This document shows, one piece after another, positions 1 to 64,000 of a stretch of 64,000 nucleotides of DNA (the first letter of the stretch is position 1; every line of letters starts with the position of its first letter). Where the stretch lies: the NCBI GenBank assembly GCA_947260005.1, contig CAMYOL010000056.1:29948-93947 (forward strand). Reading direction: 5' to 3'. The notes beneath the pieces were generated by a model. The model was not told the origin of the DNA. It was given only the letters and a program-made list of their open reading frames with translations, and did no database searches. This DNA is from an uncultured Ectothiorhodospiraceae bacterium. Lineage in GTDB: Bacteria; Pseudomonadota; Gammaproteobacteria; UBA6429; Thiohalophilaceae. The position numbers and the translations under genes are program-made.

Positions 1-73
1 TACTCACAGTTAACAACCTTATCAAACTAGCCAACTATGAGCCTTTTTCAATTTGGTCGGGGTAGAGAGATTC
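1..73. repeat. Direct repeat, copy A (tRNA-Pro 3' end plus flank)
   Basis: These 73 bases recur without a mismatch at 190-262. The copy holds 53 bases of the sequence downstream of the tRNA-Pro gene and then the last 20 bases of the tRNA itself, including the encoded CCA (read on the minus strand). It is therefore a partial duplication of the tRNA 3' end and not a second tRNA gene. Confidence 0.95.
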
Positions 74-189
74 CTCCGCTATCGCCTCGCCCTTCGGGCC
101 GCCTCCGCTTCGCTACGGCGTTCCACAAATCTCCGATTTGTGGTCGAACTGCCGATTGATTTCGTCGGGAGTTCAAATCTCTCACCACC
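74..189. repeat. Palindrome-rich insert between tRNA-tail repeats
   Basis: This 116-base segment lies between the two 73-base repeats. It contains a hairpin at about 122-142 with arms CCACAAATC and GATTTGTGG. Near 166-189 there is a plus-strand sequence resembling a tRNA T-arm tail (GGGAGTTCAAATCTCTC), opposite in orientation to the real tRNA. The outer edges (GGTAGAGAGATT and AAATCTCTCACC) are imperfectly complementary, so the whole segment can fold on itself. No coding potential was seen. It could be a small non-autonomous element or the product of a rearrangement in a tRNA array. Confidence 0.6.
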
Positions 190-262
190 TACTCACAGTT
201 AACAACCTTATCAAACTAGCCAACTATGAGCCTTTTTCAATTTGGTCGGGGTAGAGAGATTC
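190..262. repeat. Direct repeat, copy B (overlaps tRNA-Pro)
   Basis: This copy is identical to 1-73. It includes the real 3' end of the tRNA-Pro gene (243-262), so it is probably the parental copy. Confidence 0.95.
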
Positions 263-319
263 GAACTCCCGACATCCTGCTCCCAAAGCAGGCGCGCTAC
301 CAGACTGCGCTATACCCCG
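243..319 (-). tRNA. tRNA-Pro (anticodon UGG)
   Basis: Read on the minus strand this gives a full 77-nt cloverleaf. The acceptor stem begins CGGGGTA and ends TACCCCG, followed by the discriminator A and an encoded CCA. The anticodon stem is CCTGC/GCAGG with loop TTTGGGA, so the anticodon is TGG, for proline CCN codons. The T-arm has the usual TTCGAAT loop. The gene is divergent from folD. Its last 20 bases are duplicated at 54-73. Confidence 0.97.
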
Positions 320-439
320 TTTCTAAGGCCGGCGATAATACTCTGGCCTTTGAATAAGGTCAAATACCATAGTAATTTTACTTGGCGAACAACGCGTTAC
401 CTGCGATCATAGCAACTTAATTTAGGAATTTTTGGATAT

Positions 440-1282
440 ATGGGCGCAAAATTAATCGATGGGAAGGCCATTGCCGCTGAATTACGGCAAGAATTAAAAC
501 GACAGGTCAAACAGCGTGAATCTGAAAATCTCACTGTCCCCGGACTTGCCGTCATTATGGTTGGGCAAGATCCTGCCTCAGCCGTTTATGTTCGAAATAA
601 GCGCAAGGCCTGTGAAGAAGTCGGTATCGCGTCCTTCGCTTATGATCTCGATAACAATACCAAAGAACCTGAGCTGTTTAAACTGATTGATGAATTGAAT
701 TCTAGATCCGATGTTAATGGAATCCTGGTTCAGCTGCCTTTACCTGAACACATCGATCAAAATAAAGTTTTAGAACGTATCGAACCACACAAAGATGTCG
801 ATGGCTTCCATCCCTATAACATCGGCCGGCTGGCATTACGAATGCCAATATTACGCTCCTGCACACCACGCGGAATTATGACTTTGCTGGAAAAATCGGT
901 CGGGGATGTTAAAGGAATGGATGCCGTCATTGTCGGTGCCTCAAATCACGTCGGGCGTCCGATGACGCTTGAGTTATTACTCGCCGGTGCCACGACCACA
1001 ACCTGTCACCGTTTTACTCACGACCTGTCAGAACAGGTTAAACGTGCGGATCTGGTGATTGTCGCCGTCGGTAAGCCTGGCATAGTCAAAGGCGAATGGA
1101 TAAAACCTGGCGCAATCGTGATTGACGTTGGCATTAATCGCTTGGACGATGGATCGCTCGTTGGTGATGTTGAGTTCGATTCAGCCAGTCAAAACGCCAG
1201 CTGGATTACCCCAGTTCCTGGCGGCGTTGGCCCGATGACCGTCGCAACCTTGCTACAAAATACCGTCGAGGCTGCCAAGTAA
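440..1282 (+). CDS. folD: Bifunctional methylenetetrahydrofolate dehydrogenase / methenyltetrahydrofolate cyclohydrolase
   Basis: FolD oxidises 5,10-methylene-THF with NADP and hydrolyses the product to 10-formyl-THF in the cytosol, supplying one-carbon units for purines and initiator tRNA. The 280-residue length is normal. Visible signatures are [14 protein letters not shown] with the catalytic Lys region near residue 55, [15 protein letters not shown], the Rossmann segment [11 protein letters not shown] and the C-terminal [13 protein letters not shown]. An AGGA lies about 12 bases before the ATG. The gene ends two bases before the stop of the convergent secreted-protein gene. It fits thematically with purF and folC further along, but it is transcribed alone. 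Confidence 0.97.
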
Positions 1283-1284
1283 AG

Positions 1285-1929
1285 TTACTGTGGCGTTAAG
1301 TATTTTCCGGCTGAGTCGGGCATACCTTTAAAGCACGCTTTATAATCCGCCTGTTCCATCACATCCGAATAGCCGTCAAGCGCTTGAGCGATTTCATCTT
1401 CATCCAGAATAAAATTCACCTCTTCGCTTTTTAATTTACCCGTACACCGTTCAACAATTCGATCCCCGGTTGCCTCGAACGTGCGAAAGGCGTGTAAATC
1501 ACCATTATAGTTATGAAGACTGACTAAGGTTTGAGTAGGTGCATTACGATAGTCGGGCAAATAGGTCGCAGAATAGTCGCGCATTACGCGACCTTTTTCG
1601 TCTCGGACAAATACTTCGATTGAATGCATATGGTGGGGACTTTTGAGTTCCCATTGAACAATTGAAATCAATTTGCCATTTGACTTAGCGTAGTAACTCT
1701 CCTGTTTATAAAATTTCGGATTCCCCGAATAACCACCCAACTCAGTTTTTACATCAGTTTTCGTTTTGCTGGTAAGCTGTTTATGCAGTTGCAAAATATC
1801 GTCTGCAAATTTATTCCACTTTCGAGCATGTTCATTATCGCCTTTGACTTTTCCCGCCATCGCTGCAGACGAAACAAAAAACATGACCATTAAAATGCTT
1901 AGAGACCACCTGTATTTATTCTTATTCAT
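1285..1929 (-). CDS. Predicted exported protein of unknown function
   Basis: The ATG at 1929 is preferred over an in-frame TTG 18 bases upstream, because GAGAGA lies about 10 bases before the ATG. The product is about 214 residues. It starts with a signal peptide (basic NKNKYR, then a hydrophobic stretch, ending SSAAMA before GKVKG) and should be periplasmic. The rest is soluble and mixed in charge, with only two cysteines (RCTGK and KACFKG) that could form a disulphide. I do not recognise a family. It is convergent with folD and lies downstream of cysS on the same strand with a 66-base gap, so co-transcription with cysS is possible. Confidence 0.75.
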   Translation of the reverse strand: MNKNKYRWSLSILMVMFFVSSAAMAGKVKGDNEHARKWNKFADDILQLHKQLTSKTKTDVKTELGGYSGNPKFYKQESYYAKSNGKLISIVQWELKSPHHMHSIEVFVRDEKGRVMRDYSATYLPDYRNAPTQTLVSLHNYNGDLHAFRTFEATGDRIVERCTGKLKSEEVNFILDEDEIAQALDGYSDVMEQADYKACFKGMPDSAGKYLTPQ

Positions 1930-1995
1930 CGTTTTAGTATCTCTCAATTTATTAGCTTAAGTCTTCAGAGTGTATAAACGTTACAAAGTTCAGTG

Positions 1996-3396
1996 TTATT
2001 CACGACGCCATGTCGTTCCGTCCGACCCATCTTCAAGAACGATACCTTGTTCGAGTAACTCATCGCGAATGTTATCCGATAATGAAAAATCTTTGTCTGC
2101 CCGAGCCTGGTTACGTTGAACGATTTTCTGTTCAATTTCATCAGCTGAAAGCTCTCCAGACTGTCCCGCTTGTAAAAACTCCTCGGCATCTCGTTGTAAT
2201 AACCCTAACAGTTTAGCAAGTGATTTCAGCTCAATGGCATAATTCATCGCAACATCAGGCTGGCTTGATTTTAATTTATTTATCTCATGCGCTAATTCAA
2301 ACAAAATGGCCTGCGCTTCAGACGTTGCGAAATCATTGTCCATTGCAGCAAAAAAGCGGGTTGAAAATTCTGACTGCATGGCTGGCTTACTCGATACTGA
2401 TTCGTCGATGTTTATGCCTCTAATCGCAGTATATAATGTCGTTAATGCATTCTTTGCATTATCCAGATGCACATTAGAATAATTTAATGGTCCTCGATAA
2501 TGACTACTTAGTATGAAATAACGTAGAACTTCAGGATCGTATTGTTCCAGAACTTCACGGATAGTAAAAAAATTCCCCAGTGACTTGGCCATTTTCTCAT
2601 TATCGATTTGAACAAATCCGTTATGCATCCAGACATTCGCGAATGCCTCACCCGTTGCACCACAGCTCTGTGCGATTTCATTTTCGTGATGAGGGAATTT
2701 CAAATCCATGCCACCACCATGAATATCAAAATGATTTCCGAGACAATGAGTCGACATCGCAGAACATTCAATGTGCCAGCCTGGTCTTCCCTTACCCCAG
2801 GGCGAATCCCAATGGGGCTCATCCGGTTTTGCTGATTTCCACAAGACAAAATCCAGTGGATCGCGCTTGGCCTCGTCCACCTCAACCCGTGCGCCGGCAC
2901 GCAGGTCATCAAGCTGTCGACCGGAAAGTTGGCCATAGGTTTCAAATTTAGAGACCGCATAATAGACGTCGCCATTCTCAGCCTGATAGGCAAATTCTTT
3001 ATCAACCAGAGCCTGGATCATGTCGATAATCTGCTGCATATGGGCCGTCGCACGCGGCTCTTCATTTGGTGAAATGACGCCCAATGCTTCAGCATCGACG
3101 TTCATCGCATCAATAAATTCATTCGTTAGATCCGTTATGTTCACACCCCGTTCATTCGCGCGAGCGATAATCTTGTCGTCGATATCCGTGATATTTCGAA
3201 TATAGGTAACATGGTCAGCCCCAAAAACATGAGTCAGGTACCGATAAACAACATCAAATACGACCAGAACACGCGCATGACCAATATGGCAGTAATCATA
3301 GACGGTCATGCCACAAACATAGATGCGGACATTATTTTCATCGAGAGGGCGAAAGGGCTGTGTTTTTTTCGTTAAGCTGTTATAAATCTCTAGCAT
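1996..3396 (-). CDS. cysS: Cysteinyl-tRNA synthetase
   Basis: This class I synthetase charges tRNA-Cys in the cytosol. The start used is the ATG at 3396, giving MLEIYNSL as is usual in this family; a TTG two codons upstream is the alternative. Length is 466 residues, as expected. The HIGH motif appears as [10 protein letters not shown] near residue 35 and KMSKS as KMAKSLGN near 267. The zinc ligands are the Cys of YVCGMTV, the Cys in HIECSAM and the His/Glu in [10 protein letters not shown]. The C-terminal helical DALR region follows. It is divergent from ppiA across about 120 bases that hold both promoters. Confidence 0.98.
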
Positions 3397-3515
3397 GGAC
3401 AAAGACTACTCAAATTGTGTGATGGGCTAGAGTAAACGAAAAATGAACGCTGCACAAAACCTCAAGTCGGTTTAAAATACCGCCCATCGAACCAAGTGAA
3501 GAATAAGGAAGAATC

Positions 3516-4166
3516 ATGCTAACAACCAAAACGGTAATTCGCCTCATTGCAACAGGGTTATTTTTTGCTCTTTTTACAGCCGCACAAGCTGTTGAAAAAC
3601 CAAAGGTGAAAATTCAGACAAACCATGGCGACATTATAATTGAGCTAGATGCAGAAAAGGCTCCTAAAACCGTGGCCAACTTTTTACAGTACGTTGAAGA
3701 CAAGTTTTACACCAACACCATCTTTCACCGAGTCATGGCTAATTTTATGATCCAGGGTGGCGGATTTACACCGACGTTTGAACGCAAAGAAACCCGCGCG
3801 CCTGTTATTAATGAAGCCGATAATGGCTTAAGTAATGTTCGCGGTTCAATAGCGATGGCCAGGACATCTGACCCGCATTCGGCCTCCGCCCAGTTTTTTA
3901 TCAACGTAGTCGACAATCAAAGCCTGGACCACACCAGTAAAACACCGCGCGGATTTGGCTATGCTGTGTTTGGCAAAGTCGTTAAAGGAATGAATGTCGT
4001 TGATACCATACGCAATATTCCAACCGGTCCTGGTGGACCTTTTCCGATGAATGTCCCCAAGTCATCCGCCATTATTCTTGGAATGACCTATATGAATAAA
4101 CCCGCTCCAGTTGCCGCTCCAGGCACTACTGACGCTCCAACTGCTCCAGCCTTAAAAGGAAATTAA
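3516..4166 (+). CDS. ppiA: Exported cyclophilin-type peptidyl-prolyl isomerase
   Basis: This enzyme catalyses cis-trans isomerisation of prolyl bonds in proteins of the periplasm. A signal peptide is visible (RLIATGLFFALFTAAQAVE), followed by the cyclophilin fold: GDIIIELDAEKAPKTVANF, the active-site [31 protein letters not shown] and GYAVFGKVVKGMNVVD. The C-terminus has an added tail rich in Ala and Pro (PAPVAAPGTTDAPTAPA), probably a flexible extension. It is the first gene of a three-gene set, ppiA-ppiB-lpxH, with three bases to ppiB. An AAGGAAGAATC sequence before the ATG supplies the ribosome binding site. Confidence 0.95.
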   Translation: MLTTKTVIRLIATGLFFALFTAAQAVEKPKVKIQTNHGDIIIELDAEKAPKTVANFLQYVEDKFYTNTIFHRVMANFMIQGGGFTPTFERKETRAPVINEADNGLSNVRGSIAMARTSDPHSASAQFFINVVDNQSLDHTSKTPRGFGYAVFGKVVKGMNVVDTIRNIPTGPGGPFPMNVPKSSAIILGMTYMNKPAPVAAPGTTDAPTAPALKGN

Positions 4167-4169
4167 ACT

Positions 4170-4664
4170 ATGATCCGCATGACAACTAACAAAGGTGTAA
4201 TTGAGATTGAGCTGGATACTGAAAAAGCACCTGTCACGACTGAAAACTTTACCGCATATGTAAACGATGGCTTTTATGATGGAACCATCTTTCATAGAGT
4301 TATTGAAACCTTCATGATCCAGGGGGGTGGTATGGAACCCGGCATGAAAGAAAAGCAAACCAGAGAACCAATAAAAAATGAGGCTGACAATGGCCTGAAA
4401 AATGAGCGCGGCACATTAGCAATGGCGCGCACTAATGATCCCCACTCGGCCACTGCGCAGTTTTTTATTAATGTCACCGACAATGCATTTCTAAATCACT
4501 CGTCACCAAGCATGGATGGCTGGGGTTATTGTGTCTTTGGAAAAGTCGTCAATGGAATGGATGTCGTAGATGAAATAAAAGGGGTTGCCACCACCACCTC
4601 TGGCTTTCATCAAGATGTTCCGGCTGAAGATGTCATCATTGAAAAGGCTGAAGTCATCGATTAG
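4170..4664 (+). CDS. ppiB: Cytoplasmic cyclophilin-type peptidyl-prolyl isomerase
   Basis: This is a 164-residue cyclophilin without a signal peptide, so it acts in the cytosol. It matches its neighbour ppiA through the catalytic core: [31 protein letters not shown] and [18 protein letters not shown]. It starts three bases after the ppiA stop, and the Shine-Dalgarno AAAGGA lies inside the end of ppiA, so the two are co-transcribed and probably translationally coupled. The pair looks like an ancient tandem duplication with one copy gaining an export signal. The order ppiB-lpxH is common in gammaproteobacteria. Confidence 0.96.
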
Positions 4665-4675
4665 TAAAAATCTAT

Positions 4676-5395
4676 ATGTCGACCTTATTCATCTCTGATT
4701 TGCATTTAAGTCAGGAACGACCCCAAATTACTGAGTTGTTCCTGACTTTTTTACAACGTCACGCGGTCAACGCCGAGGCTCTGTATATTCTCGGTGATCT
4801 TTTCGAAGTATGGCTGGGTGACGATATGATCCTGCCTGACTATCAGTCCTCTATTGAACAAATTCATACCCTGGTTGAGAAGGGAACGCCGGTTTACATA
4901 ATGTATGGCAATCGTGATTTTCTGATGCGAGAGCAATTTGAGAACCTTAGTGGTGCCAAATTGATCCATGAACCTTACCTTATTGATTTATACGGCACAA
5001 ATACATTATTACTTCATGGCGACACCTTATGCACCGATGATATCGAATATCAAAAGTTTCGAATGATGGTACGCAATCCCCAATGGCAAGACGAGATGTT
5101 AAGTAAACCACCAGCCGAACGACTTGCCCTGGCGAAAAAATTCCGTGAGATCAGTAAATCAGAGACGGCGCAAAAAGAAAATGACATTATGGATGTAAAT
5201 CAGCAAACCGTATTACAAACCATGCGTGATAACAGCGTATATAACCTGATTCATGGTCATACTCACCGTCCTGATACTCATAAATTCATGATCGATAACG
5301 TTGAGGCGACCAGGACCGTACTAGCAGACTGGTTTAAAGAGGGATGCTACTTAAGCGTCGATGCTAATGGATACCAGACCAATACGATACGATAA
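4676..5395 (+). CDS. lpxH: UDP-2,3-diacylglucosamine diphosphatase
   Basis: LpxH hydrolyses UDP-2,3-diacylglucosamine to lipid X, the fourth step of lipid A synthesis at the inner membrane face. All metal ligands of the calcineurin-like fold are in place: D8 and H10 (ISDLHLS), D41 (LGDLFEVWLGDD), N79 (YGNRDF), H114 (LLHGDTL), and H193, H195 and H197 (IHGHTHRPD). The length of 239 residues is normal. It follows ppiB by 11 bases with a poor Shine-Dalgarno, suggesting coupling to ppiB. It shows that the cell is Gram-negative and makes lipid A by the LpxH branch rather than LpxI or LpxG. Confidence 0.97.
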   Translation: MSTLFISDLHLSQERPQITELFLTFLQRHAVNAEALYILGDLFEVWLGDDMILPDYQSSIEQIHTLVEKGTPVYIMYGNRDFLMREQFENLSGAKLIHEPYLIDLYGTNTLLLHGDTLCTDDIEYQKFRMMVRNPQWQDEMLSKPPAERLALAKKFREISKSETAQKENDIMDVNQQTVLQTMRDNSVYNLIHGHTHRPDTHKFMIDNVEATRTVLADWFKEGCYLSVDANGYQTNTIR

Positions 5396-5451
5396 TTACC
5401 CCACCTTCAGGAATAAGTCGGTAATCCTGAAAAACAAAGCTAACGCCGCCA

Positions 5452-6261
5452 TTATTTTGTATCCTGATTTTTCTGATCCTGGTCTTTGCTTTTACTCTCA
5501 GCTTTAGCCGCCTCATCTAACTCCTGCTCAGAAAATACTTTTTGATTCATCATGTCGACACGGCCTTCGCGAAACTCTTGTACCGTATAAGAAAAATACT
5601 CTTTAGGTAACACAAACAAACTTGCATCTGCTTTATAACGATCATTGTAGTCGACAAGACTCCTGGCATAACCCGGCTTCCATTCCTGAACCGGAAACCC
5701 ATGCTCTAGATGTCGGGTAGGTGCGAAGGTGCTCATAGAAATGGCACATGGATCATGCATATCGGCAGGCATAATATTAAATGTTGATGCACTATCAGTG
5801 GCTAATACCTGGTGAAACTCTATCATTGCCTCTACAGCAGCAGGCATTAGTCCTTCTGCGCTTATCACATCAAAGCATTCCTGGCCATTAGTAGAATGTC
5901 GACGATGAACAAGAGCAACGCCTGCAATTTTAGGCGCATCTTTAACATCATCAATAATCTTTACTGAATGATTGAGCGCTATTGGAGGTGCGACATCCGT
6001 TTCTTTGCCATGGACAACCATCGTGCTTTTCATTTCATGATTAACACTGTAGGCAACTTTGTTGGCTCTATCAAATAGTAAAAATGTATTTGAGTCATCG
6101 CCTTCATCAAAACGAATATATTTAGAGCTCACAATAATGCGTGTCTTATAGGCTTCAACACCCTCTTCATTTTCGACATAAACAATGAGTTGGTCCTGTG
6201 GCGTTTGCTGACATGCCGCCACCAGTAAAGCAAACAAAGTAATTATAATTTTTTTCATCAT
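5452..6261 (-). CDS. Predicted lipoprotein of unknown function
   Basis: The 269-residue product starts with a lipoprotein signal (KKIIITLFALLVAACQQ) with the lipobox LVAAC, so the mature protein should begin at that Cys. No family is recognised. The body is mixed alpha/beta in look, with one further cysteine pair (QECFDV and DPCAIS). The C-terminus is a charged tail rich in Lys, Asp and Gln, probably disordered. The start ATG overlaps the stop of the DUF455 gene upstream in an ATGA arrangement, so the two are tightly coupled. That link to a ferritin-like protein is the only functional hint. Confidence 0.85.
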   Translation of the reverse strand: MMKKIIITLFALLVAACQQTPQDQLIVYVENEEGVEAYKTRIIVSSKYIRFDEGDDSNTFLLFDRANKVAYSVNHEMKSTMVVHGKETDVAPPIALNHSVKIIDDVKDAPKIAGVALVHRRHSTNGQECFDVISAEGLMPAAVEAMIEFHQVLATDSASTFNIMPADMHDPCAISMSTFAPTRHLEHGFPVQEWKPGYARSLVDYNDRYKADASLFVLPKEYFSYTVQEFREGRVDMMNQKVFSEQELDEAAKAESKSKDQDQKNQDTK

Positions 6262-7088
6262 GATCCAGCCTGTTCTAAGTATTCAAGTTCGTCAGCAGTA
6301 AATCCGGCCTGTTTTCGTCTTACGTGATCATACGGCCCTCTTATCCCACCATGCATATGTTTCTCGATTAGTTGTTTAAACGTTTCAAGTGGAGACAGCC
6401 CCCTTTGTTCGCAAAAATATCGATACCAACGTGTCCCAATCTCCACATGCCCTACTTCGTCACGTTGAATAATACCTAAAATTTCTACCATCGCTTCATC
6501 ACCAACCTGTTCAAATTTAGTGATAATTCCTGGCGTTACATCCAGTCCTCTTGCTTCCATAACACGCGGTACTAATGCCATACGAACTAATACATCATAA
6601 TCTGTCTCGATGGCCATCTCCCACAACCCATTATGCCCACTAAAATCACCATATGCATAGCCCAGCTTGTTGAGATGGCCTGCGACTAAACTAAAATGAT
6701 AGGCCTCTTCTTGTGCAACGAGTAACCAGTCAGCATAAAATGATCGCGGCTGGCCTCGAAAACGGTACACGACATCCAAAGCCAGATTGATCGCGTTAAA
6801 TTCGATGTGTGCTATCGAATGAATCAGGGCCGCTCTGCCCTCTTCATCATGTATGCTGCGTTTACTGAGATCTCGAGGAGAAACAAGAACAGGACGTTCG
6901 GGACGACCAGGTTTAGGTATTGAATGAGCTGTGGGCTCCGCTTCTATTAAAAAGTCCCGTTGTTGAAATTGCTCACTTAATGCGTTTGTTAGCAACATTT
7001 TTTGCTCAACGTTCGCCGCCATCAAACAGGTATAGGCTGAGTCATGAACAGATTGATTAGCAAAAGTTGTCATTAATTTGTTAGACAT
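6258..7088 (-). CDS. DUF455 ferritin-like protein
   Basis: The 276-residue protein belongs to the DUF455 family, whose fold is related to ferritin and to the tRNA hydroxylase MiaE. Candidate di-iron ligands are visible: HIEFNAINLALD near residue 90, QEEAYHFSLVAGHL near 125, a Glu/Asp helix around GDEAMVEI, and RDEVGHVEIG near 210. This E-xx-H pattern fits a dinuclear iron site. The biochemical role of the family is not established. It is the first gene of a two-gene unit with the lipoprotein, and a 37-base gap separates it from the glycerate kinase gene upstream on the same strand, so all three may be one transcript. Confidence 0.9.
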   Translation of the reverse strand: MSNKLMTTFANQSVHDSAYTCLMAANVEQKMLLTNALSEQFQQRDFLIEAEPTAHSIPKPGRPERPVLVSPRDLSKRSIHDEEGRAALIHSIAHIEFNAINLALDVVYRFRGQPRSFYADWLLVAQEEAYHFSLVAGHLNKLGYAYGDFSGHNGLWEMAIETDYDVLVRMALVPRVMEARGLDVTPGIITKFEQVGDEAMVEILGIIQRDEVGHVEIGTRWYRYFCEQRGLSPLETFKQLIEKHMHGGIRGPYDHVRRKQAGFTADELEYLEQAGS

Positions 7089-7125
7089 CCGAATATTATA
7101 TCAAAATATAACGGTCGACCGTGCT

Positions 7126-8388
7126 CTATTCAGAATTTGTATATTTAAGCGCAATAATAAGATCCATAACATTGGTATCGGTCGGGCCGGTATCAATCAA
7201 GTCGCCTGTCTCGCTTAAATAGTAACCCGCATTCGCCTTTTGCAACTCTTCGGATGCGTCTAAACCCAATTCCAGACCTCTTGAGATGGTTTGGCCATCA
7301 ATGAGTGCACCTGCCGCCTCACCCGGTCCATCACTGCCATCAGTACCTGCCACGAGTACGACAATATCTAAACCATTTATGTATTCGGCTATGGCCAAGG
7401 CAAGACTCTGGCAGCGCCCTCCCTGCCCCGGCTTATCAGGTAAGGTTAATACACATTCTCCCCCCCAAATATACAGCCCCGGTTCTCCATCAATTAAGTT
7501 TTTAGAAATAAGGTCAGCCGCCTGAATTAATTCAAGATAGATTTCCTGGTTGATTTGAACAGGAAGATTAATTGATTTTGCCCTCTCAGAAATCGCCTCT
7601 CGAGCACGTTGATTATCAGCAAGAATGTGATGTTGAATCTTTGTTGGCATCTTCTGCATGGATTTTTGCATTTCCGGCTCAGTCCGAATTAAGAATGATA
7701 ACCATTCTGGTAAAGGCATCGCTTCTGATATTCTCGGCTTTTCTTCAGAATGATCGTTTACAACAAGCAGCCCAGAACCAATTACTGACAAATCATTCCC
7801 TTCTACATCTGAAATGGTCAATTGCAAAACATGTTCACTATTGATGTAATTTAATAACCTTCCGTCTTTTATCTTAGAAATTGACTTCCGCATGGCATTT
7901 ATCTGACTAATTGAAAAAGGCTGCGACATACACCAGTCATTTAGTTTTTCAAGCTGTTGCAGCTTTATCTTTTCGTCTAAGACTTCAACCAGGGAGGATG
8001 TGCCGCCTGAAATCAGCATTAAAAGCAATTCATTACCTTTCACTTGTTCTATGAACGAAACAAGTTGCTGCCCGGCCAATAAGCTTCGCTCCGAAGGAAT
8101 CGGATGATCTGATTCAATTTGGGTAATTCTTTGATCAAACTGCCCGTGACTATACCCCTGCTTGGTGATCACAAGCCCGGATCGCAGTTTGTCTCCCAGG
8201 CCAGAAATTGCCCCCTGCATCATACCTGCAGCCGCCTTGCCAATGGCCACAGCCCGTACATTTCTAGTGGATAAAGGATTTGAAACAAAAAACGCTTTTG
8301 TACAATGCTGGCCATCAACTGCCGAAAGAGCAATTGAAAACATTGTTAACAATTGGTTTCTAACCGTTGTTACTTGTTTAGGATTCAT
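7126..8388 (-). CDS. Glycerate 2-kinase (MOFRL / DUF4147 family)
   Basis: This 420-residue protein has the two-domain glycerate 2-kinase architecture known as GckA or TtuD. The N-terminal DUF4147 domain shows VAIGKAAAGMMQGA, SDHPIPSERS and LLMLISGGTSSLVEV. The C-terminal MOFRL domain shows GGRCQSLALAIA, VLVAGTDGSDGPGEAAGA and the terminal DTGPTDTNVMDLII. It phosphorylates D-glycerate at C2 with ATP, feeding glyoxylate or serine-cycle carbon into glycolysis. No other glycerate pathway gene is nearby. The ATG at 8388 gives the standard N-terminus. Confidence 0.92.
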   Translation of the reverse strand: MNPKQVTTVRNQLLTMFSIALSAVDGQHCTKAFFVSNPLSTRNVRAVAIGKAAAGMMQGAISGLGDKLRSGLVITKQGYSHGQFDQRITQIESDHPIPSERSLLAGQQLVSFIEQVKGNELLLMLISGGTSSLVEVLDEKIKLQQLEKLNDWCMSQPFSISQINAMRKSISKIKDGRLLNYINSEHVLQLTISDVEGNDLSVIGSGLLVVNDHSEEKPRISEAMPLPEWLSFLIRTEPEMQKSMQKMPTKIQHHILADNQRAREAISERAKSINLPVQINQEIYLELIQAADLISKNLIDGEPGLYIWGGECVLTLPDKPGQGGRCQSLALAIAEYINGLDIVVLVAGTDGSDGPGEAAGALIDGQTISRGLELGLDASEELQKANAGYYLSETGDLIDTGPTDTNVMDLIIALKYTNSE

Positions 8389-8519
8389 CGACTTATATAC
8401 GTTTCTTAAAATAAAATTTAATTATTAACCTTACCTGAAAAACGTGAATTATTTGACGTTTTCTAATTGCTCTGCAATATTAAGTCATCATTCGTTGAAT
8501 TTCGCCACTGGAGGCAACT

Positions 8520-8711
8520 ATGCGTCTACCCCCATTTGTGTACGAAAGTTATCCAGTTCTTTATGTTCTGTGCGGTATCGCAGCCATGAGTATGGTCGAA
8601 TCCTTTTTGTCCTTTCTGTGCGGTTTGTTGCTGGCAATAGGTGGAATATCAATACTCTTTATGCGTCGTAATTATCGCATGATAAAAGATCAACTTGCTC
8701 ATCTAACATAA
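8520..8711 (+). CDS. Small two-helix membrane protein
   Basis: This is a 63-residue protein with a strong Shine-Dalgarno (GGAGG at about 8510-8514) six bases before the ATG, which is why it is preferred over an overlapping reading frame beginning at 8444. Two hydrophobic segments are visible (YPVLYVLCGIAAMSMV and FLSFLCGLLLAIGGISILFM), followed by a basic, positive-inside tail (RRNYRMIKDQ). No family is recognised. A strong terminator-like hairpin lies 31 bases after its stop, so it is probably a single-gene transcript. Confidence 0.7.
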   Translation: MRLPPFVYESYPVLYVLCGIAAMSMVESFLSFLCGLLLAIGGISILFMRRNYRMIKDQLAHLT

Positions 8712-8741
8712 ATCAACCTGACCAGATTTCAGTTCTTTTCG

Positions 8742-8777
8742 CGTCCACGTTATACTGCCGATAACGTGGACGTTTTT
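8742..8777 (+). terminator. Perfect 12-bp hairpin followed by T-tract
   Basis: The arms CGTCCACGTTAT (8742-8753) and ATAACGTGGACG (8761-8772) are perfect inverted repeats around a 7-base loop, followed by TTTTTCATTT. This is the form of a rho-independent terminator for the small membrane protein gene. Its T-tract ends directly at the Nudix start codon, which is unusual. It could also serve as a leader hairpin or an operator for the Nudix gene. Confidence 0.8.
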
Positions 8778-8782
8778 CATTT

Positions 8783-9208
8783 ATGCCCGAAAAAAATATA
8801 ATCAAAATAGGAGTCGGTGCAGTCGTATTTAAAGACGATGCTATTTTACTCGTAAAACGCAAAAACCCACCCAATAAAGATCAATGGGCCATCCCCGGTG
8901 GCAAAGTTCGTTTTTGTGAGCCGCTAAAAGAGGCCGTTGCTCGTGAAATTTTAGAAGAGACCGGGATCGTTATTACCGTGCAGGAACCAATATTTACTTT
9001 TGAGGTCATATTGCCGGGTGACGATAAAACAAATCAAGACGCAACCCATTACGTTGTCATTGACTATTCTGCTACATATTGCTCTGGTCCTATTAAAGCA
9101 GGTGATGATGCTAAATCAGCCGCCTGGATCAACCGCAAAGATTTGAATAAATTTGATGTAAATCAACTAACCAGGTCATTATTACGTGATAAATTTAGCT
9201 TTCCGTAA
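8783..9208 (+). CDS. Nudix hydrolase
   Basis: The 141-residue protein has a complete Nudix box, GGKVRFCEPLKEAVAREI followed by LEETGI, near residues 39-62, with all catalytic Glu positions present. The family hydrolyses nucleoside diphosphates linked to another group using Mg2+. The N-terminal strand GVGAVVFKDDAILLVKRK is typical of the ADP-ribose or NTP pyrophosphatase-like members, but the substrate cannot be told. The start is fixed by the fold, which needs this N-terminal strand. No Shine-Dalgarno is visible because the ten bases before the ATG are the T-tract of the preceding hairpin. Confidence 0.93.
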   Translation: MPEKNIIKIGVGAVVFKDDAILLVKRKNPPNKDQWAIPGGKVRFCEPLKEAVAREILEETGIVITVQEPIFTFEVILPGDDKTNQDATHYVVIDYSATYCSGPIKAGDDAKSAAWINRKDLNKFDVNQLTRSLLRDKFSFP

Positions 9209-9282
9209 TATTTGACAGAAATATAGATTACTCATGGCGTCCTAATTTCGAATTGGAAGCGATGAAGGGGATGGGAAATTAA

Positions 9283-9996
9283 ATGAATTCTACCAGCTAC
9301 CCGGATTGGGTACACGAATCGTCATTTGGAAAATGGTTTTTAAACTCAAAAACCTGGGTTATTAAAGTTATACAGGTTGCCTTAACCGATCTGGTTAAAT
9401 TAATGGATGAACCAGACAAACAGTATGATGTCGTCCTTGATGTCGGTGTTGGTTTTGGTAAGACGCTCTGGAATCTCGATAATACCCTGCATCCGAAAAA
9501 AATTATTGGTATCGATGTCGATCCCGATGTCCTGGTTAAAGCAAAATCAGAAGGCAAACGTTGTAAGGCTGAAGTAGAATTGTTTGAGTGTAATGCAATG
9601 AAGATCGAGTTACCTGATAACAGCGTTGATCTCTTATTTTGTCATCAAACCTTCCACCACATCGTTGATCATGATGCTGCCATTGCTGAATTTTACCGCG
9701 TCCTAAAACCAGGCGGCGTACTTCTATTTGCAGAATCAACGCGCAAATACATTCACTCATGGATCATTAAATGGTTGTTCCGTCATCCAATGGACGTACA
9801 AAAGACCTCGGAAGAATATCTCCAGCTTATTCGCAACGCCGGTTTTAGTGTAAAAGAAAAAAATATCTCTTATCCCTATCTATGGTGGAGTCGGGATGAT
9901 CTCGGTATTATGCAAAACATATTTCGCCGACCTGAACCAAAACACGGTCAACGTGAAGAGACTTTACTTAATCTGGCGGCAACGAAACCGTTATAG
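9283..9996 (+). CDS. Class I SAM-dependent methyltransferase
   Basis: The 237-residue protein has the Rossmann-like methyltransferase fold of the Methyltransf_11 group. Motif I is VVLDVGVGFGKTLWNL, the acidic ribose-binding residue sits in IIGIDVDPD, motif II/III contains NSVDLLFCHQTFHHI and motif IV is FYRVLKPGGVLLFAE. The substrate is unknown; the family includes small-molecule, lipid and quinone methylases. It begins 74 bases after the Nudix gene with a G-rich stretch (GGGGATGGGAA) upstream, and it converges on metZ. Confidence 0.88.
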   Translation: MNSTSYPDWVHESSFGKWFLNSKTWVIKVIQVALTDLVKLMDEPDKQYDVVLDVGVGFGKTLWNLDNTLHPKKIIGIDVDPDVLVKAKSEGKRCKAEVELFECNAMKIELPDNSVDLLFCHQTFHHIVDHDAAIAEFYRVLKPGGVLLFAESTRKYIHSWIIKWLFRHPMDVQKTSEEYLQLIRNAGFSVKEKNISYPYLWWSRDDLGIMQNIFRRPEPKHGQREETLLNLAATKPL

Positions 9997-10038
9997 AAAA
10001 TTTCCCTTCACATTTATTTTCAGACAGTAAAGATAAAA

Positions 10039-11226
10039 TCATATCAAGCTTAACCCACGCCCCAGGTCGTTTTGCAGATCATTAACGTTTTCGAGTCCAA
10101 CTGATACGCGAATCAAACCTGCTTTAATACCTGCCTGTTCTTTCTCTTCATCCGTCAATCTCCCGTGAGTAGTTGTTGCTGGATGAGTGATGGTACTTTT
10201 TGCATCTCCAAGGTTAGCGGTGATTGATAATAATTTTGTATTATCAATAATCTTCCATGCCGCATCCTTTCCACCATCGACCTCAAACGACAAGACCCCA
10301 CCAAAAGCCGATTGCTGTTCTCTGGCCAAAAGATGCTGAGAATGTTCAGGCAATCCAGGATAATGGACTCGGCTCACCTTAGTATGATCCTGTAAAAATA
10401 CCGCCAACTGTAATGCTTTGGCACTGTGATGCTGCATACGAATTGAAAGCGTCTCCAATCCCGTTAAAAATAACCAGGCATTGAACGCGCTCATGCTCGG
10501 TCCTGCGGTACGCAAAAAACCAAACACCTCTTCACCGACAATTTTACTGTCACCCACAACGGCCCCGCCCATTGCCCGTCCCTGACCATCGATATATTTG
10601 GTCGCTGAATGGATAACCACATCTGCACCAAATTCTAATGGACGTTGTAGCGCAGGTGTACAAAAACAATTATCAACCACCAATAAACAGTCATGCTTAT
10701 GCGCTAAATTGGCCAATGCTTTTATATCCGCAACTTCAATCAATGGGTTAGATGGCGTTTCAAGAAACAAAATTTTAGTATTCGGTTTAATTGCCTGTTG
10801 CCAGCTATCTAAATCCGTTTGTGATGCATAACTCGTTTCGATACCGTAGCGGCTTAAATATTTATTAAATAACACCACGGTTGAACCGAAAATACTTTGC
10901 GACGACACAATATGATCACCCGATTGCAATAATGCTAAACAAGTCGACAATATTGCAGACATTCCACTTGCTGTGGCAACACACGAATCACCGCCCTCTA
11001 ATGCCGCTAAACGTTGTTCAAAGGTACGTACAGTTGGATTAGTAAAGCGAGAATATATATTTCCCGGTTGATCACCTTTGAATCGTGCTTCTGCTTCGGC
11101 CGCACTGCCAAAAACATAACTTGACGTCATGAAAATTGGATCGGAATGCTCCCCTTCTGGAGAACGTTGTTGTCCCGCTCGAATTGCAAGCGTTTCGATA
11201 TCCCAGTCCTGATCATTCATAGCCAT
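10039..11226 (-). CDS. metZ: O-succinylhomoserine sulfhydrylase
   Basis: MetZ is a PLP enzyme that makes homocysteine from O-succinylhomoserine and sulfide, the direct sulfhydrylation route to methionine. The 395-residue protein shows the Cys/Met metabolism PLP-family signatures: YSRFTNPTVRTFEQRLAAL, SGMSAI, FLETPSNPLIEV and the PLP lysine near residue 210 in HSATKYIDGQGRAMGG. Two ATGs lie six bases apart (11226 and 11220). The second is better spaced from the AGGA, so it may be the true start. The roughly 205-base leader carries a SAM-II riboswitch and a terminator, so expression should fall when SAM is plentiful. The order purF-metZ is shared with pseudomonads. Confidence 0.96.
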   Translation of the reverse strand: MAMNDQDWDIETLAIRAGQQRSPEGEHSDPIFMTSSYVFGSAAEAEARFKGDQPGNIYSRFTNPTVRTFEQRLAALEGGDSCVATASGMSAILSTCLALLQSGDHIVSSQSIFGSTVVLFNKYLSRYGIETSYASQTDLDSWQQAIKPNTKILFLETPSNPLIEVADIKALANLAHKHDCLLVVDNCFCTPALQRPLEFGADVVIHSATKYIDGQGRAMGGAVVGDSKIVGEEVFGFLRTAGPSMSAFNAWLFLTGLETLSIRMQHHSAKALQLAVFLQDHTKVSRVHYPGLPEHSQHLLAREQQSAFGGVLSFEVDGGKDAAWKIIDNTKLLSITANLGDAKSTITHPATTTHGRLTDEEKEQAGIKAGLIRVSVGLENVNDLQNDLGRGLSLI

Positions 11227-11289
11227 AATCCTTTCACAATTAATTTTTATCTTTCAGTTATACTTACGCGTGCCTCAACTTTGGGACAC

Positions 11290-11317
11290 AAAAAAACCCA
11301 CTCAGCGTTCGCTAAAG
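11290..11317 (-). terminator. Rho-independent terminator of the metZ leader
   Basis: On the minus strand CTTTAGCG, loop AA, CGCTGAG and a short GUGGG lead into seven Ts (11290-11296). The stem uses AGCG/CGCT plus U-G and U-A pairs. Its 5' arm (11311-11317, CTTTAGC in the RNA sense) is exactly complementary to GCTAAAG at 11331-11337 inside the SAM-II aptamer. That gives a plausible antiterminator when SAM is absent. The mutually exclusive pairing is inferred from complementarity alone. Confidence 0.75.
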
Positions 11318-11325
11318 CAGGCTTT

Positions 11326-11381
11326 CGTCTCTTTAGCAGAATTTATTTAGCGCCCGCAAGCTGATTTCAAATCGGCGCTTT
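11326..11381 (-). ncRNA. SAM-II riboswitch aptamer upstream of metZ
   Basis: Read on the minus strand, the leader contains the conserved SAM-II blocks in order: GCGC, then GATTT, then TTGC followed by GCGC closing stem P1, then ATAAAT and GCTAAAG forming the 3' pseudoknot strand. Spacing of all blocks agrees with the known class. SAM-II aptamers bind S-adenosylmethionine and repress methionine genes; here the downstream gene is metZ. Known members lie mostly in alphaproteobacteria and usually mask the ribosome binding site. Here the aptamer is followed within about ten bases by a terminator. Confidence 0.9.
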
Positions 11382-11432
11382 ATGTATTTGTGCTAAATAG
11401 ATTAGGCGATGAGCAATAATCTGTCAACCAGT

Positions 11433-12956
11433 TTAAGCTGAATTATACAACTCGACCACTTCACCATCACTACCTTGTCCATCATTATTACGTGCCGAAT
11501 CATTACGCGCATCTTCAATACTCTTCAAATATTCCTTGGTTACATCACCGGTAATGTATTCACCATTAAAGACGGAAGTATCAAATCGCTCAACTTTTGA
11601 TTTGGATTTTTTCTTCACCGCTTCTTCCAGGTCAGTTAAATCTTGATAGATTAACCAGTCAGCGCCTATGAGTTCTGCAATTTGTTCTGCGTTACGATTG
11701 TGTCCAATCAATTCATCGGCAGCTGGCATATCGATTCCATATACATTTGGAAATTGAATCGGAGGAGCGGCTGAAGCAAAATAGACTTTTTTTGCACCGG
11801 CATCACGCGCCATCTGAATAATCTGTTGAGAGGTTGTCCCGCGTACGATCGAGTCATCAACTAACAAAACATTTTTACCCTTAAACTCCAGACCAATCGG
11901 ATTTAATTTTTGTCGTACCGATTTCTTACGCTGTTTTTGACCCGGCATAATAAAAGTCCGACCGATATAACGGTTTTTAATAAAACCTTCGCTATAGCGA
12001 ATACCAAGATGATAAGCCAGCGATAATGCAGATGTGCGGCTGGTGTCCGGGATGGGTAACACAACATCAATGTCATGATCCGGATAAGTACGTTTTATTT
12101 TTTGGGCAAGATATTCCCCCATACGCAACCGGGCTTTGTAAACGGAAATACCATCCATCACTGAATCAGGTCGCGCAAAGTAGACATGCTCAAAAATACA
12201 CGGTGAATATTGTGTTTTTTCAGCACATTGCTGGGTTTGCATGTTTCCATTGATATCCAGATAAACCGCTTCACCGGGTTCGATATCTCGTAATAAATCA
12301 TAACCTAATGCATCAACTGCGACACTCTCAGAGGCAATCATAAATTCATCCTTGCCGTCTACCGTTCGTTTACCAATCACCGCAGGACGTATTCCGTTAG
12401 GATCTCTAAAAGCAACGATGCCTCGTCCGACAATCAACGCAACCACCGCATAAGCACCACGACAACGTTTATGTACCGCCTCAACTGCAGCAAAGATATC
12501 TTCCGGTTCCAGGTTCAAATTACCCTGCACTCGGGTCTGGAGCTCATGTGCAAAGATATTTAATAAAACTTCAGAGTCAGAATTGGTGTTGATATGACGT
12601 TGGTCAGTTTCGAAAAGCTCACGTTTAAGTTCTTCGGCATTTGTTAAGTTGCCATTATGACCAAGCGCAATACCAAATGGTGAATTCACGTAAAACGGTT
12701 GTGACTCTGCAGATGAAAAACAACCCGCTGTCGGATAACGAGTGTGGCCTATGCCCATGTTGCCATAAAGGCGCAGCATATGCCTGGTATGAAAAACGTC
12801 GCGGACCAAACCATTGCTTTTGCGTAAATACATACGATCGGAATCACATGTCATAATACCAGCGGCATCCTGTCCACGGTGTTGTAATACGGTCAAACCA
12901 TCGTACAAGGCTTGATTTACTGCACTATTTGAAACGATACCTATGATGCCACACAT
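11433..12956 (-). CDS. purF: Amidophosphoribosyltransferase
   Basis: PurF makes 5-phosphoribosylamine from PRPP and glutamine, the first committed step of purine synthesis. The 507-residue protein begins MCGIIGIV, so Cys2 becomes the N-terminal glutaminase nucleophile after Met removal. The class II amidotransferase domain includes [18 protein letters not shown] and ALGHNGNL. The phosphoribosyltransferase domain contains the PRPP loop [17 protein letters not shown]. No iron-sulfur Cys pattern is seen, as in the E. coli type. It lies 66 bases downstream of cvpA, the classical cvpA-purF pair, and its transcript may run on toward the metZ leader. Confidence 0.98.
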
Positions 12957-13022
12957 TGTGATAACTTCCTCAAAATCGATAAACGATTGTATTAATAATA
13001 CACCAGACCACTTTACTATCGG

Positions 13023-13511
13023 TCAAAACGTAAAATTCTTTGTATAATCTGATGGTAAAAGATCAATTAACCATACTGCAATTGGCTGGAAAAACGACAC
13101 TAATAAAGAATCGCTCCAGACATCGGACTTAGGTAATTGAGTATAGCCTGCCAGGGCAACTAATGCGGTCACAATTAACATGCCACGCAGAGCCCCAAAA
13201 ATAACACCTATAACGCGGTCTGCGCCGCTCAATCCAGTCCGCTCAACCAATTTAGTGGCAAAAAATATCACTAACGTAAACGCCACCAGTGAAAGTACAA
13301 ATAAAATAAAGAAGGCTATGATCAGCCGTAGATTGTTATGATCAATCATCGATTCGAGCAGGCTGGCAAAGGTACCATGCAACTCCCAGGCAATGATGAA
13401 CGACCCCACCCAACTCGCTAACGATAAAGCTTCTCGTACAAAACCACGTAGAACACTTATCATCGCTGAAATAAAAACGATGCCAATTATGGCAAAATCA
13501 ATGCCGGTCAT
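13023..13511 (-). CDS. cvpA: CvpA family inner-membrane protein
   Basis: This 162-residue protein has four predicted transmembrane segments: IDFAIIGIVFISAMISVL, a second around residues 30-47 (SLASWVGSFIIAW), LRLIIAFFILFVLSLVAFTL and a fourth around GMLIVTALVALAG. CvpA was named for its need in colicin V production and is linked to envelope stress tolerance in other bacteria; its molecular activity is not settled. It sits directly between dedD and purF, the conserved gammaproteobacterial order. Confidence 0.93.
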   Translation of the reverse strand: MTGIDFAIIGIVFISAMISVLRGFVREALSLASWVGSFIIAWELHGTFASLLESMIDHNNLRLIIAFFILFVLSLVAFTLVIFFATKLVERTGLSGADRVIGVIFGALRGMLIVTALVALAGYTQLPKSDVWSDSLLVSFFQPIAVWLIDLLPSDYTKNFTF

Positions 13512-13565
13512 AAATCACTCTATACGGATACATATCGCACCTTTCGATATAGTGTTCACTCATTT

Positions 13566-14195
13566 CTAAGGATGAGCCATCACTAAGGCATCGTTAAGTT
13601 TAAATTGCTTCGCTATTTTTTTCTTTAGCGTTTCCGCTTTGCTACGTTTTACTATTGGCCCAACCCGGACACGATAATACAATCCACTTTTACCCTTAAC
13701 AGATTCAACAAACGTAGGATGCTTTGCTTTACGTAAACGATCCCTTAATTTAATGGCCTTCTTTTGTTCAGAAAAGCTGGCTACTTGCACGACCCAGGCA
13801 CGGGTTTTGTCCGTAGCTTTCGTCTGAGCTTTAGAGGTTTCCGGTTTACTTGGGGCCGTCACCTTAACGTCAGGTTTTACTGTCTCCGTCGGTTTTGCTG
13901 GCTCCGCAGGTTGTTCCGGTTTACTTTCGTTAACACTGGCATCGATTTGGGTTACAGGTGGGGTGTACTCGTCCACCAATTTTGGATGAGCTCGGTCGGC
14001 AACGGGAACCTCAGGTTGTGCTGGCGCAGTTTGATCAGGCAACCGGGCAAGATCGACTGGTTTGGGAGGAATATTAGAACCGATAATGGGGCTGGTATCG
14101 TCGCCTTGATTTAAGATCATCGGGATAAAAATCACACCCAATCCGATCAGTACAATAGCGCCAACAATACGCTGTTTAAGCTGTTTTTTGTCCAA
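13566..14195 (-). CDS. dedD: SPOR-domain protein, DedD-like
   Basis: The 209-residue protein has a short cytoplasmic N-terminus (KKQLKQRIVGA), one transmembrane helix (IVLIGLGVIFIPMIL), a long Pro/Ala/Lys-rich linker of about 100 residues, and a C-terminal SPOR domain from about residue 130 (AWVVQVASFSEQKKAIKLRD to the end). SPOR domains bind denuded septal peptidoglycan, and DedD supports cell division in E. coli. The order folC-dedD-cvpA-purF is conserved. The 28-base gap to folC suggests co-transcription. Confidence 0.93.
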   Translation of the reverse strand: MDKKQLKQRIVGAIVLIGLGVIFIPMILNQGDDTSPIIGSNIPPKPVDLARLPDQTAPAQPEVPVADRAHPKLVDEYTPPVTQIDASVNESKPEQPAEPAKPTETVKPDVKVTAPSKPETSKAQTKATDKTRAWVVQVASFSEQKKAIKLRDRLRKAKHPTFVESVKGKSGLYYRVRVGPIVKRSKAETLKKKIAKQFKLNDALVMAHP

Positions 14196-14223
14196 AATTA
14201 TGCCTACTACTGGTAAGCCGGTA

Positions 14224-15525
14224 TTATACGGCTATTGACCCCGCTTCGGCCACTGTATAAAACGAACCAAATACCACAATAATGTCTCCGCTTGTTGCAT
14301 TCGCAACTAATTGTTCATAGGCCAGAGCCACAGAATCATAACTTTCGACCTGGTTATCAGGATTGAGTCTAAGTAATTCATTTTTAATGTCTGCCACAAA
14401 GGCAGAACGTGGGTGTTGTAAGGGCGCTATACTCCATTGTTGGCATAACGACTGCATCGGCGAGAGCACCTCGGTCATATTTTTATCGGCCAATATTGAA
14501 AACAGGCATCGAAGTTGTCCCCCACAAGCATTTGCCTTTACATACTCTGACAGGGTATTGGCCAGGAGTTGTGCTGCGGCCGGATTATGTGCCACATCCA
14601 GAATTGTCGTCACTTTATCCTGGCGAATTTCAAATCGTCCACCAAGATTTGCATTTAATAATCCTTCTCTAATGGCTTGCAGACTCACTGGCAAGCTTTC
14701 ATTTAGCGCCTCGACCACCATCACAACCCCACTGGCATTTTGTAATTGTTGTTGGCCCTTGAGTACCGGTTTGGGTAAGCCCGTTTTATTGACCTTTCCA
14801 TGCGGTCCATGACCATACCAATTCCACTGTCCTGGCGCTTCACTATAGCCGAACTCACGACTGGCCCGATATCGTTTACAATTGCATTGTATTGCATATT
14901 GTTCAACAGACGAGGGAGAAACGGGATCGCTGATCACACAGATTTTATTTTCACGAAACACACCGGCCTTTTCTTTTCCGATCTGTTCTTTGCTATTACC
15001 CAGCCACTCCTGGTGGTCAAGATCAATGGAGGTAATTAATGCCAGATCAGCATCGATAATATTAACCGCATCAAGTCGCCCACCTAACCCCACTTCGAGT
15101 AAAATGACATCAAGTGGACGTTCACTTTGCATGGCTATAGCAAAGATCGACAAGGCCGCCAGAGTGCCGAATTCAAAATAAGTTAAACTTGTCGCCTGTC
15201 TGGCTTTATCGATATGATCAAAGGCCTGTATCAGTTGGGCATCACCAACTTCATTTCCATTGATGCAAATCCGTTCGTTATATCGATACAGGTGTGGTGA
15301 GGTATAAGTGCCAACCTGATAACCTGCCGCCAGATAGATAGATTGCAAAAAAGCAATACTCGAGCCTTTGCCATTCGTGCCCGCCACGGTAATCACAGGC
15401 ACATTAAGTTGATTTGGCTTAATAGACTCCCAAACGTTTTTTACGCGTTCAAGACCAAGCTCAATTTCACTTGGATGAAGAGTTTCTTGCCAACTGAGCC
15501 AGTCATTTAAAGTTAAAAAACGCAT
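14224..15525 (-). CDS. folC: Bifunctional folylpolyglutamate / dihydrofolate synthase
   Basis: FolC adds glutamate to dihydropteroate and to folates, using ATP. The 433-residue protein has the Mur-ligase ATP loop VAGTNGKGSSIAFLQ near residue 46, the folate-binding YTSPHLYRYNERICING, the carbamylated-Lys region SIDLDHQEWLGN and GKEKAGVFR, and the second-domain signature ILDVAHNPAAAQ. It is encoded between accD and dedD on the same strand, with 128 bases of A+T-rich, feature-poor sequence before it that could hold its own promoter. Confidence 0.97.
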   Translation of the reverse strand: MRFLTLNDWLSWQETLHPSEIELGLERVKNVWESIKPNQLNVPVITVAGTNGKGSSIAFLQSIYLAAGYQVGTYTSPHLYRYNERICINGNEVGDAQLIQAFDHIDKARQATSLTYFEFGTLAALSIFAIAMQSERPLDVILLEVGLGGRLDAVNIIDADLALITSIDLDHQEWLGNSKEQIGKEKAGVFRENKICVISDPVSPSSVEQYAIQCNCKRYRASREFGYSEAPGQWNWYGHGPHGKVNKTGLPKPVLKGQQQLQNASGVVMVVEALNESLPVSLQAIREGLLNANLGGRFEIRQDKVTTILDVAHNPAAAQLLANTLSEYVKANACGGQLRCLFSILADKNMTEVLSPMQSLCQQWSIAPLQHPRSAFVADIKNELLRLNPDNQVESYDSVALAYEQLVANATSGDIIVVFGSFYTVAEAGSIAV

Positions 15526-15654
15526 AGTGCGTTTATAGTAGTGTGAAATAAGTGCTGAAGTCTATCGAAGATATTTATGTAAGATATTTATCTAAGAAAT
15601 CTATCTAACAGATTGTCTGGATCCGCAAATGCTCGCGGTTGTGGTCTCTCTGAT

Positions 15655-16518
15655 CTACGCAGCAGAACTCGCGTGCATCATGCTGATGAGGTTAGCAATC
15701 TTATCGCGCAAATCGCGACGATCAATAATCATATCAATGGCGCCATGTTCCAATAAGAATTCACTGCGTTGAAAACCTTCGGGTAAGGTTTCGCGCACAG
15801 TTTGTTCAATCACCCGTGGACCTGCAAAACCGATCAACGCATTCGGTTCAGCGATATGAATATCACCTAACATGGCGAAACTGGCAGAGACGCCGCCCAT
15901 AGTCGGGTCTGTCAGAACAGAAAAGTAAGGTAGATTACGTTTACTCAGTCGAGTCAGTGCTGCGCTGGTCTTGGCCATCTGCATTAAAGAGAACAACGCC
16001 TCTTGCATACGTGCACCACCACTGGAAGAAAAGCACACGAGTGGCGCGTTATGCTCAATACAGGCATTAATCGCCCGGACAAAACGTTCACCGACCACCG
16101 AACCCATTGAACCACCCATAAATTTAAATTCAAAAGCAGCAACAACAACGGGTAAGTCTTTTACTTTTCCTCGCATCACCACCAGGGCGTCGTCTTCACC
16201 GGTATTTTTCTGAGCTTGTAGTAAACGATCTTTGTATCGTTTTAAATCTTTAAATTTTAACGCATCAACAGGTTTTAAATTTGAGCCGATTTCAACACGA
16301 TCTTCTTCATCAAGAAAGCTGTCTAAACGTAGGCGAGCACCAATCCGCATATGGTGATCGCATTTTGGGCAGACATCGAGATTCCGTTCAAGATCAGCAC
16401 GATAAAGAACTGCGCTGCATGACGAGCATTTGCTCCATAGACCTTCAGGAACACTCTTACGCTCAGTATCGCTTTCGGTGCGAATTCGGGTGGGTAATAA
16501 ATTTGTAAACCAGTTCAT
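15655..16518 (-). CDS. accD: Acetyl-CoA carboxylase, carboxyltransferase beta subunit
   Basis: AccD pairs with AccA to transfer CO2 from biotin to acetyl-CoA, giving malonyl-CoA for fatty acid synthesis. The 287-residue protein starts with a four-Cys zinc ribbon (C31, C34, C50, C53). It then has the crotonase-like carboxyltransferase domain with [42 protein letters not shown] and the oxyanion-type [14 protein letters not shown]. It follows trpA with a 35-base gap, and the trpFBA-accD-folC order is typical of gammaproteobacteria such as Pseudomonas. Confidence 0.98.
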
Positions 16519-16553
16519 ATATTTATTATATCTAAAGTTTGTCCGTGCCGCAT

Positions 16554-17375
16554 CTATGCGGCACTGGAGGTTGAATCTGCATCCATGCCCTTACGCATGC
16601 TAGTGATTAATTCACTAACGGCCAAAATTGCGTCATCTTGAGAGGACTGATTCGCCTCAACTAATTTTACCAAAGCACTACCGACAATAACCGCATCCGC
16701 TACCCGGCTAATCTGTTGTGCTGTCGATGCATCTTTAATACCAAATCCCACCCCGACCGGTAAATCGGTGTGTCGTTTAATCTCTTCCACCTTGTTAATC
16801 ACTTGCTCAGTATCCAGGTGACCTGCGCCAGTGACCCCTTTTAAGGAAACGTAGTAAACAAATCCCGATGATGCCCTTGCAATCTTCTCGGTACGCTTTT
16901 CGGTCGTGGTTGGCGACACCAAAAATACGGTATCCAGCTTGCCTTTAGCAAAACCTTTCAGTTCGGTTGCTTCTTCAGGTGGCAGATCTACTAATAACAC
17001 ACCATCAATACCGGCTTCCACCGCCTGGGTCACAAACTTTTCATAACCGGTGACTTCGATTGGATTAAGATACCCCATCAATAATACGGGGGTATCGGTG
17101 TCGGTCTCACGAAAGGTTTTAACCATATTAATGACATCTTGTAGACTGACATGATGTTCCAGTGCACGTTCCATTGCATGTTGAATAACGGGCCCTTCAG
17201 CCATTGGATCGGAGAAAGGGACACCCAATTCAAGTATGTCCGCACCCGCCTCTACCATGGCATGCATCAGTGGTACCGTGAAAGCAGGCTCGGGATCGCC
17301 GGCCGTTAAATAGGGAATCAAGGCCTTGCGCCCCTGTTGTGTTAATTCGGCAAAACGCTGTTTTATTCGACTCAT
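16554..17375 (-). CDS. trpA: Tryptophan synthase alpha subunit
   Basis: TrpA cleaves indole-3-glycerol phosphate to indole and glyceraldehyde 3-phosphate and passes indole through a tunnel to TrpB. The 273-residue TIM barrel has the catalytic Glu and Asp in [17 protein letters not shown]. The flexible loop region [14 protein letters not shown] follows, with [14 protein letters not shown] and the phosphate-binding [12 protein letters not shown] and [11 protein letters not shown]. Its ATG overlaps the trpB stop by four bases, so translation is coupled for a one-to-one complex. Confidence 0.98.
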
Positions 17376-18598
17376 AATGTAATTCCTTCAAGCTCAGCCA
17401 CAGTATGGATATCTTTGTCGCCGCGACCGGAAAGATTCACGACCAGGATCTGATCTTTATCCATTTTAGCTGCTTGTTTAGCCGCATAAGCCAGGGCATG
17501 ACTGGATTCGAGCGCCGGTATAATACCTTCTACCTGGGTTAAATTATGGAACGCCGCCAGGGCCTCATCATCAGTGGCCGAGACAAACTGAGCACGTCCC
17601 GTATCTTTTAACCAAGAGAGTTCAGGGCCGACGCCCGGGTAATCCAGGCCTGCTGAGATAGAGTGTGTCGGTATAATTTGTCCACCCGTATCTTCCATCA
17701 AATACGTGCGATTGCCATGTAGAACGCCCGCTTTCCCCGCGCATAAGGGCGCGGCATGCTCGCCAGTTGCTAGCCCATGTCCTGCGGCCTCAACCCCAAT
17801 GATCTCGACCTGTTCGTCCTCAATAAACGGATAAAACAAACCGAGCGCATTCGAACCCCCCCCCACGCAGGCCATCACAGCATCAGGCAAACGCCCTTCA
17901 TGTTCGAGGATTTGTTGTTTGGCTTCCCGTCCAATGATGGCTTGAAAATCTCTTACCATCGCAGGGTAAGGATGGGGTCCAGCGACCGTACCAATAATAT
18001 AAAAGGTATCATCGACATTGGTCACCCAGTCACGCAGGGCCTCATTCAAGGCGTCTTTCAGGGTTTTGGAACCAGCGGTAACAGGAACAACAGTCGCGCC
18101 CAATAATTTCATACGAAACACATTGATTGCCTGACGTTGGATATCTTCCTCGCCCATATAGACAATACATTCCATCCCGAAACGGGCCGCCACCGTCGCC
18201 GTAGCAACGCCATGCTGACCGGCACCGGTTTCGGCGATAACCCGTTTTTTACCCATTCGTCTGGCTAACAGGGCCTGGCCAACCGTATTGTTTATCTTGT
18301 GCGCGCCGGTGTGATTTAAGTCTTCACGCTTTAAATAAATCTTAGCGCCACCCACCATTTCGCTCCAGCGAGCGGCAAAATACAATGGCGAGGGCCGTCC
18401 AACATAATGCTTTAGTTCATGATCCAGTTCGTCGAGAAAGGTTTTGTCCGCCATCGCCGTTTCATAGGCTGCGGTTAATTCCTCAATCGGTGCCATTAAT
18501 GTTTCTGCCACAAAACGACCGCCGTAGGGGCCAAAGTGCCCGTCTTCATTCGGGTAGTCGTAGGGTTTATTAAGTTGTGCCAATGCACTGTACCTCAT
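17372..18598 (-). CDS. trpB: Tryptophan synthase beta subunit
   Basis: TrpB is the PLP subunit that condenses indole with serine to give tryptophan. The 408-residue protein has the PLP lysine K101 in HTGAHKINN, the catalytic Glu in [11 protein letters not shown], the phosphate-binding [10 protein letters not shown] and the C-terminal NLSGRGDKD. If it starts at the ATG at 18598 it overlaps trpF by 29 bases. A TTG at 18583 with a GAGG nine bases upstream is an alternative start that would shorten the protein by five residues. Either way trpF, trpB and trpA are one coupled unit. Confidence 0.98.
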
Positions 18599-19214
18599 TT
18601 ATAAATTGTTTAATCTTGTTTGTATCTTTAATGCCTTTGCTCGCCTCGACGCCACCGCTAACATCGACAGCATAAGGTGAAACCGTCTTAATCGCATCGC
18701 CAACATTCTCTGGAGATAATCCTCCAGCGAGAATAATCGGTTTATTGAGCTGCTTTGGGATCAAATTCCAATTAAAAGTCTGTCCCGTTCCACCGGGCGT
18801 TCCGGCTACGTAGGTATCCAGTAACAAAGCTTGTGCACTATCATAACGCCTGGCTTCAGCCTGCACTTCGGTTTGATCATTCACTCGAATCGCTTTGATG
18901 TAAGGACGCTGGAATTGTTCACAATATTCAGCACTTTCATCGCCATGAAATTGCAGGCAAGCTAATGGTACTTGTGCCAGAACATTTTCCACATCCTGTT
19001 TATCCGCATTAACAAACAACCCGACGGTGGTGACAAACGGCGACAGGGTCTTCACGATCCGCAATGCCATACCGGTATCGACCACCCTTGGGCTTGGGGC
19101 ATAGAAAACCAGACCAATGGCATCCGCCCCAGCTGCCACGGCATCATCGGCATCTTCGCGACGAGTAATTCCACAAATTTTCACTCGGGTTCTGCACATC
19201 TTAATTGTGCTCAT
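18570..19214 (-). CDS. trpF: Phosphoribosylanthranilate isomerase
   Basis: TrpF converts phosphoribosylanthranilate to carboxyphenylaminodeoxyribulose phosphate, the third step of tryptophan synthesis. The TIM barrel signatures are [19 protein letters not shown] with the general-base Cys, [41 protein letters not shown] with the acid Asp, and [10 protein letters not shown]. It is 214 residues, and a second Met at codon 6 (MCRTRVK) could be the real start. trpE, trpG, trpD and trpC are not in the window, so the trp genes are split as in Pseudomonas. Confidence 0.97.
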
Positions 19215-19296
19215 TGTCTAATATGCCTATTGTTATTCATAATGCGAGGATAACGCGTCTGACTATAAATTTGCCATTTCTTAAGGGTCGGGAAGG

Positions 19297-20076
19297 TTAC
19301 CAGACCGGCTCAGTGCATAAAAGAGACGGCAGCTTATATTCTTCGGGATAACGGACGCCAACAAAATATAAACCATCTGGTGGTGCGGTTAAACCGCCCT
19401 GGGTTCGATCACGTTTCTCCAGCACATCTTTTGCCCATATGGGTTCAGCCTCACCAGCACCAATACTTAGTAATACCCCGGCAATATTCCTGACCATATG
19501 ATGCAAAAATCCGTTTGCTTCGAGATCGAGAGAAAATAACTCGCCGTTTTGCTTTACCTCAAGCTGTTTCAAAGTCCGAACTGGGCTACTTGCCTGGCAG
19601 GCTACCGCACGGTAAGAGCTAAAATCATGCTCGCCAATAAGATAGCGGGCGGCTTTTTGCATTGGCTCCAGTTCCAGCGGTCGAAACTCCCAACTCACCT
19701 GATCTTTTAACAGGCCTGGCCTAATTCTACGATTCAGAATCACATAGCGATACAGACGACTAGTCGCACTGAATCGAGCATGAAAACTCTCATCAACCTG
19801 CTTCGCCCAAAGCACCGAAATATCTGCTGGTAATTTTGTATTGGCACCAAAGGCCCAGGAATATTCACTGCGCTGTGATGAAGTATCAAAATGAACGACC
19901 TGCGTATAGGCATGAACACCCGTATCTGTGCGGCCAGCACAAATGACTCGTACATCATGATTGGCTACATGCGCCAGGGCTTTTTCAACCCGAGCCTGGA
20001 CCGACGGACTATGATCCTGATACTGCCAGCCACAATAGGCACGGCCGTTATATTCAATTCCAAGTGCAACTCGCAT
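19297..20076 (-). CDS. truA: tRNA pseudouridine(38-40) synthase
   Basis: TruA isomerises uridines 38-40 in the anticodon arm of many tRNAs. The 259-residue protein has the catalytic Asp51 in CAGRTDTGVHA, preceded by GRAYCGWQYQ, and the later family blocks HARFSATSRLYRYVI, NGFLHHMVRNIAGVL and TAPPDGLYFVGVRYPE. It lies between fimV and trpF on the same strand. The 82 bases to trpF show no obvious signal. Confidence 0.98.
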   Translation of the reverse strand: MRVALGIEYNGRAYCGWQYQDHSPSVQARVEKALAHVANHDVRVICAGRTDTGVHAYTQVVHFDTSSQRSEYSWAFGANTKLPADISVLWAKQVDESFHARFSATSRLYRYVILNRRIRPGLLKDQVSWEFRPLELEPMQKAARYLIGEHDFSSYRAVACQASSPVRTLKQLEVKQNGELFSLDLEANGFLHHMVRNIAGVLLSIGAGEAEPIWAKDVLEKRDRTQGGLTAPPDGLYFVGVRYPEEYKLPSLLCTEPVW

Positions 20077-20153
20077 TGACGTTCTAATCCAACATTTCTG
20101 GTAAAGGTTATGTACCCTGTGATTATCGTGCTATTTTTCTCTGCCCAAATGCA

Positions 20154-20184
20154 ACAACGCCAACATCAAAGATGTCAGCGTTGT
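20154..20184 (-). terminator. Strong hairpin after fimV
   Basis: ACAACGC and GCGTTGT form outer arms, with AACATC/GATGT continuing the stem around an AAA loop. It lies between fimV and truA. In the direction of fimV transcription it is followed by TTGCATTTG, not a clean U-tract, so it may act as a transcript 3' end or stabiliser rather than a strict rho-independent terminator. Confidence 0.45.
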
Positions 20185-20254
20185 AAAAAGTTTTTCCTTT
20201 ATTAGGAACACTTAGAAATCAGTGTCACCCAGAATAATGGTTACAATTTTAGTA

Positions 20255-23200
20255 TTACCCAATTTGGGCCATCAATTGTTCGGCTTCCTGCTTCTGACCA
20301 TCATCACCTTCATCAATAACTTCATCCAGAATACTACGTGCACCATCCGGATCACCCATATCAATATAGGCACGAGCCAAATCGAGTTTAGTACCAACTT
20401 CATCGGCACCGGTCGGCATGTCTAGATCGATCGCATCACCAGCATCCAGATTCATATCCATACCAGCTGATGAAACATCGGATTCATCTTCAGTGTTTAA
20501 ATCGAAATCCAGGCCGCTGGTTGTACCAGTCGCTGCGTCAGAAGAGGTTATATCTAGTTTTATGTCCGTTGCAGTTGGGTCGTCATCCCCACCTAAATCC
20601 ATATTGAAGTCCAGATCTGCAGCGGCCTCATCCGATTTTGTGTCTCCATCAAGACTAAAATCAAGGCCACTTTCCGTTGCCGCTTCAGGTGAAAGCGCAG
20701 TTTGAGTGCTTTCATCACTCGAAGAATCAAGATCAAAATTAAGATCATCTGCGGTCGGCATGGGTATTTCTGAACTGCTTTCGTCCGCATCTAATGAAAA
20801 ATCAAGCCCCTGATCACCACCTGTTGTTTCGCCCGTGTTTTCATCCAGACTAAAGTCTAGATCACCACCACCGGTATAGGCATCGACACCACTGTCTTCT
20901 CCAGCGCCTGAACCATTAAGTTCACTGCTACTAAAGACGCCGGTATCCAGACCAATATCCATCACTTCACTATCATCAGCTGAAGGTGCTTCAGATGGGA
21001 CATCCAGAGAAGACATATCAGGCATACCTTCGCCACTGAACATTGGATTGCCAGGGGCAATCTCAGACCCCATGGCGACCACTTTTTGCCATAACGGATC
21101 AGACGAAGCACCATCACCCAGGGTGGCATAAAATTCTTCCGCTGAAGATTCGAAACCAGCTTTGTTTTTAGTCGTGTTAAATAACTCCAGTAACTTGACG
21201 CGTAACTCGCCGCGACCTGGATCCTGATTTATTGCTTCCTGTAAACGCTCTTCAGCTGCTTCATAGCGACCATAAGCCATAAACACATCGGCTTCTGTTA
21301 ATGGATCCACTTCAGAATCTTCAGCCTGAATCGCGCTGACACCACTAATCGCAAAATCACTCAGGAAGGAAGACTCCCCTCCCATCAGACTTGAGTTCTG
21401 AGAAGGCGTTGCATCTGCTGCAATAACCGAATCAGGTTCATCTTTAGAGGCCCCGGTCAGAATACTTTCCTGGAAATTCACACCCTTACGGCGACGAATA
21501 ATGATCATCACAAGTAACGCGAGAATGACAAGACCAACCACACCACCGATTATGTACAACAGCGTACCACCAGCAAAAATGCCCGTAATCACACCCATGA
21601 TTGTGCCCATAATTCCGCCGTCACTCGCTTGAGTAGCTGGGACTGGTGCTGGTTGATCAGGTTCATCAACGCTTGGTGCTTCCAGTGGTGACGGTTCAAC
21701 CGGTTCGATAGGTTCAATCGGCTCAGGCTCAATCGGTTCAATCGGCTCAGGTTCAATCGCAACAGGCTCTGCTGGCTCTAGTGGTGCGGGCTCAGGTTCG
21801 GTAACAACTGGCTCAGGTAAGGGTTCAGGTTCTTGTTGCGCAATATCTGTTGGCTGCACAGGTTCAATAGTTTGACTACCACCCGCCGCACTTTGTGCAT
21901 TCAATTCATCAAGACGCGATTGCAATGCAGCTAAATCGGTATCTTTGACGGTCACCAGATTTTCTAATCGCTTAAGCTCCTGCTCAAGTTGCTCAAGTCT
22001 TTGCGCAAGATCGGCATTTTTATTCCGCTCCGTAGAGGCTTCTGATCTTGCTTGTCTGATTTGCTCACGCAATAGGGCCGTATCTTCACTACTTGCAGTG
22101 CCCGTCACATCGCCACCGGTCCCCGTTGACAGATCGTCACCTTGCGGCGTATCGAGGGTAAGTTCACCGCTCGGTTCACCCGTAGCGGTTAGCGCATCCA
22201 TATCTTCGCCAGCAACAATCGCCTGGCGTGGTATTTCTCCACCAACACTGGCTACGTATTCTTCCCATACCTGGGTCTGGGCTTGATATTGCTCGGACGC
22301 CTGCTCTTTACTCATTGCCGTGAGCAGACTGGCATCATCAATACGCATGACCTGACCTTCTTTCAGGCGGTGAATATTGCCATCGATAAACGCACCTGGA
22401 TTGCTTTGTTGTAGGGCCATCATGACTTGATAGACCGATATTTGCTCACTTGGCTTAAGTTTGCTGGCAATATTCCAGGCATTGTCACCCTTTTGGGTAA
22501 TGCCATAATCCAGTTCACCAACGGGTTCATAGGGCTCAGGGACAAGCTCACCATCTGCCGACACCAACTCAGGCGCAGCTAACTCAGAATCATCCGCCAT
22601 CTGTTCGGCAGACTCACTGTAGGCCTGAAGTGGGATTTGCGGAAACAAGCCATCTTCCTGTTCATCGAAGGCCGGCTCATCCGGTATGACTGCTTTTGAT
22701 GGCTGTGGAATTAATTCAGTGGGGTCTTCTACCATTTCCACGGGTTCAGGTGCTCCAATCGGCTCCGGGGCAGCGATGGGTTCAGGGCTTGCAATCGGCT
22801 CAGGTTCTATTAATGCAACTGAATCCGGGCCTTGCGCAGGGACCTGAGGACTTTCATCCAGCGCGACCTGAGGGAATAATCCACCATCAGCTTGTTCAGC
22901 AGGGGCCGGCGTATCTAAAAATGGGGCGTCAGCTGCAGCGATCGGGGCAGGTGCAGGAGTCGGTATTGGCTCAGGCGCCGCTATTGGAGCGGGGGCAGGA
23001 ACCGGTTCAGGTGCAGGCTCCGGCGCTAATGGACTTGGCGCTGGCGCAACAAACGTTTCAGCAGGTGCCGTTTCAGGCGCTTTGGCAACTTGTTGTTGAG
23101 GCTGAACTCGATCAGGTGGATCTAAGAGAACGGTATATTCGCGCAACATTCGCCCACTTTTCCAGTTCATTTCTAACAGGAAATTTAAGAAAGGCTCGCG

Positions 23201-23521
23201 TATGGATTCTTGCGTACGTAGATTAATGTAGTACTTACCGCCGCGCTTAACGACGTTAAATTTAATTCGGGAAAGCAGGACAGAGCGATCAACACCGGCT
23301 CGCATAAAGGCTTCTTTTGAAGCTAACTTCACTTCAAGTACCTTGATGTCATCCGGGGTCGCCGAAAGTAATTCAATTTCGGCCACGAGCGGCTGGTTTA
23401 ATGCCGACTTCATATTAATATTTCCAAACCCTAACGCGTTGACCGTTATGGGTAATGAAAAAAACCACGCCACAAGGAAACCTGTAGCGATTTTAGCTGG
23501 TAGTCTTAGCCTTTCTAGCAT
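20255..23521 (-). CDS. fimV: FimV-like polar hub protein
   Basis: FimV organises the cell pole and type IV pilus assembly in Pseudomonas. The product is about 1088 residues. The ATG at 23521 is chosen because GGGAG lies nine bases before it; a TTG seven codons upstream is less likely. In order there are a signal peptide (IATGFLVAWFFSLPITVNA), the FimV N-terminal domain (FGNINMKSALNQPLVAEIEL), a long Pro/Ala/Glu repeat region rich in EPIAAPEPI-type units, a LysM domain (about 345-405), a coiled coil with leucine heptads, another Pro/Glu-rich stretch, one transmembrane helix (about 650-677) and an acidic cytoplasmic tail with LDFSLD-type repeats. The tail ends in a TPR-like FimV C-terminal domain (KLDLARAYIDMGDPDGARSI). 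Confidence 0.95.
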   Translation of the reverse strand: MLERLRLPAKIATGFLVAWFFSLPITVNALGFGNINMKSALNQPLVAEIELLSATPDDIKVLEVKLASKEAFMRAGVDRSVLLSRIKFNVVKRGGKYYINLRTQESIREPFLNFLLEMNWKSGRMLREYTVLLDPPDRVQPQQQVAKAPETAPAETFVAPAPSPLAPEPAPEPVPAPAPIAAPEPIPTPAPAPIAAADAPFLDTPAPAEQADGGLFPQVALDESPQVPAQGPDSVALIEPEPIASPEPIAAPEPIGAPEPVEMVEDPTELIPQPSKAVIPDEPAFDEQEDGLFPQIPLQAYSESAEQMADDSELAAPELVSADGELVPEPYEPVGELDYGITQKGDNAWNIASKLKPSEQISVYQVMMALQQSNPGAFIDGNIHRLKEGQVMRIDDASLLTAMSKEQASEQYQAQTQVWEEYVASVGGEIPRQAIVAGEDMDALTATGEPSGELTLDTPQGDDLSTGTGGDVTGTASSEDTALLREQIRQARSEASTERNKNADLAQRLEQLEQELKRLENLVTVKDTDLAALQSRLDELNAQSAAGGSQTIEPVQPTDIAQQEPEPLPEPVVTEPEPAPLEPAEPVAIEPEPIEPIEPEPIEPIEPVEPSPLEAPSVDEPDQPAPVPATQASDGGIMGTIMGVITGIFAGGTLLYIIGGVVGLVILALLVMIIIRRRKGVNFQESILTGASKDEPDSVIAADATPSQNSSLMGGESSFLSDFAISGVSAIQAEDSEVDPLTEADVFMAYGRYEAAEERLQEAINQDPGRGELRVKLLELFNTTKNKAGFESSAEEFYATLGDGASSDPLWQKVVAMGSEIAPGNPMFSGEGMPDMSSLDVPSEAPSADDSEVMDIGLDTGVFSSSELNGSGAGEDSGVDAYTGGGDLDFSLDENTGETTGGDQGLDFSLDADESSSEIPMPTADDLNFDLDSSSDESTQTALSPEAATESGLDFSLDGDTKSDEAAADLDFNMDLGGDDDPTATDIKLDITSSDAATGTTSGLDFDLNTEDESDVSSAGMDMNLDAGDAIDLDMPTGADEVGTKLDLARAYIDMGDPDGARSILDEVIDEGDDGQKQEAEQLMAQIG

Positions 23522-23628
23522 TTTTGCGTCTCCCACACGCAACCCAAAAATTACGAAAATAGCTTGTAGTTCATGGGTTTGGGCAATGAAACCTCGAAAA
23601 ATCTTTATAAGTTTTGTGTAACTATAGC

Positions 23629-24651
23629 TTATAAATAGCTTTTTACCAAAATTTCACCTATTTGAACACCATTAATTGCGGCACCCTGGTGAATATTATC
23701 GGCAACCGCCCACAGGTTAATACCGTTTTGCCAGGTCGCATCCTGCCTGACACAGCCCAGATAAACACCTTTTTGGTTAACCGCATCCGAAACCGAATCG
23801 GGCCGGTTAGCCTGCTGACCCGTAAAGTGTAGATCGCCAGCACCAGCAAGCAAACTGATGACCTTTGTTACCTCTATATCCTGGCTAAATTCAAGCTGTA
23901 AAGTCATCGAATGTCCATAAAAAACCGGGACCTGGGTCAAAGAAGCATTTAATAATAACGCCTCATCATGCATCACCTTGTTCAGTTCGTTTTGTAAATT
24001 AGCCACGAGCTGATTGGTCGCATCTGCGTGACAGGTATGCGGCAAAACATTAAACGCAATCTGAGCTGAAAAGTGTTCTGTTTTAATCGGCTTCAGATTA
24101 AATAATGCAATACTTTGTTGAGATAATTCATCTACCCCACCTCGGCCAACCTCAGAAACCGCTCGTAACAATGTGGCATTAATTCGTTCAATTGCACCTA
24201 ATTTACGCAACGGAGCCAGGATTTGGGCCAGGTGTACAATGGAGCTATCCGGACTCGCAACTATCTTACCATTCAGAGTTTGTAGGTCTTGATCATTTAC
24301 ACCGCTTACTATTAACGGCACTTCATTATTCAACCTTGAGCTGGTTGAAAAATCGATGCTATAACAATTGGCTTTGTTTGCGGCTGGTAAATACTCCTTG
24401 GCAATATCTGCAGGAACACAAAAAAAACATAACTGGACCTGGCTAAAATCAAATGCTGTCAGAGCCTGAATGCTTAATTGGCGTTTACCAAAATTAACGT
24501 GTTCGGCAACACTGTTATCACTGGCAAGTGCAAACACCTGGCCAATCGGGATATCACTTTCCGATAAATGTTCGAGCACCGCACTACCGACTAACCCCGT
24601 TGCCCCAATAACCGCAACATCAACCGTTGCAATTTTATTTTTATCGGTCAT
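23629..24651 (-). CDS. usg: USG-1-like aspartate-semialdehyde dehydrogenase paralogue
   Basis: The 340-residue protein is homologous to aspartate-semialdehyde dehydrogenase: the Rossmann start VAVIGATGLVGSAVLEHL, then CFFCVPADIAKEY and IDFSTSSRL. Where active enzymes carry the catalytic Cys in a GNC or NPNC motif, this protein reads VASPDSSIVHLA, with Ser and no Cys. It is therefore probably not a working dehydrogenase, which matches the USG-1 paralogues found beside asd and fimV in other gammaproteobacteria. Their role is unknown. It follows asd by 18 bases and ends in the leader of fimV. Confidence 0.85.
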   Translation of the reverse strand: MTDKNKIATVDVAVIGATGLVGSAVLEHLSESDIPIGQVFALASDNSVAEHVNFGKRQLSIQALTAFDFSQVQLCFFCVPADIAKEYLPAANKANCYSIDFSTSSRLNNEVPLIVSGVNDQDLQTLNGKIVASPDSSIVHLAQILAPLRKLGAIERINATLLRAVSEVGRGGVDELSQQSIALFNLKPIKTEHFSAQIAFNVLPHTCHADATNQLVANLQNELNKVMHDEALLLNASLTQVPVFYGHSMTLQLEFSQDIEVTKVISLLAGAGDLHFTGQQANRPDSVSDAVNQKGVYLGCVRQDATWQNGINLWAVADNIHQGAAINGVQIGEILVKSYL

Positions 24652-24669
24652 GGTTTAATTCTCCAGAAA

Positions 24670-25782
24670 TTATGAGTCAAGCAGTATACGCAAGGTACGG
24701 CGCAAAGGTTCTGCCGCCCCCCAAAGCAACTGATCACCAACGGTAAAGGCGGATAGATATTCTGGGCCCATGCTTAATTTACGCAACCGGCCAACGGGCA
24801 CGGTTAATGTTCCGGTGACGGCAGCAGGAGTCAAGTCACTCATAGTTAGTTCACGATCATTCGGCACAACCTTAACCCAATCATTGGCTTGCGCCAGGAT
24901 GTCGTTAATTTCAGATATCGGAACATCACGCTTTAACTTAATAGTTAGTGCCTGGGAATGACAACGCATCGCACCAACACGCACACATAACCCATCTATG
25001 GGTACTGGATTATCACTGCGACCTAATATTTTATTTGTTTCCACCTGTGCCTTCCATTCTTCCTTACTTTGACCTGACTCAAGTGCAACATCGATCCAGG
25101 GGATTAAACTGGCGGCTAACGGAACGGGCCAATGTTCTTTCGGATATTGGACTCCACGGATAAAATCGGTGACCTGTTTATCAATATTTAAAATGGCACT
25201 CGCTGGATCATCAAGCAGAGACTTAACATCATCATGTATGGTTCCCATCTGTTTAATTAACTCACGCATATTTTGCGCGCCGGCACCGGAGGCGGCTTGA
25301 TAAGTCATTGGTGTCACCCATTCGATGAGATCTTTCTCAAATAAACCACCAATGGCCATTAACATTAAACTAACCGTACAATTACCACCAACATAAGTCT
25401 TAACGCCGTTACTAATGCCATCCTGAATAACACTTAGGTTAACGGGATCTAAAACAATAATACTCTCATCCACCATGCGCAGGCTTGAAGCCGCATCGAT
25501 CCAGAAACCCTGCCAACCGGCTTCTCGTAATTTGGGATAGACTTCTTTGGTATAGCTGCCGCCTTGACAGGTAATGATGATATCCATTGATTTAAGTTCA
25601 TCGATGTCTTTGGCATCTTTGAGTGCCGGGACATCTTTGCCAACATCAGGTCCTGCCTGGCCGGCTTGAGAGGTGGTAAAAAAAACAGGCTCGATCACGT
25701 CAAAGTCTTTTTCTTCTCGCATGCGTTGCATCAGCACCGAACCGACCATTCCACGCCAACCTATTAATCCTACCCGTTTCAT
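24670..25782 (-). CDS. asd: Aspartate-semialdehyde dehydrogenase
   Basis: Asd reduces aspartyl phosphate to aspartate semialdehyde, the branch point for lysine, threonine and methionine. This is the long Gram-negative type of 370 residues: [18 protein letters not shown] at the start, [13 protein letters not shown], the catalytic Cys135 in [28 protein letters not shown] and the hydride-transfer His region [15 protein letters not shown]. Upstream is AGAGGTGGAAT, a good ribosome binding site. It lies downstream of leuB with a 109-base gap that contains a dispersed repeat. Confidence 0.98.
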
Positions 25783-25851
25783 ATTCCACCTCTGTTACAA
25801 AAGTTTGAACTGTAAAAATTCGATTAAATACTTGTTTCTTTGTTGCGCCCT

Positions 25852-25880
25852 AAGATCCTTCCGCTTCGCGTCAGGATGAC
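25852..25880. repeat. Dispersed repeat unit, intergenic
   Basis: On the minus strand this reads GTCATCCTGACGCGAAGCGG followed by AAGGATCTT. Related words (GTCATCCT, AGCGAAGCGGAAGGA, GCGAAGGATC) recur at 43599-43811. It lies between leuB and asd. Such units are common intergenic repeats in bacteria. No coding function is seen. Confidence 0.6.
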
Positions 25881-25891
25881 AAAATACGGAG

Positions 25892-26965
25892 CTATAATTT
25901 ACCGATAACTGCCGCACCCATTTCAGTTGTACTGACTTTCTGCATACCTTCGCTATAGATATCTGCAGTTCGTAAGCCATCATCTAACACATCACTTACC
26001 GCTTGCTCTATCTGATCCGCTATTTCTGTTTCATCCAGGGAGTAACGTAACATCATGGCAACCGATAATAATGTCGCTAATGGGTTAGCCATATTTTGTC
26101 CAGCTATATCCGGAGCCGAGCCATGAATAGGTTCATACATGCCCTGACCCGATTCGTTTAAAGAGGCAGATGGCAACATACCAATTGAACCCGTGAGCAT
26201 AGCTGCCGCATCAGAAAGAATGTCACCAAACATATTCGTCGTCACCATGACATCAAATTGTTTTGGATCGCGCACCAGTTGCATTGCCGCATTATCAACA
26301 TACATGTGACTCAATTCGATATCCTGATTATTTTGATGTAAATCAATCACTGTGTTTCGCCAAAGCTCTGTACATTCGAGTACATTTGCTTTGTCTACAG
26401 AGCATACGCGACTGTTTCGTTTACGAGCTATATCAAACGCAACGTTAGTGATACGTTGTATTTCGGATTCTTTATAAACAAGTGTATTAAATCCTTCTTG
26501 CTCGCCGTTTTCCAGTTCACGGATACCGCGCGGTTGTCCAAAATAAATCCCACCGGTCAACTCACGTACGATCATGATATCCAGTCCGGCGACAACCTCA
26601 GGCTTTAAAGTCGAAGCATCAGCCAGCTGTGGATATAAGATGGCGGGACGTAAATTAGCAAACAAACCTAAACCTGCTCGCAAACCTAATAAACCTTTTT
26701 CAGGACGAACCGCAATATCCAGTTCTTCCCATTTATAACCTCCCACGGCCCCAAGCAAAACCGCATCGGCCTGTTTAGCCAGGCCCAGGGTCTCTTTCGG
26801 TAACGGTTTTCCGGTTGCATCATAGGCGGTACCACCAATTAAAGCCTCTTCGATTTCCACATTTAATCCGGCATTTTTTTGCAGATGTTTAATTAACTTA
26901 ACTGCTTCACCGATGATTTCCTGGCCAATACCATCGCCGGGTAAAATGAGTATTTTTTTTGTCAT
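25892..26965 (-). CDS. leuB: 3-isopropylmalate dehydrogenase
   Basis: LeuB oxidatively decarboxylates 3-isopropylmalate with NAD, the third specific step of leucine synthesis. The 357-residue protein has [11 protein letters not shown] at the start, the substrate-binding Arg cluster in [30 protein letters not shown], the catalytic Lys in VDKANVLE, and the C-terminal [14 protein letters not shown] and [18 protein letters not shown]. It is third in leuC-leuD-leuB, 77 bases after leuD. leuA is not in the window. Confidence 0.98.
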
Positions 26966-27042
26966 AATTTAATTCCTGAACTTAATATCTATTTATTAAA
27001 TAGCTTTAATTTTCAAATCGAACATACGCCAATCAATCCCTG

Positions 27043-27678
27043 TCAAAATAACCATGGAGCTTGTTGTTTTCTTTTTTCTTCATAGGCCTTGATATCGTCA
27101 ACATATTGCAAGGTCAATCCAATGTCATCCAGGCCATTTAACAAACAATGTTTACGAAACTCATCAACATCAAAGCCAATATTTTCTTTTTTTGGCGTGG
27201 ATATAATCTGCTTTTCAAGATCAACGGTTAATTGATAGCCTTCATTATTGGCAACCTCAGTAAAAAAATAATCAACTTTATTGGCCTCAAGCACGATAGG
27301 TAAAATTCCATTTTTAAAGCAGTTATTAAAAAAGATGTCAGCAAAACTGGGCGCAATGATGACACGGAAACCATAATCTTCTAATGCCCAGGGCGCATGT
27401 TCTCGTGATGAACCACAGCCAAAATTTTCTCGTGCAATTAAAATTCGGGCATCTTTATAGCGCGACTGATTTAAGACAAAATCAGGATTAATTTTACGTT
27501 GAGAATTATCCATACCGGGTTCACCGTGGTCCAGATAGCGCCATTCATCAAAGAGATTAGGGCCAAACCCGGAACGTTTGATCGATTTTAAAAACTGTTT
27601 TGGAATAATCGCATCGGTATCAACGTTAGCCCGATCCATCGGTGCGACAATCGCTTTTAAATGTTTAAATTTGTCCAT
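27043..27678 (-). CDS. leuD: 3-isopropylmalate dehydratase small subunit
   Basis: LeuD pairs with LeuC to isomerise 2- to 3-isopropylmalate. The ATG at 27678 gives 211 residues; a TTG two codons upstream is an alternative. Signatures are [17 protein letters not shown], the aconitase swivel-domain [14 protein letters not shown] and [20 protein letters not shown]. It starts 17 bases after the leuC stop and has AGAG as a weak ribosome binding site. Confidence 0.98.
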
Positions 27679-27695
27679 TTTCAATTCTCTATTAA

Positions 27696-29114
27696 TTATG
27701 TATCTCTTTGAGATAAGTCTCTTACATCAATAAAATGCCCTGTCACAGCTGCCGCTGCGGCCATCGCCGGACTGACCAAATGTGTACGTCCGCCCTGCCC
27801 CTGTCGGCCTTCAAAGTTTCGATTAGAAGTTGAAGCACAGCGTTCTCCCGGTTCAAGTTTATCGGCGTTCATGGCCAGACACATCGAACAACCCGGTTCT
27901 CGCCATTCAAATCCTGCGTCAATAAAAATTTTATCCAGACCTTCCTGTTCTGCTTGCTGTTTCACTAAACCTGAACCGGGTACCACCATCGCCAACTTAA
28001 TATTACTGGCAACCCGACGACCTTTTGCAACTTTTGCAGCCGCGCGTAAATCTTCGATACGTGAATTAGTACAGGAGCCTATAAAAACTTTATCCGGAGC
28101 AATTTCATTAATCGGCGTACTGGCCTGTAAATCCATATAGTTCAAAGCCGCTTGTGCGCCTTCCTGTTTTACAGTATCCGTGAAAGATGAAGGGTCTGGA
28201 ATACGTTGATCGATCCCCACCACCATCTCAGGTGAAGTTCCCCAGGTGACTTGCGGTTGAATCCTCGCAGCATCCAAGCTAATAACTTTATCAAAGATGG
28301 CATCTTCATCACTGACTAAATCCTGCCATGCGCTGACGGCTTGCTCCCATTGATCTTCGGTTGGCGCAAATGGACGTCCTTTTACATAGTCGATCGTCTT
28401 TTTATCAACCGCCACCATTCCCGCACGGGCACCCGCTTCAATGGCCATGTTACATAAAGTCATCCGCCCTTCCATTGATAAGGCACGAATCGCCTCACCA
28501 CCAAACTCTATCGCGTAACCAGTGCCTCCCGCCGTACCAATTTCACCGATAATCGCTAACACAAGATCTTTTGCCGTCACCACCTCATCAGCCACTCCGT
28601 CAACCTGCACTAACATGCTCTTGGATTTCTGCAGGATCAAACACTGTGTCGCCAATGCATGTTCAACTTCAGAAGTGCCAATACCAAACGCCAACGCACC
28701 AAACGCACCATGTGTCGATGTATGTGAATCACCACACACCACGGTCATACCCGGTAAGGTTGCACCTTGTTCAGGCCCGATCACATGCACAATACCCTGG
28801 CGAACATCGTTCATCTTATACTCGGTAATGCCAAAAGATTGGCAATTTTCATCCAGCGTTTCGACTTGTAAACGTGAGACGGGATCGTCGATACCCTTGT
28901 CACGATCGGTGGTCGGGACATTATGATCAGGCGTGGCTAAATTCGCTCCCACACGCCAAAGTTTACGGCCAGCCAGGCGCAGACCTTCAAAGGCCTGTGG
29001 GGAGGTCACTTCGTGAACCAAATGGCGATCGATATAGATCAACGAGGTGCCATCACCATTGTCACGGACCTCGTGTGCCTGCCATAACTTGTCGTATAAT
29101 GTCTTGCCTGTCAT
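27696..29114 (-). CDS. leuC: 3-isopropylmalate dehydratase large subunit
   Basis: LeuC carries the 4Fe-4S cluster of isopropylmalate isomerase. The ATG at 29114 with AGGA upstream gives 472 residues. Visible are [36 protein letters not shown], the first cluster Cys in [15 protein letters not shown], and the other two in [11 protein letters not shown]. The end has [19 protein letters not shown]. It is divergent from a LysR-type regulator across about 140 bases, a layout that suggests that regulator controls leuCDB. Confidence 0.98.
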
Positions 29115-29256
29115 CACTGTTCCTTATCAGCCTCTTTCGTCAGCGTCTTAAGTTCGCATTTATTTCTCATTGGTAGCAAAAGAATACGCTAATTGCTAGT
29201 ATTACTCTAATTCATTATATTTATATATTTGATTACTTTTTGGAATGATTATTTTT

Positions 29257-30123
29257 ATGGATATAGCAAACTTACAGGCCTTCGTCGCAGTCGCATCAGC
29301 GGGTTCATTTTCGAATGCCTCTGAGACTCTGTTTATTTCCCAGCCCGCTATAAGTAAGCGCATCGCCAGCCTTGAAGACGAGTTAGACACCCAACTCTTC
29401 GACCGAATTGGGCGAAACACTCAACTCACCGAGACCGGACAGGCATTATTACCACGCGCTCAAAAAATATTACTGGAGATTGAAGACAGTCGGCGTGCCA
29501 TACAAAATCTATCCGAAAGCGTTGGCGGAACCTTACGCTTCGCGACCAGTCATCACATTGGTCTTCACCGGCTACCACCCATACTACGTCAATACACAAA
29601 AGACTATGCGAATGTTGAACTGGACATTCAGTTTATGGATTCCGAAGAGGCCTGTCGTGCCGTGGAACATGGAAAACTAGAGATGGCGATAGTTACCTTA
29701 CCCTTAGCGCCCAGCGAGTCTTTAGAACTACAACACATCTGGACGGATAAATTAAGCGTCATCATCGGCAAAACTCATCCGCTTAGTAAAAAGAAACACG
29801 TCGCTTTATCGAATCTGGCCGAACATAAAGCCATTTTGCCTGCCAGGGGAACCTTTACTCGTGAAATAATCGAACAGGCTTTTTTAGAAAAAGACCTGCC
29901 GCTCAATATTAGTCTCGCCAGTAATTATCTCGAAACGATTAAAATGCTGGTGGGGGTAGGTTTGGGCTGGAGTATCCTGCCCGAAATAATGAAAGGATCC
30001 GACGTTAAAATTATAAAAGTAGCCGGCCTCAACTTGATAAGAAAATTGGGCGTTGTTACCCACGCCCGTCGGTCGTTATCGAATGCGGCGAATGAAATGA
30101 AATCTTATCTTGAAAAAAAATAG
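29257..30123 (+). CDS. LysR-type transcriptional regulator
   Basis: The start at 29257 gives the usual LysR opening DIANLQAFVAVASAGSFSNA; an ATG four codons upstream is possible. The winged helix-turn-helix covers residues 1-60 (FISQPAISKRIASLEDEL). The effector-binding domain follows, with TLRFATSHHIGLHRLPP and LVGVGLGWSILPE. Its divergence from leuC suggests it regulates leucine genes, with an isopropylmalate-like co-inducer as a guess. The last codons (KK-stop) run into the left arm of a palindromic repeat. Confidence 0.92.
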   Translation: MDIANLQAFVAVASAGSFSNASETLFISQPAISKRIASLEDELDTQLFDRIGRNTQLTETGQALLPRAQKILLEIEDSRRAIQNLSESVGGTLRFATSHHIGLHRLPPILRQYTKDYANVELDIQFMDSEEACRAVEHGKLEMAIVTLPLAPSESLELQHIWTDKLSVIIGKTHPLSKKKHVALSNLAEHKAILPARGTFTREIIEQAFLEKDLPLNISLASNYLETIKMLVGVGLGWSILPEIMKGSDVKIIKVAGLNLIRKLGVVTHARRSLSNAANEMKSYLEKK

Positions 30124-30251
30124 AAAAAATAGGGGTCAGAGACGTTTTTCTCTTGTCATTCCCGCGGAGGCGGGAATCTAAATATATGTGGATTCCCGCC
30201 TCCGCGGGAATGACGGTTACGAGAAAAATACGTCTCTGACCCCTATTTTTT
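30124..30251. repeat. Nested palindromic element with GGGGTCAGAGA ends
   Basis: The outer arms AAAAAATAGGGGTCAGAGACG (left) and the matching CGTCTCTGACCCCTATTTTTT on the right enclose GTTTTTCTC/GAGAAAAA and an inner pair GATTCCCGCCTCCGCGGGAA with its complement. The whole 128 bases fold into one long hairpin. It supplies the stop codon of the oxidase gene and abuts that of the LysR gene, so it probably acts as a bidirectional terminator. The inner arm is a typical REP-type word, and the outer ends are shared with 31652-31733. Confidence 0.85.
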
Positions 30252-31559
30252 TAACTCATCCGTCAGCTTATCTTCATCAAAGTCACAATGCAGATGTTCA
30301 ACCAAAATTCTTAGATCTTGTTCTGCATTTTGCAGGCAACTGGTCGCCCCTGGTGAAGGGGTCATATTAAAGATGATGCCATTGCCTGGGTTTATTTTAG
30401 CCTCGCCCATTAATAACTTTCGATTTTGCCTGTCAATCATCACCGGACGCACACCACCAACCCGTTTTGCAAATGTTAAATCCTGTAATTGCAAGCTCGG
30501 TACAATTTTCCTTGCGTCTTTTAAAAAAAGTCTCTGACGAAGATATGGCACTTCGAATAAAATATTTTTCAGCATATAATTTCGTATATCAGCGACTTTA
30601 AATAAGTCCCACATCACTCTCATCACACCAGCATCCAGACTAAACAGGCGCAAAAAATCGGGAATGGTTTTCCAGTTATGTCGTTCTAACATTGGTAGCA
30701 TCAATGCCGTCGGACCAAATCGTGTTTTACTTCCAAGCAACAAGTCCGGATCGCCATGTATCGCCGCAAAAGGTAACTTATCATTTTGGATGGTATAAAC
30801 CTTGCCTCTCAATATATCGGGGGTGAAATAGAAACTACCTGCCATCGGTAGACAAGCAAATTGTTTTCCATAACCCATACGTTGTGCGAATAATAAACTG
30901 TGTCCACCGGCAGAGACGACCACAGACTTAGACTTTATTAAATTTCTATTGGTTGTTAATTCAAAACCATTACCCAGATCTTTTATTTTCTTTACTTTAG
31001 TTTGTAAAAGAACCTCGATATCTTTATTGGTTTTTTTCGCTTGTGCAACAAATGAATCTGCAAGGGCCTGAAAATTAACCGCGCTATATTCATCCGTCGC
31101 ACCGACTGCTGCAATCCGTTCAGTACGACCCCATACCACATTAGGTTCAATACGGCTGATACCATCGGCGTCCCATAATCGCATAGCAGGATAGTGAGGA
31201 CTAAATTCGTTAAAACGTTGTTGCAGTGAGTCACACTCCTGTTCGCCTACTGCCAGAACCATTTTAGAATACTTATATAGTATATGTTCGCAGCTAGGGA
31301 GTTGTTTGGCGTAATTCACAACCATGGCGGCACTCGCTTGTACCGTGAGTGCTTTTTCGAGTGAATAATTCGTTTCAATATCGCCACAATGCAAAGTCTG
31401 GCTATTATTGCGGCCATGAGAATTCAATGCGGCGATGCCATTGCATTTTTCGATCAGGACGATCGATTTAAGATCAGTATACCGTGCTAATAAATAGAGC
31501 AAGGCCGTACCGGAAATACCACCACCGATTATAACGACATCATGTTGCTTAGGTTCCAT
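30243..31559 (-). CDS. FAD-dependent oxidoreductase, malate:quinone oxidoreductase-like
   Basis: The ATG at 31559 gives about 438 residues; a TTG three codons upstream is weaker. The FAD loop is VVIIGGGISGTALLYLLAR. Next come NSHGRNNSQTLHCGDIETNY and the late block FNMTPSPGATSCLQNAE, which match the layout of malate:quinone oxidoreductases (NS-GxNN-xTxH and SPGAS-type ends). L-2-hydroxyglutarate oxidase is a related alternative. It is likely a peripheral inner-membrane dehydrogenase passing electrons to quinone. The gene lies alone between two related palindromes, and its last residues (LKK-stop) are encoded inside one of them. Confidence 0.75.
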   Translation of the reverse strand: MEPKQHDVVIIGGGISGTALLYLLARYTDLKSIVLIEKCNGIAALNSHGRNNSQTLHCGDIETNYSLEKALTVQASAAMVVNYAKQLPSCEHILYKYSKMVLAVGEQECDSLQQRFNEFSPHYPAMRLWDADGISRIEPNVVWGRTERIAAVGATDEYSAVNFQALADSFVAQAKKTNKDIEVLLQTKVKKIKDLGNGFELTTNRNLIKSKSVVVSAGGHSLLFAQRMGYGKQFACLPMAGSFYFTPDILRGKVYTIQNDKLPFAAIHGDPDLLLGSKTRFGPTALMLPMLERHNWKTIPDFLRLFSLDAGVMRVMWDLFKVADIRNYMLKNILFEVPYLRQRLFLKDARKIVPSLQLQDLTFAKRVGGVRPVMIDRQNRKLLMGEAKINPGNGIIFNMTPSPGATSCLQNAEQDLRILVEHLHCDFDEDKLTDELKK

Positions 31560-31651
31560 TTCAGGCAATAGTCTCCATCTCGATATTATTAACGGCCAGA
31601 ACTAAAATTTATTTACCTAAGCTTAACCTGTTTATTTGAAATTGGTAGTGT

Positions 31652-31733
31652 AAAAAAAACCGGGGTCAGAGAGGTATTAATTTTTCAATTTAATATAAAG
31701 TGAAATTAATGCCTCTCTGACCCCGGTTTTTTA
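31652..31733. repeat. Palindromic element with GGGGTCAGAGA ends
   Basis: The left arm AAAAAACCGGGGTCAGAGAGG continues with TATTAATTTT. The right arm AAATTAATGCCTCTCTGACC continues with CCGGTTTTTT, so nearly all of the 82 bases can form one hairpin. It ends four bases before the stop of the MFS gene. It shares the GGGGTCAGAGA outer word with 30124-30251 but has a different, A+T-rich centre. Confidence 0.85.
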
Positions 31734-31737
31734 AACC

Positions 31738-32895
31738 TTAACTCTGTTCAGGTTTAATATAGCGGATCGCAAACCAGAGCCCGGCTAGACAAAAAAACAC
31801 AGCACCGTAAAATATCCAGGCACGCCCCAGAAAGTCCCAGGCAAACCCGCTGTATAAACTTCCAATCGCCCCGCCCGCACCAAAGCTCAAACTGCTGTAT
31901 AACGCCTGTCCTTTACCCTGATGACGCCCCTGAAATAATTGATGTATCAGTCGTATAGCCGTGACATGATATAAACCAAATGTCACCGCGTGTAATAATT
32001 GCGCGAATATCATGACCCAGATAAATTCTGGAAATAATGCAGTAAGAATCCAGCGAATCAACGCTAGCAACAAACTCGCAATTAACAGATTACGGAGTGA
32101 ATAAACTTTGAAAAGCTTATACATAAATATAAATAAGAGGACTTCAGCAGACACCCCGATCCCCCAAAGCCAACCAATGGTATCGCTGGAATAACCAAAG
32201 CTCTTCATGTAGAGATTGTAAAATGCATAATAAGGTCCATGACTGGCCTGCATAAAAAAACAGGTCAATAACAAACCAACAACATGAGGTTTACACAGTA
32301 TTGTCTTTAACGGCTCATGATCAAGTTGCAAATGCCCTGCCGCTGTTTCAGGCACGGTTAGACTCATTAACCAGATACTTATCAGTAAAATAGAAAACAC
32401 ATATGGAAATGTGCTGTACGGAATAGCCTCATAGACATAACCCAGTGCCACAACAGAGATAACAAATCCAACTGAACCCCACAAACGAATGGCACTATAT
32501 CGATCAACTTGATCCCGAATGTAATTAAACGTTGTCGCCTCAAACTGAGGTAAGGCCGCATTCCAGAAAAAACTAAACAGACTTAAAACGATAATTAAAA
32601 TCAAGAATGTTTGTTCTATTAGCAATATCGAAAATGAAATGGCTGCAAATAAACAACCTAATTGCACAATCCGCATGCGCTTGCCGGTGTGATCCGCGAT
32701 CCAACCCCAAACATTCGGTGCGATGATTTTTGTTGCCATGGTAATGGCTACCAACACCCCAATCTGAAATGGAGTCAAACCCAGAAAATCAAGATAAGGT
32801 CCAAGATAAGGTAGAAAGGCACCCAGACTGGCAAAATAAAAAAAATAAAAGCCAGATAGACGCCAGTAAGGCGCAGGCGATGAAACGGCGTTCAT
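31738..32895 (-). CDS. MFS transporter, HcaT / MFS_1_like family
   Basis: The 385-residue protein has about twelve hydrophobic segments and the MFS loop 2-3 signature (VWGWIADHTGKRMRI). The start YWRLSGFYFFYFASLGAFLP and YLGPYLDFLGLTPFQIGVL is typical of the MFS_1_like group, which includes E. coli HcaT. The substrate cannot be read from sequence; family members move phenylpropionate or nucleosides. It starts eight bases after the aroC stop on the same strand, a neighbour pair seen in other gammaproteobacteria. Confidence 0.88.
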   Translation of the reverse strand: MNAVSSPAPYWRLSGFYFFYFASLGAFLPYLGPYLDFLGLTPFQIGVLVAITMATKIIAPNVWGWIADHTGKRMRIVQLGCLFAAISFSILLIEQTFLILIIVLSLFSFFWNAALPQFEATTFNYIRDQVDRYSAIRLWGSVGFVISVVALGYVYEAIPYSTFPYVFSILLISIWLMSLTVPETAAGHLQLDHEPLKTILCKPHVVGLLLTCFFMQASHGPYYAFYNLYMKSFGYSSDTIGWLWGIGVSAEVLLFIFMYKLFKVYSLRNLLIASLLLALIRWILTALFPEFIWVMIFAQLLHAVTFGLYHVTAIRLIHQLFQGRHQGKGQALYSSLSFGAGGAIGSLYSGFAWDFLGRAWIFYGAVFFCLAGLWFAIRYIKPEQS

Positions 32896-32903
32896 CTTAA
32901 AAG

Positions 32904-34004
32904 CTAATCCTTATTCGCAGGTATAACCGGGGTAGAAATCGAGACGTCCATATTTTGGGCACGGTGACGTAATACGTGATCCATTAACACAACCGCCAAC
33001 ATCGCTTCGGCAATTGGCGTCGCACGAATCCCAACACAGGGATCATGGCGTCCAGTGGTGACCACCTCCGTGGGTTTACCATTTATATCAATACTTTTCC
33101 CAGGCAAACGAATGCTTGAGGTGGGTTTGAGTGCAATGCTAACCAAAATATCTTGCCCAGACGAAATGCCGCCCAATACGCCACCGGCATGATTCGAGAG
33201 AAAACCCTCTGGGGTCATTTCATCACGGTGCTCTGTTCCCTTTTGGGTAACACTTTCAAAACCAGCACCGACTTCAACACCTTTCACTGCATTAATACTC
33301 ATCATCGCATGAGCGATATCCGCATCCAATCGATCAAATATAGGTTCACCGAGACCGGGCATCATGCCAGTTGCAACCACATTAATTCGAGCACCAACTG
33401 AATTACCTTCTTTACGCAACGCATCCATATAATCTTCTAACTCAGATACCTTACTTGCATCCGGGAAAAAAAATGGATTTTGCTCGACCTGCTCCCAGTC
33501 GAATGCTTCCGCTTTTATCGGACCGAGTTGTTGCATATAACCGTTGATCTCGATACCAAACTGTTCATTAAGATATTTTTTTGCAATCGCACCAGCAGCC
33601 ACACGCATCGCAGTTTCACGAGCGGAAGAGCGCCCACCGCCGCGGTAATCCCGAATTCCGTATTTATGTAAATAAGTGTAATCCGCATGGCCCGGTCGAA
33701 ATTGATCCATTATAGTGGAGTAGTCTTTGGAGCGTTGATCGGTGTTTTCAATGATCAAACCAATGGGCGTACCGGTGGTTTTGCCTTCAAAAACCCCCGA
33801 CATAATCTTTACCATATCGTCTTCCCGACGTTGGGTGGTATGGCGGGTTTTACCAGGCTTGCGCCGCTCGAGATCATCCTGTAAATCAGCCTCAGTTAGC
33901 GACATCCCAGCTGGACAGCCGTCGACAATGCAGCCTAAAGCAGGGCCATGACTTTCACCGAAACTGGTGATGGTGAATAATTTTCCAAACGTATTTCCAG
34001 ACAT
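32904..34004 (-). CDS. aroC: Chorismate synthase
   Basis: AroC converts EPSP to chorismate using reduced FMN, the last shikimate step and the entry to tryptophan made by trpFBA here. The 366-residue protein has the family signatures [52 protein letters not shown] and [16 protein letters not shown], and [15 protein letters not shown] near the end. It heads a two-gene unit with the MFS gene. Confidence 0.98.
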
Positions 34005-34107
34005 AGTCTAGTATTGTACTGTGTAATTCGTCCTACGTCTTGCACAGATTTATTCCCCCAATTCCTTGTGACGATATGCGCCATTTAAGGTTAGAATTAA
34101 AACAATC

Positions 34108-36468
34108 ATGTCAAAAGCTGACTCACAAAAACCCAACCCTACTCCCGGTAAAGCCTTATTAGTCTTCGGTTTTAGCCTGATGCTTGGTATTGGAGTTGGT
34201 ACGCTTGTATTCGGCTTGCAACAACGCCAAAAAACCCTCAATGACATCAACAATATCGTTAACAAACAATCACAGAAATCTCAGCTCCTCACTTTAATGA
34301 AAAGTGCGGCGCGCGAACGTAGCCTTTGCTTATTTAACATGGTTAGCCTTGATGATCCCTTTGAAAGGGACAAATGGTTTCTCGAATTTAATCGACATGG
34401 TGCCCGCTTTGCTAATGCGCGAATGGAATTATTATCGCTTGTTGATGCAAGTAAAGAAAAAGAATTCATACAACAACAAGGTGCTCGTTCCGGTAAAGCG
34501 ATCCCAATCCAACAAAAAATTGTTGATTTGGTTCAGTCATATAAAATAAAAGAAGCTAAAAACTTATTAATCTCGCAGGGCATCCCATTGCAAAACAAGG
34601 TTTTCGATATCATCGATCAATATCAAACCTATCTGAGAGAAAATATTAATCACCGAATTGATACTATTAATAATAATCTCGAGAATGCATTGATCGTGTT
34701 ATGGATCCTGGGACTGGGCTCATTTTTTACTGGCCTGGCATTGGCAATTTACGTCATCCGAAATACATCCCGAATTGCAAAATTAAACTTCATCGAGAAA
34801 AAACTGGCGCAAGTCACACTCGGCTCCATTGGTGACGCCGTAATCACCACCAATGCTTATGGCCATATTCAATTTATGAATAGCGAGGCTGAAAAGATGA
34901 CAGGTTGGTCGAATAAAGAAGCAAGCGATTTACCCATTCTGGATATCATGTGCATTGTTGACAGCAAAACAACCAAACCCTTAACTAATCCAGTAACACA
35001 TGCTATTGCCACCCGGGAAAGTATCAACTCCAATGAACACAGCGCCTTAATCGATCGAAATAAAAACCGCTTTGAGATTGAATACAAGGCCAGTGCTATA
35101 TTAGATTCTGATAACAAAAATTTTGGTGGCGTCGTGGTGTTTCGTGACGTGACGGAAACTCGCGAATTGGCCAAACAACTTTCACACCAGGCCAGTCATG
35201 ATGAATTAACCGGTTTAGTTAATCGGCGAGAATTCGAAATACGCCTTAACCAGGCCATCGACATTGCTAAAACAGAACACAAACAATACGCGCTGCTCTA
35301 TCTGGATCTTGACCAATTTAAGATTATAAACGATATGGGGGGGCACAACGCAGGTGACGAGTTACTAAAACAAATTTCTAAACTAATACACCAAATGCTG
35401 CGTGAAAGCGATACCCTGGCTCGGCTGGGCGGCGACGAATTTGGTATTTTATTAGATGGTTGCCCAATTAATAAAGCCTCTGAAATTGCAGATTCCATTC
35501 GTGCGGCAGTCGATCGCTTTCATTTTTACTGGGATGATAAGGTTTTCGATATTGGTGTCAGTATTGGATTGATAATGATCAATGAGGCATCCAACTCGTT
35601 AGCCGAGGTCATGAGTTCAGTGGATACGGCCTGTTACACTGCAAAAGACCTGGGTCGCAATCGAGTTCAGGTATACCAACAAAGCAATCAGGAATTAAAC
35701 AAACGCAAGACCGAGATGTACTGGTCGCAACGAATATCTAAAGCCATTGACGAAGACGATTTTCAACTATATGCACAGGAAATTTTATCTGTTGTTAGCG
35801 AGAATCGAACCAGGAAAAATTACGAAATATTGTTACGTCTTGAGGACAACGAAAATCAAATAATCACACCCAATATATTTTTACCCGCTGCCGAACGATT
35901 TTCATTAACCTCGGCAATAGATAAGTGGGTGATAGCTAAAACTTTACATACTATTTCAGCTCATAATCTCGACCCGAATTTATTCAAGTTCAGCATTAAC
36001 CTTTCCGGCCAATCACTCAATACCCATGACATGCTCGGTTATATCATTAATACCTTAGAAGAGACGGCAGTTTCAGCCAATATGATTCAGTTCGAGATTA
36101 CCGAAACGATGGCCATCTCCAATTTGTCTATCGCCCGAAAATTCATTTCTGTCCTGAATGGCCTGGGCTGTGAATTTGCATTAGATGATTTTGGTAAGGG
36201 GTTAAGTTCATTTACTTATTTAAAACATATACCTGTCAATGCCTTAAAAATTGATGGTAGTTTTATTCGAGATATTATAAATGACCCGGTCAGTATCACT
36301 TTCGTGAACTCTATTAATGAAATCGCCCATGCCATGGACCTGGAAACAACCGCTGAATATGTCGAAAACGAATCTATTTATAACGAAATTATAAGATTAA
36401 ATGTCGATTATATTCAGGGTAACTTTATTTCACCGGCCGTTCCGTTACAAACCATATTAAAATCTTAA
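34108..36468 (+). CDS. Membrane PAS-GGDEF-EAL protein (cyclic-di-GMP turnover)
   Basis: The 786-residue protein has a transmembrane helix near 16-38, a periplasmic helical sensor region (about 40-195), a second helix (about 195-217), a PAS domain (about 235-345), a GGDEF domain with an intact RLGGDEFG near 440 and an EAL domain from about 555. The EAL motif reads EILLR, but the catalytic set looks complete: NLSGQSL, FEITETM, LDDFGKG, LKIDGSF and TTAEYVE. It could therefore both make and degrade cyclic-di-GMP. It is divergent from aroC and stands alone. Confidence 0.93.
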   Translation: MSKADSQKPNPTPGKALLVFGFSLMLGIGVGTLVFGLQQRQKTLNDINNIVNKQSQKSQLLTLMKSAARERSLCLFNMVSLDDPFERDKWFLEFNRHGARFANARMELLSLVDASKEKEFIQQQGARSGKAIPIQQKIVDLVQSYKIKEAKNLLISQGIPLQNKVFDIIDQYQTYLRENINHRIDTINNNLENALIVLWILGLGSFFTGLALAIYVIRNTSRIAKLNFIEKKLAQVTLGSIGDAVITTNAYGHIQFMNSEAEKMTGWSNKEASDLPILDIMCIVDSKTTKPLTNPVTHAIATRESINSNEHSALIDRNKNRFEIEYKASAILDSDNKNFGGVVVFRDVTETRELAKQLSHQASHDELTGLVNRREFEIRLNQAIDIAKTEHKQYALLYLDLDQFKIINDMGGHNAGDELLKQISKLIHQMLRESDTLARLGGDEFGILLDGCPINKASEIADSIRAAVDRFHFYWDDKVFDIGVSIGLIMINEASNSLAEVMSSVDTACYTAKDLGRNRVQVYQQSNQELNKRKTEMYWSQRISKAIDEDDFQLYAQEILSVVSENRTRKNYEILLRLEDNENQIITPNIFLPAAERFSLTSAIDKWVIAKTLHTISAHNLDPNLFKFSINLSGQSLNTHDMLGYIINTLEETAVSANMIQFEITETMAISNLSIARKFISVLNGLGCEFALDDFGKGLSSFTYLKHIPVNALKIDGSFIRDIINDPVSITFVNSINEIAHAMDLETTAEYVENESIYNEIIRLNVDYIQGNFISPAVPLQTILKS

Positions 36469-36540
36469 TCGTTCCAGGCTTCAGATGTGCCTGGGCGTTT
36501 AACCAGCATCTATAACTACTACTCTATAATCTATACAATA

Positions 36541-37428
36541 TTACTTAAAATAATTTACTAATTGATTTTTATCCAACAGAAACACACCGCTCCCTCCATA
36601 TTCAAAATCCAACCACATAAAGGGAACATCAGGAAAGGTTTTTTCTAAAATTGTTTGGCTATTACCAACCTCGACGATCAAAACCCCATCATCATCAAGA
36701 TGGTCAGCCGCTTCATTCAAAATAATCCGCACACAATCTAATCCGTCATCGCCCGATTTCAAGCCTATTTCAGGTTCATGTTTATATTCATCAGGCAGAT
36801 TATTGTACTCTTCAGCACTGACATAAGGCGGGTTGCTAACGATGATATCGTATTTTTTATCGGCTAGTTGAGCAAACACATCCGATTTTATAATATTGAC
36901 CCGCTCTTCGAGTTTTAGCTTTTCTCTATTCTTTAGTGCGATTTCAATGGCATGATTATCAATATCAACAGCATCAACCTGTACGTCTTGCAGGTAATAA
37001 GCACAACTTAAGGCAATACAGCCACTACCCGTACCGATCTCTAGAATAGAATGTATATTGCTACGCTTAATCCAGGGTTGAAATTCTGACTCGATCAATT
37101 CAGCAATCGGTGAACGGGGCACCAAAACCTTTTCATCGACATAAAACGGTAACCCACAAAACCAGGCTTCATTGACTAAATATGCTGCGGGTATTTTTTT
37201 ATCGATACGTAACTGCAATAAAGAATAAATGTTCTGGTTCTGCTCGTCGCTAAGTAATGTATCACCCTCAAATCCCGACAAGTCAAAATCGGTTTTTAAT
37301 GCATAAGCTAACAAATAAACTGTTTCAGAGACTGAATCACTGGTGCCATGACCATAAAATAACTCGGCATCTGAAAATTGTTGTTCAGTCCAGTCGATCC
37401 AGCCGGCAATGGTATTGGGTTGGGACAT
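36541..37428 (-). CDS. prmB: Ribosomal protein uL3 glutamine methyltransferase
   Basis: PrmB methylates the Gln side chain of ribosomal protein L3. The ATG at 37428 gives 295 residues (start SQPNTIAGWIDWTEQQFSDA) and leaves four bases after the mog stop; a start 63 bases upstream would overlap mog widely. Signatures are VLVPRSPIAELIE, the SAM loop LEIGTGSGCIALSCA and the catalytic VSNPPYVSAEEYNNLP. PrmC is the closest relative, but the NNLPDEYKHEP context is PrmB-like. Confidence 0.9.
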   Translation of the reverse strand: MSQPNTIAGWIDWTEQQFSDAELFYGHGTSDSVSETVYLLAYALKTDFDLSGFEGDTLLSDEQNQNIYSLLQLRIDKKIPAAYLVNEAWFCGLPFYVDEKVLVPRSPIAELIESEFQPWIKRSNIHSILEIGTGSGCIALSCAYYLQDVQVDAVDIDNHAIEIALKNREKLKLEERVNIIKSDVFAQLADKKYDIIVSNPPYVSAEEYNNLPDEYKHEPEIGLKSGDDGLDCVRIILNEAADHLDDDGVLIVEVGNSQTILEKTFPDVPFMWLDFEYGGSGVFLLDKNQLVNYFK

Positions 37429-37432
37429 GCTA

Positions 37433-37975
37433 TTAAGCGTCAGTGGGTTTTTTGGCGTGTTTAGGTCGAAATGCTTTAACGACATGTTCATTGGCCTCTA
37501 TGTATGGCCCTTCGATCAAGTCGATACAATAAGGTATTGCCGGGAAAACCGCATTTAAACAATCATCTATTGCAGAAGGTTTTCCGGGTAAATTTAAAAT
37601 CAGGCAACGGTTGCGGATGCCGGCAATCTGTCGTGACAAGATAGCGGTCGGGACAAACTTCAATGACACTGCCCGCATTTGTTCGCCAAAACCATCCAGA
37701 ATTTTCTGACAAACCGCTTCGGTCGCTTCCGGGGTAACATCACGTGGTGCCGGCCCGGTACCTCCTGTGGTAACAATCAAACAACAACCCTGCTCTTCTA
37801 ACTCAATCAGGGCCGATTCTATCTGTTGCTGTTCATCGGGAATAACTTTTGCGATAGCTTGCCACTCATTTTTTATGGCATGCGACATCCAGCTCTGCAT
37901 TGCAGGCCCACCTAAATCTTCATACTCACCTTTACTGGCCCGATCCGAAACAGTAACAAACCCAATTTTTATCAT
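37433..37975 (-). CDS. mog: Molybdopterin adenylyltransferase
   Basis: Mog adenylylates molybdopterin before molybdenum insertion. The ATG at 37975 gives 180 residues (IKIGFVTVSDRASKGEYEDL); GGA lies eight bases before it, and a TTG four codons upstream is less likely. The MoCF fold is seen in LIVTTGGTGPAPRDVTPEAT and ILNLPGKPSAIDDCL. No other molybdenum cofactor gene is in the window. The next gene, prmB, starts four bases after its stop, so the two are one unit. Confidence 0.93.
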   Translation of the reverse strand: MIKIGFVTVSDRASKGEYEDLGGPAMQSWMSHAIKNEWQAIAKVIPDEQQQIESALIELEEQGCCLIVTTGGTGPAPRDVTPEATEAVCQKILDGFGEQMRAVSLKFVPTAILSRQIAGIRNRCLILNLPGKPSAIDDCLNAVFPAIPYCIDLIEGPYIEANEHVVKAFRPKHAKKPTDA

Positions 37976-38080
37976 ATGATTTTCCAAACTATGCTGTTAA
38001 ACATAATCATTGTTATGGCTTAAATGTGTTAACGCTATAAAATAATTCAGCGAGATAATTCGCCTCTTTATTAAACAAGA

Positions 38081-39193
38081 TTAAGAGATATCTGCCAGGG
38101 TATCCGCCAATCGAACAGGTTGACGTTTAGAACCCCAGGTTCCGGGCTTCTCGTCAAAATGACCGGCGCAAATAGTATCACATTTTGGACAGCGCGCATC
38201 CGCACTCAACTTGTATTCCAGAATTTGATACCAGTCACGAACAATCAAGGTCTCACCGCATCCGGAACAAAAAGTAGTATCACCCTGTTTGTCATGGACA
38301 TTTCCGGTATAGACATAATTAAGACCTGCAGTTATCCCAATCTCACGCGCCCGGGTTAATGTACTCGCGGGCGTCGACTCAATATCCATCATCTTCCAGT
38401 CCGGGTGAAAGGCTGTAAAGTGGATGGGTACATCCGAGCCTAAATGGTCTGCCACCCATTTACACATCTGTTCAAGTTCGCTATCCGAATCGTTCTCTCC
38501 CGGAATCAATAAGGTCGTTAACTCTAACCAGACCCTGGTTTCGTGTTTTATGTATTGCAGGGTATCGAGCACAGTATGCAGATCACCACCGGCTATCTTG
38601 CGATAAAAACGTTCGGTAAAGGCCTTGAGGTCGACGTTGGCCGCATCCATGTGCTGATAAAATTCGCGTCGCGGTTCCGGACAGACATAACCGGCCGTCA
38701 CCGCAACCGTTTTAATATCGTGTTCCTTACAGGCAACAGCTGCATCAATCGCATATTCATGAAAAATAACCGGATCGTTATAGGTGAAGGCAATACTCTT
38801 ACAACCATGTTGTTTCGCTGCAGCCGCTAATTTTTCCGGGCTGGCGGCATCCGCCAGGGTATCCACCTCGCGTGATTTACTCATATCCCAATTCTGACAA
38901 AATTTACAGGCCAGATTACAACCCGCCGTACCAAACGATAAAACCGAACTGCCGGGATAAAAATGGTTTAAGGGTTTCTTTTCAATCGGATCAATACAAA
39001 AACCACTCGAGCGACCATAAGTCGTGAGAACCATTTGATCATGCAAACGGCCACGCACAAAACACAGACCACGTTGCCCCTCGCGCAGCTTACAGTAGCG
39101 GGGACACAGATCGCATTGAATCCGTTTATCCTCTAACCAATGCCAATATTTGACTGGTTTCGCGTTTTGATCAGTGATTAAGGCATCTGACAT
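38081..39193 (-). CDS. AmmeMemoRadiSam system radical SAM enzyme
   Basis: The 370-residue protein has an N-terminal Cys cluster (C27, C30, C34, C44) that could bind a second metal site. The radical SAM motif is C92-x3-C96-x2-C99 in GCNLACKFCQNW, and the barrel includes IAFTYNDPVIFHEYA and VNVDLKAFTERFYRK. It ends in a zinc-ribbon-like tail (FCSGCGETLIVR and CPKCDTIC). The family resembles glycyl-radical activating enzymes but is defined by its link to Memo and AMMECR1 proteins, both encoded divergently 92 bases away. The reaction catalysed is not known to me. Confidence 0.93.
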   Translation of the reverse strand: MSDALITDQNAKPVKYWHWLEDKRIQCDLCPRYCKLREGQRGLCFVRGRLHDQMVLTTYGRSSGFCIDPIEKKPLNHFYPGSSVLSFGTAGCNLACKFCQNWDMSKSREVDTLADAASPEKLAAAAKQHGCKSIAFTYNDPVIFHEYAIDAAVACKEHDIKTVAVTAGYVCPEPRREFYQHMDAANVDLKAFTERFYRKIAGGDLHTVLDTLQYIKHETRVWLELTTLLIPGENDSDSELEQMCKWVADHLGSDVPIHFTAFHPDWKMMDIESTPASTLTRAREIGITAGLNYVYTGNVHDKQGDTTFCSGCGETLIVRDWYQILEYKLSADARCPKCDTICAGHFDEKPGTWGSKRQPVRLADTLADIS

Positions 39194-39285
39194 ATTCGTA
39201 CTCTCTCGATTGAAGGGTTTATGATATATACTATATATATGTAAATGGGCACAACTGATCAGATTTCAATCGATGGACTAGCTAA

Positions 39286-40092
39286 ATGAGCCAAAATATT
39301 CGACAAGCTGCGGTAGCGGGAATGTTCTACCCTTCCGCCCCTGGTGAACTTGCCTCAACCATATCGGCCTTATTTCAAACGGCAGCGGCAGAATCTGGCG
39401 CTGACAAGTCTCTCTGTCCAAAAGCAATTATTGCCCCACATGCCGGTTATATCTATTCTGGTCCTACTGCGGCTATGGCCTACCAATGTTTACAGGCATG
39501 CCATAAACAATACAATAAAGTCGTTTTATTAGGACCATCACATCGCGTCGCGGTCAATGGCCTAGCCTTGAGCAGTGCCGATACCTACCAGACCCCCCTG
39601 GGCGTCATTCCACTTGATATCGACACAATTAAAGCCTTAGCCACTTATGATTTTGCCTCCATCAACGATCTGGCCCACCGTGATGAACACAGCCTTGAAG
39701 TACATTTGCCTTTTTTACAATCGACACTCGATGAATTTAGTTTAGTACCAATTGTAGTCGGCGAAATTAACCCGGAAAATATCGCTAAAATATTAGACCG
39801 ATTTGAAAATGAGCCGCATACTTTAATCGTCATCAGTACCGACTTAAGTCATTTTCATGAATACAATGAAGCGCGTCAACGCGATCAAAATACATCAACC
39901 GCGATCCTTAACTATGATTACAATGCCATAGGTTACCATGATGCCTGTGGACGCAATCCAGTTAACGGCGCACTTTATTGGGCACAGCAACATCACCACC
40001 CAATAAAATTAATTGATATACGTAATTCTGGGGATACTGCCGGTGACAAAGATCGCGTGGTGGGTTATGCCGCTTACCATATTTATAACTAA
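39286..40092 (+). CDS. AmmeMemoRadiSam system protein B (Memo family)
   Basis: The 268-residue protein is a Memo-family member related in fold to class III extradiol dioxygenases. Putative metal-binding histidines lie in IIAPHAGYIYSGPTAA, AHRDEHSLEVHLPFLQ and ISTDLSHFHEY. A further conserved block is NSGDTAGDKDRVVGYAAY. It is divergent from the radical SAM gene and overlaps the next gene by one base, so B and A are translated together. The role in bacteria is not established. Confidence 0.92.
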   Translation: MSQNIRQAAVAGMFYPSAPGELASTISALFQTAAAESGADKSLCPKAIIAPHAGYIYSGPTAAMAYQCLQACHKQYNKVVLLGPSHRVAVNGLALSSADTYQTPLGVIPLDIDTIKALATYDFASINDLAHRDEHSLEVHLPFLQSTLDEFSLVPIVVGEINPENIAKILDRFENEPHTLIVISTDLSHFHEYNEARQRDQNTSTAILNYDYNAIGYHDACGRNPVNGALYWAQQHHHPIKLIDIRNSGDTAGDKDRVVGYAAYHIYN

Positions 40093-40643
40093 TGCTCAGC
40101 GAACACAACAGACAAGTACTTACTAACCTCGCACAGGATTCGATTCAATACGGGCTGGGTCATCACCGACCGCTCGAGGTCGAACTAAATGACTATCCTC
40201 CCGAATTAACAGATACCAAAGCCAGTTTCGTCACCTTAAAAATAAAGAATAATCTACGCGGTTGCATTGGAACATTAGAAGCTCATCGGCCTTTGGTCGT
40301 TGATGTATCGCACAATGCCTTTGCTGCGGCCTTTAAAGATCCCCGCTTTGCACCGGTAAACGAACAGGAATTTACCCAACTGCAATACCATATATCCGTG
40401 TTAACGATTCCGGAACCGATGACCGTTGTCGATGAAGAAGACCTGTATAGCCAGTTGCAACCCGGTAAAGATGGAATTGTATTATCAGACGGACACTATC
40501 GAAGTACGTTTTTACCAAGTGTCTGGGAATCACTCACCACACCGCAATCGTTTATTCAACAATTGAAACTAAAAGCTGGACTTGATGCACATCACTGGTC
40601 AGACAGCATTCGTTTTGAACGCTACAAGGTAGAAGAGTTTTAA
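40092..40643 (+). CDS. AmmeMemoRadiSam system protein A (AMMECR1 domain)
   Basis: The 183-residue protein is a stand-alone AMMECR1 domain: ASFVTLKIKNNLRGCIGTLE with the conserved LRGCIG core, FAAAFKDPRFAPVNEQEF, and GKDGIVLSDGHYRSTFLP. Its ATG overlaps the stop of protein B (TAATG). The molecular function of AMMECR1 proteins is unknown. Together with the divergent radical SAM gene it completes the three-part set. A palindromic repeat follows its stop and may end the transcript. Confidence 0.92.
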   Translation: MLSEHNRQVLTNLAQDSIQYGLGHHRPLEVELNDYPPELTDTKASFVTLKIKNNLRGCIGTLEAHRPLVVDVSHNAFAAAFKDPRFAPVNEQEFTQLQYHISVLTIPEPMTVVDEEDLYSQLQPGKDGIVLSDGHYRSTFLPSVWESLTTPQSFIQQLKLKAGLDAHHWSDSIRFERYKVEEF

Positions 40644-40670
40644 TCACTCTTTCGTCATTCCCACAAACCC

Positions 40671-40773
40671 GTCATACCCGCAGGGCACTTTTCCCGCGGA
40701 GGCGGGAATCTAGATTTTAGAAAACTATTTATGGATTCCCGCTTCCACAGGAAAAGTGCCCTGAGGGTATGAC
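40671..40773. repeat. Nested palindrome (REP-like)
   Basis: The outer arms GTCATACCCGCAGGGCACTT and its near-complement AAGTGCCCTGAGGGTATGAC surround an inner pair of the type CGCGGAGGCGGGAATC / GATTCCCGC. The inner word is also the core of the element at 30124-30251. The 103 bases can form one long hairpin between the convergent AMMECR1 and pentapeptide genes, so it could terminate both. Confidence 0.8.
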
Positions 40774-40858
40774 CGGTAGCGGGTAATTTGCACGGTGGGC
40801 TATACACACATGATATGTCGAATAAATGTATGTAACGGGACAGCTGAAATGACTAATT

Positions 40859-41725
40859 TTATTGTGTCAAACATTTACCAACCGATTCAGCCAAACAGGT
40901 TTGCCCTGTGATCCAAATCGTGTTTTTTAATGTCGCATCCTTAAACTCAGTATTATTTAACGTCGCACCGGTTAAATTAGCATAAGATAAATTCGCCCCA
41001 TTAAAGTTAACATTACTTAAGTCCGCGTTTCGTAAATCAGCACCGATTAACCGTGTTCGGCTTAAGTTAACGAAGCTAAGATTTGCATTGCGTAAATTGA
41101 CATAAGATAAATCAGCTTGCTTGATACTCGAGCCCACCAGGTTTGCCGACTCCAGATTGGCATTGGCCAACTGCGCACGATTTAAATTACTGTTCAGGCT
41201 TTGCAAGCCCACAAACTGACAGTTTCGCCAATTCACATTTGCCGCCGCCGGCGATGAACATTGTGCGGCTTCCTGTTCAGGGGTCGGCAACATAAAACCG
41301 GCTGCGACACCCAGCGTCAAAATAACGACCACGAGGATAATACCCATCAAACTTTTATCGCGGCGTATTTTATTTTGTGCCAGCACTGATTCACGATGTT
41401 CCCGATATTCCGATGCCGTAAACGACTCCTCATCGCGCCGTCCAGGTCCAACGCGCTCCGCATCTTCGCCTTCACGACGCTCAAAACGGCGTTCATCCGC
41501 CCAGCGTTTTGCTGCCTCGATGCGCTCCTCACGGTTCTCAACATTTCGGCCAAGCTTGAGTACATCGGGGATCAGCTCAGCACAAGTGCGCACCACCACC
41601 CAGTCTTCCTTATCCTTACTGGCCTGATCGTTAAGCCCAATGCGGCCGAGCAAAATAGATTGCTGAATCTGCCCGGCTGGAAACGGGCCAATAACCTTAT
41701 CTTGATTGCGTATATACCAGGCCAT
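40859..41725 (-). CDS. GYF-like / membrane / pentapeptide-repeat protein
   Basis: The 288-residue protein combines three parts. Residues 1-55 resemble a GYF_2 domain (AWYIRNQDKVIGPFPAGQIQ). Residues 60-125 are a highly charged Arg/Glu linker (RRFERREGEDAERVGPGRRD). One transmembrane helix lies near 128-148 (LMGIILVVVILTLGVAAGFM). From about 165 onward there are pentapeptide repeats of the A(N/D)LxX type (NANLESANLVGSSIKQADLS). The orientation of the repeats, likely periplasmic, is inferred. No function is known. It is divergent from the FliK-like gene. Confidence 0.88.
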   Translation of the reverse strand: MAWYIRNQDKVIGPFPAGQIQQSILLGRIGLNDQASKDKEDWVVVRTCAELIPDVLKLGRNVENREERIEAAKRWADERRFERREGEDAERVGPGRRDEESFTASEYREHRESVLAQNKIRRDKSLMGIILVVVILTLGVAAGFMLPTPEQEAAQCSSPAAANVNWRNCQFVGLQSLNSNLNRAQLANANLESANLVGSSIKQADLSYVNLRNANLSFVNLSRTRLIGADLRNADLSNVNFNGANLSYANLTGATLNNTEFKDATLKNTIWITGQTCLAESVGKCLTQ

Positions 41726-41908
41726 GCTGTTATTTCCTCAACCTGTCCCCTCAAAAGATGATATTTCTGGACGCTAAAACAATTAATTCGAATACCCTTA
41801 TAGCCCAACGACTTCTCCCATAGGGATAAGGCTTGGATAAGGATAAATAGCCTATTAAAGACCTATTCGGCCGAATTTTCGCAGAGCTTGAGGAAAACTA
41901 CCAGAATC

Positions 41909-43297
41909 ATGAACATAACCCCCCCATCCGGCCCACCACCGACGGATCTTGACGGCCAAACCGTGGAGCCCACCGTGCCAACACGCGCGTCACGCCCGGT
42001 GAACCCTTCACCGTCATCACAATCCGTGTTGCTCAAGCTACAGCCGAATTTGTTCAAGCTCGGACAGGTGTTAGACCTGGTGGTCGCTAAAATGGATCGT
42101 GATAACGCCCTGTTATTGTTGCAAAACAAATTCTTCGACAAAGATGGCCAGCCGTTAAAACTGCAATTTACCGTGCCACGATCCCAGGCCAGTGAAGTGG
42201 GTGAACGCATTACCGCGCGCGTCACCCAACTACAAGACAATATGCCCAAGCTCTCGGTGATCGCTACCGAGAAACCGCAGATCAACCTCAACAACCTGAT
42301 CGCCCAGGCGCAAATGAAACAACAACCCTTACAACAGTTACTCGATGGTTACGCGCAGGTCACCAGCAAAGTACCGGCCAACGGTGTGTTACCAAAGGAA
42401 ATAAACGACCGCATTCAAACCTTATGGCGCGCCTTACCCGAATCAGCGCAAATTCAAAAAGCCAATACCTTAAAACACGGCATCCAAAACGCCGGACCGT
42501 TTTTAGAATCACAAATGCTCAAGGCCAGCCTCAACGAAAAAGCCTTTTTCCCGGCGACCGATACCAAAACCAATTTACTGCGTATCGCCGAGGCGATCCG
42601 TCACCAATTACAAACACCGACATCAACAACACCATCAACAAGCAGCACGCCTTCGGCATTAACACAAAACGCAACCCAAACCGCATCGGCAACCAAACCA
42701 CCGAACCTGCCACCAAACGTAAACATCGCCCCGCAACAGACAAAGGTCGATCCGGATATCCCGGCGCCCTCGGTACGTCACCCTGTCTCGATGAGCACGT
42801 TAACCGGCGATCAAATATTAGAGGTGTTGTTACAACAAACCGAAGGTAGCCTGCAACGCACCCTGACTCAACAACTGCAAATGCTCAACAACGAAACCGC
42901 GCGCCAACAACTGATCGTCGAATTACCAATCCGTAATGATCAAGACGGTGTCGATGTGTTTGACTTACGCATATACCCCGATCAAGAACAAGGCTCCGGT
43001 GCAGAACAAGAAAACGACGCCACCAGCTGGACGGTAATGATGTCGTTTAACCTCGACGGCTTAGGCCCGGTGCGCGCGCAAGTAAGTTTTGCCAATGGCC
43101 AGGTGTCGACCAACTGGTGGGCCGAACAAGCCGAAACGGTGGAACTATTTAAAAATCATATCGAAACCCTGCAAAGCCGACTCACCCATGTCGGCGCAGA
43201 GGTAGATAAACTCAATTGCCAACACGGTCTACCAAAAGTACAAGAGGCCCAAATCGTCGCACCGTATAACGATAGTTATTTGGACGAACAAACATGA
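41909..43297 (+). CDS. FliK-like flagellar hook-length control protein
   Basis: The ATG at 41909 gives about 462 residues; a TTG seven codons upstream is nearer to no better ribosome binding site, so the start is uncertain. The N-terminal and central parts are low-complexity and rich in Gln, Thr, Ser and Pro (residues about 220-290), as in FliK linkers. The C-terminal domain from about 300 (QILEVLLQQTEGSLQRTLTQ, then RAQVSFANGQVSTNWWAEQA) matches the FliK C-terminal domain. It overlaps an FlhB-like gene by four bases and is far from other flagellar genes, so it may be a paralogue of the main hook-length ruler. Confidence 0.8.
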   Translation: MNITPPSGPPPTDLDGQTVEPTVPTRASRPVNPSPSSQSVLLKLQPNLFKLGQVLDLVVAKMDRDNALLLLQNKFFDKDGQPLKLQFTVPRSQASEVGERITARVTQLQDNMPKLSVIATEKPQINLNNLIAQAQMKQQPLQQLLDGYAQVTSKVPANGVLPKEINDRIQTLWRALPESAQIQKANTLKHGIQNAGPFLESQMLKASLNEKAFFPATDTKTNLLRIAEAIRHQLQTPTSTTPSTSSTPSALTQNATQTASATKPPNLPPNVNIAPQQTKVDPDIPAPSVRHPVSMSTLTGDQILEVLLQQTEGSLQRTLTQQLQMLNNETARQQLIVELPIRNDQDGVDVFDLRIYPDQEQGSGAEQENDATSWTVMMSFNLDGLGPVRAQVSFANGQVSTNWWAEQAETVELFKNHIETLQSRLTHVGAEVDKLNCQHGLPKVQEAQIVAPYNDSYLDEQT

Positions 43298-43581
43298 AAG
43301 ACTTTGAGCAACCCAAAACCGTCACCCTCGCTGTGGCATTAAACTACGACGAAGTCACCGCGCCGGTGGTGTCGGCCAAAGGCCAGGGCGACATCGCACA
43401 AAAAATATTTGAGATCGCCAAACACCACAACGTGCCGTTGCAGGAAAACAAAGAATTGGTAAAGATTTTATCCACCATCGAACTCGGTGAACACATCCCC
43501 GAGATGCTGTACTTAGCGGTCGCCGAGATTATTGCCTTTGCCTATTACCTGCAAGGCAAAACCCCGAAACGCCCTTCCTAA
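43294..43581 (+). CDS. Stand-alone FlhB C-terminal domain protein
   Basis: The 95-residue protein equals the cytoplasmic C-terminal half of FlhB: VALNYDEVTAPVVSAKGQGD, AKHHNVPLQENKELVKILS and ELGEHIPEMLYLAVAEII. The autocleavage motif NPTH, which precedes this region in FlhB, is missing; the protein starts just after where it would be. Such FlhX-like proteins can substitute for the cleaved FlhB fragment in export switching. Its ATG overlaps the FliK-like stop by four bases (ATGA), which supports a shared role. Confidence 0.9.
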   Translation: MKDFEQPKTVTLAVALNYDEVTAPVVSAKGQGDIAQKIFEIAKHHNVPLQENKELVKILSTIELGEHIPEMLYLAVAEIIAFAYYLQGKTPKRPS

Positions 43582-43598
43582 AACTAACTAGCATCCTT

Positions 43599-43811
43599 GT
43601 CATCCTAACCGGAGCGTAGCGTAGGAAATGACTGTAGCGAAGCGGAAGGAATACTGCGTGATCCACGAACCGCTTCGAGGCAGTGACTGCATGAAACACG
43701 AATTGGTTGACCGTAGTGCAGCGAAGGAAATACTGTTCGAAACGCGCAGCGGTTCAAGGCAGTGCAAAGCATGTGGAGCGGAACGAAGTGCAGCGAAGGA
43801 TCATGATCTTT
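43599..43811. repeat. Imperfect tandem repeat, period about 79 bp
   Basis: Two copies start at 43634 and 43713. Both begin GTAGNGNAGCGNAAGGNAATA-like, continue with a CTG and a GNAACCGCTTC or AGCGGTTC segment, and end AGGCAGTG then GCATG. Words related to 25852-25880 (GTCATCCT, GCGAAGGATC) flank them. Open frames across the repeat are not supported as genes. From 43812 to 44029 I see only a short hairpin (CCCTCTCCCACAGGGAGATG) near 43848. Confidence 0.65.
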
Positions 43812-44029
43812 ACTTCAGCCCTTCTGCCGCCATTCAAGTTAAACGCCCTCTCCCACAGGGAGATGGGTAAAACCCATTGGGTTCAGACACCATTGCTCTA
43901 ACGGATTGTGACAACGATGAAAAAATTAAGTTTGGGGTTAGAGTAAAAACTCAGACTCTAGTGCCTAAAGTAAGGTGAGACAACAGCCGGTAACCAGATA
44001 ACGGTTACCGGCATTGCTAAATATTAAGG

Positions 44030-44431
44030 TTAATTTACTGTTTTCTTCACAAATGGAAAGATATCGGTATAACCCATAATATCAGTAAACAATAAGACCA
44101 GAAAAACAATCAGCGCGACTTCAAGCAACCCTGCACCGGCAGGTAACTCATCCATATTTTTATTCATCTCGCGAACTTCGTCTGCTGTCATTGACATAAC
44201 TCGTTGTTTTGCCATGTCAGGATCAACACCATGATCGATTAGTGCAGCTCTTACTTCATCACGGTCCAGTGAGATTAATAACTTGTCACGATCAATTTGG
44301 TGCTGTTGTTGTGTAACCAGATCAGTACTTGTCACTATACCGGCATTGACAGTCGACAAACCAGAGATATACAACATCGTTATAATGAGAAGTTTTGGTA
44401 TTAAATGGTTTTTTGCTAGGCGATCAAACAT
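44030..44431 (-). CDS. PA2779-family exported or membrane protein
   Basis: The ATG at 44431 has GGAG seven bases upstream and gives 133 residues. The layout is an N-terminal hydrophobic signal (LIPKLLIITMLYISGLSTVNA), a charged region (DRDEVRAALIDHGVDPDMAK followed by RVMSMTADEVREMN), and a C-terminal transmembrane helix (GLLEVALIVFLVLLFTDIMG). This matches the PA2779 family by recall. In other genomes such a gene is usually followed by a PA2778-like cysteine peptidase; none is present here, so the copy may be orphaned. Confidence 0.82.
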   Translation of the reverse strand: MFDRLAKNHLIPKLLIITMLYISGLSTVNAGIVTSTDLVTQQQHQIDRDKLLISLDRDEVRAALIDHGVDPDMAKQRVMSMTADEVREMNKNMDELPAGAGLLEVALIVFLVLLFTDIMGYTDIFPFVKKTVN

Positions 44432-44755
44432 GGTTAACTCCAATTATTAGAATCATTATATATTAGGTAGTAAGCAGCCACATCTGCTGGCTACTTGTTA
44501 TATGTTATTTCATCATGAATAAATAATATAGGGCCTAAAGAGCATGGCCAGTCTAAGAAATTCACCGAACATGATGTGGTTGATGTCTCTTTTCCTCATT
44601 TCAAAATTAACTGTGATGTGGTTCACAATTATTCTGACTTTCATTCCAGAAAAATTGCTTTACTGATGTATGGTTGGTCAGGGGTGCAAAAACGGGGGCA
44701 GGTCCAATTTTTTTGGGAAAAGGGTGTTTAGGCACGAATACACCGCCGCTATTAG
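44432..44755. other. Intergenic stretch without a supported gene
   Basis: This A+T-rich segment upstream of the PA2779-family gene holds its promoter region. Near 44690 a G-rich word (ACGGGGGCAGGTCC) resembles one at 45030 (CCGGGGGCAGAATGAACC) and a distant one near 48676 (GAACCTCCCCC). These may be remnants of one dispersed element. No gene or RNA could be supported. Confidence 0.5.
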
Positions 44756-45025
44756 ATGATACTATTTGTAAATCAGCGACATAGCGTGATCCGACCAAAA
44801 TCCACATGTTCGATCCAACTCCTCTATTCGTCTTCAAGCATTGTTCTTTTCAATAACTTTTTAATCATTACTGGTATTTTTTTGATCTACAGAATAAAGA
44901 TAGATGCATCATGGCAGAAATTGCAGGGGTATCAATATTTACTGCGCGGTATTTTTTTAAACTTCTTCGGTTACTCTGGTGCAATGATCGCCGCCCTCAT
45001 CGTTGGTTTGTTAATTGTAATTTAA
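44756..45025 (+). pseudogene. Possible fragment of a small membrane protein
   Basis: An open frame of 89 codons contains two hydrophobic segments (FNNFLIITGIFLIYRI and SGAMIAALIVGLLIVI) joined by a polar loop (KIDASWQKLQGYQYLLRG). The first 30 codons look non-coding and no ribosome binding site fits, so only the last 60 residues resemble protein. It could be the tail of a decayed membrane gene. The G-rich repeat word follows it directly at 45030. Confidence 0.25.
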
Positions 45026-45126
45026 GTAAAAACCGGGGGCAGAATGAACCTCCTCCAATCATTAAATGCCCCACTAAATCGTAGCTAGATACTATACTCT
45101 ATATAATATTTATAAATATCATCGGT

Positions 45127-45873
45127 ATGAACATGAAATCATCAAACCGTTTCGTATACGCCTATTTGGCCATGCTTTGCTGTTGGTTTTATGCACCATT
45201 CTTACTCGCCGATAGTTACTCGCGAGAACGGCAGCGAATGGTGGATGCCATCGAAGCCGATGTTCGTGCGACTCGTCTGGCGCTCGATAAGCAGGCACTG
45301 GACCCGCGCGTTATGAAAGCAATGGAACAGGTGTTGCGACATAAATTCGTTCCTACTGCTCTACAACGATCAGCCTATCTCAATCAACCGTTACCCATTG
45401 GCCATGGACAAACCATATCACAACCCTATGTTGTTGCGGTGATGACAGACTTGCTGGAAACAACACCCGATAGCAAGGTATTGGAAATCGGTACGGGCTC
45501 CGGCTATCAAGCGGCTGTGTTGGCTGAATTAGTAGATCAGGTCTATAGCATTGAAATCATCAAGCCACTGGGTGAGCAAGCGGCCGATCGTTTGTCGCGC
45601 CTGCGCTATGATAATGTGACGACCATCGTTGCTGATGGCTATTATGGTTGGGAGGCGCATGCACCATTCGATGCCATTGTAGTCACGGCAGCGGCCAGTC
45701 ACATCCCCCCTCCCCTTATTAAACAACTAAAAGTCGGCGGGCGTATGATGATACCGGTCGGCAGCCGGTTTTTAACCCAACAATTATTACTGGTCACCAA
45801 ACAAGAGGGAGACAAGATTAAAACTCGGCAGATCTTGCCAGTGCGTTTTGTACCGTTAACCGGTCAACATTGA
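45127..45873 (+). CDS. Exported protein-L-isoaspartate O-methyltransferase family protein
   Basis: The 248-residue protein has the PCMT core: LPIGHGQTISQPYVVAVM, the SAM loop VLEIGTGSGYQAAVLAELV, FDAIVVTAAASHIPPPL and GGRMMIPVGS. PCMT methylates isoaspartyl residues for protein repair and is normally cytosolic. This copy starts with a hydrophobic signal (FVYAYLAMLCCWFYAPFLLA) followed by a charged helix, so it appears to be exported or anchored. SAM is not expected in the periplasm, which makes the location puzzling. It precedes the spermidine-synthase-like membrane gene by 55 bases. Confidence 0.88.
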   Translation: MNMKSSNRFVYAYLAMLCCWFYAPFLLADSYSRERQRMVDAIEADVRATRLALDKQALDPRVMKAMEQVLRHKFVPTALQRSAYLNQPLPIGHGQTISQPYVVAVMTDLLETTPDSKVLEIGTGSGYQAAVLAELVDQVYSIEIIKPLGEQAADRLSRLRYDNVTTIVADGYYGWEAHAPFDAIVVTAAASHIPPPLIKQLKVGGRMMIPVGSRFLTQQLLLVTKQEGDKIKTRQILPVRFVPLTGQH

Positions 45874-45928
45874 ATAAATATTAAGCCAAACAATTTTAAG
45901 CTAATAAATTTTAAAATAGCCAAATAAT

Positions 45929-48376
45929 ATGACCCTGTTACCCCAACCACCTTATTTTTCGGTGACCCTGCTTTCTGCCGCGGCACTGGGGTATGAAATC
46001 CTGTTGATGCGTCTGTTTTCCATTATTCAGTGGCATCACTTTGCCTATATGTTTATCGGTTTGGCCTTGCTGGGCTATGGGATTAGTGGAACCGTGGTGG
46101 CTATTCATCAGCAGCGACTATTGCAACGTTTTACTCCTCTATATATTAGTTGTGTTGCCCTGTTCGGTATCTCGACAGTGGCCTGTTTCGCACTGGCACA
46201 AACGATTCCATTTAATGCCGAGGCAATTTTATGGGACGGCTGGCAAGTCTTCTATTTGATGGGCATATTTTTATTACTGGCGATTCCTTTTTTCTTTGCC
46301 GCTACTGCTATCTGTATGGCCTTCATGCAGTTTGGCACGCAGGTATCACGTGTATATGCCGTGGATTTATTGGGTGCTGGCTTGGGCAGCCTGGGTGTAA
46401 TTGTCTTGTTATTGTGGGTTTTTCCCCGAACGGCGCTGGTGCTGGTAGGCGCGCTCGGTGTACTAGCCGCGTTAGTGGCTAGCCTGGAATTAAAAGCACG
46501 CCAATTTCGAGTGATTGCAATTGCTTTAACATTTGTCACAACACTATTGCTTGTTAGTGGCGCCTCATTGCAATTACAACTCTCACCTTATAAGAGCCTA
46601 CAGCAAATTCAACGAATCAATGGTACGAGTGTCATTGCGCAGCGTTCAAGTCCGTTGGGTTTACTCAGTGTTGTTGAAAGTCGTAACGTTCCGTTACGAC
46701 ATGCTCCGGGTCAGAGTCTGCATGCGAGTCAGGAACCCTTACCGCAACTTGGGGTGTTTACCGATGGCGATAACATGACGGTGCTCACGCAATTTCCCGA
46801 CGATCACCAGAAACTTGGCTATCTTGATCAAACCAGTTCGGCCCTACCCTATCATTTAAAGCCACTGGATGACGTGCTTGTTATTGGCGTCGGCGGTGGT
46901 GCTGAGGTATTGCAAGCTAAATATCATCAGGTCGAAAAGATTGAAGGCGTAGAATTAAACCAGCAGATGATTCAACTGGTAGAAGATGATTTTAGCCAAT
47001 TCACCGGTAATTTATTTCAACAAACAGGGGTGAGCATTCATCACAGTGAGGTTAGGGATTTCCTGGCCGGTAAACCAGGATCTTATGATTTGATCCAGTT
47101 GGCGCTGGTGGATGCCTTTAATGCTTCGTCTTCAGGATTGTATGCACTGAATGAAAGTTATTTGTATACCGTTGAGGCATTACAGCGTTATTTTACACAT
47201 CTTGAGACCGATGGTTATCTTGCCTTGACTCGCTGGATAAAACTACCACCACGAGACACATTAAAGTTATTTGCAACCGCCGTGACTGCCCTGGAACGAG
47301 ACGGTGTAAGTGATCCAGAACAACGTCTGGTATTAATTCGAAGTTGGCAGACCAGCACCTTACTCATTAAAAATGGAAGATTTACCGGGCAGGAACTGTC
47401 ATCGGTGAAACGATTTTGTGCTGATCGAGGTTTTGATCTTGCCTATACACCCGGTTTAGACGCTAAGCAGGCTAACCAACATAATATTCTTAATAACCCT
47501 GTATTTTATCAGGCAGCCACTGCTTTGCTGAGTGATGAACGCGATACCTTTATAAAACAGTACAAGTTTAATCTGCAACCGGCGACCGACGATCAGCCTT
47601 ATTTTCATCAGTTTTTCAAGTGGGAAACCTTTAGCGAAATTTTTCAGATGCGAAATAGAGGTGGCATGCCTTTACTTGAGTGGGGCTATATCACGTTGTC
47701 GGCTACCCTGGTGATTGCCAGTTTATTCAGTGTGATACTTATCGTGTTACCTTTGTGGTTTTACCAACGCAAACAAACCAGGGTAACCGAACTGGTAAGG
47801 CGACGAGACATATTTTATTATTTTTTTGCGATCGGACTGGCCTTTTTATTTATTGAGATTGCCTTTATCCAAAAACTTATCTTGTTTCTGCATCATCCCA
47901 TCTATGCCATTACCGTTACCCTCGCCGCTTTTTTAATCTTTGCGGGTGTCGGCAGTTATGGGGCTGGTCTGCTTTTACAATCACAATCAAGTTCTAAAAT
48001 TCTGTTGTATTCGATCGGCGGAATTATATTACTCAGCTTGATGTATCTGCTGTTATTAGACTCCCTGTTTGCATTATTGGTAAATCTACCGGTTGCGATA
48101 AAAATGTTTATCACAGCCTTACTGATCGCGCCACTCGCAATCTGCATGGGCATGCCCTTCCCATTGGCACTGGCCAACCTCGTTCGTGATGCGAAGGACT
48201 ATATCCCCTGGGCGTGGGGGATTAACGGCTGTGCTTCGGTGATCAGTGCCGTATTGGCGACCATGTTGGCCATTCATTTTGGTTTCAGCGCGGTTATTTT
48301 ACTTGCCACGACTTTATATGCATCGGCAATATTCACGTTTCCACGTTGCGTCGAAACAAACAACAAATTGAAATAA
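45929..48376 (+). CDS. Multispanning membrane protein with spermidine-synthase-like domain
   Basis: The 815-residue protein has seven or so N-terminal hydrophobic segments (residues about 10-220). A SpeE-like Rossmann domain (about 225-560) follows, with VLVIGVGGGAEVLQAKYHQ, IEGVELNQQMIQLV and QLALVDAFNASSSGLYAL. Six or more C-terminal helices (about 595-800) include LAFLFIEIAFIQKLILFL and GMPFPLALANLV. Such fused membrane aminopropyltransferase-like proteins are widespread, but their products are largely undefined. The putrescine-binding acidic residues of true SpeE are not clearly kept. It probably forms an operon with the exported PCMT. Confidence 0.87.
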   Translation: MTLLPQPPYFSVTLLSAAALGYEILLMRLFSIIQWHHFAYMFIGLALLGYGISGTVVAIHQQRLLQRFTPLYISCVALFGISTVACFALAQTIPFNAEAILWDGWQVFYLMGIFLLLAIPFFFAATAICMAFMQFGTQVSRVYAVDLLGAGLGSLGVIVLLLWVFPRTALVLVGALGVLAALVASLELKARQFRVIAIALTFVTTLLLVSGASLQLQLSPYKSLQQIQRINGTSVIAQRSSPLGLLSVVESRNVPLRHAPGQSLHASQEPLPQLGVFTDGDNMTVLTQFPDDHQKLGYLDQTSSALPYHLKPLDDVLVIGVGGGAEVLQAKYHQVEKIEGVELNQQMIQLVEDDFSQFTGNLFQQTGVSIHHSEVRDFLAGKPGSYDLIQLALVDAFNASSSGLYALNESYLYTVEALQRYFTHLETDGYLALTRWIKLPPRDTLKLFATAVTALERDGVSDPEQRLVLIRSWQTSTLLIKNGRFTGQELSSVKRFCADRGFDLAYTPGLDAKQANQHNILNNPVFYQAATALLSDERDTFIKQYKFNLQPATDDQPYFHQFFKWETFSEIFQMRNRGGMPLLEWGYITLSATLVIASLFSVILIVLPLWFYQRKQTRVTELVRRRDIFYYFFAIGLAFLFIEIAFIQKLILFLHHPIYAITVTLAAFLIFAGVGSYGAGLLLQSQSSSKILLYSIGGIILLSLMYLLLLDSLFALLVNLPVAIKMFITALLIAPLAICMGMPFPLALANLVRDAKDYIPWAWGINGCASVISAVLATMLAIHFGFSAVILLATTLYASAIFTFPRCVETNNKLK

Positions 48377-48389
48377 ATTAATACTAGAA

Positions 48390-48650
48390 TAATGAATTAA
48401 GTAAACATTTTATAGATGTAGGGTATTGTATAACCGTGCTAATACTGCTTCTGGCAGTGCATTTCTAAGTGTAACTGCAAACAATGTTACTAACTCAATA
48501 TTCAGTTCCACTACTGCAGTCACTTCAGCAGTTACTAGCCGTAACCATGTTGTTAACAATAATCCAGAAAACCTCGTTTTCATTGTTAGTACTGGAATAC
48601 TTGATTCGGATGCACGAATTTTGGGCTGTAAGGTAAACTATACGTTATAG
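48390..48650 (+). pseudogene. Possible C-terminal gene fragment
   Basis: A frame open across 48399-48650 translates to a protein-like tail (YNRANTASGSAFLSVTANN, then NPENLVFIVSTGILDSDARI), but no credible start codon or ribosome binding site is present. It may be the last 80 residues of a lost exported protein. From 48651 to 48742 there is only a remnant of the G-rich dispersed word (AACCTCCCCCAG). Chance remains possible. Confidence 0.25.
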
Positions 48651-48742
48651 CGATATAATAAAATGGATATTTTAGGTCTGAGTGAACCTCCCCCAGTTTG
48701 ACGGATTATTTTAATCTAACCCTGATTCTCCTTTCACTGCAC

Positions 48743-49732
48743 TTAAGCACTTTCGAGTAAGGGCATGTTACGCCATTCTTGATGTTGTGTTTGCTTCTCA
48801 CCAATCCAAAACTTGATATCTTTGGCCAAAAACTCTTCCACTGACATGAGATGGAAGCCATCACAAGAAAAGGTTAAACCAATCGTGCCATTGGCAATAT
48901 TTATAGTGCCACTACGTAAATAAATATTTTCATCAGCATCTCGCAACAATTTAAATTGTGACAACACATCCATAATGGAGCTTTCAGGGATCAACGCATC
49001 TTCCGGATAAGATTGTTTCGCATACATCTGTGTTAACTGATTTGAAAATAACTCATCGACTGAAAGGACCTGATAATTATATGGCATGTCAATCGACCAT
49101 ACGACTAACCTGGAACTGGAAAAATCTATTTGGACATGAAAAACACCATGCTTTCTTAGCAGTATGTAAACTAGATAGATTACTCTGTCGAGCCGCTGAT
49201 CGAAGTGACTATAGGTACGTTGCTGCATAAACACTGTCTTGCGTATTGACGGGTCGCCCTTGTATTGAGCCCATTGATTTTTTTTCTCAGATGACTGTTT
49301 TGTTATTTTAGGTAAATCGTGAATATAAAAATCAGCGGCAACAAAACCAAGTAGATCCTGCTCCTCTCTTACTGCAAATAAGGCTGTTATGCAGGGTTGT
49401 TTATTTCGCAAACCAAGATAGACTGATGACAGGGCCATGCCGTTATAAGGGAGCAGCCCCTGGAAATAGGGTCGATCACTGAGCACTTGCCCAAGCGCAG
49501 TCATGTTAATATCTTGATGAGAAACACTGCCACTAAATTGTTTGCCCGTAACGTCAAAACAATACAGCTTTTGGCAATAAGAAATAACCTTGAGATGTTT
49601 ATACAAGATTTTAGTCAGTTGTTCTGGATTACCCCAGTCGCTTGCGCATTCCCGAACCAGCTTCCTCATAGGTTTTTTAATACACCCCGAAATTAACCGT
49701 TTTTTTTGTCCGATGTTGTTGTCAGTCCACAT
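48743..49732 (-). CDS. PDC-like sensor domain protein
   Basis: The 329-residue protein contains a PDC/Cache-like segment around residues 55-170 (FDVTGKQFSGSVSHQDI, LSDRPYFQGLLPYNGMALS, DLLGFVAADFYIHDLP). These domains usually sense small molecules outside the cell. No transmembrane helix or signal peptide is visible, so it appears to be cytosolic, unlike most such sensors. The C-terminal half is not recognised. It is monocistronic, and an FNR-like site lies about 150 bases upstream. Confidence 0.75.
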   Translation of the reverse strand: MWTDNNIGQKKRLISGCIKKPMRKLVRECASDWGNPEQLTKILYKHLKVISYCQKLYCFDVTGKQFSGSVSHQDINMTALGQVLSDRPYFQGLLPYNGMALSSVYLGLRNKQPCITALFAVREEQDLLGFVAADFYIHDLPKITKQSSEKKNQWAQYKGDPSIRKTVFMQQRTYSHFDQRLDRVIYLVYILLRKHGVFHVQIDFSSSRLVVWSIDMPYNYQVLSVDELFSNQLTQMYAKQSYPEDALIPESSIMDVLSQFKLLRDADENIYLRSGTINIANGTIGLTFSCDGFHLMSVEEFLAKDIKFWIGEKQTQHQEWRNMPLLESA

Positions 49733-49877
49733 AACCTTGCTCCTTGGGAATCTTAACGAATTCCATTGCGACTCATACTGTGGTTAAAAACATAACAAAT
49801 TATTAGATTGAAGGGAGTAAACAGTAGTGGTTTTGCTTGTGACTCACCACACAAAAAAATAATCAATTTTTAATAGT

Positions 49878-49891
49878 GTGATATAGATCAA
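49878..49891. promoter_or_regulatory. FNR/CRP-type site upstream of the PDC gene
   Basis: GTGATATAGATCAA matches the FNR consensus TTGAT-N4-ATCAA at nine of ten fixed positions; the CRP consensus is matched less well. It lies in an A+T-rich 256-base gap between the PDC gene and the EAL remnant. A single site match is weak evidence. Confidence 0.3.
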
Positions 49892-49989
49892 ATTAAAGTG
49901 TTAACTGGGTAACATAAATTCATGTTTTACATAAGAAACATCGTAACATTAAAGTTACATCGCACAGGCTTAATGAAGGTGCGCTTTAT

Positions 49990-50560
49990 TTAGCAACGGC
50001 TCTGGTTTAGCAACGACTCTGGTTTTGCAATGGCATAACCTTGTAAATAATCAACTCCGATTACATGTAACATTTCGCTAATTTCATCAGACTCAACATA
50101 TTCAGCGATGGTTTCCTTACCGTATATTTTTACGATATTGTGTATGGATTCGACCATTGACCGATTTACCGGATCACTTGTCATATCACGTACAAATGAT
50201 CCGTCAATTTTAACATAGTCGACCGGAAGTGCTTTTAAATAACCAAACGAGGATACGCCACTACCAAAGTCATCAATTGAAAATTTACAACCAAGCGAGC
50301 GCATCTTATTCATAAAGTTTATCGCCGCCTCCATATTTGATATCGCCGCAGTTTCGGTAATCTCAAAACAGATATTTTCAGATGGTATGATGGTCTCTTT
50401 AAATATTTCATAAATATAATCTGTTAAATTCTCGTCTGAGAGTGAGGCACCGGAAAGATTGATGGATATCAATAATGGATTTGTTGTATTTCCAAAATCA
50501 CCATTTTTATAGTGTTCATGAACTCAAGAAATGACCCACCGATCGACCTGTGGCATCATA
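49990..50560 (-). pseudogene. Truncated EAL domain remnant
   Basis: The intact part (49990-50472, 160 codons) has most of an EAL phosphodiesterase: SINLSGASLSDENL, ICFEITETAAISN, SIDDFGSGVSSFGYL, VKIDGSFVRDM and ETIAEYVESDE. In the same frame further upstream the sequence continues as MMPQVDRWVIS, a TGA stop (50524-50526), then VHEHYKNGDF. That is normal EAL sequence interrupted by a nonsense codon. The EAL motif itself and any sensor domain are absent. It is probably a decayed GGDEF-EAL gene; the domain resembles that of the protein at 34108-36468. Confidence 0.85.
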
Positions 50561-50820
50561 TGAAACTGAATTGACAAGCGTTTAAGATATCAGACTTTAC
50601 CACAAGAATAATTGTAATGTCTTGAGCCAGATCTTACAAAATATGTACACATTGTAAGCAAAACCAGCTATAGAAGAACGTTTATAACGATAGAGAAAAT
50701 TTTGTAAAATTGAATATACTGTCGCCAGCATTTGTTTTAATGATCTAGTGGTACAGTCACAAAAGACTTGTTTAGTTTGAAATCACCAGAGATTTTAGTG
50801 CACCAGCAATAATCCACTAT

Positions 50821-51039
50821 TTAAATTTTAAACCAAAAACAACACCTTTTTGTCTCATTATTATTAACCCCAATCTCACCGCCTTGTAATTGAATAATCT
50901 GTTTGCATATTGTGAGACCTGTGCCGGTACTTATTTCACCGCCGATCGGCTTGTTACTAAGTCTGGATTTTTTACAAAATATCTTTTTTAAATCTTCTGC
51001 ACTTAAACCTGAATCATCAATAACGATATCACCTACCAA
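50821..51039 (-). pseudogene. Fragment of a histidine kinase ATPase domain
   Basis: The 72 codons correspond to the C-terminal part of a HATPase domain: VIDDSGLSAEDLKKIF (G1-like), STGTGLTICKQIIQLQGG (G2-like) and a terminal FWFKI strand. The dimerisation and phosphoacceptor region, N-box and sensor are missing, so it cannot work as a kinase. The 260 bases between it and the EAL remnant (50561-50820) hold no recognisable gene. Confidence 0.8.
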
Positions 51040-51141
51040 TCAAAAAATTGGCCGGAATCAGAAAAGAATTTATCAACTTCGTTAATTGCTGAATATAATC
51101 CAGCTACCATCAATGGCGAGAATGCATTTAGAATTTTACTG

Positions 51142-51880
51142 TACGTGATTTAAAGAAACTGAATGAAAAACTTGAAATAATTCCCACAAATAACGAAAAC
51201 TTAAAATTTTCAGTCTCAGATACGGGCAACAGTCTTTCAACGGAACAACAACAACAATTATTTGAACCCTTCAATCGGCTGGGTTATGAAAGCAGCAATA
51301 TCGAAGGTACGGGTATCGGTTTAACGATCACCAGAAAGTTAATTGAATGCATGGATGGATGGATGGCCAGATTGGCGTTAAGAGTATTGTCGATCTAGGG
51401 ACAGCCTTCTGGTTTACCCTACCCCTCGTCAAAGAACGGCAATGTTTCAAACAAAAATCGAATAAAGCGATCATGACTAGTGGTTTCGATAAAGATGAAT
51501 CCATTACTGCTCATGTTTTGTTGGCCGAGGATGCTAAAGCCAACCAGGATCTCATTAGTGCATTGATTCAACGGCTTGGTTTTAAGATTGACATCGCCAG
51601 TGACGGGCTACAGGCCGTCGATATGTGGAAGAAAAATCAATATGATTTAATCCTTATGGATTTAAATATGCCAAATATGAATGGGCTTGAGACAACTGAA
51701 GTTATTCGTAACCTCGAAAACCCAGACCAGCCCACACCAATCATTGCGATAACGGTAAATGCAATGAAAGGTGATATGAAAAACTGTATCGCTTCGGGCA
51801 TGAATGATTATATTGAAAAACCCGTCGACTTTGAAAAAATTGGAACTATAATCAAATTATGGTTATCTAAAACATCATAA
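51142..51880 (+). pseudogene. Decayed hybrid histidine kinase with receiver domain
   Basis: Three frames are needed to read this gene. From 51142 one frame gives a HATPase segment up to VSDTGNS. Near 51240 the frame changes and gives EQQQQLFEPFNRLGYESSNI and GTGIGLTITRKLIECMDG. At 51351-51366 four ATGG repeats shift the frame again into DGQIGVKSIVDLGTAFWFTL and then a receiver domain (VLLAEDAKANQDLI, LILMDLNMPNMNGLE with the phospho-Asp, and IEKPVD). The receiver part from 51347 is open for 177 codons and looks intact. The HisKA region is lost behind a TAG at about 51133. Confidence 0.85.
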
Positions 51881-52165
51881 AAAATAATAGATTCTTATTT
51901 TATACAAAAATTAGAAGTTCTAATCTTGCACCTTCACATTCAAAATATTTATACGAAAATATCCAATAATTATTTCATTAAACTTCAGTGATATTGTGAA
52001 AATATCACCTTGCAAAATGCCTTTATTCACTTTTTACGTGCTAAACGTAGAGTATAATAATCCATAAGCCGAAAAATTTAAGGAGTAAAGAATCACAAGG
52101 TCAGATTGATTCTATAAACAATACAATATGTAATTTTAAATACAATGGAAAACGGGAGGTGGATT
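51881..52165. other. A+T-rich intergenic leader
   Basis: No gene is seen. A TATAAT-like hexamer at 52053-52058 could be the promoter of the small gene at 52166. The rest is simple A+T-rich sequence after the decayed kinase. Confidence 0.4.
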
Positions 52166-52330
52166 ATGAAAATCGAGCAACTTTATCAAAAAGCGAATGC
52201 AGAGTGGCAACATACCGTCAAAATGCGTCATCAATACCCAACTTTTGATTATTATTGGCATGAGCGATATGAACGAGTTTATGATATCTCTTATCGAACT
52301 TGCTTAAATAAAAATATAAACGTCCATTGA
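52166..52330 (+). CDS. Small protein of 54 residues, unknown
   Basis: GGGAGG lies six bases before the ATG at 52166, a strong ribosome binding site, and a TATAAT-like sequence lies about 110 bases upstream. The product is soluble, basic and rich in Tyr, His and Arg (KIEQLYQKANAEWQHTVKMR, then YYWHERYERVYDISYR) with one Cys. No family is recognised. It lies among decayed genes but shows no stop or shift itself. Confidence 0.55.
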   Translation: MKIEQLYQKANAEWQHTVKMRHQYPTFDYYWHERYERVYDISYRTCLNKNINVH

Positions 52331-52374
52331 TGACAACGTTTACCTAAATTGTACCTGAAGCAACGCGTAAGGCA

Positions 52375-52778
52375 TCAATTTGAGGTGCTTGTTAGTGCTT
52401 GATTAATTCTAACTAAGTATTGACTAACTGATGCTTCCCATTCAGGCTCTAGTTCACAAACTTTTTCAAATAAATCTTTTGCTAACTCTAATTATCCTAA
52501 CTGAAATTTAGCGCGAGCAAGCCAATATACTAAATTAGGGTTGTTACCCCATTTTTAAATCTTTCTTCACAATACTCTACTAATTCCTCATATTCTTCTT
52601 TCTCGGAATTGATTGATGCAAAATGATCAAAGGCTATTTCACGATAAATTGTCCATTTAGTAATAAACCTGCATATTAACTTTATAAGTTGCCCCATGAA
52701 TATGGCCGTTACGATTATTAGTGTTGCCACTAATAAATATTTAATTTCATTTAGGTTCGTATTTATTTCTGCTTCCAT
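52375..52778 (-). pseudogene. Broken membrane/TPR protein gene
   Basis: The first 70 codons (from 52778) encode a transmembrane helix (YLLVATLIIVTAIFMGQLI) and a charged region (KEEYEELVEYCEERFKNG). A one-base shift near 52547-52550 moves the reading into NNPNLVYWLARAKFQLG. A TAA at 52492-52494 then interrupts before LELAKDLFEKVCELEPEWEA and the true end at 52375. The rejoined product would be a single-helix protein with TPR-like repeats. One shift and one stop mark it as a pseudogene, unless sequencing errors explain both. Confidence 0.75.
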
Positions 52779-52817
52779 AATATTTCGCGTTAGACATAAT
52801 GACTTTCCGCTCTGGTC

Positions 52818-52836
52818 TCTGTGAAAAAATCACAGA
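52818..52836. other. Short perfect hairpin
   Basis: TCTGTGA and TCACAGA pair around AAAAA. It lies between the TPR pseudogene and the G+C-rich metalloprotease gene, close to where base composition changes. No T-tract follows on either strand, so terminator function is doubtful. Confidence 0.4.
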
Positions 52837-52954
52837 ACAATCGGAATTTGTTGACTGACTCCCAGTAGATGGTTTCATAACCTGTAGTACACAGGGACTA
52901 ATCTGATTGGCCCACTAACACCAATCACATCGCTATTTGGCGAAAGGATTTGAC

Positions 52955-55900
52955 ATGCGAAGAAATTACGACACCGAGCTTAAGGCCACAATCACGGTCG
53001 ATGACGAAAAGCAGATACGAGCCATTAACTATCTCGATGCCCCCCCTAAGATCACACGCGGCCGTGGCCGCGAAGCATCGAAGTCATTTGTCCGTACCAT
53101 GGCAGTGAAGCTCAACATTGCACCGGAGCAATTGAGCAACCTTGATCAAAAAGAGTCATTTCTCGACCCCGAGGATAGGACGGTCGAATATCGTTTCAGC
53201 GATGCGAAGACTTTCTTCGACACCACAACTTACGTTTACAGACAGACGTTTCTGAACACGCCGGTCTGGAGCGCGGGTTTGACCGTTACAGTAAAACATG
53301 ACGAAGGGCGCATCATGGCGGTGACCAATACAAGCGTTAGCGGTATTGATGCCAAGCTGCCGAAGGCAAAAGACTTGAATCGCTATCGGGACTTGTTTGC
53401 CAGTGGTGAAAAAAGCCAGGCCGAGACATCTGCGCAAAAGGGCAAGCCGACTAAAACCAGCGTCGCTAGCACCACGGAACTGCTGTCCGAAATTATTAGC
53501 GACGCTGTCAAGGACGCCCGCAAATATGACAAGGACAAGGCTGAACCGACGCTCATTCGCGGTCGTTTCGTTGTCTACCGATACGATGTCGAAAAACGAC
53601 TGCACGACCACCCGGCACAAGGTCAAGGCGGCGCTCTAGACAACGAGACCGAAGAGCTGCCGACACTACCGTTGCCATCAGTGCCTAAATCGCTCAAGGA
53701 TGGAAGTTGGCGGCTAATGGCAGAACTGATTTTCCGCCTGCCATTCAAGGGTGGTCGCATGAACTGGCGCATGCTCGTCGATGTTGAGACAAACGCCGTA
53801 CTCTATCTGCGCGCGTTGGCTTCGGGCGTGAACGGATTGGTATTTACTTACGATCCTATCACCAGTACCGGCGACAATTCAAACGACGCGACCCAGAGCA
53901 ATGCAGTATTGAATCCACTACGCGACGATGTCGTCCTTGAAGGACTTGATCTGCCCGTGGCCGGGACGCAATCACTAACAGGTAACCTGATTGCGATTAG
54001 CGAGGTCGAGGCCCCGGCCGTTGCGTCACCGACCAGGCCCACAGGCTCTGACTTCGATTTCGATTCACGTACCAACGACTTTGCTGCGGTTAACGCGTAC
54101 TACCATAACGACCGTTTCTTCCGTCTGGTCGAGGATCTCGGATTTGTGCTGAACGACTATTTCGATGGCACCAGCTTCCCGGTAGAGATCGATCATCGCG
54201 GCATTGGAGGTGCAAACAATGCGCATTGCATTGGCGACGGCGACGGCATCGATCATGCTTGTTATGGTCTAATCGATTCCTCGGGCGGTGATGCCATGGG
54301 CAACGCCTGCGAATGGTCAGTGGTTCTGCATGAACTTGGTGGACACGGTATTCTCTACGACCATGTGAATTCGGCGAATTTAGGATTTTCACACAGCGCG
54401 GGCGACAGCTTTGCCATCATCCTCAACGACTTTCTCTCGGAATGGCATAACGGTGGCGCGATTGATCGTTTTATCCGCTCGCCGTTTCGCCAAAACCTAA
54501 GACGTTCGGATCGGGCCGTCGCTGACGGCTGGGGATGGGGTGGACCGAATGATGACGGCTCCTACCAAAGCGAACAAATTCTCTCGACGACGATGTTCCG
54601 AGTGTACCGTTCGATCGGCGGGGATTCGACACGCATCACACGCCGGGAATTTGCGGCGAATATGATGGCCTATCTCATGCTTCGGGCGGTGGGAACGCTT
54701 TCGCCCGTGAGCAATCCGAACAACCCCGCACAGTTTCTCGACGCCATATTGACTGCCGATGCCGGCGACTGGACGACACAGGATCTGTTCGGCGGCGCGT
54801 ACAGCAAGGTGCTAACCTGGTCGTTCGAAAAACAGGATCTCAACGACGGCGATCCTCCAATCGTGGATGTCTACATCGATGATGGCCGCAGTGGCGAATA
54901 CGAGTTCCTTGCCGATTTCTCAAATACGGCAACGATCTGGAATCGCCGCTCCGCCGACGGAATGGAAGGTCATCAAGAGCCCACGGTGGGAACTAACTAC
55001 GCCTACGTGAAAATTAAAAATCGAGGCACCTCCCAGGCGGACCACGTTGTCGTTCGAGGCTACCACTGCAATCCGCTCGCTGGGCGTGTCTGGCCCGATG
55101 ACCTACAACCCATGAATACGCCGGAACTGGCGGCGGGTTCAGTCCTACCCAACGATGCGCAAGAGTTAATGGTCGGACCTTTCGAGTGGACGCCAGTCGT
55201 GAACGCCGAGGGCCACGACAGTATGGTGATGATCGTATCGGCGGCCGGCGATCCAAGCAATGCGGACAAATTCACCGCTGGCGAGGAGATCGAAGATTGG
55301 AGGCTTATCCCGAACGACAACAACATCGGGCTGAAAAATGTACGGCTGGAGCCGCGGCTGGTGACGGTCATCGCCGACAGTGGCGAATTTGGTAATGTGT
55401 GTGTGGACACCCACAAAGATATGAAGCTGGTTCTGAGCAACAGCGGGTTCAACACGCTGTCTGTAAGCAACATAATATCGTCTTCGGGCGATTTCCTGGT
55501 TCCGAGCGTCGTGGCCTATCCGATCGTGATCTGCTCGGGCGACTCTGTCGAGGTTACAATTCGCTTCGAGCCTAATGGTTTTGGCCCATCGGCGGCCACA
55601 ATCACCGTTTTTAGCAATGACCCAGAAGGGCCGAGAACACTGAAGGTATCAGGGAAATCCAAACCACCACGACTGGTATCCATCATTGCCGATCACGGCG
55701 ATTTCGGTAAGGTGTGTCCAGGATCCTTCGCTGACAAGATGCTGATTCTAAGCAATAGTGGCGCATGCCCGCTGACCATCAATGACATCAGCTCATCATC
55801 AACGGAATTCGTTGTTCCCGATGTACTGTCATATCCTGTGGTGATCGGTGCCAGGGACTCGTTGCAGGTGCCCATCCGATTCGAACCCAAGGACCACGGT

Positions 55901-56455
55901 AGCAAGTCGGGTGTGATCACCGTTTTGAGTAACGATCCTCACGGCAAGAAGACTATCAGAGTGTCCGGCAAAGCGCCGACAGGAAAACTGGCGGTGACCG
56001 GTTCCACATGCATCGGCGGTGTAAAAGAATGTTGCGTCGGCGAACGGACGATCACGATCTGTAATACGGGTAAGTGTGCATTGCGCGTTACCCGTGTTGG
56101 ATTCAGCCGCAAGTCCAAGCACTGGCGGCTAGTCAACAATCCCTTCCCAGCAATTTTGTGCTCCGGTTCGTGCCTGAATGTCCTGATCCGATACAAGGCG
56201 ACCGAGAAATGCCCTAAGTGCATGCAACTGGTGATCGAAAGCGACGATCCAAAAACGCCAATAAAAACGCTAGACCTCATGGCCTACACGGTCGTGAACC
56301 ATGCCGGCTGTGGCAAGACTGCATGCGATTGCAAAGACGACTGTGGTTGCGACAATGGCGATGTCAGCTGCAGCGTACAAAGCCTGGATGCCTGTTGCTT
56401 CGACGAAGAATATGTGGAAGAAGGTAAGGAAGAATCGGACTACGTTCCGAAGTGA
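52955..56455 (+). CDS. Large metalloprotease-like protein with tandem ASH-type domains
   Basis: The ATG at 52955 (AAAGGA seven bases before it) gives 1166 residues. The N-terminal part resembles an FTP propeptide (YRQTFLNTPVWSAGLTVTVK). Near residues 459-464 there is a zinc-type HELGGH in WSVVLHELGGHGILYDHV, followed by AGDSFAIILNDFLSEW, as in fungalysin/thermolysin-like enzymes. Two clear tandem ASH or choice-of-anchor-D-like units lie at about 799-897 and 903-1000 (SGEFGNVCVDTHKDMKLVLS and HGDFGKVCPGSFADKMLILS), with a third, divergent one to about 1105. The tail is Cys-rich and acidic. No signal peptide is seen. G+C is clearly higher than in the flanks, suggesting recent acquisition. The protease function is inferred. 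Confidence 0.8.
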   Translation: MRRNYDTELKATITVDDEKQIRAINYLDAPPKITRGRGREASKSFVRTMAVKLNIAPEQLSNLDQKESFLDPEDRTVEYRFSDAKTFFDTTTYVYRQTFLNTPVWSAGLTVTVKHDEGRIMAVTNTSVSGIDAKLPKAKDLNRYRDLFASGEKSQAETSAQKGKPTKTSVASTTELLSEIISDAVKDARKYDKDKAEPTLIRGRFVVYRYDVEKRLHDHPAQGQGGALDNETEELPTLPLPSVPKSLKDGSWRLMAELIFRLPFKGGRMNWRMLVDVETNAVLYLRALASGVNGLVFTYDPITSTGDNSNDATQSNAVLNPLRDDVVLEGLDLPVAGTQSLTGNLIAISEVEAPAVASPTRPTGSDFDFDSRTNDFAAVNAYYHNDRFFRLVEDLGFVLNDYFDGTSFPVEIDHRGIGGANNAHCIGDGDGIDHACYGLIDSSGGDAMGNACEWSVVLHELGGHGILYDHVNSANLGFSHSAGDSFAIILNDFLSEWHNGGAIDRFIRSPFRQNLRRSDRAVADGWGWGGPNDDGSYQSEQILSTTMFRVYRSIGGDSTRITRREFAANMMAYLMLRAVGTLSPVSNPNNPAQFLDAILTADAGDWTTQDLFGGAYSKVLTWSFEKQDLNDGDPPIVDVYIDDGRSGEYEFLADFSNTATIWNRRSADGMEGHQEPTVGTNYAYVKIKNRGTSQADHVVVRGYHCNPLAGRVWPDDLQPMNTPELAAGSVLPNDAQELMVGPFEWTPVVNAEGHDSMVMIVSAAGDPSNADKFTAGEEIEDWRLIPNDNNIGLKNVRLEPRLVTVIADSGEFGNVCVDTHKDMKLVLSNSGFNTLSVSNIISSSGDFLVPSVVAYPIVICSGDSVEVTIRFEPNGFGPSAATITVFSNDPEGPRTLKVSGKSKPPRLVSIIADHGDFGKVCPGSFADKMLILSNSGACPLTINDISSSSTEFVVPDVLSYPVVIGARDSLQVPIRFEPKDHGSKSGVITVLSNDPHGKKTIRVSGKAPTGKLAVTGSTCIGGVKECCVGERTITICNTGKCALRVTRVGFSRKSKHWRLVNNPFPAILCSGSCLNVLIRYKATEKCPKCMQLVIESDDPKTPIKTLDLMAYTVVNHAGCGKTACDCKDDCGCDNGDVSCSVQSLDACCFDEEYVEEGKEESDYVPK

Positions 56456-56489
56456 TCTGTCCGGTATCTCAGGTCCGACAAATAGCGCA

Positions 56490-56547
56490 AACCGGATCAG
56501 GGAACAATACTATAAAAAATTAGTAACAATTGTTCTCTGACTCGGTT
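56490..56547. repeat. Degenerate palindrome related to the GTCAGAGA family
   Basis: The arms AACCGGATCAGGGAACAAT and its near-complement ATTGTTCTCTGACTCGGTT have two or three mismatches and enclose an A+T-rich loop. On the minus strand the outer word is GAGTCAGAGAACAAT, similar to the GGGGTCAGAGA ends at 30124 and 31652. It lies 35 bases after the metalloprotease gene and could terminate it. Confidence 0.6.
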
Positions 56548-56667
56548 GATGACAAACCATCTACTCGATTTAATTAAAAGTCTATTGTTAATATGCCAGC
56601 TCTAATATGAGCTACTATAAATTAACCGTGCCCTTTTATTTATTTTTATATTAAAATTTTGGCGCCA

Positions 56668-57180
56668 TTAAAGACCACTTGCATCATTTCGTTTCGAACT
56701 GCTGCTTTCCAGGCCGTCTTTATAGACCTGTTGATCGATATACTTTATTTGCAGTGACGCTTCTTTATTATTAATTTTACTCACTTTACAGGTCAGTTGT
56801 ATTTCTTTTTCATTTTGTTTTACGGAATAGATTGATTCATTCTCTGTTACTTTGCCATAAATTTTCTCTAATGATTTTCGTACCTTCGCTAATTCATTTT
56901 TGCAGGTTTCGGTGGTTTGTTCTTTTTCCGCATAAATTCTGAATATCTTATTCGTTCTAATGGTGACCAGCACGGCATATTCATTAAAATGTTCGTTTTT
57001 AATGGGAGGATCAATGAAATAAAGCAAGCCCAGCTTTGTCGGGATTTGCTCTGGGATGTACTTTGCGTCAGGTTCATCACCCAGCTTTATCCCAAATGCA
57101 CCTTCAATGGGAGGTGTTGCAGCCTGTACAAACTGCGCAGAAGAGACCACCAACATTACCAATAAAATTTGTTTTAACAT
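56668..57180 (-). CDS. Small predicted periplasmic protein
   Basis: The ATG at 57180 has AGAGG seven bases upstream and gives 170 residues with a signal peptide (KQILLVMLVVSSAQFVQAA). The mature part begins PPIEGAFGIKLGDEPDAKY and has two cysteines (ETCKNELAK and LTCKVSKI). No family is recognised with confidence. It lies downstream of the PhoX-like gene on the same strand, 151 bases away. Confidence 0.72.
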   Translation of the reverse strand: MLKQILLVMLVVSSAQFVQAATPPIEGAFGIKLGDEPDAKYIPEQIPTKLGLLYFIDPPIKNEHFNEYAVLVTIRTNKIFRIYAEKEQTTETCKNELAKVRKSLEKIYGKVTENESIYSVKQNEKEIQLTCKVSKINNKEASLQIKYIDQQVYKDGLESSSSKRNDASGL

Positions 57181-57331
57181 TCTATTACCTCTAAAGATAT
57201 ACACTGATTATCTATATCCGTTTTGCAGATGACATTCTAATGAGTTGTACTGTAATTTTTATAGATTATTAATTAATATTCATGTTATTAGATGTCGTTG
57301 CCAGTGTAAACCGATCAGTGTAAACCGGTCA

Positions 57332-59143
57332 CTATAGATTTGGTACACCCGCTATATACCCTACGGGGGCATCAAACCGATCGATCAATGGTGTAATTTT
57401 AACCTTTAATTCTGAGTCCATGGTATTAATGAAATCACCCTGGTGTTGGACGTTGCTCATTATATATGTATAACCATTAATATTTTCTGCCACCTGCAAG
57501 CCGGTCGATTCGGCGCCGGCAACTAACGTCAAGATGCGCGACAGTTTTCCGCTGTCGATATGGTATGCCCATAAATAATTATTCACATGATAACCACTGT
57601 CTTCACTAATAAATAAAACCCGCATTTTTTCCGAATAGAAAATGTTATCTGGATTCGCAATTTTATCGATTGCGGCAGTATTGCCAATGTCATCTTTACT
57701 TATATCTTGCCCAATCACTAAGGCTCGCATATCGGTTGCCACATACTGACTGTCAATCGCATTTCCGTCTGAATCTTTTTGAACGCCCGACACTGACAAC
57801 TCATACACAGCCCCGGCTTTAATTTTATCAACCCGGATATCATCTTTATCCGTGTCATGAGCTTTTAACATTCCGTTTCGAATCCGTGATATCGCAATAT
57901 AAACTTTTTTATCTTTTTCATTTATAGCAACCCCTTCCATTTTATTAAATTCAGTTGTCGCCCCCCGTAATGCAGAATAACGAATCGTCTCCAGAAAAGC
58001 GCCAGCAATTTCCATGTTATCGTTTAATTTAATATGCTCAGGCGTGAGTCCATTTGCAAGTATCGGGCTATAGCCTGTTCTCGCTTGATCTGACCAGGCA
58101 AAAATATCACTAAAGCGGGTCGTTTTGGCCAATGCTTTTATTTGCAGATCATTCGATGAACCCAGTTTAATCCAGCTCAATTGTCCAGCCCCGCCTCTTT
58201 TACTGCTGGTTTGTTTCCATTTTGCCGCATACAATGTCCCGGCACTTAAATCTTGTTTGCGCTTAGCCACAAACATAATCAAAGGCTGGTTTATTCCGTC
58301 ACTTCCCAGGTATACCGTCCGTCCATCTCCCATCACCTTAGCCACTTCCCAGGTTGCACGCCCCATGGCATGGTGTTTGGTAACATCAGTACTGCCATCT
58401 TTATTCACTGTCACTTCCGGGATCACACCATAGTGATAGGGATTCGCCTTTTTTTTCGATTTAAAATAGAGTGCATTCATACCATTTAAGGCACTATCTT
58501 TATTGAGCTCAACATTCCGCGCATCAATAGTGTAATTTTCTTCACTACCAAGATGAGTATTCCAGGGCGTTTGCGAAGCAAAACAAGGTAAATGCAAGCC
58601 ACCAACTAAAGAAAAGTCAATGGGTCGTTGCCTGACGACCGTCAGCCGCCCCTCTGTTTGCTTAATTTCAGACAGGGTCATACTCATCGGCATGCTTGCG
58701 TACCAGTTTTTTGTATAGCGGGCTTTTGCGCCGTTACTCAATAGCCAGTCATACTCATAATGTGTAACTAAAAACAGGCGATTAGAAATATTCAATAAAC
58801 TATTTCCATCAGGAGCTTCAGAGATCACCGGTTTATTGTAAGGATCCATGATCGGTGTACCATCACTTGCAAAAAGTTGCCCGGCTGCATAGGGACTGTT
58901 ATTGATTTTATCTTTGACTCCAAACAGTTTGTGATATTGCAAAGGAAATTCATTTTTAGTTCCATCTTTATAATTCAGAACCACGCTGGATTTAGTGTAA
59001 GTAGAAGCAAATTCTTTTACCGTTCTGGGGGTTGGCGTATGAGTAAACTCGACCGACTGAATTTGACCACTATCCATTGAGTACGTACTGTTACTTAATC
59101 CAAGGGCGGTAAACATCATTAAAATGAGAAATTTTTTATACAT
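57332..59143 (-). CDS. PhoX-like (DUF839) exported protein
   Basis: The 603-residue protein has family blocks of PhoX-type alkaline phosphatases: PCFASQTPWNTHLGSEENY, RATWEVAKVMGDGRTVYLG, GATTEFNKMEGVAINEKDK and the DNIFYSEKMRVLFISEDSGY segment. PhoX enzymes cleave phosphomonoesters with a Ca/Fe site. Typical PhoX leaves by the Tat route with a twin-Arg signal, but here the signal is Sec-like (YKKFLILMMFTALGLSNSTY). Whether phosphatase activity remains cannot be told. It is divergent from the beta-barrel gene. Confidence 0.85.
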   Translation of the reverse strand: MYKKFLILMMFTALGLSNSTYSMDSGQIQSVEFTHTPTPRTVKEFASTYTKSSVVLNYKDGTKNEFPLQYHKLFGVKDKINNSPYAAGQLFASDGTPIMDPYNKPVISEAPDGNSLLNISNRLFLVTHYEYDWLLSNGAKARYTKNWYASMPMSMTLSEIKQTEGRLTVVRQRPIDFSLVGGLHLPCFASQTPWNTHLGSEENYTIDARNVELNKDSALNGMNALYFKSKKKANPYHYGVIPEVTVNKDGSTDVTKHHAMGRATWEVAKVMGDGRTVYLGSDGINQPLIMFVAKRKQDLSAGTLYAAKWKQTSSKRGGAGQLSWIKLGSSNDLQIKALAKTTRFSDIFAWSDQARTGYSPILANGLTPEHIKLNDNMEIAGAFLETIRYSALRGATTEFNKMEGVAINEKDKKVYIAISRIRNGMLKAHDTDKDDIRVDKIKAGAVYELSVSGVQKDSDGNAIDSQYVATDMRALVIGQDISKDDIGNTAAIDKIANPDNIFYSEKMRVLFISEDSGYHVNNYLWAYHIDSGKLSRILTLVAGAESTGLQVAENINGYTYIMSNVQHQGDFINTMDSELKVKITPLIDRFDAPVGYIAGVPNL

Positions 59144-59313
59144 TCAAACTGCCTTTTTTGAATGAGAGAATACTGTTAATTATTTCAAACATACTGTTGC
59201 AGGTACAGCCAGGCCATACCGTAATTAAAATTGTAGCAAGTAACCACTGGACTTTTACGGTTATCCGTTTTATTCTATTTATAATACAGGACAATAACTT
59301 GTTGGAGGGAATC

Positions 59314-59901
59314 ATGAATACTAAATCATTTTTCAATACTGTCACACTTCTTGTTTCTACTTTAGGTGTATCCACATCCGCTTTTGCTCAAAATAATGTT
59401 ATTACCGTTAAAGCCGGTACCTATTCAATGGATGACACGGTACAAACCATAACCGGATTCGGTGGCGCAACCGCTACCATAAACTTCGAAAAAGATGATT
59501 CAACCTTCGGTGTCGAGTATGACCGTATGATGAACAATCATGTCAGTATTGGTGGTGGTTTTCAATCATATAGCATCAACTACACAGAGTCCGGCAGTAG
59601 AGGTGAAATGGAAACCACGTTTGTTACTTTTAATAGTAAATACCATTTCACTGAAGGCAGTTTCAAACCCTTTATTGGTGGTGCCGCCGGTTTTGTCGTG
59701 ACTGATTTCACGGGTCCACTCATTGGAAATACTGCCGGACTCGCCCTTGGTATCATGGCCGGTTTTCGCTGGCAGTTTTCACTCGTTGGCCTTTATGCTG
59801 AATATAAAACCTATGTTTCTGCCGACACCGAGGACAGTGGTAACGCTGAAGTTGATGTTGCAGGTGACAGTGTAACTGCAGGTTTATCATTTGCCTTCTG
59901 A
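59314..59901 (+). CDS. Outer-membrane beta-barrel protein
   Basis: The ATG at 59314 has GGAGGG five bases before it; the 50 in-frame codons upstream look non-coding. The 195-residue product has a signal peptide ending TSAFAQ. It then alternates short polar and hydrophobic strands with Gly and aromatic residues (YDRMMNNHVSIGGGFQSYSI, FKPFIGGAAGFVV, WQFSLVGLYAEYKTYV) and ends in Phe (AGLSFAF), as outer-membrane barrels of eight strands do. The ligand is unknown. Confidence 0.85.
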   Translation: MNTKSFFNTVTLLVSTLGVSTSAFAQNNVITVKAGTYSMDDTVQTITGFGGATATINFEKDDSTFGVEYDRMMNNHVSIGGGFQSYSINYTESGSRGEMETTFVTFNSKYHFTEGSFKPFIGGAAGFVVTDFTGPLIGNTAGLALGIMAGFRWQFSLVGLYAEYKTYVSADTEDSGNAEVDVAGDSVTAGLSFAF

Positions 59902-60016
59902 TTTCTAATTGGGTTAAGAATTTGTCTAGCCCCTTTTGGTAACTATTTAAGAGTAGCCAGTCGCGCCTGAGTTAAATAACTGAGATTCGGTGCAAGATAA
60001 GAGTATAACGGATAAG

Positions 60017-60038
60017 CGACAACCTATAGAGGCTGTCG
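60017..60038 (+). terminator. Weak hairpin after the beta-barrel gene
   Basis: CGACA and TGTCG pair with an inner CC/GG around TATA and are followed by TTT. It lies about 115 bases after the barrel gene stop, so it is a possible but weak terminator. The rest of 59902-60108 shows no gene. Confidence 0.35.
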
Positions 60039-60108
60039 TTTAGAATTATAAAAAGATTATTTTTCGCTGAAATATTTTCCAGCTAAATAGATAGCGGAAT
60101 AATAATGG

Positions 60109-60552
60109 TTAGCTCGCTTGTTCCAGGCGATGCATCATTTTTATGAGTTCAGCTTCATTTTCACTGATACCACAAATAGAAACGATCTCCTTAACGTCTT
60201 TACCCTGCTGCGCCAGATGTATGGCATGATCATAAGGTTGATTGGCCGATTCATACAGGTCCACAACCGGTTGAGGACTTGCTGTTCGCTGAGGTTCATT
60301 ATTTTGTTTTTCAACCAGACGACGCTGACGACGCTCTATTTCCAGTAACCGTCCACCAATTCCTAACGAGGTTGTGGTTAATGCTTTAAGATCATTTCGT
60401 GCCTGTTTGAGTTCGCCTTTTAATTTATTAACCTGAAGATGACTACGATGACTTACCCACAATGCAATAATCAAAACCGTCGATGACAATAACACCAGAG
60501 AAGGCACCAATTCAAAATAAGCACTTAATTGATTTACTAATTCGTTAAACAT
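60109..60552 (-). CDS. DUF2802 protein of the motility operon
   Basis: The 147-residue protein has one N-terminal transmembrane helix (LVPSLVLLSSTVLIIALWV), a coiled-coil-like charged region (QVNKLKGELKQARNDLKALT), and a C-terminal helix-turn-helix-like end (QGKDVKEIVSICGISENEAE). DUF2802 proteins sit at the end of the motC-motD-parA-cheW block in Pseudomonas and relatives, role unknown. Its ATG follows directly on the stop of the small gene upstream (TAA-ATG), so translation is coupled. Confidence 0.88.
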   Translation of the reverse strand: MFNELVNQLSAYFELVPSLVLLSSTVLIIALWVSHRSHLQVNKLKGELKQARNDLKALTTTSLGIGGRLLEIERRQRRLVEKQNNEPQRTASPQPVVDLYESANQPYDHAIHLAQQGKDVKEIVSICGISENEAELIKMMHRLEQAS

Positions 60553-60720
60553 TTATGCATACTCATCAATGTGGTTATTGTCATCACCCTCATCCTTGTC
60601 ACTTTCTTTGTCCGCTTTATTTCGTGAGTCTTGATCTTTTTTATGATCGGATGACTTTACCTTAGTCTGTGACGTCCAGCTCACCGGCGGGGTATGACGT
60701 ATGTTGCTAATCTCGGCCAC
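60553..60720 (-). CDS. Small charged protein between cheW and DUF2802
   Basis: The product is 55 residues from a GTG at 60720. It starts with a hydrophobic, Pro-containing part (VAEISNIRHTPPVSWTSQT) and ends in a very polar tail rich in Lys, Asp, Asn and Glu (DSRNKADKESDKDEGDDNN) closing HIDEYA. It has no ATG and only a weak ribosome binding site. It lies in the same frame as cheW, seven codons after the cheW TAA, and abuts the DUF2802 ATG without a gap. I believe similar small genes occur here in relatives, but the start is uncertain and readthrough from cheW is another option. Confidence 0.6.
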   Translation of the reverse strand: MAEISNIRHTPPVSWTSQTKVKSSDHKKDQDSRNKADKESDKDEGDDNNHIDEYA

Positions 60721-60741
60721 TTGCCCATACCATTTGACAAC

Positions 60742-61218
60742 TTACAAAGCCGCCATCTCTTGCCACTCTTCATCCGATAATAGTTTATTTACATCAACTA
60801 ATATCAACAACTCTTCAGAGACACTCGATACGCCCTGAATGTATTTAGAACTTTCATCCGTCCCGACATTCGGTGCCGTTTCGATATCGTCCGTGCGTAA
60901 ATCAACCACTTCGGCCACACTGTCGACCAGAATACCAACGACATTATCACCCGCTTCAATGATCACTATACGGGTAGAATCATCCGGTTCTTTTTCAGGT
61001 AAACCAAACCGCTTACGCGAATCAATCACTGTAACAACATTACCCCGTAAGTTAATGATCCCAAGCACATAATGTGGTGCACCGGGGACGGGGGCGATTT
61101 CAGTCATGCGTAACACTTCTTGAACCTGCATCACTTTGATGCCGTATTTTTCGCTATCTAAAAAGAAGGTCACCCATTGGGTAATAGGATTATTCATACT
61201 TTCTGCAGCTTGACTCAT
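60742..61218 (-). CDS. cheW: Chemotaxis adaptor CheW
   Basis: CheW links methyl-accepting receptors to the kinase CheA. The 158-residue protein has the CheW fold: WVTFFLDSEKYGIKVMQVQE, APVPGAPHYVLGIINLRGNV, VVTVIDSRKRFGLPE and VGILVDSVAEVVDL. It lies 145 bases after the larger CheW-like gene, with which it forms part of the motC-motD-parA-cheW-cheW operon. Confidence 0.95.
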   Translation of the reverse strand: MSQAAESMNNPITQWVTFFLDSEKYGIKVMQVQEVLRMTEIAPVPGAPHYVLGIINLRGNVVTVIDSRKRFGLPEKEPDDSTRIVIIEAGDNVVGILVDSVAEVVDLRTDDIETAPNVGTDESSKYIQGVSSVSEELLILVDVNKLLSDEEWQEMAAL

Positions 61219-61363
61219 ATCCTTAGTTCTCCTCTAAAACTCATACTAACTGGGTGTCATACTAACTATCGTTCAATTTGCCACAGTTTCCAGGTGTCAA
61301 TTTCCAGTCACGGCAACACCTTAACTGTGCAAGTTGCATATCTTATGCCAAATGTTTAACGGC

Positions 61364-62248
61364 CTATTCGCGAAAGGCTTGAATGGGGCTTCGGTCTGCA
61401 AGCAATTCAGCGAAGGCTGTAGCGTCGATTAAGGCACACATGTGTTCAACAACGGTACCTGCTAACCAGCGTCGCTGGGTCCTCTGGGTACGCCAGCGCA
61501 CCTCATCCGGACTAAGTGTGACAACCTCATTGACCTCATCACAAGCCAGCCCATATTGGCAATCCTGTATCATCACCGCACGGGTAATTCGAGTCTGGGG
61601 GTCATCCCCAGCTAATGTCGACAATTTGTCGGCAGGCAAAACAAACCGTGCGGTGTCCACTAAAGGCACGTTCTTATCAAGGTGTTTCATCAGGCCTAGA
61701 TAGAAATCCGCATGTCCCGGCATGGCGGAGACGTCATCCAGATCGCACTCCACCACCCCGTTGAGATCAACCAGCGGTACCGCCAGCGTTAAACCGGCCA
61801 CCTTAAACAACATTGCTTGAAATTCATGTTGGCACCATTCGGGAAGCTCTTCACTTACCGGTTCTGGCACGGCAGCCTTGACCGGTTCCACAATTGGCGT
61901 TTCCACTGGAGTTTCAACCATCGGAGTGACTTCTTCGACCACAGCCGGTTCAGGCATGACTGGGGGTAAGGTTTCAAATAGCTTATTGTTCGGTTCTGCG
62001 GAAATGGTTTGCTTTGTGGCCAGCGTTTCCTCGTTTTCCTTCGCTTGTGATATCTCAGCTTCATGCTTTTCAGGAAATCTGGCTTGAGGTTCAGGAACAA
62101 TACTCTCCACTACTTTAGTTTTATCTTGCTGACTGCTCGCTTCTTGTGTTTCTTGTTCTTCATAGGCATCGACATCGCGCATTAATGATTCAAAAAAATC
62201 GCTTAATGCCTCGGATTGCTCGACTAATTTTTTATCATGATTAGCCAT
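61364..62248 (-). CDS. CheW-domain protein with acidic linker
   Basis: The 294-residue protein starts with a helix-rich acidic region (about 1-60), followed by a Pro/Glu/Val-rich linker (VMPEPAVVEEVTPMVETPVE). A CheW domain covers about residues 140-285 (FKVAGLTLAVPLVDLNGVVE, YLGLMKHLDKNVPLVDTARF, YGLACDEVNEVVTL). Such proteins follow parA in the Pseudomonas-type operon and probably place chemotaxis arrays with ParA at the pole; that role is inferred from context. Confidence 0.9.
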   Translation of the reverse strand: MANHDKKLVEQSEALSDFFESLMRDVDAYEEQETQEASSQQDKTKVVESIVPEPQARFPEKHEAEISQAKENEETLATKQTISAEPNNKLFETLPPVMPEPAVVEEVTPMVETPVETPIVEPVKAAVPEPVSEELPEWCQHEFQAMLFKVAGLTLAVPLVDLNGVVECDLDDVSAMPGHADFYLGLMKHLDKNVPLVDTARFVLPADKLSTLAGDDPQTRITRAVMIQDCQYGLACDEVNEVVTLSPDEVRWRTQRTQRRWLAGTVVEHMCALIDATAFAELLADRSPIQAFRE

Positions 62249-62249
62249 A

Positions 62250-63038
62250 TTAGTGACCCGATGCCATTAATGATGGTTCACTTTTGCCATTTAATAAACG
62301 GTTAAGTAATTGTACGTAGGCCTTAGCACCTCGACTGGATGCGGCGACATGACTGATCGGTTTACCCTGGCGACTGGCTTCGCGAAACTGAGTATCAACC
62401 GGAATAATATTATCCCAGATGGTTTCATGATAGGTCTCGCGAAGTTGTCTCAAACTCTGGATGGCCGCACGAGTACGACGATCGAACATGGTGGGGATAA
62501 TCAAATATTCCAATGGTTCTGCACGTGCCTTCAGGATCATATTTAAGGTGTGCAACATCCTTTCCAAACCTTTAATAGCCAGAAACTCTGTTTGTACAGG
62601 AACCAACAGTTTATCTGCTGCAGCAAGTGCATTGACCATTAGAATTCCCAACAAAGGAGCACAATCTATCAAGCAGTAGTCGAACTGATCTTCATATGAT
62701 GTTAGCGCATTTTTAATGACCAGACCTTTACCTGCCTGGGTACCGAGCTGCCTGTCCAGGGTGGCAACCGCCGTTGACGATGGTAAAAGTTTTACCTTAT
62801 CAATACCGGTATCAACGATTATTTCATTAACCGCATAAGCCGGGGTTTGAAATAAATGATAGATGCTGGGTTCATGACTATCCGGGTCGAGTTTAAAATA
62901 CGCGCTCATCGAACCGTGTGGATCTAAATCAATGAGTAATACTGATTTTCCAAGATTACTTAATTCACCGGCAAGGGAAACCGCTGTGGTTGTTTTACCC
63001 ACACCGCCCTTTTGGTTTGCTACGGCCCAGACTTGCAT
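62250..63038 (-). CDS. ParA/MinD-family ATPase of the chemotaxis operon
   Basis: The 262-residue protein has the deviant Walker A motif NQKGGVGKTTTAVSL with both lysines, LLIDLDPHGSM, DYCLIDCAPLLGILMVNAL (Walker B), and the C-terminal RFREASRQGKPISHVAA-like segment reading TQFREASRQGKPI. In relatives (ParC of Vibrio, PA1462 type) it positions chemotaxis clusters at the pole. One base separates its stop from the CheW-domain gene start, so the operon is tight. Confidence 0.93.
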   Translation of the reverse strand: MQVWAVANQKGGVGKTTTAVSLAGELSNLGKSVLLIDLDPHGSMSAYFKLDPDSHEPSIYHLFQTPAYAVNEIIVDTGIDKVKLLPSSTAVATLDRQLGTQAGKGLVIKNALTSYEDQFDYCLIDCAPLLGILMVNALAAADKLLVPVQTEFLAIKGLERMLHTLNMILKARAEPLEYLIIPTMFDRRTRAAIQSLRQLRETYHETIWDNIIPVDTQFREASRQGKPISHVAASSRGAKAYVQLLNRLLNGKSEPSLMASGH

Positions 63039-63076
63039 AAGAATAACTTGACCCTAACAGCACTTAGCTAGATAAG

Positions 63077-63928
63077 TCATGGCGTTGTACCTGTACTGGA
63101 AGTGGCATCGGGAGCTGTGACTGGTGCTACAGCCGTTTTCTCAATCGCATTGACTCTGCGAGAATTTTTATCTGCCAGGATCACAACTTTCACACGTCGA
63201 TTTTTTCGGCGTCCTTTTACTGTGTTGTTATTACCGATTGGACGAAACTGACCAAAACCAATAGCGGCCAACCGATTTGGCGCGATACCCTGCTTTTCAA
63301 AAAGATGGACAACACTCGCCGCACGTGAAGCAGATAACTCCCAATTGCTTGGAAAAATCCGGTTTCTGATCGGTAAGTTATCTGTATGCCCTTCTACATC
63401 AATATGATTCGGTAAATCCTTTAATACTGTCGCTAATTTTTTTAAGGGAGTAAAAGCTTCGATTTCTAATTCAGCGCTGCCGCTGGAATATAAAATGCTG
63501 GTATTGATTTCAATCTCTACCCATAATTTGGTGTGGGTGACTTTTATAAAATTTTTATCGATTAGAGGACTCAGGCTGGAGCGAACCCGATCGGCGATAC
63601 GTGCCATTTTAACTTTTTGATCTTCAACCTTTGGTTGTTCTACTCTTATGGGTTTAGGAACACCAATTACTTTTTGTTCGGTACTGGTTTCTTCCAAAGG
63701 CTTACCAATCTGAATGGGTTCATTAGATTTAGGGGGTATTTTGAAAGCCGCGACCAGCGTATCGGATAATACACGGTATTTACCTTCATTCACTGATGAA
63801 ATCGCATACATCACAACAAAAAAAGCAAACAATAACGTAACAAAATCCGCATAAGAAACCAGCCAGCGATCAACATTTTCACTTTCTTCTAATGTTCGTG
63901 CCCGTCGACTGCTAACTGGTTTGCGCAT
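63077..63928 (-). CDS. motD: Flagellar motor stator protein MotD (MotB family)
   Basis: The 283-residue protein has an N-terminal transmembrane helix with the proton-channel Asp (DRWLVSYADFVTLLFAFFVV), a linker, and an OmpA-like peptidoglycan-binding domain (IDVEGHTDNLPIR and RLAAIGFGQFRPIGNNNT). It pairs with MotC to form a stator that drives swarming or swimming. Its ATG overlaps the stop of the upstream gene by one base (TAATG). Confidence 0.95.
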   Translation of the reverse strand: MRKPVSSRRARTLEESENVDRWLVSYADFVTLLFAFFVVMYAISSVNEGKYRVLSDTLVAAFKIPPKSNEPIQIGKPLEETSTEQKVIGVPKPIRVEQPKVEDQKVKMARIADRVRSSLSPLIDKNFIKVTHTKLWVEIEINTSILYSSGSAELEIEAFTPLKKLATVLKDLPNHIDVEGHTDNLPIRNRIFPSNWELSASRAASVVHLFEKQGIAPNRLAAIGFGQFRPIGNNNTVKGRRKNRRVKVVILADKNSRRVNAIEKTAVAPVTAPDATSSTGTTP

Positions 63929-64000
63929 TATCGTAAAAACCCAAACAGTTTAGTCTCAATATTACGAGGATTTTCACCTTCGGCGATCGAGACAATACCT
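63928..64000 (-). CDS. motC: MotC (MotA family) C-terminus, partial
   Basis: Only the last 23 codons are in the window (IVSIAEGENPRNIETKLFGF then LR-stop). The EGENPRxIExKL-type tail is characteristic of MotA/MotC inner-membrane stator proteins, and the overlap with motD confirms it. The gene begins beyond the right edge. Confidence 0.85.
   Translation of the reverse strand, partial: GIVSIAEGENPRNIETKLFGFLR

Follow-up and report, generated by a model that had tools for sequence, protein, structure and literature searches.

How can metZ be controlled in a gammaproteobacterial genome in which, as in 95 relatives, a search for MetJ found no match (0 of 96 genomes, with a positive Escherichia coli control)? 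The question is raised by a 64,000-nt stretch of DNA from an uncultured Ectothiorhodospiraceae bacterium (hereafter the window), which carries on its minus strand the gene for O-succinylhomoserine sulfhydrylase, metZ, downstream of purF. We propose that a SAM-II riboswitch in the metZ leader serves as a transcriptional OFF switch for this gene, a well-supported prediction to which we assign a probability of about 0.9. Such a switch would explain how metZ can be controlled without MetJ.

Organization of the metZ leader

The elements of the proposed switch are collected in Table 1. Read along the minus strand, TTGACA, TAATCT, GCGCC, GATTT, TTGC, GGCGC, GCTAAAG, a CTTTAGC hairpin and a run of seven T follow one another in this order. 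A first-pass annotation of the locus had listed an ordered set of SAM-II blocks, a hairpin with a seven-T run, and metZ as the target; the blocks are all present in the order that it gave, the hairpin is where it was described, and the metZ product scores above the cut-off for its family. The bounds then given to the feature (11287-11432) are better replaced by about 11392 to 11290, with the promoter at 11427-11399 in addition.

A Shine-Dalgarno-like AAAGGA at 11234-11229 lies 2 nt from the first ATG of metZ and 8 nt from the second, at 11220. Because of this spacing, with which the start codons of close relatives agree, the second ATG is likely to be the true start of the gene.

Table 1. Features of the purF-metZ region, in window coordinates.
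Feature	Positions	Strand	Basis or remark
purF	11433..12956	minus	upstream gene, ends just before promoter; context only, outside the switch
Putative sigma-70 promoter (TTGACA 11427-11422, 17-nt spacer, TAATCT 11404-11399)	11399..11427	minus	9/12 score
SAM-II aptamer core	11331..11379	minus	RF00521 match and P1 covariation
P1 helix	11379-11374 paired with 11354-11349	minus	
GCGCC	11378-11374	minus	
GATTT	11373-11369	minus	
TTGC	11359-11356	minus	
GGCGC	11354-11350	minus	
ATAAAT block, within GCTAAATAAATTCT	between GGCGC and GCTAAAG	minus	
GCTAAAG, aptamer tail	11337-11331	minus	3′ strand of P2 pseudoknot
Predicted antiterminator, UGCUAAAG (11338-11331) pairing with CUUUAGCG (11317-11310)	11310..11338	minus	conserved complement and folding
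Intrinsic terminator, GCCUGCUUUAGC / GCUGAGUGGGU hairpin followed by U7 (11296-11290)	11290..11322	minus	-11.7 kcal/mol (hairpin folded alone)
CTTTAGC, in terminator 5′ arm	11317-11311	minus	
GCTGAGTGGG, terminator 3′ arm	11306-11297	minus	
TTTTTTT	11296-11290	minus	
metZ, O-succinylhomoserine sulfhydrylase	10039..11226	minus	687.7 bits against a cut-off of 522

The leader contains a SAM-II aptamer

The SAM_alpha covariance model (RF00521), proposed as a check by the first-pass annotation, aligns over its full length with 11388-11312 (33.5 bits; E 3.8e-6 for the 271 bases searched), and the metZ leader is its sole match in the 3.7-Mb genome (E 1.3e-5). This score falls below the Rfam gathering score of 36 bits, and a default Rfam scan of the window hence listed only tRNA and not SAM_alpha. 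The gathering cut-off is a conservative reporting limit and does not correspond to any structural feature. The homologous leaders of three genomes of the same genus, which precede metZ genes with 83-90% protein identity, reach 38.8-39.5 bits and pass the cut-off, so the lower score of the window's copy is no argument against its membership in the family. In relatives, too, SAM-II precedes metZ (protein identity about 68-90%). The model for the long-loop form of SAM-II (RF01726) gave only 14.2 bits for the metZ leader.

The core blocks and helices point the same way. The window has a single SAM-II core with a five-pair P1, and 60 shuffled windows contain none. P1 pairs 1-5 are formed without exception in a set of 78 distinct aptamers drawn from beta- and gammaproteobacteria and a few alphaproteobacteria; pairs 2 to 5 show compensatory changes (the pair types include CG/GC/TA, GC/CG, CG/TA and GC/CG/AT), and the sixth pair varies. 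The ligand-pocket blocks GAUUU, UUGC and GCUAA are present in SAM-II order and spacing, and the tail GCTAAAG is conserved in 78 of 80 leaders. The P2 pairing UUGC/GC-AA can form; its strands are near-invariant and therefore show no covariation, nor could they. We consider the identity of the aptamer as SAM-II, which the first-pass annotation had put forward, to be settled at the level of sequence, and from its membership in the family we infer that the leader would bind SAM.

The one structural difference observed from the Rfam consensus concerns the P2b extension. It comprises only about 2 pairs in the metZ leader, and among 113 beta/gamma members 102 have 1-3 pairs (standard register), against 4 pairs in the consensus (GGCC/GGCC) and in the one alphaproteobacterial type examined. 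This short P2b is probably part of the reason for the low SAM_alpha scores of beta/gamma members.

The terminator 5′ arm complements the aptamer tail

GCTAAAG in the aptamer tail and CTTTAGC in the terminator are exact reverse complements, as had been noted at first pass. A bulged U breaks the terminator stem and may explain why a generic scan for consensus promoters and terminators did not list the hairpin; the promoter upstream of the metZ leader was likewise not listed. When the aptamer was masked in folding, the terminator reached -15.9 kcal/mol, with part of the U run then paired.

The complementarity is widespread among homologous leaders. A T-tract hairpin follows the aptamer in 71 of 80 distinct leaders, and in 60 of these 71 its 5′ arm is able to pair with the whole of GCUAAAG (G-U pairs allowed), while the 3′ arm pairs with at least six of the seven bases in none; permuted heptamers reached at least six pairs in 12%. 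The fraction of 60 in 71 is slightly low, as the automatic terminator finder settled on an incorrect hairpin in L004, L015 and L038. Pairing with the whole heptamer was found for 75 of the 115 SAM-II terminators of a wider leader set (65%), against 8 of 400 ordinary terminators (2%) taken as background from the same loci. The leaders are kin by descent, so that the counts are not those of independent events.

Covariation between GCTAAAG and CTTTAGC, which the first-pass annotation had suggested as a check, was a poorly posed one: the tail is part of the SAM pocket and nearly invariant, so covariation is of no use here. The informative test is instead the persistence of the complement in the terminator arm, and persist it does.

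In a plain terminator, both arms would be expected to vary equally. Past the first two stem positions, column entropy is about 0.4-1.3 bits in the 5′ arm and 0.6-1.95 bits in the 3′ arm, and among 67 anchored terminators the 5′ arm CCTGCTTTAGC alone accounts for 23, whereas the 3′ arms take 52 forms. This lower variability points to a second partner that constrains the 5′ arm. In three leaders (L038, L042 and L131), UUUAG is kept in the terminator loop, where it is idle, and a CUUUAGC hairpin arm also follows the aptamer in leaders of other contexts, metK included. The combination of a conserved 5′ arm with a freer 3′ arm provides a signature of terminator switches that can be read from sequence alone and could be used elsewhere.

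Predicted promoter and folding during transcription

The best promoter score upstream of the metZ leader, 9 of 12 consensus matches, belongs to the putative sigma-70 site of Table 1. Sites of at least 9/12 are found in 83% of the scored homologous upstream regions, compared with 6% of shuffles; in the homologous promoters the -10 element mostly starts 17-25 nt before GATTT, and the nearest relatives carry TTGACA-17-TAATCT or a close variant at a similar place. On the basis of this comparison with homologous upstream regions, the promoter is predicted to lie at 11427-11399, and transcription is expected to start near 11392. The same promoter arrangement was noted for the original SAM-II set (Corbino 2005, PMC1273637).

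In transcripts folded from about 11392, the predicted antiterminator reaches a mean pair probability of 0.98 once the RNA extends to 11304 and remains at 0.95 with the end at 11300, falling to 0.03 at 11296, where the terminator is complete. Across 59 leaders, the window's included, the antiterminator exceeds 0.5 before the terminator 3′ arm is made in 57, and the terminator exceeds 0.5 in the full-length fold in 46. At equilibrium without SAM, the full-length leader of the window gives 0.91-0.99 for the terminator and near 0 for the antiterminator. Because equilibrium favours the terminator, switching would have to be kinetic and to take place during transcription, as is usual for terminator riboswitches. 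Compared with shuffles, the region from purF to metZ is not of unusual stability (z -0.39). In its lowest-energy structure the tail is paired with UUUAGCA further upstream (11397-11391); this pairing appears only in transcripts that start upstream of 11392 and was set aside, since these bases lie mostly before the inferred transcription start.

The following order of events is predicted. Transcription would begin near 11392 from the leader's own promoter, and the decision would depend on whether SAM has already captured GCUAAAG in the P2 pseudoknot when the terminator is being made. At low SAM, the free tail would pair with CUUUAGC once the latter has been transcribed, and the resulting antiterminator would occupy the terminator 5′ arm, allowing the polymerase to read into metZ. 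At high SAM, the tail would be locked in the P2 pseudoknot, leaving CUUUAGC free to pair with the following GCUGAG; transcription would then stop in the U7 run, and a riboswitch RNA of about 100 nt would remain. As a prediction, the terminator/antiterminator logic of the first-pass annotation is thus upheld by the complementary arms and by folding.

Alternative readings of the hairpin and aptamer

Since the hairpin is located between purF and metZ and is preferred in the full-length fold whatever the aptamer does, it might simply terminate purF or act as a constitutive attenuator, with the aptamer working separately, for example on translation or RNA stability. We regard this as improbable, given that a CUUUAGC arm also follows the aptamer in other contexts such as metK, that ordinary terminators of the same loci carry the complement in 2% of cases, and that the 5′ arm is better conserved than the 3′ arm, with UUUAG being kept even in the terminator loop of the three leaders named above. 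The promoter, moreover, is placed downstream of the purF stop codon. Even less probable is a translational switch in which the aptamer masks the metZ ribosome binding site: the Shine-Dalgarno sequence lies about 100 nt past the aptamer and 55 nt past the U run, and there is no ribosome site within the P2 tail, although some SAM-II aptamers do act in this way, for example that from the Sargasso Sea (PMC9373788).

That the element is a degenerate or chance look-alike of SAM-II, devoid of function, is very improbable indeed. The score below the Rfam gathering score could be taken in its favour, but the core blocks are all intact, P1 is maintained by compensatory changes, the element keeps its place before metZ in relatives down to about 68% protein identity, and the shuffled windows yielded no match.

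Distribution of terminator-coupled SAM-II elements

Of 370 genomes sampled from the class, to which the taxonomy used assigns the betaproteobacteria as well, 120 contain a SAM_alpha match at E <= 0.001, and 34 of these have one above the Rfam cut-off. With only about a quarter of the matching genomes above it, annotation at the cut-off would miss most beta/gamma copies of SAM-II; better recovery would need a beta/gamma SAM_alpha seed with a short P2b. In a Burkholderiales sample, 55 of 120 genomes match. The genes that follow SAM-II in gamma loci are nearly all metZ or metK. In Burkholderiales they include metX (14 loci) and metZ, by gene names assigned from BLAST clusters and from translated sequences. 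We consider it likely that terminator-coupled SAM-II with a short P2b is a main regulator of methionine genes (metZ, metX and metK) in MetJ-less beta- and gammaproteobacteria, under-recognised because most copies score below the Rfam cut-off, and that it is the same as the metXZ element discussed below.

Several further elements were observed in these genomes. In ten leaders of relatives, SAM-II and a terminator precede metK, the SAM synthetase gene; in these, the aptamer tail (GCUAAAGCGG) often recurs in the terminator 3′ arm, and tail and 3′ arm would then compete for the same CCGCUUUAG. The metK gene of the window's own genome is without SAM-II, and a SAH riboswitch (57.8 bits; G000:C58:40341-41680, L215 and L216) is located in that genome downstream of metK, about 130 bases past the point where the metK match ends. 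Leader L207, and possibly L197, has a second SAM-II-like core behind the first, and one genome (G383) contains five SAM-II matches. The 14 Burkholderiales metX loci, and two Methylophilaceae loci in which SAM-II precedes metZ (L077 and L078), probably represent the metXZ element of Leyn 2014.

Comparison with known systems

SAM-II switches that act on transcription have precedents. Corbino 2005 (PMC1273637) reported that many SAM-II aptamers are followed by terminators, with OFF-switch logic, and noted a few occurrences outside the alphaproteobacteria. Barrick and Breaker 2007 (PMC2258182) found SAM-II sporadically in gammaproteobacteria and, in alpha- and betaproteobacteria, mostly together with regulatory terminators. 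The first-pass annotation was therefore wrong to regard concealment of the ribosome binding site as the usual action of SAM-II; the transcriptional SAM-II switch in a gammaproteobacterium that it had proposed is supported, but not as a surprise, both its mode and its host group having been known.

The closest counterpart is the metZ SAM-II switch of Sinorhizobium meliloti, likewise predicted to terminate transcription (Scheuer 2022, PMC9373788), which shares with the element described here the aptamer architecture, the metZ target, a terminator after the aptamer and the predicted SAM-dependent termination that would yield an RNA of ~100 nt. The present element is set apart from RF00521 and from the S. 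meliloti switch by its lower model score and its gammaproteobacterial host, and from the Rfam consensus by its short P2b. SAM-V and the SAM-II/SAM-V tandems (PMC2704228, PMC9481103) contain a related pseudoknot, and in the tandems a terminator stands behind the SAM-II part, as here (PMC9481103); unlike them, the metZ leader has no SAM-V match and presents a single aptamer with a single platform.

A further parallel is provided by Leyn 2014 (PMC4239095), which reports SAM_alpha only in Rhizobiales and Rhodobacterales and describes, in front of metX or metZ of betaproteobacteria, a pseudoknotted "metXZ" element followed by a terminator. As characterized there, the element resembles the SAM-II leaders in its pseudoknotted conserved blocks, its terminator, its proposed antiterminator and its metX/metZ targets; it was published as novel, and no connection with SAM-II was made. 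Given this coincidence of genes, taxa and architecture, and SAM_alpha matches before Burkholderiales metX and metZ, the betaproteobacterial metXZ element is probably SAM-II, which would offer a simple identity for an element listed as novel in 2014.
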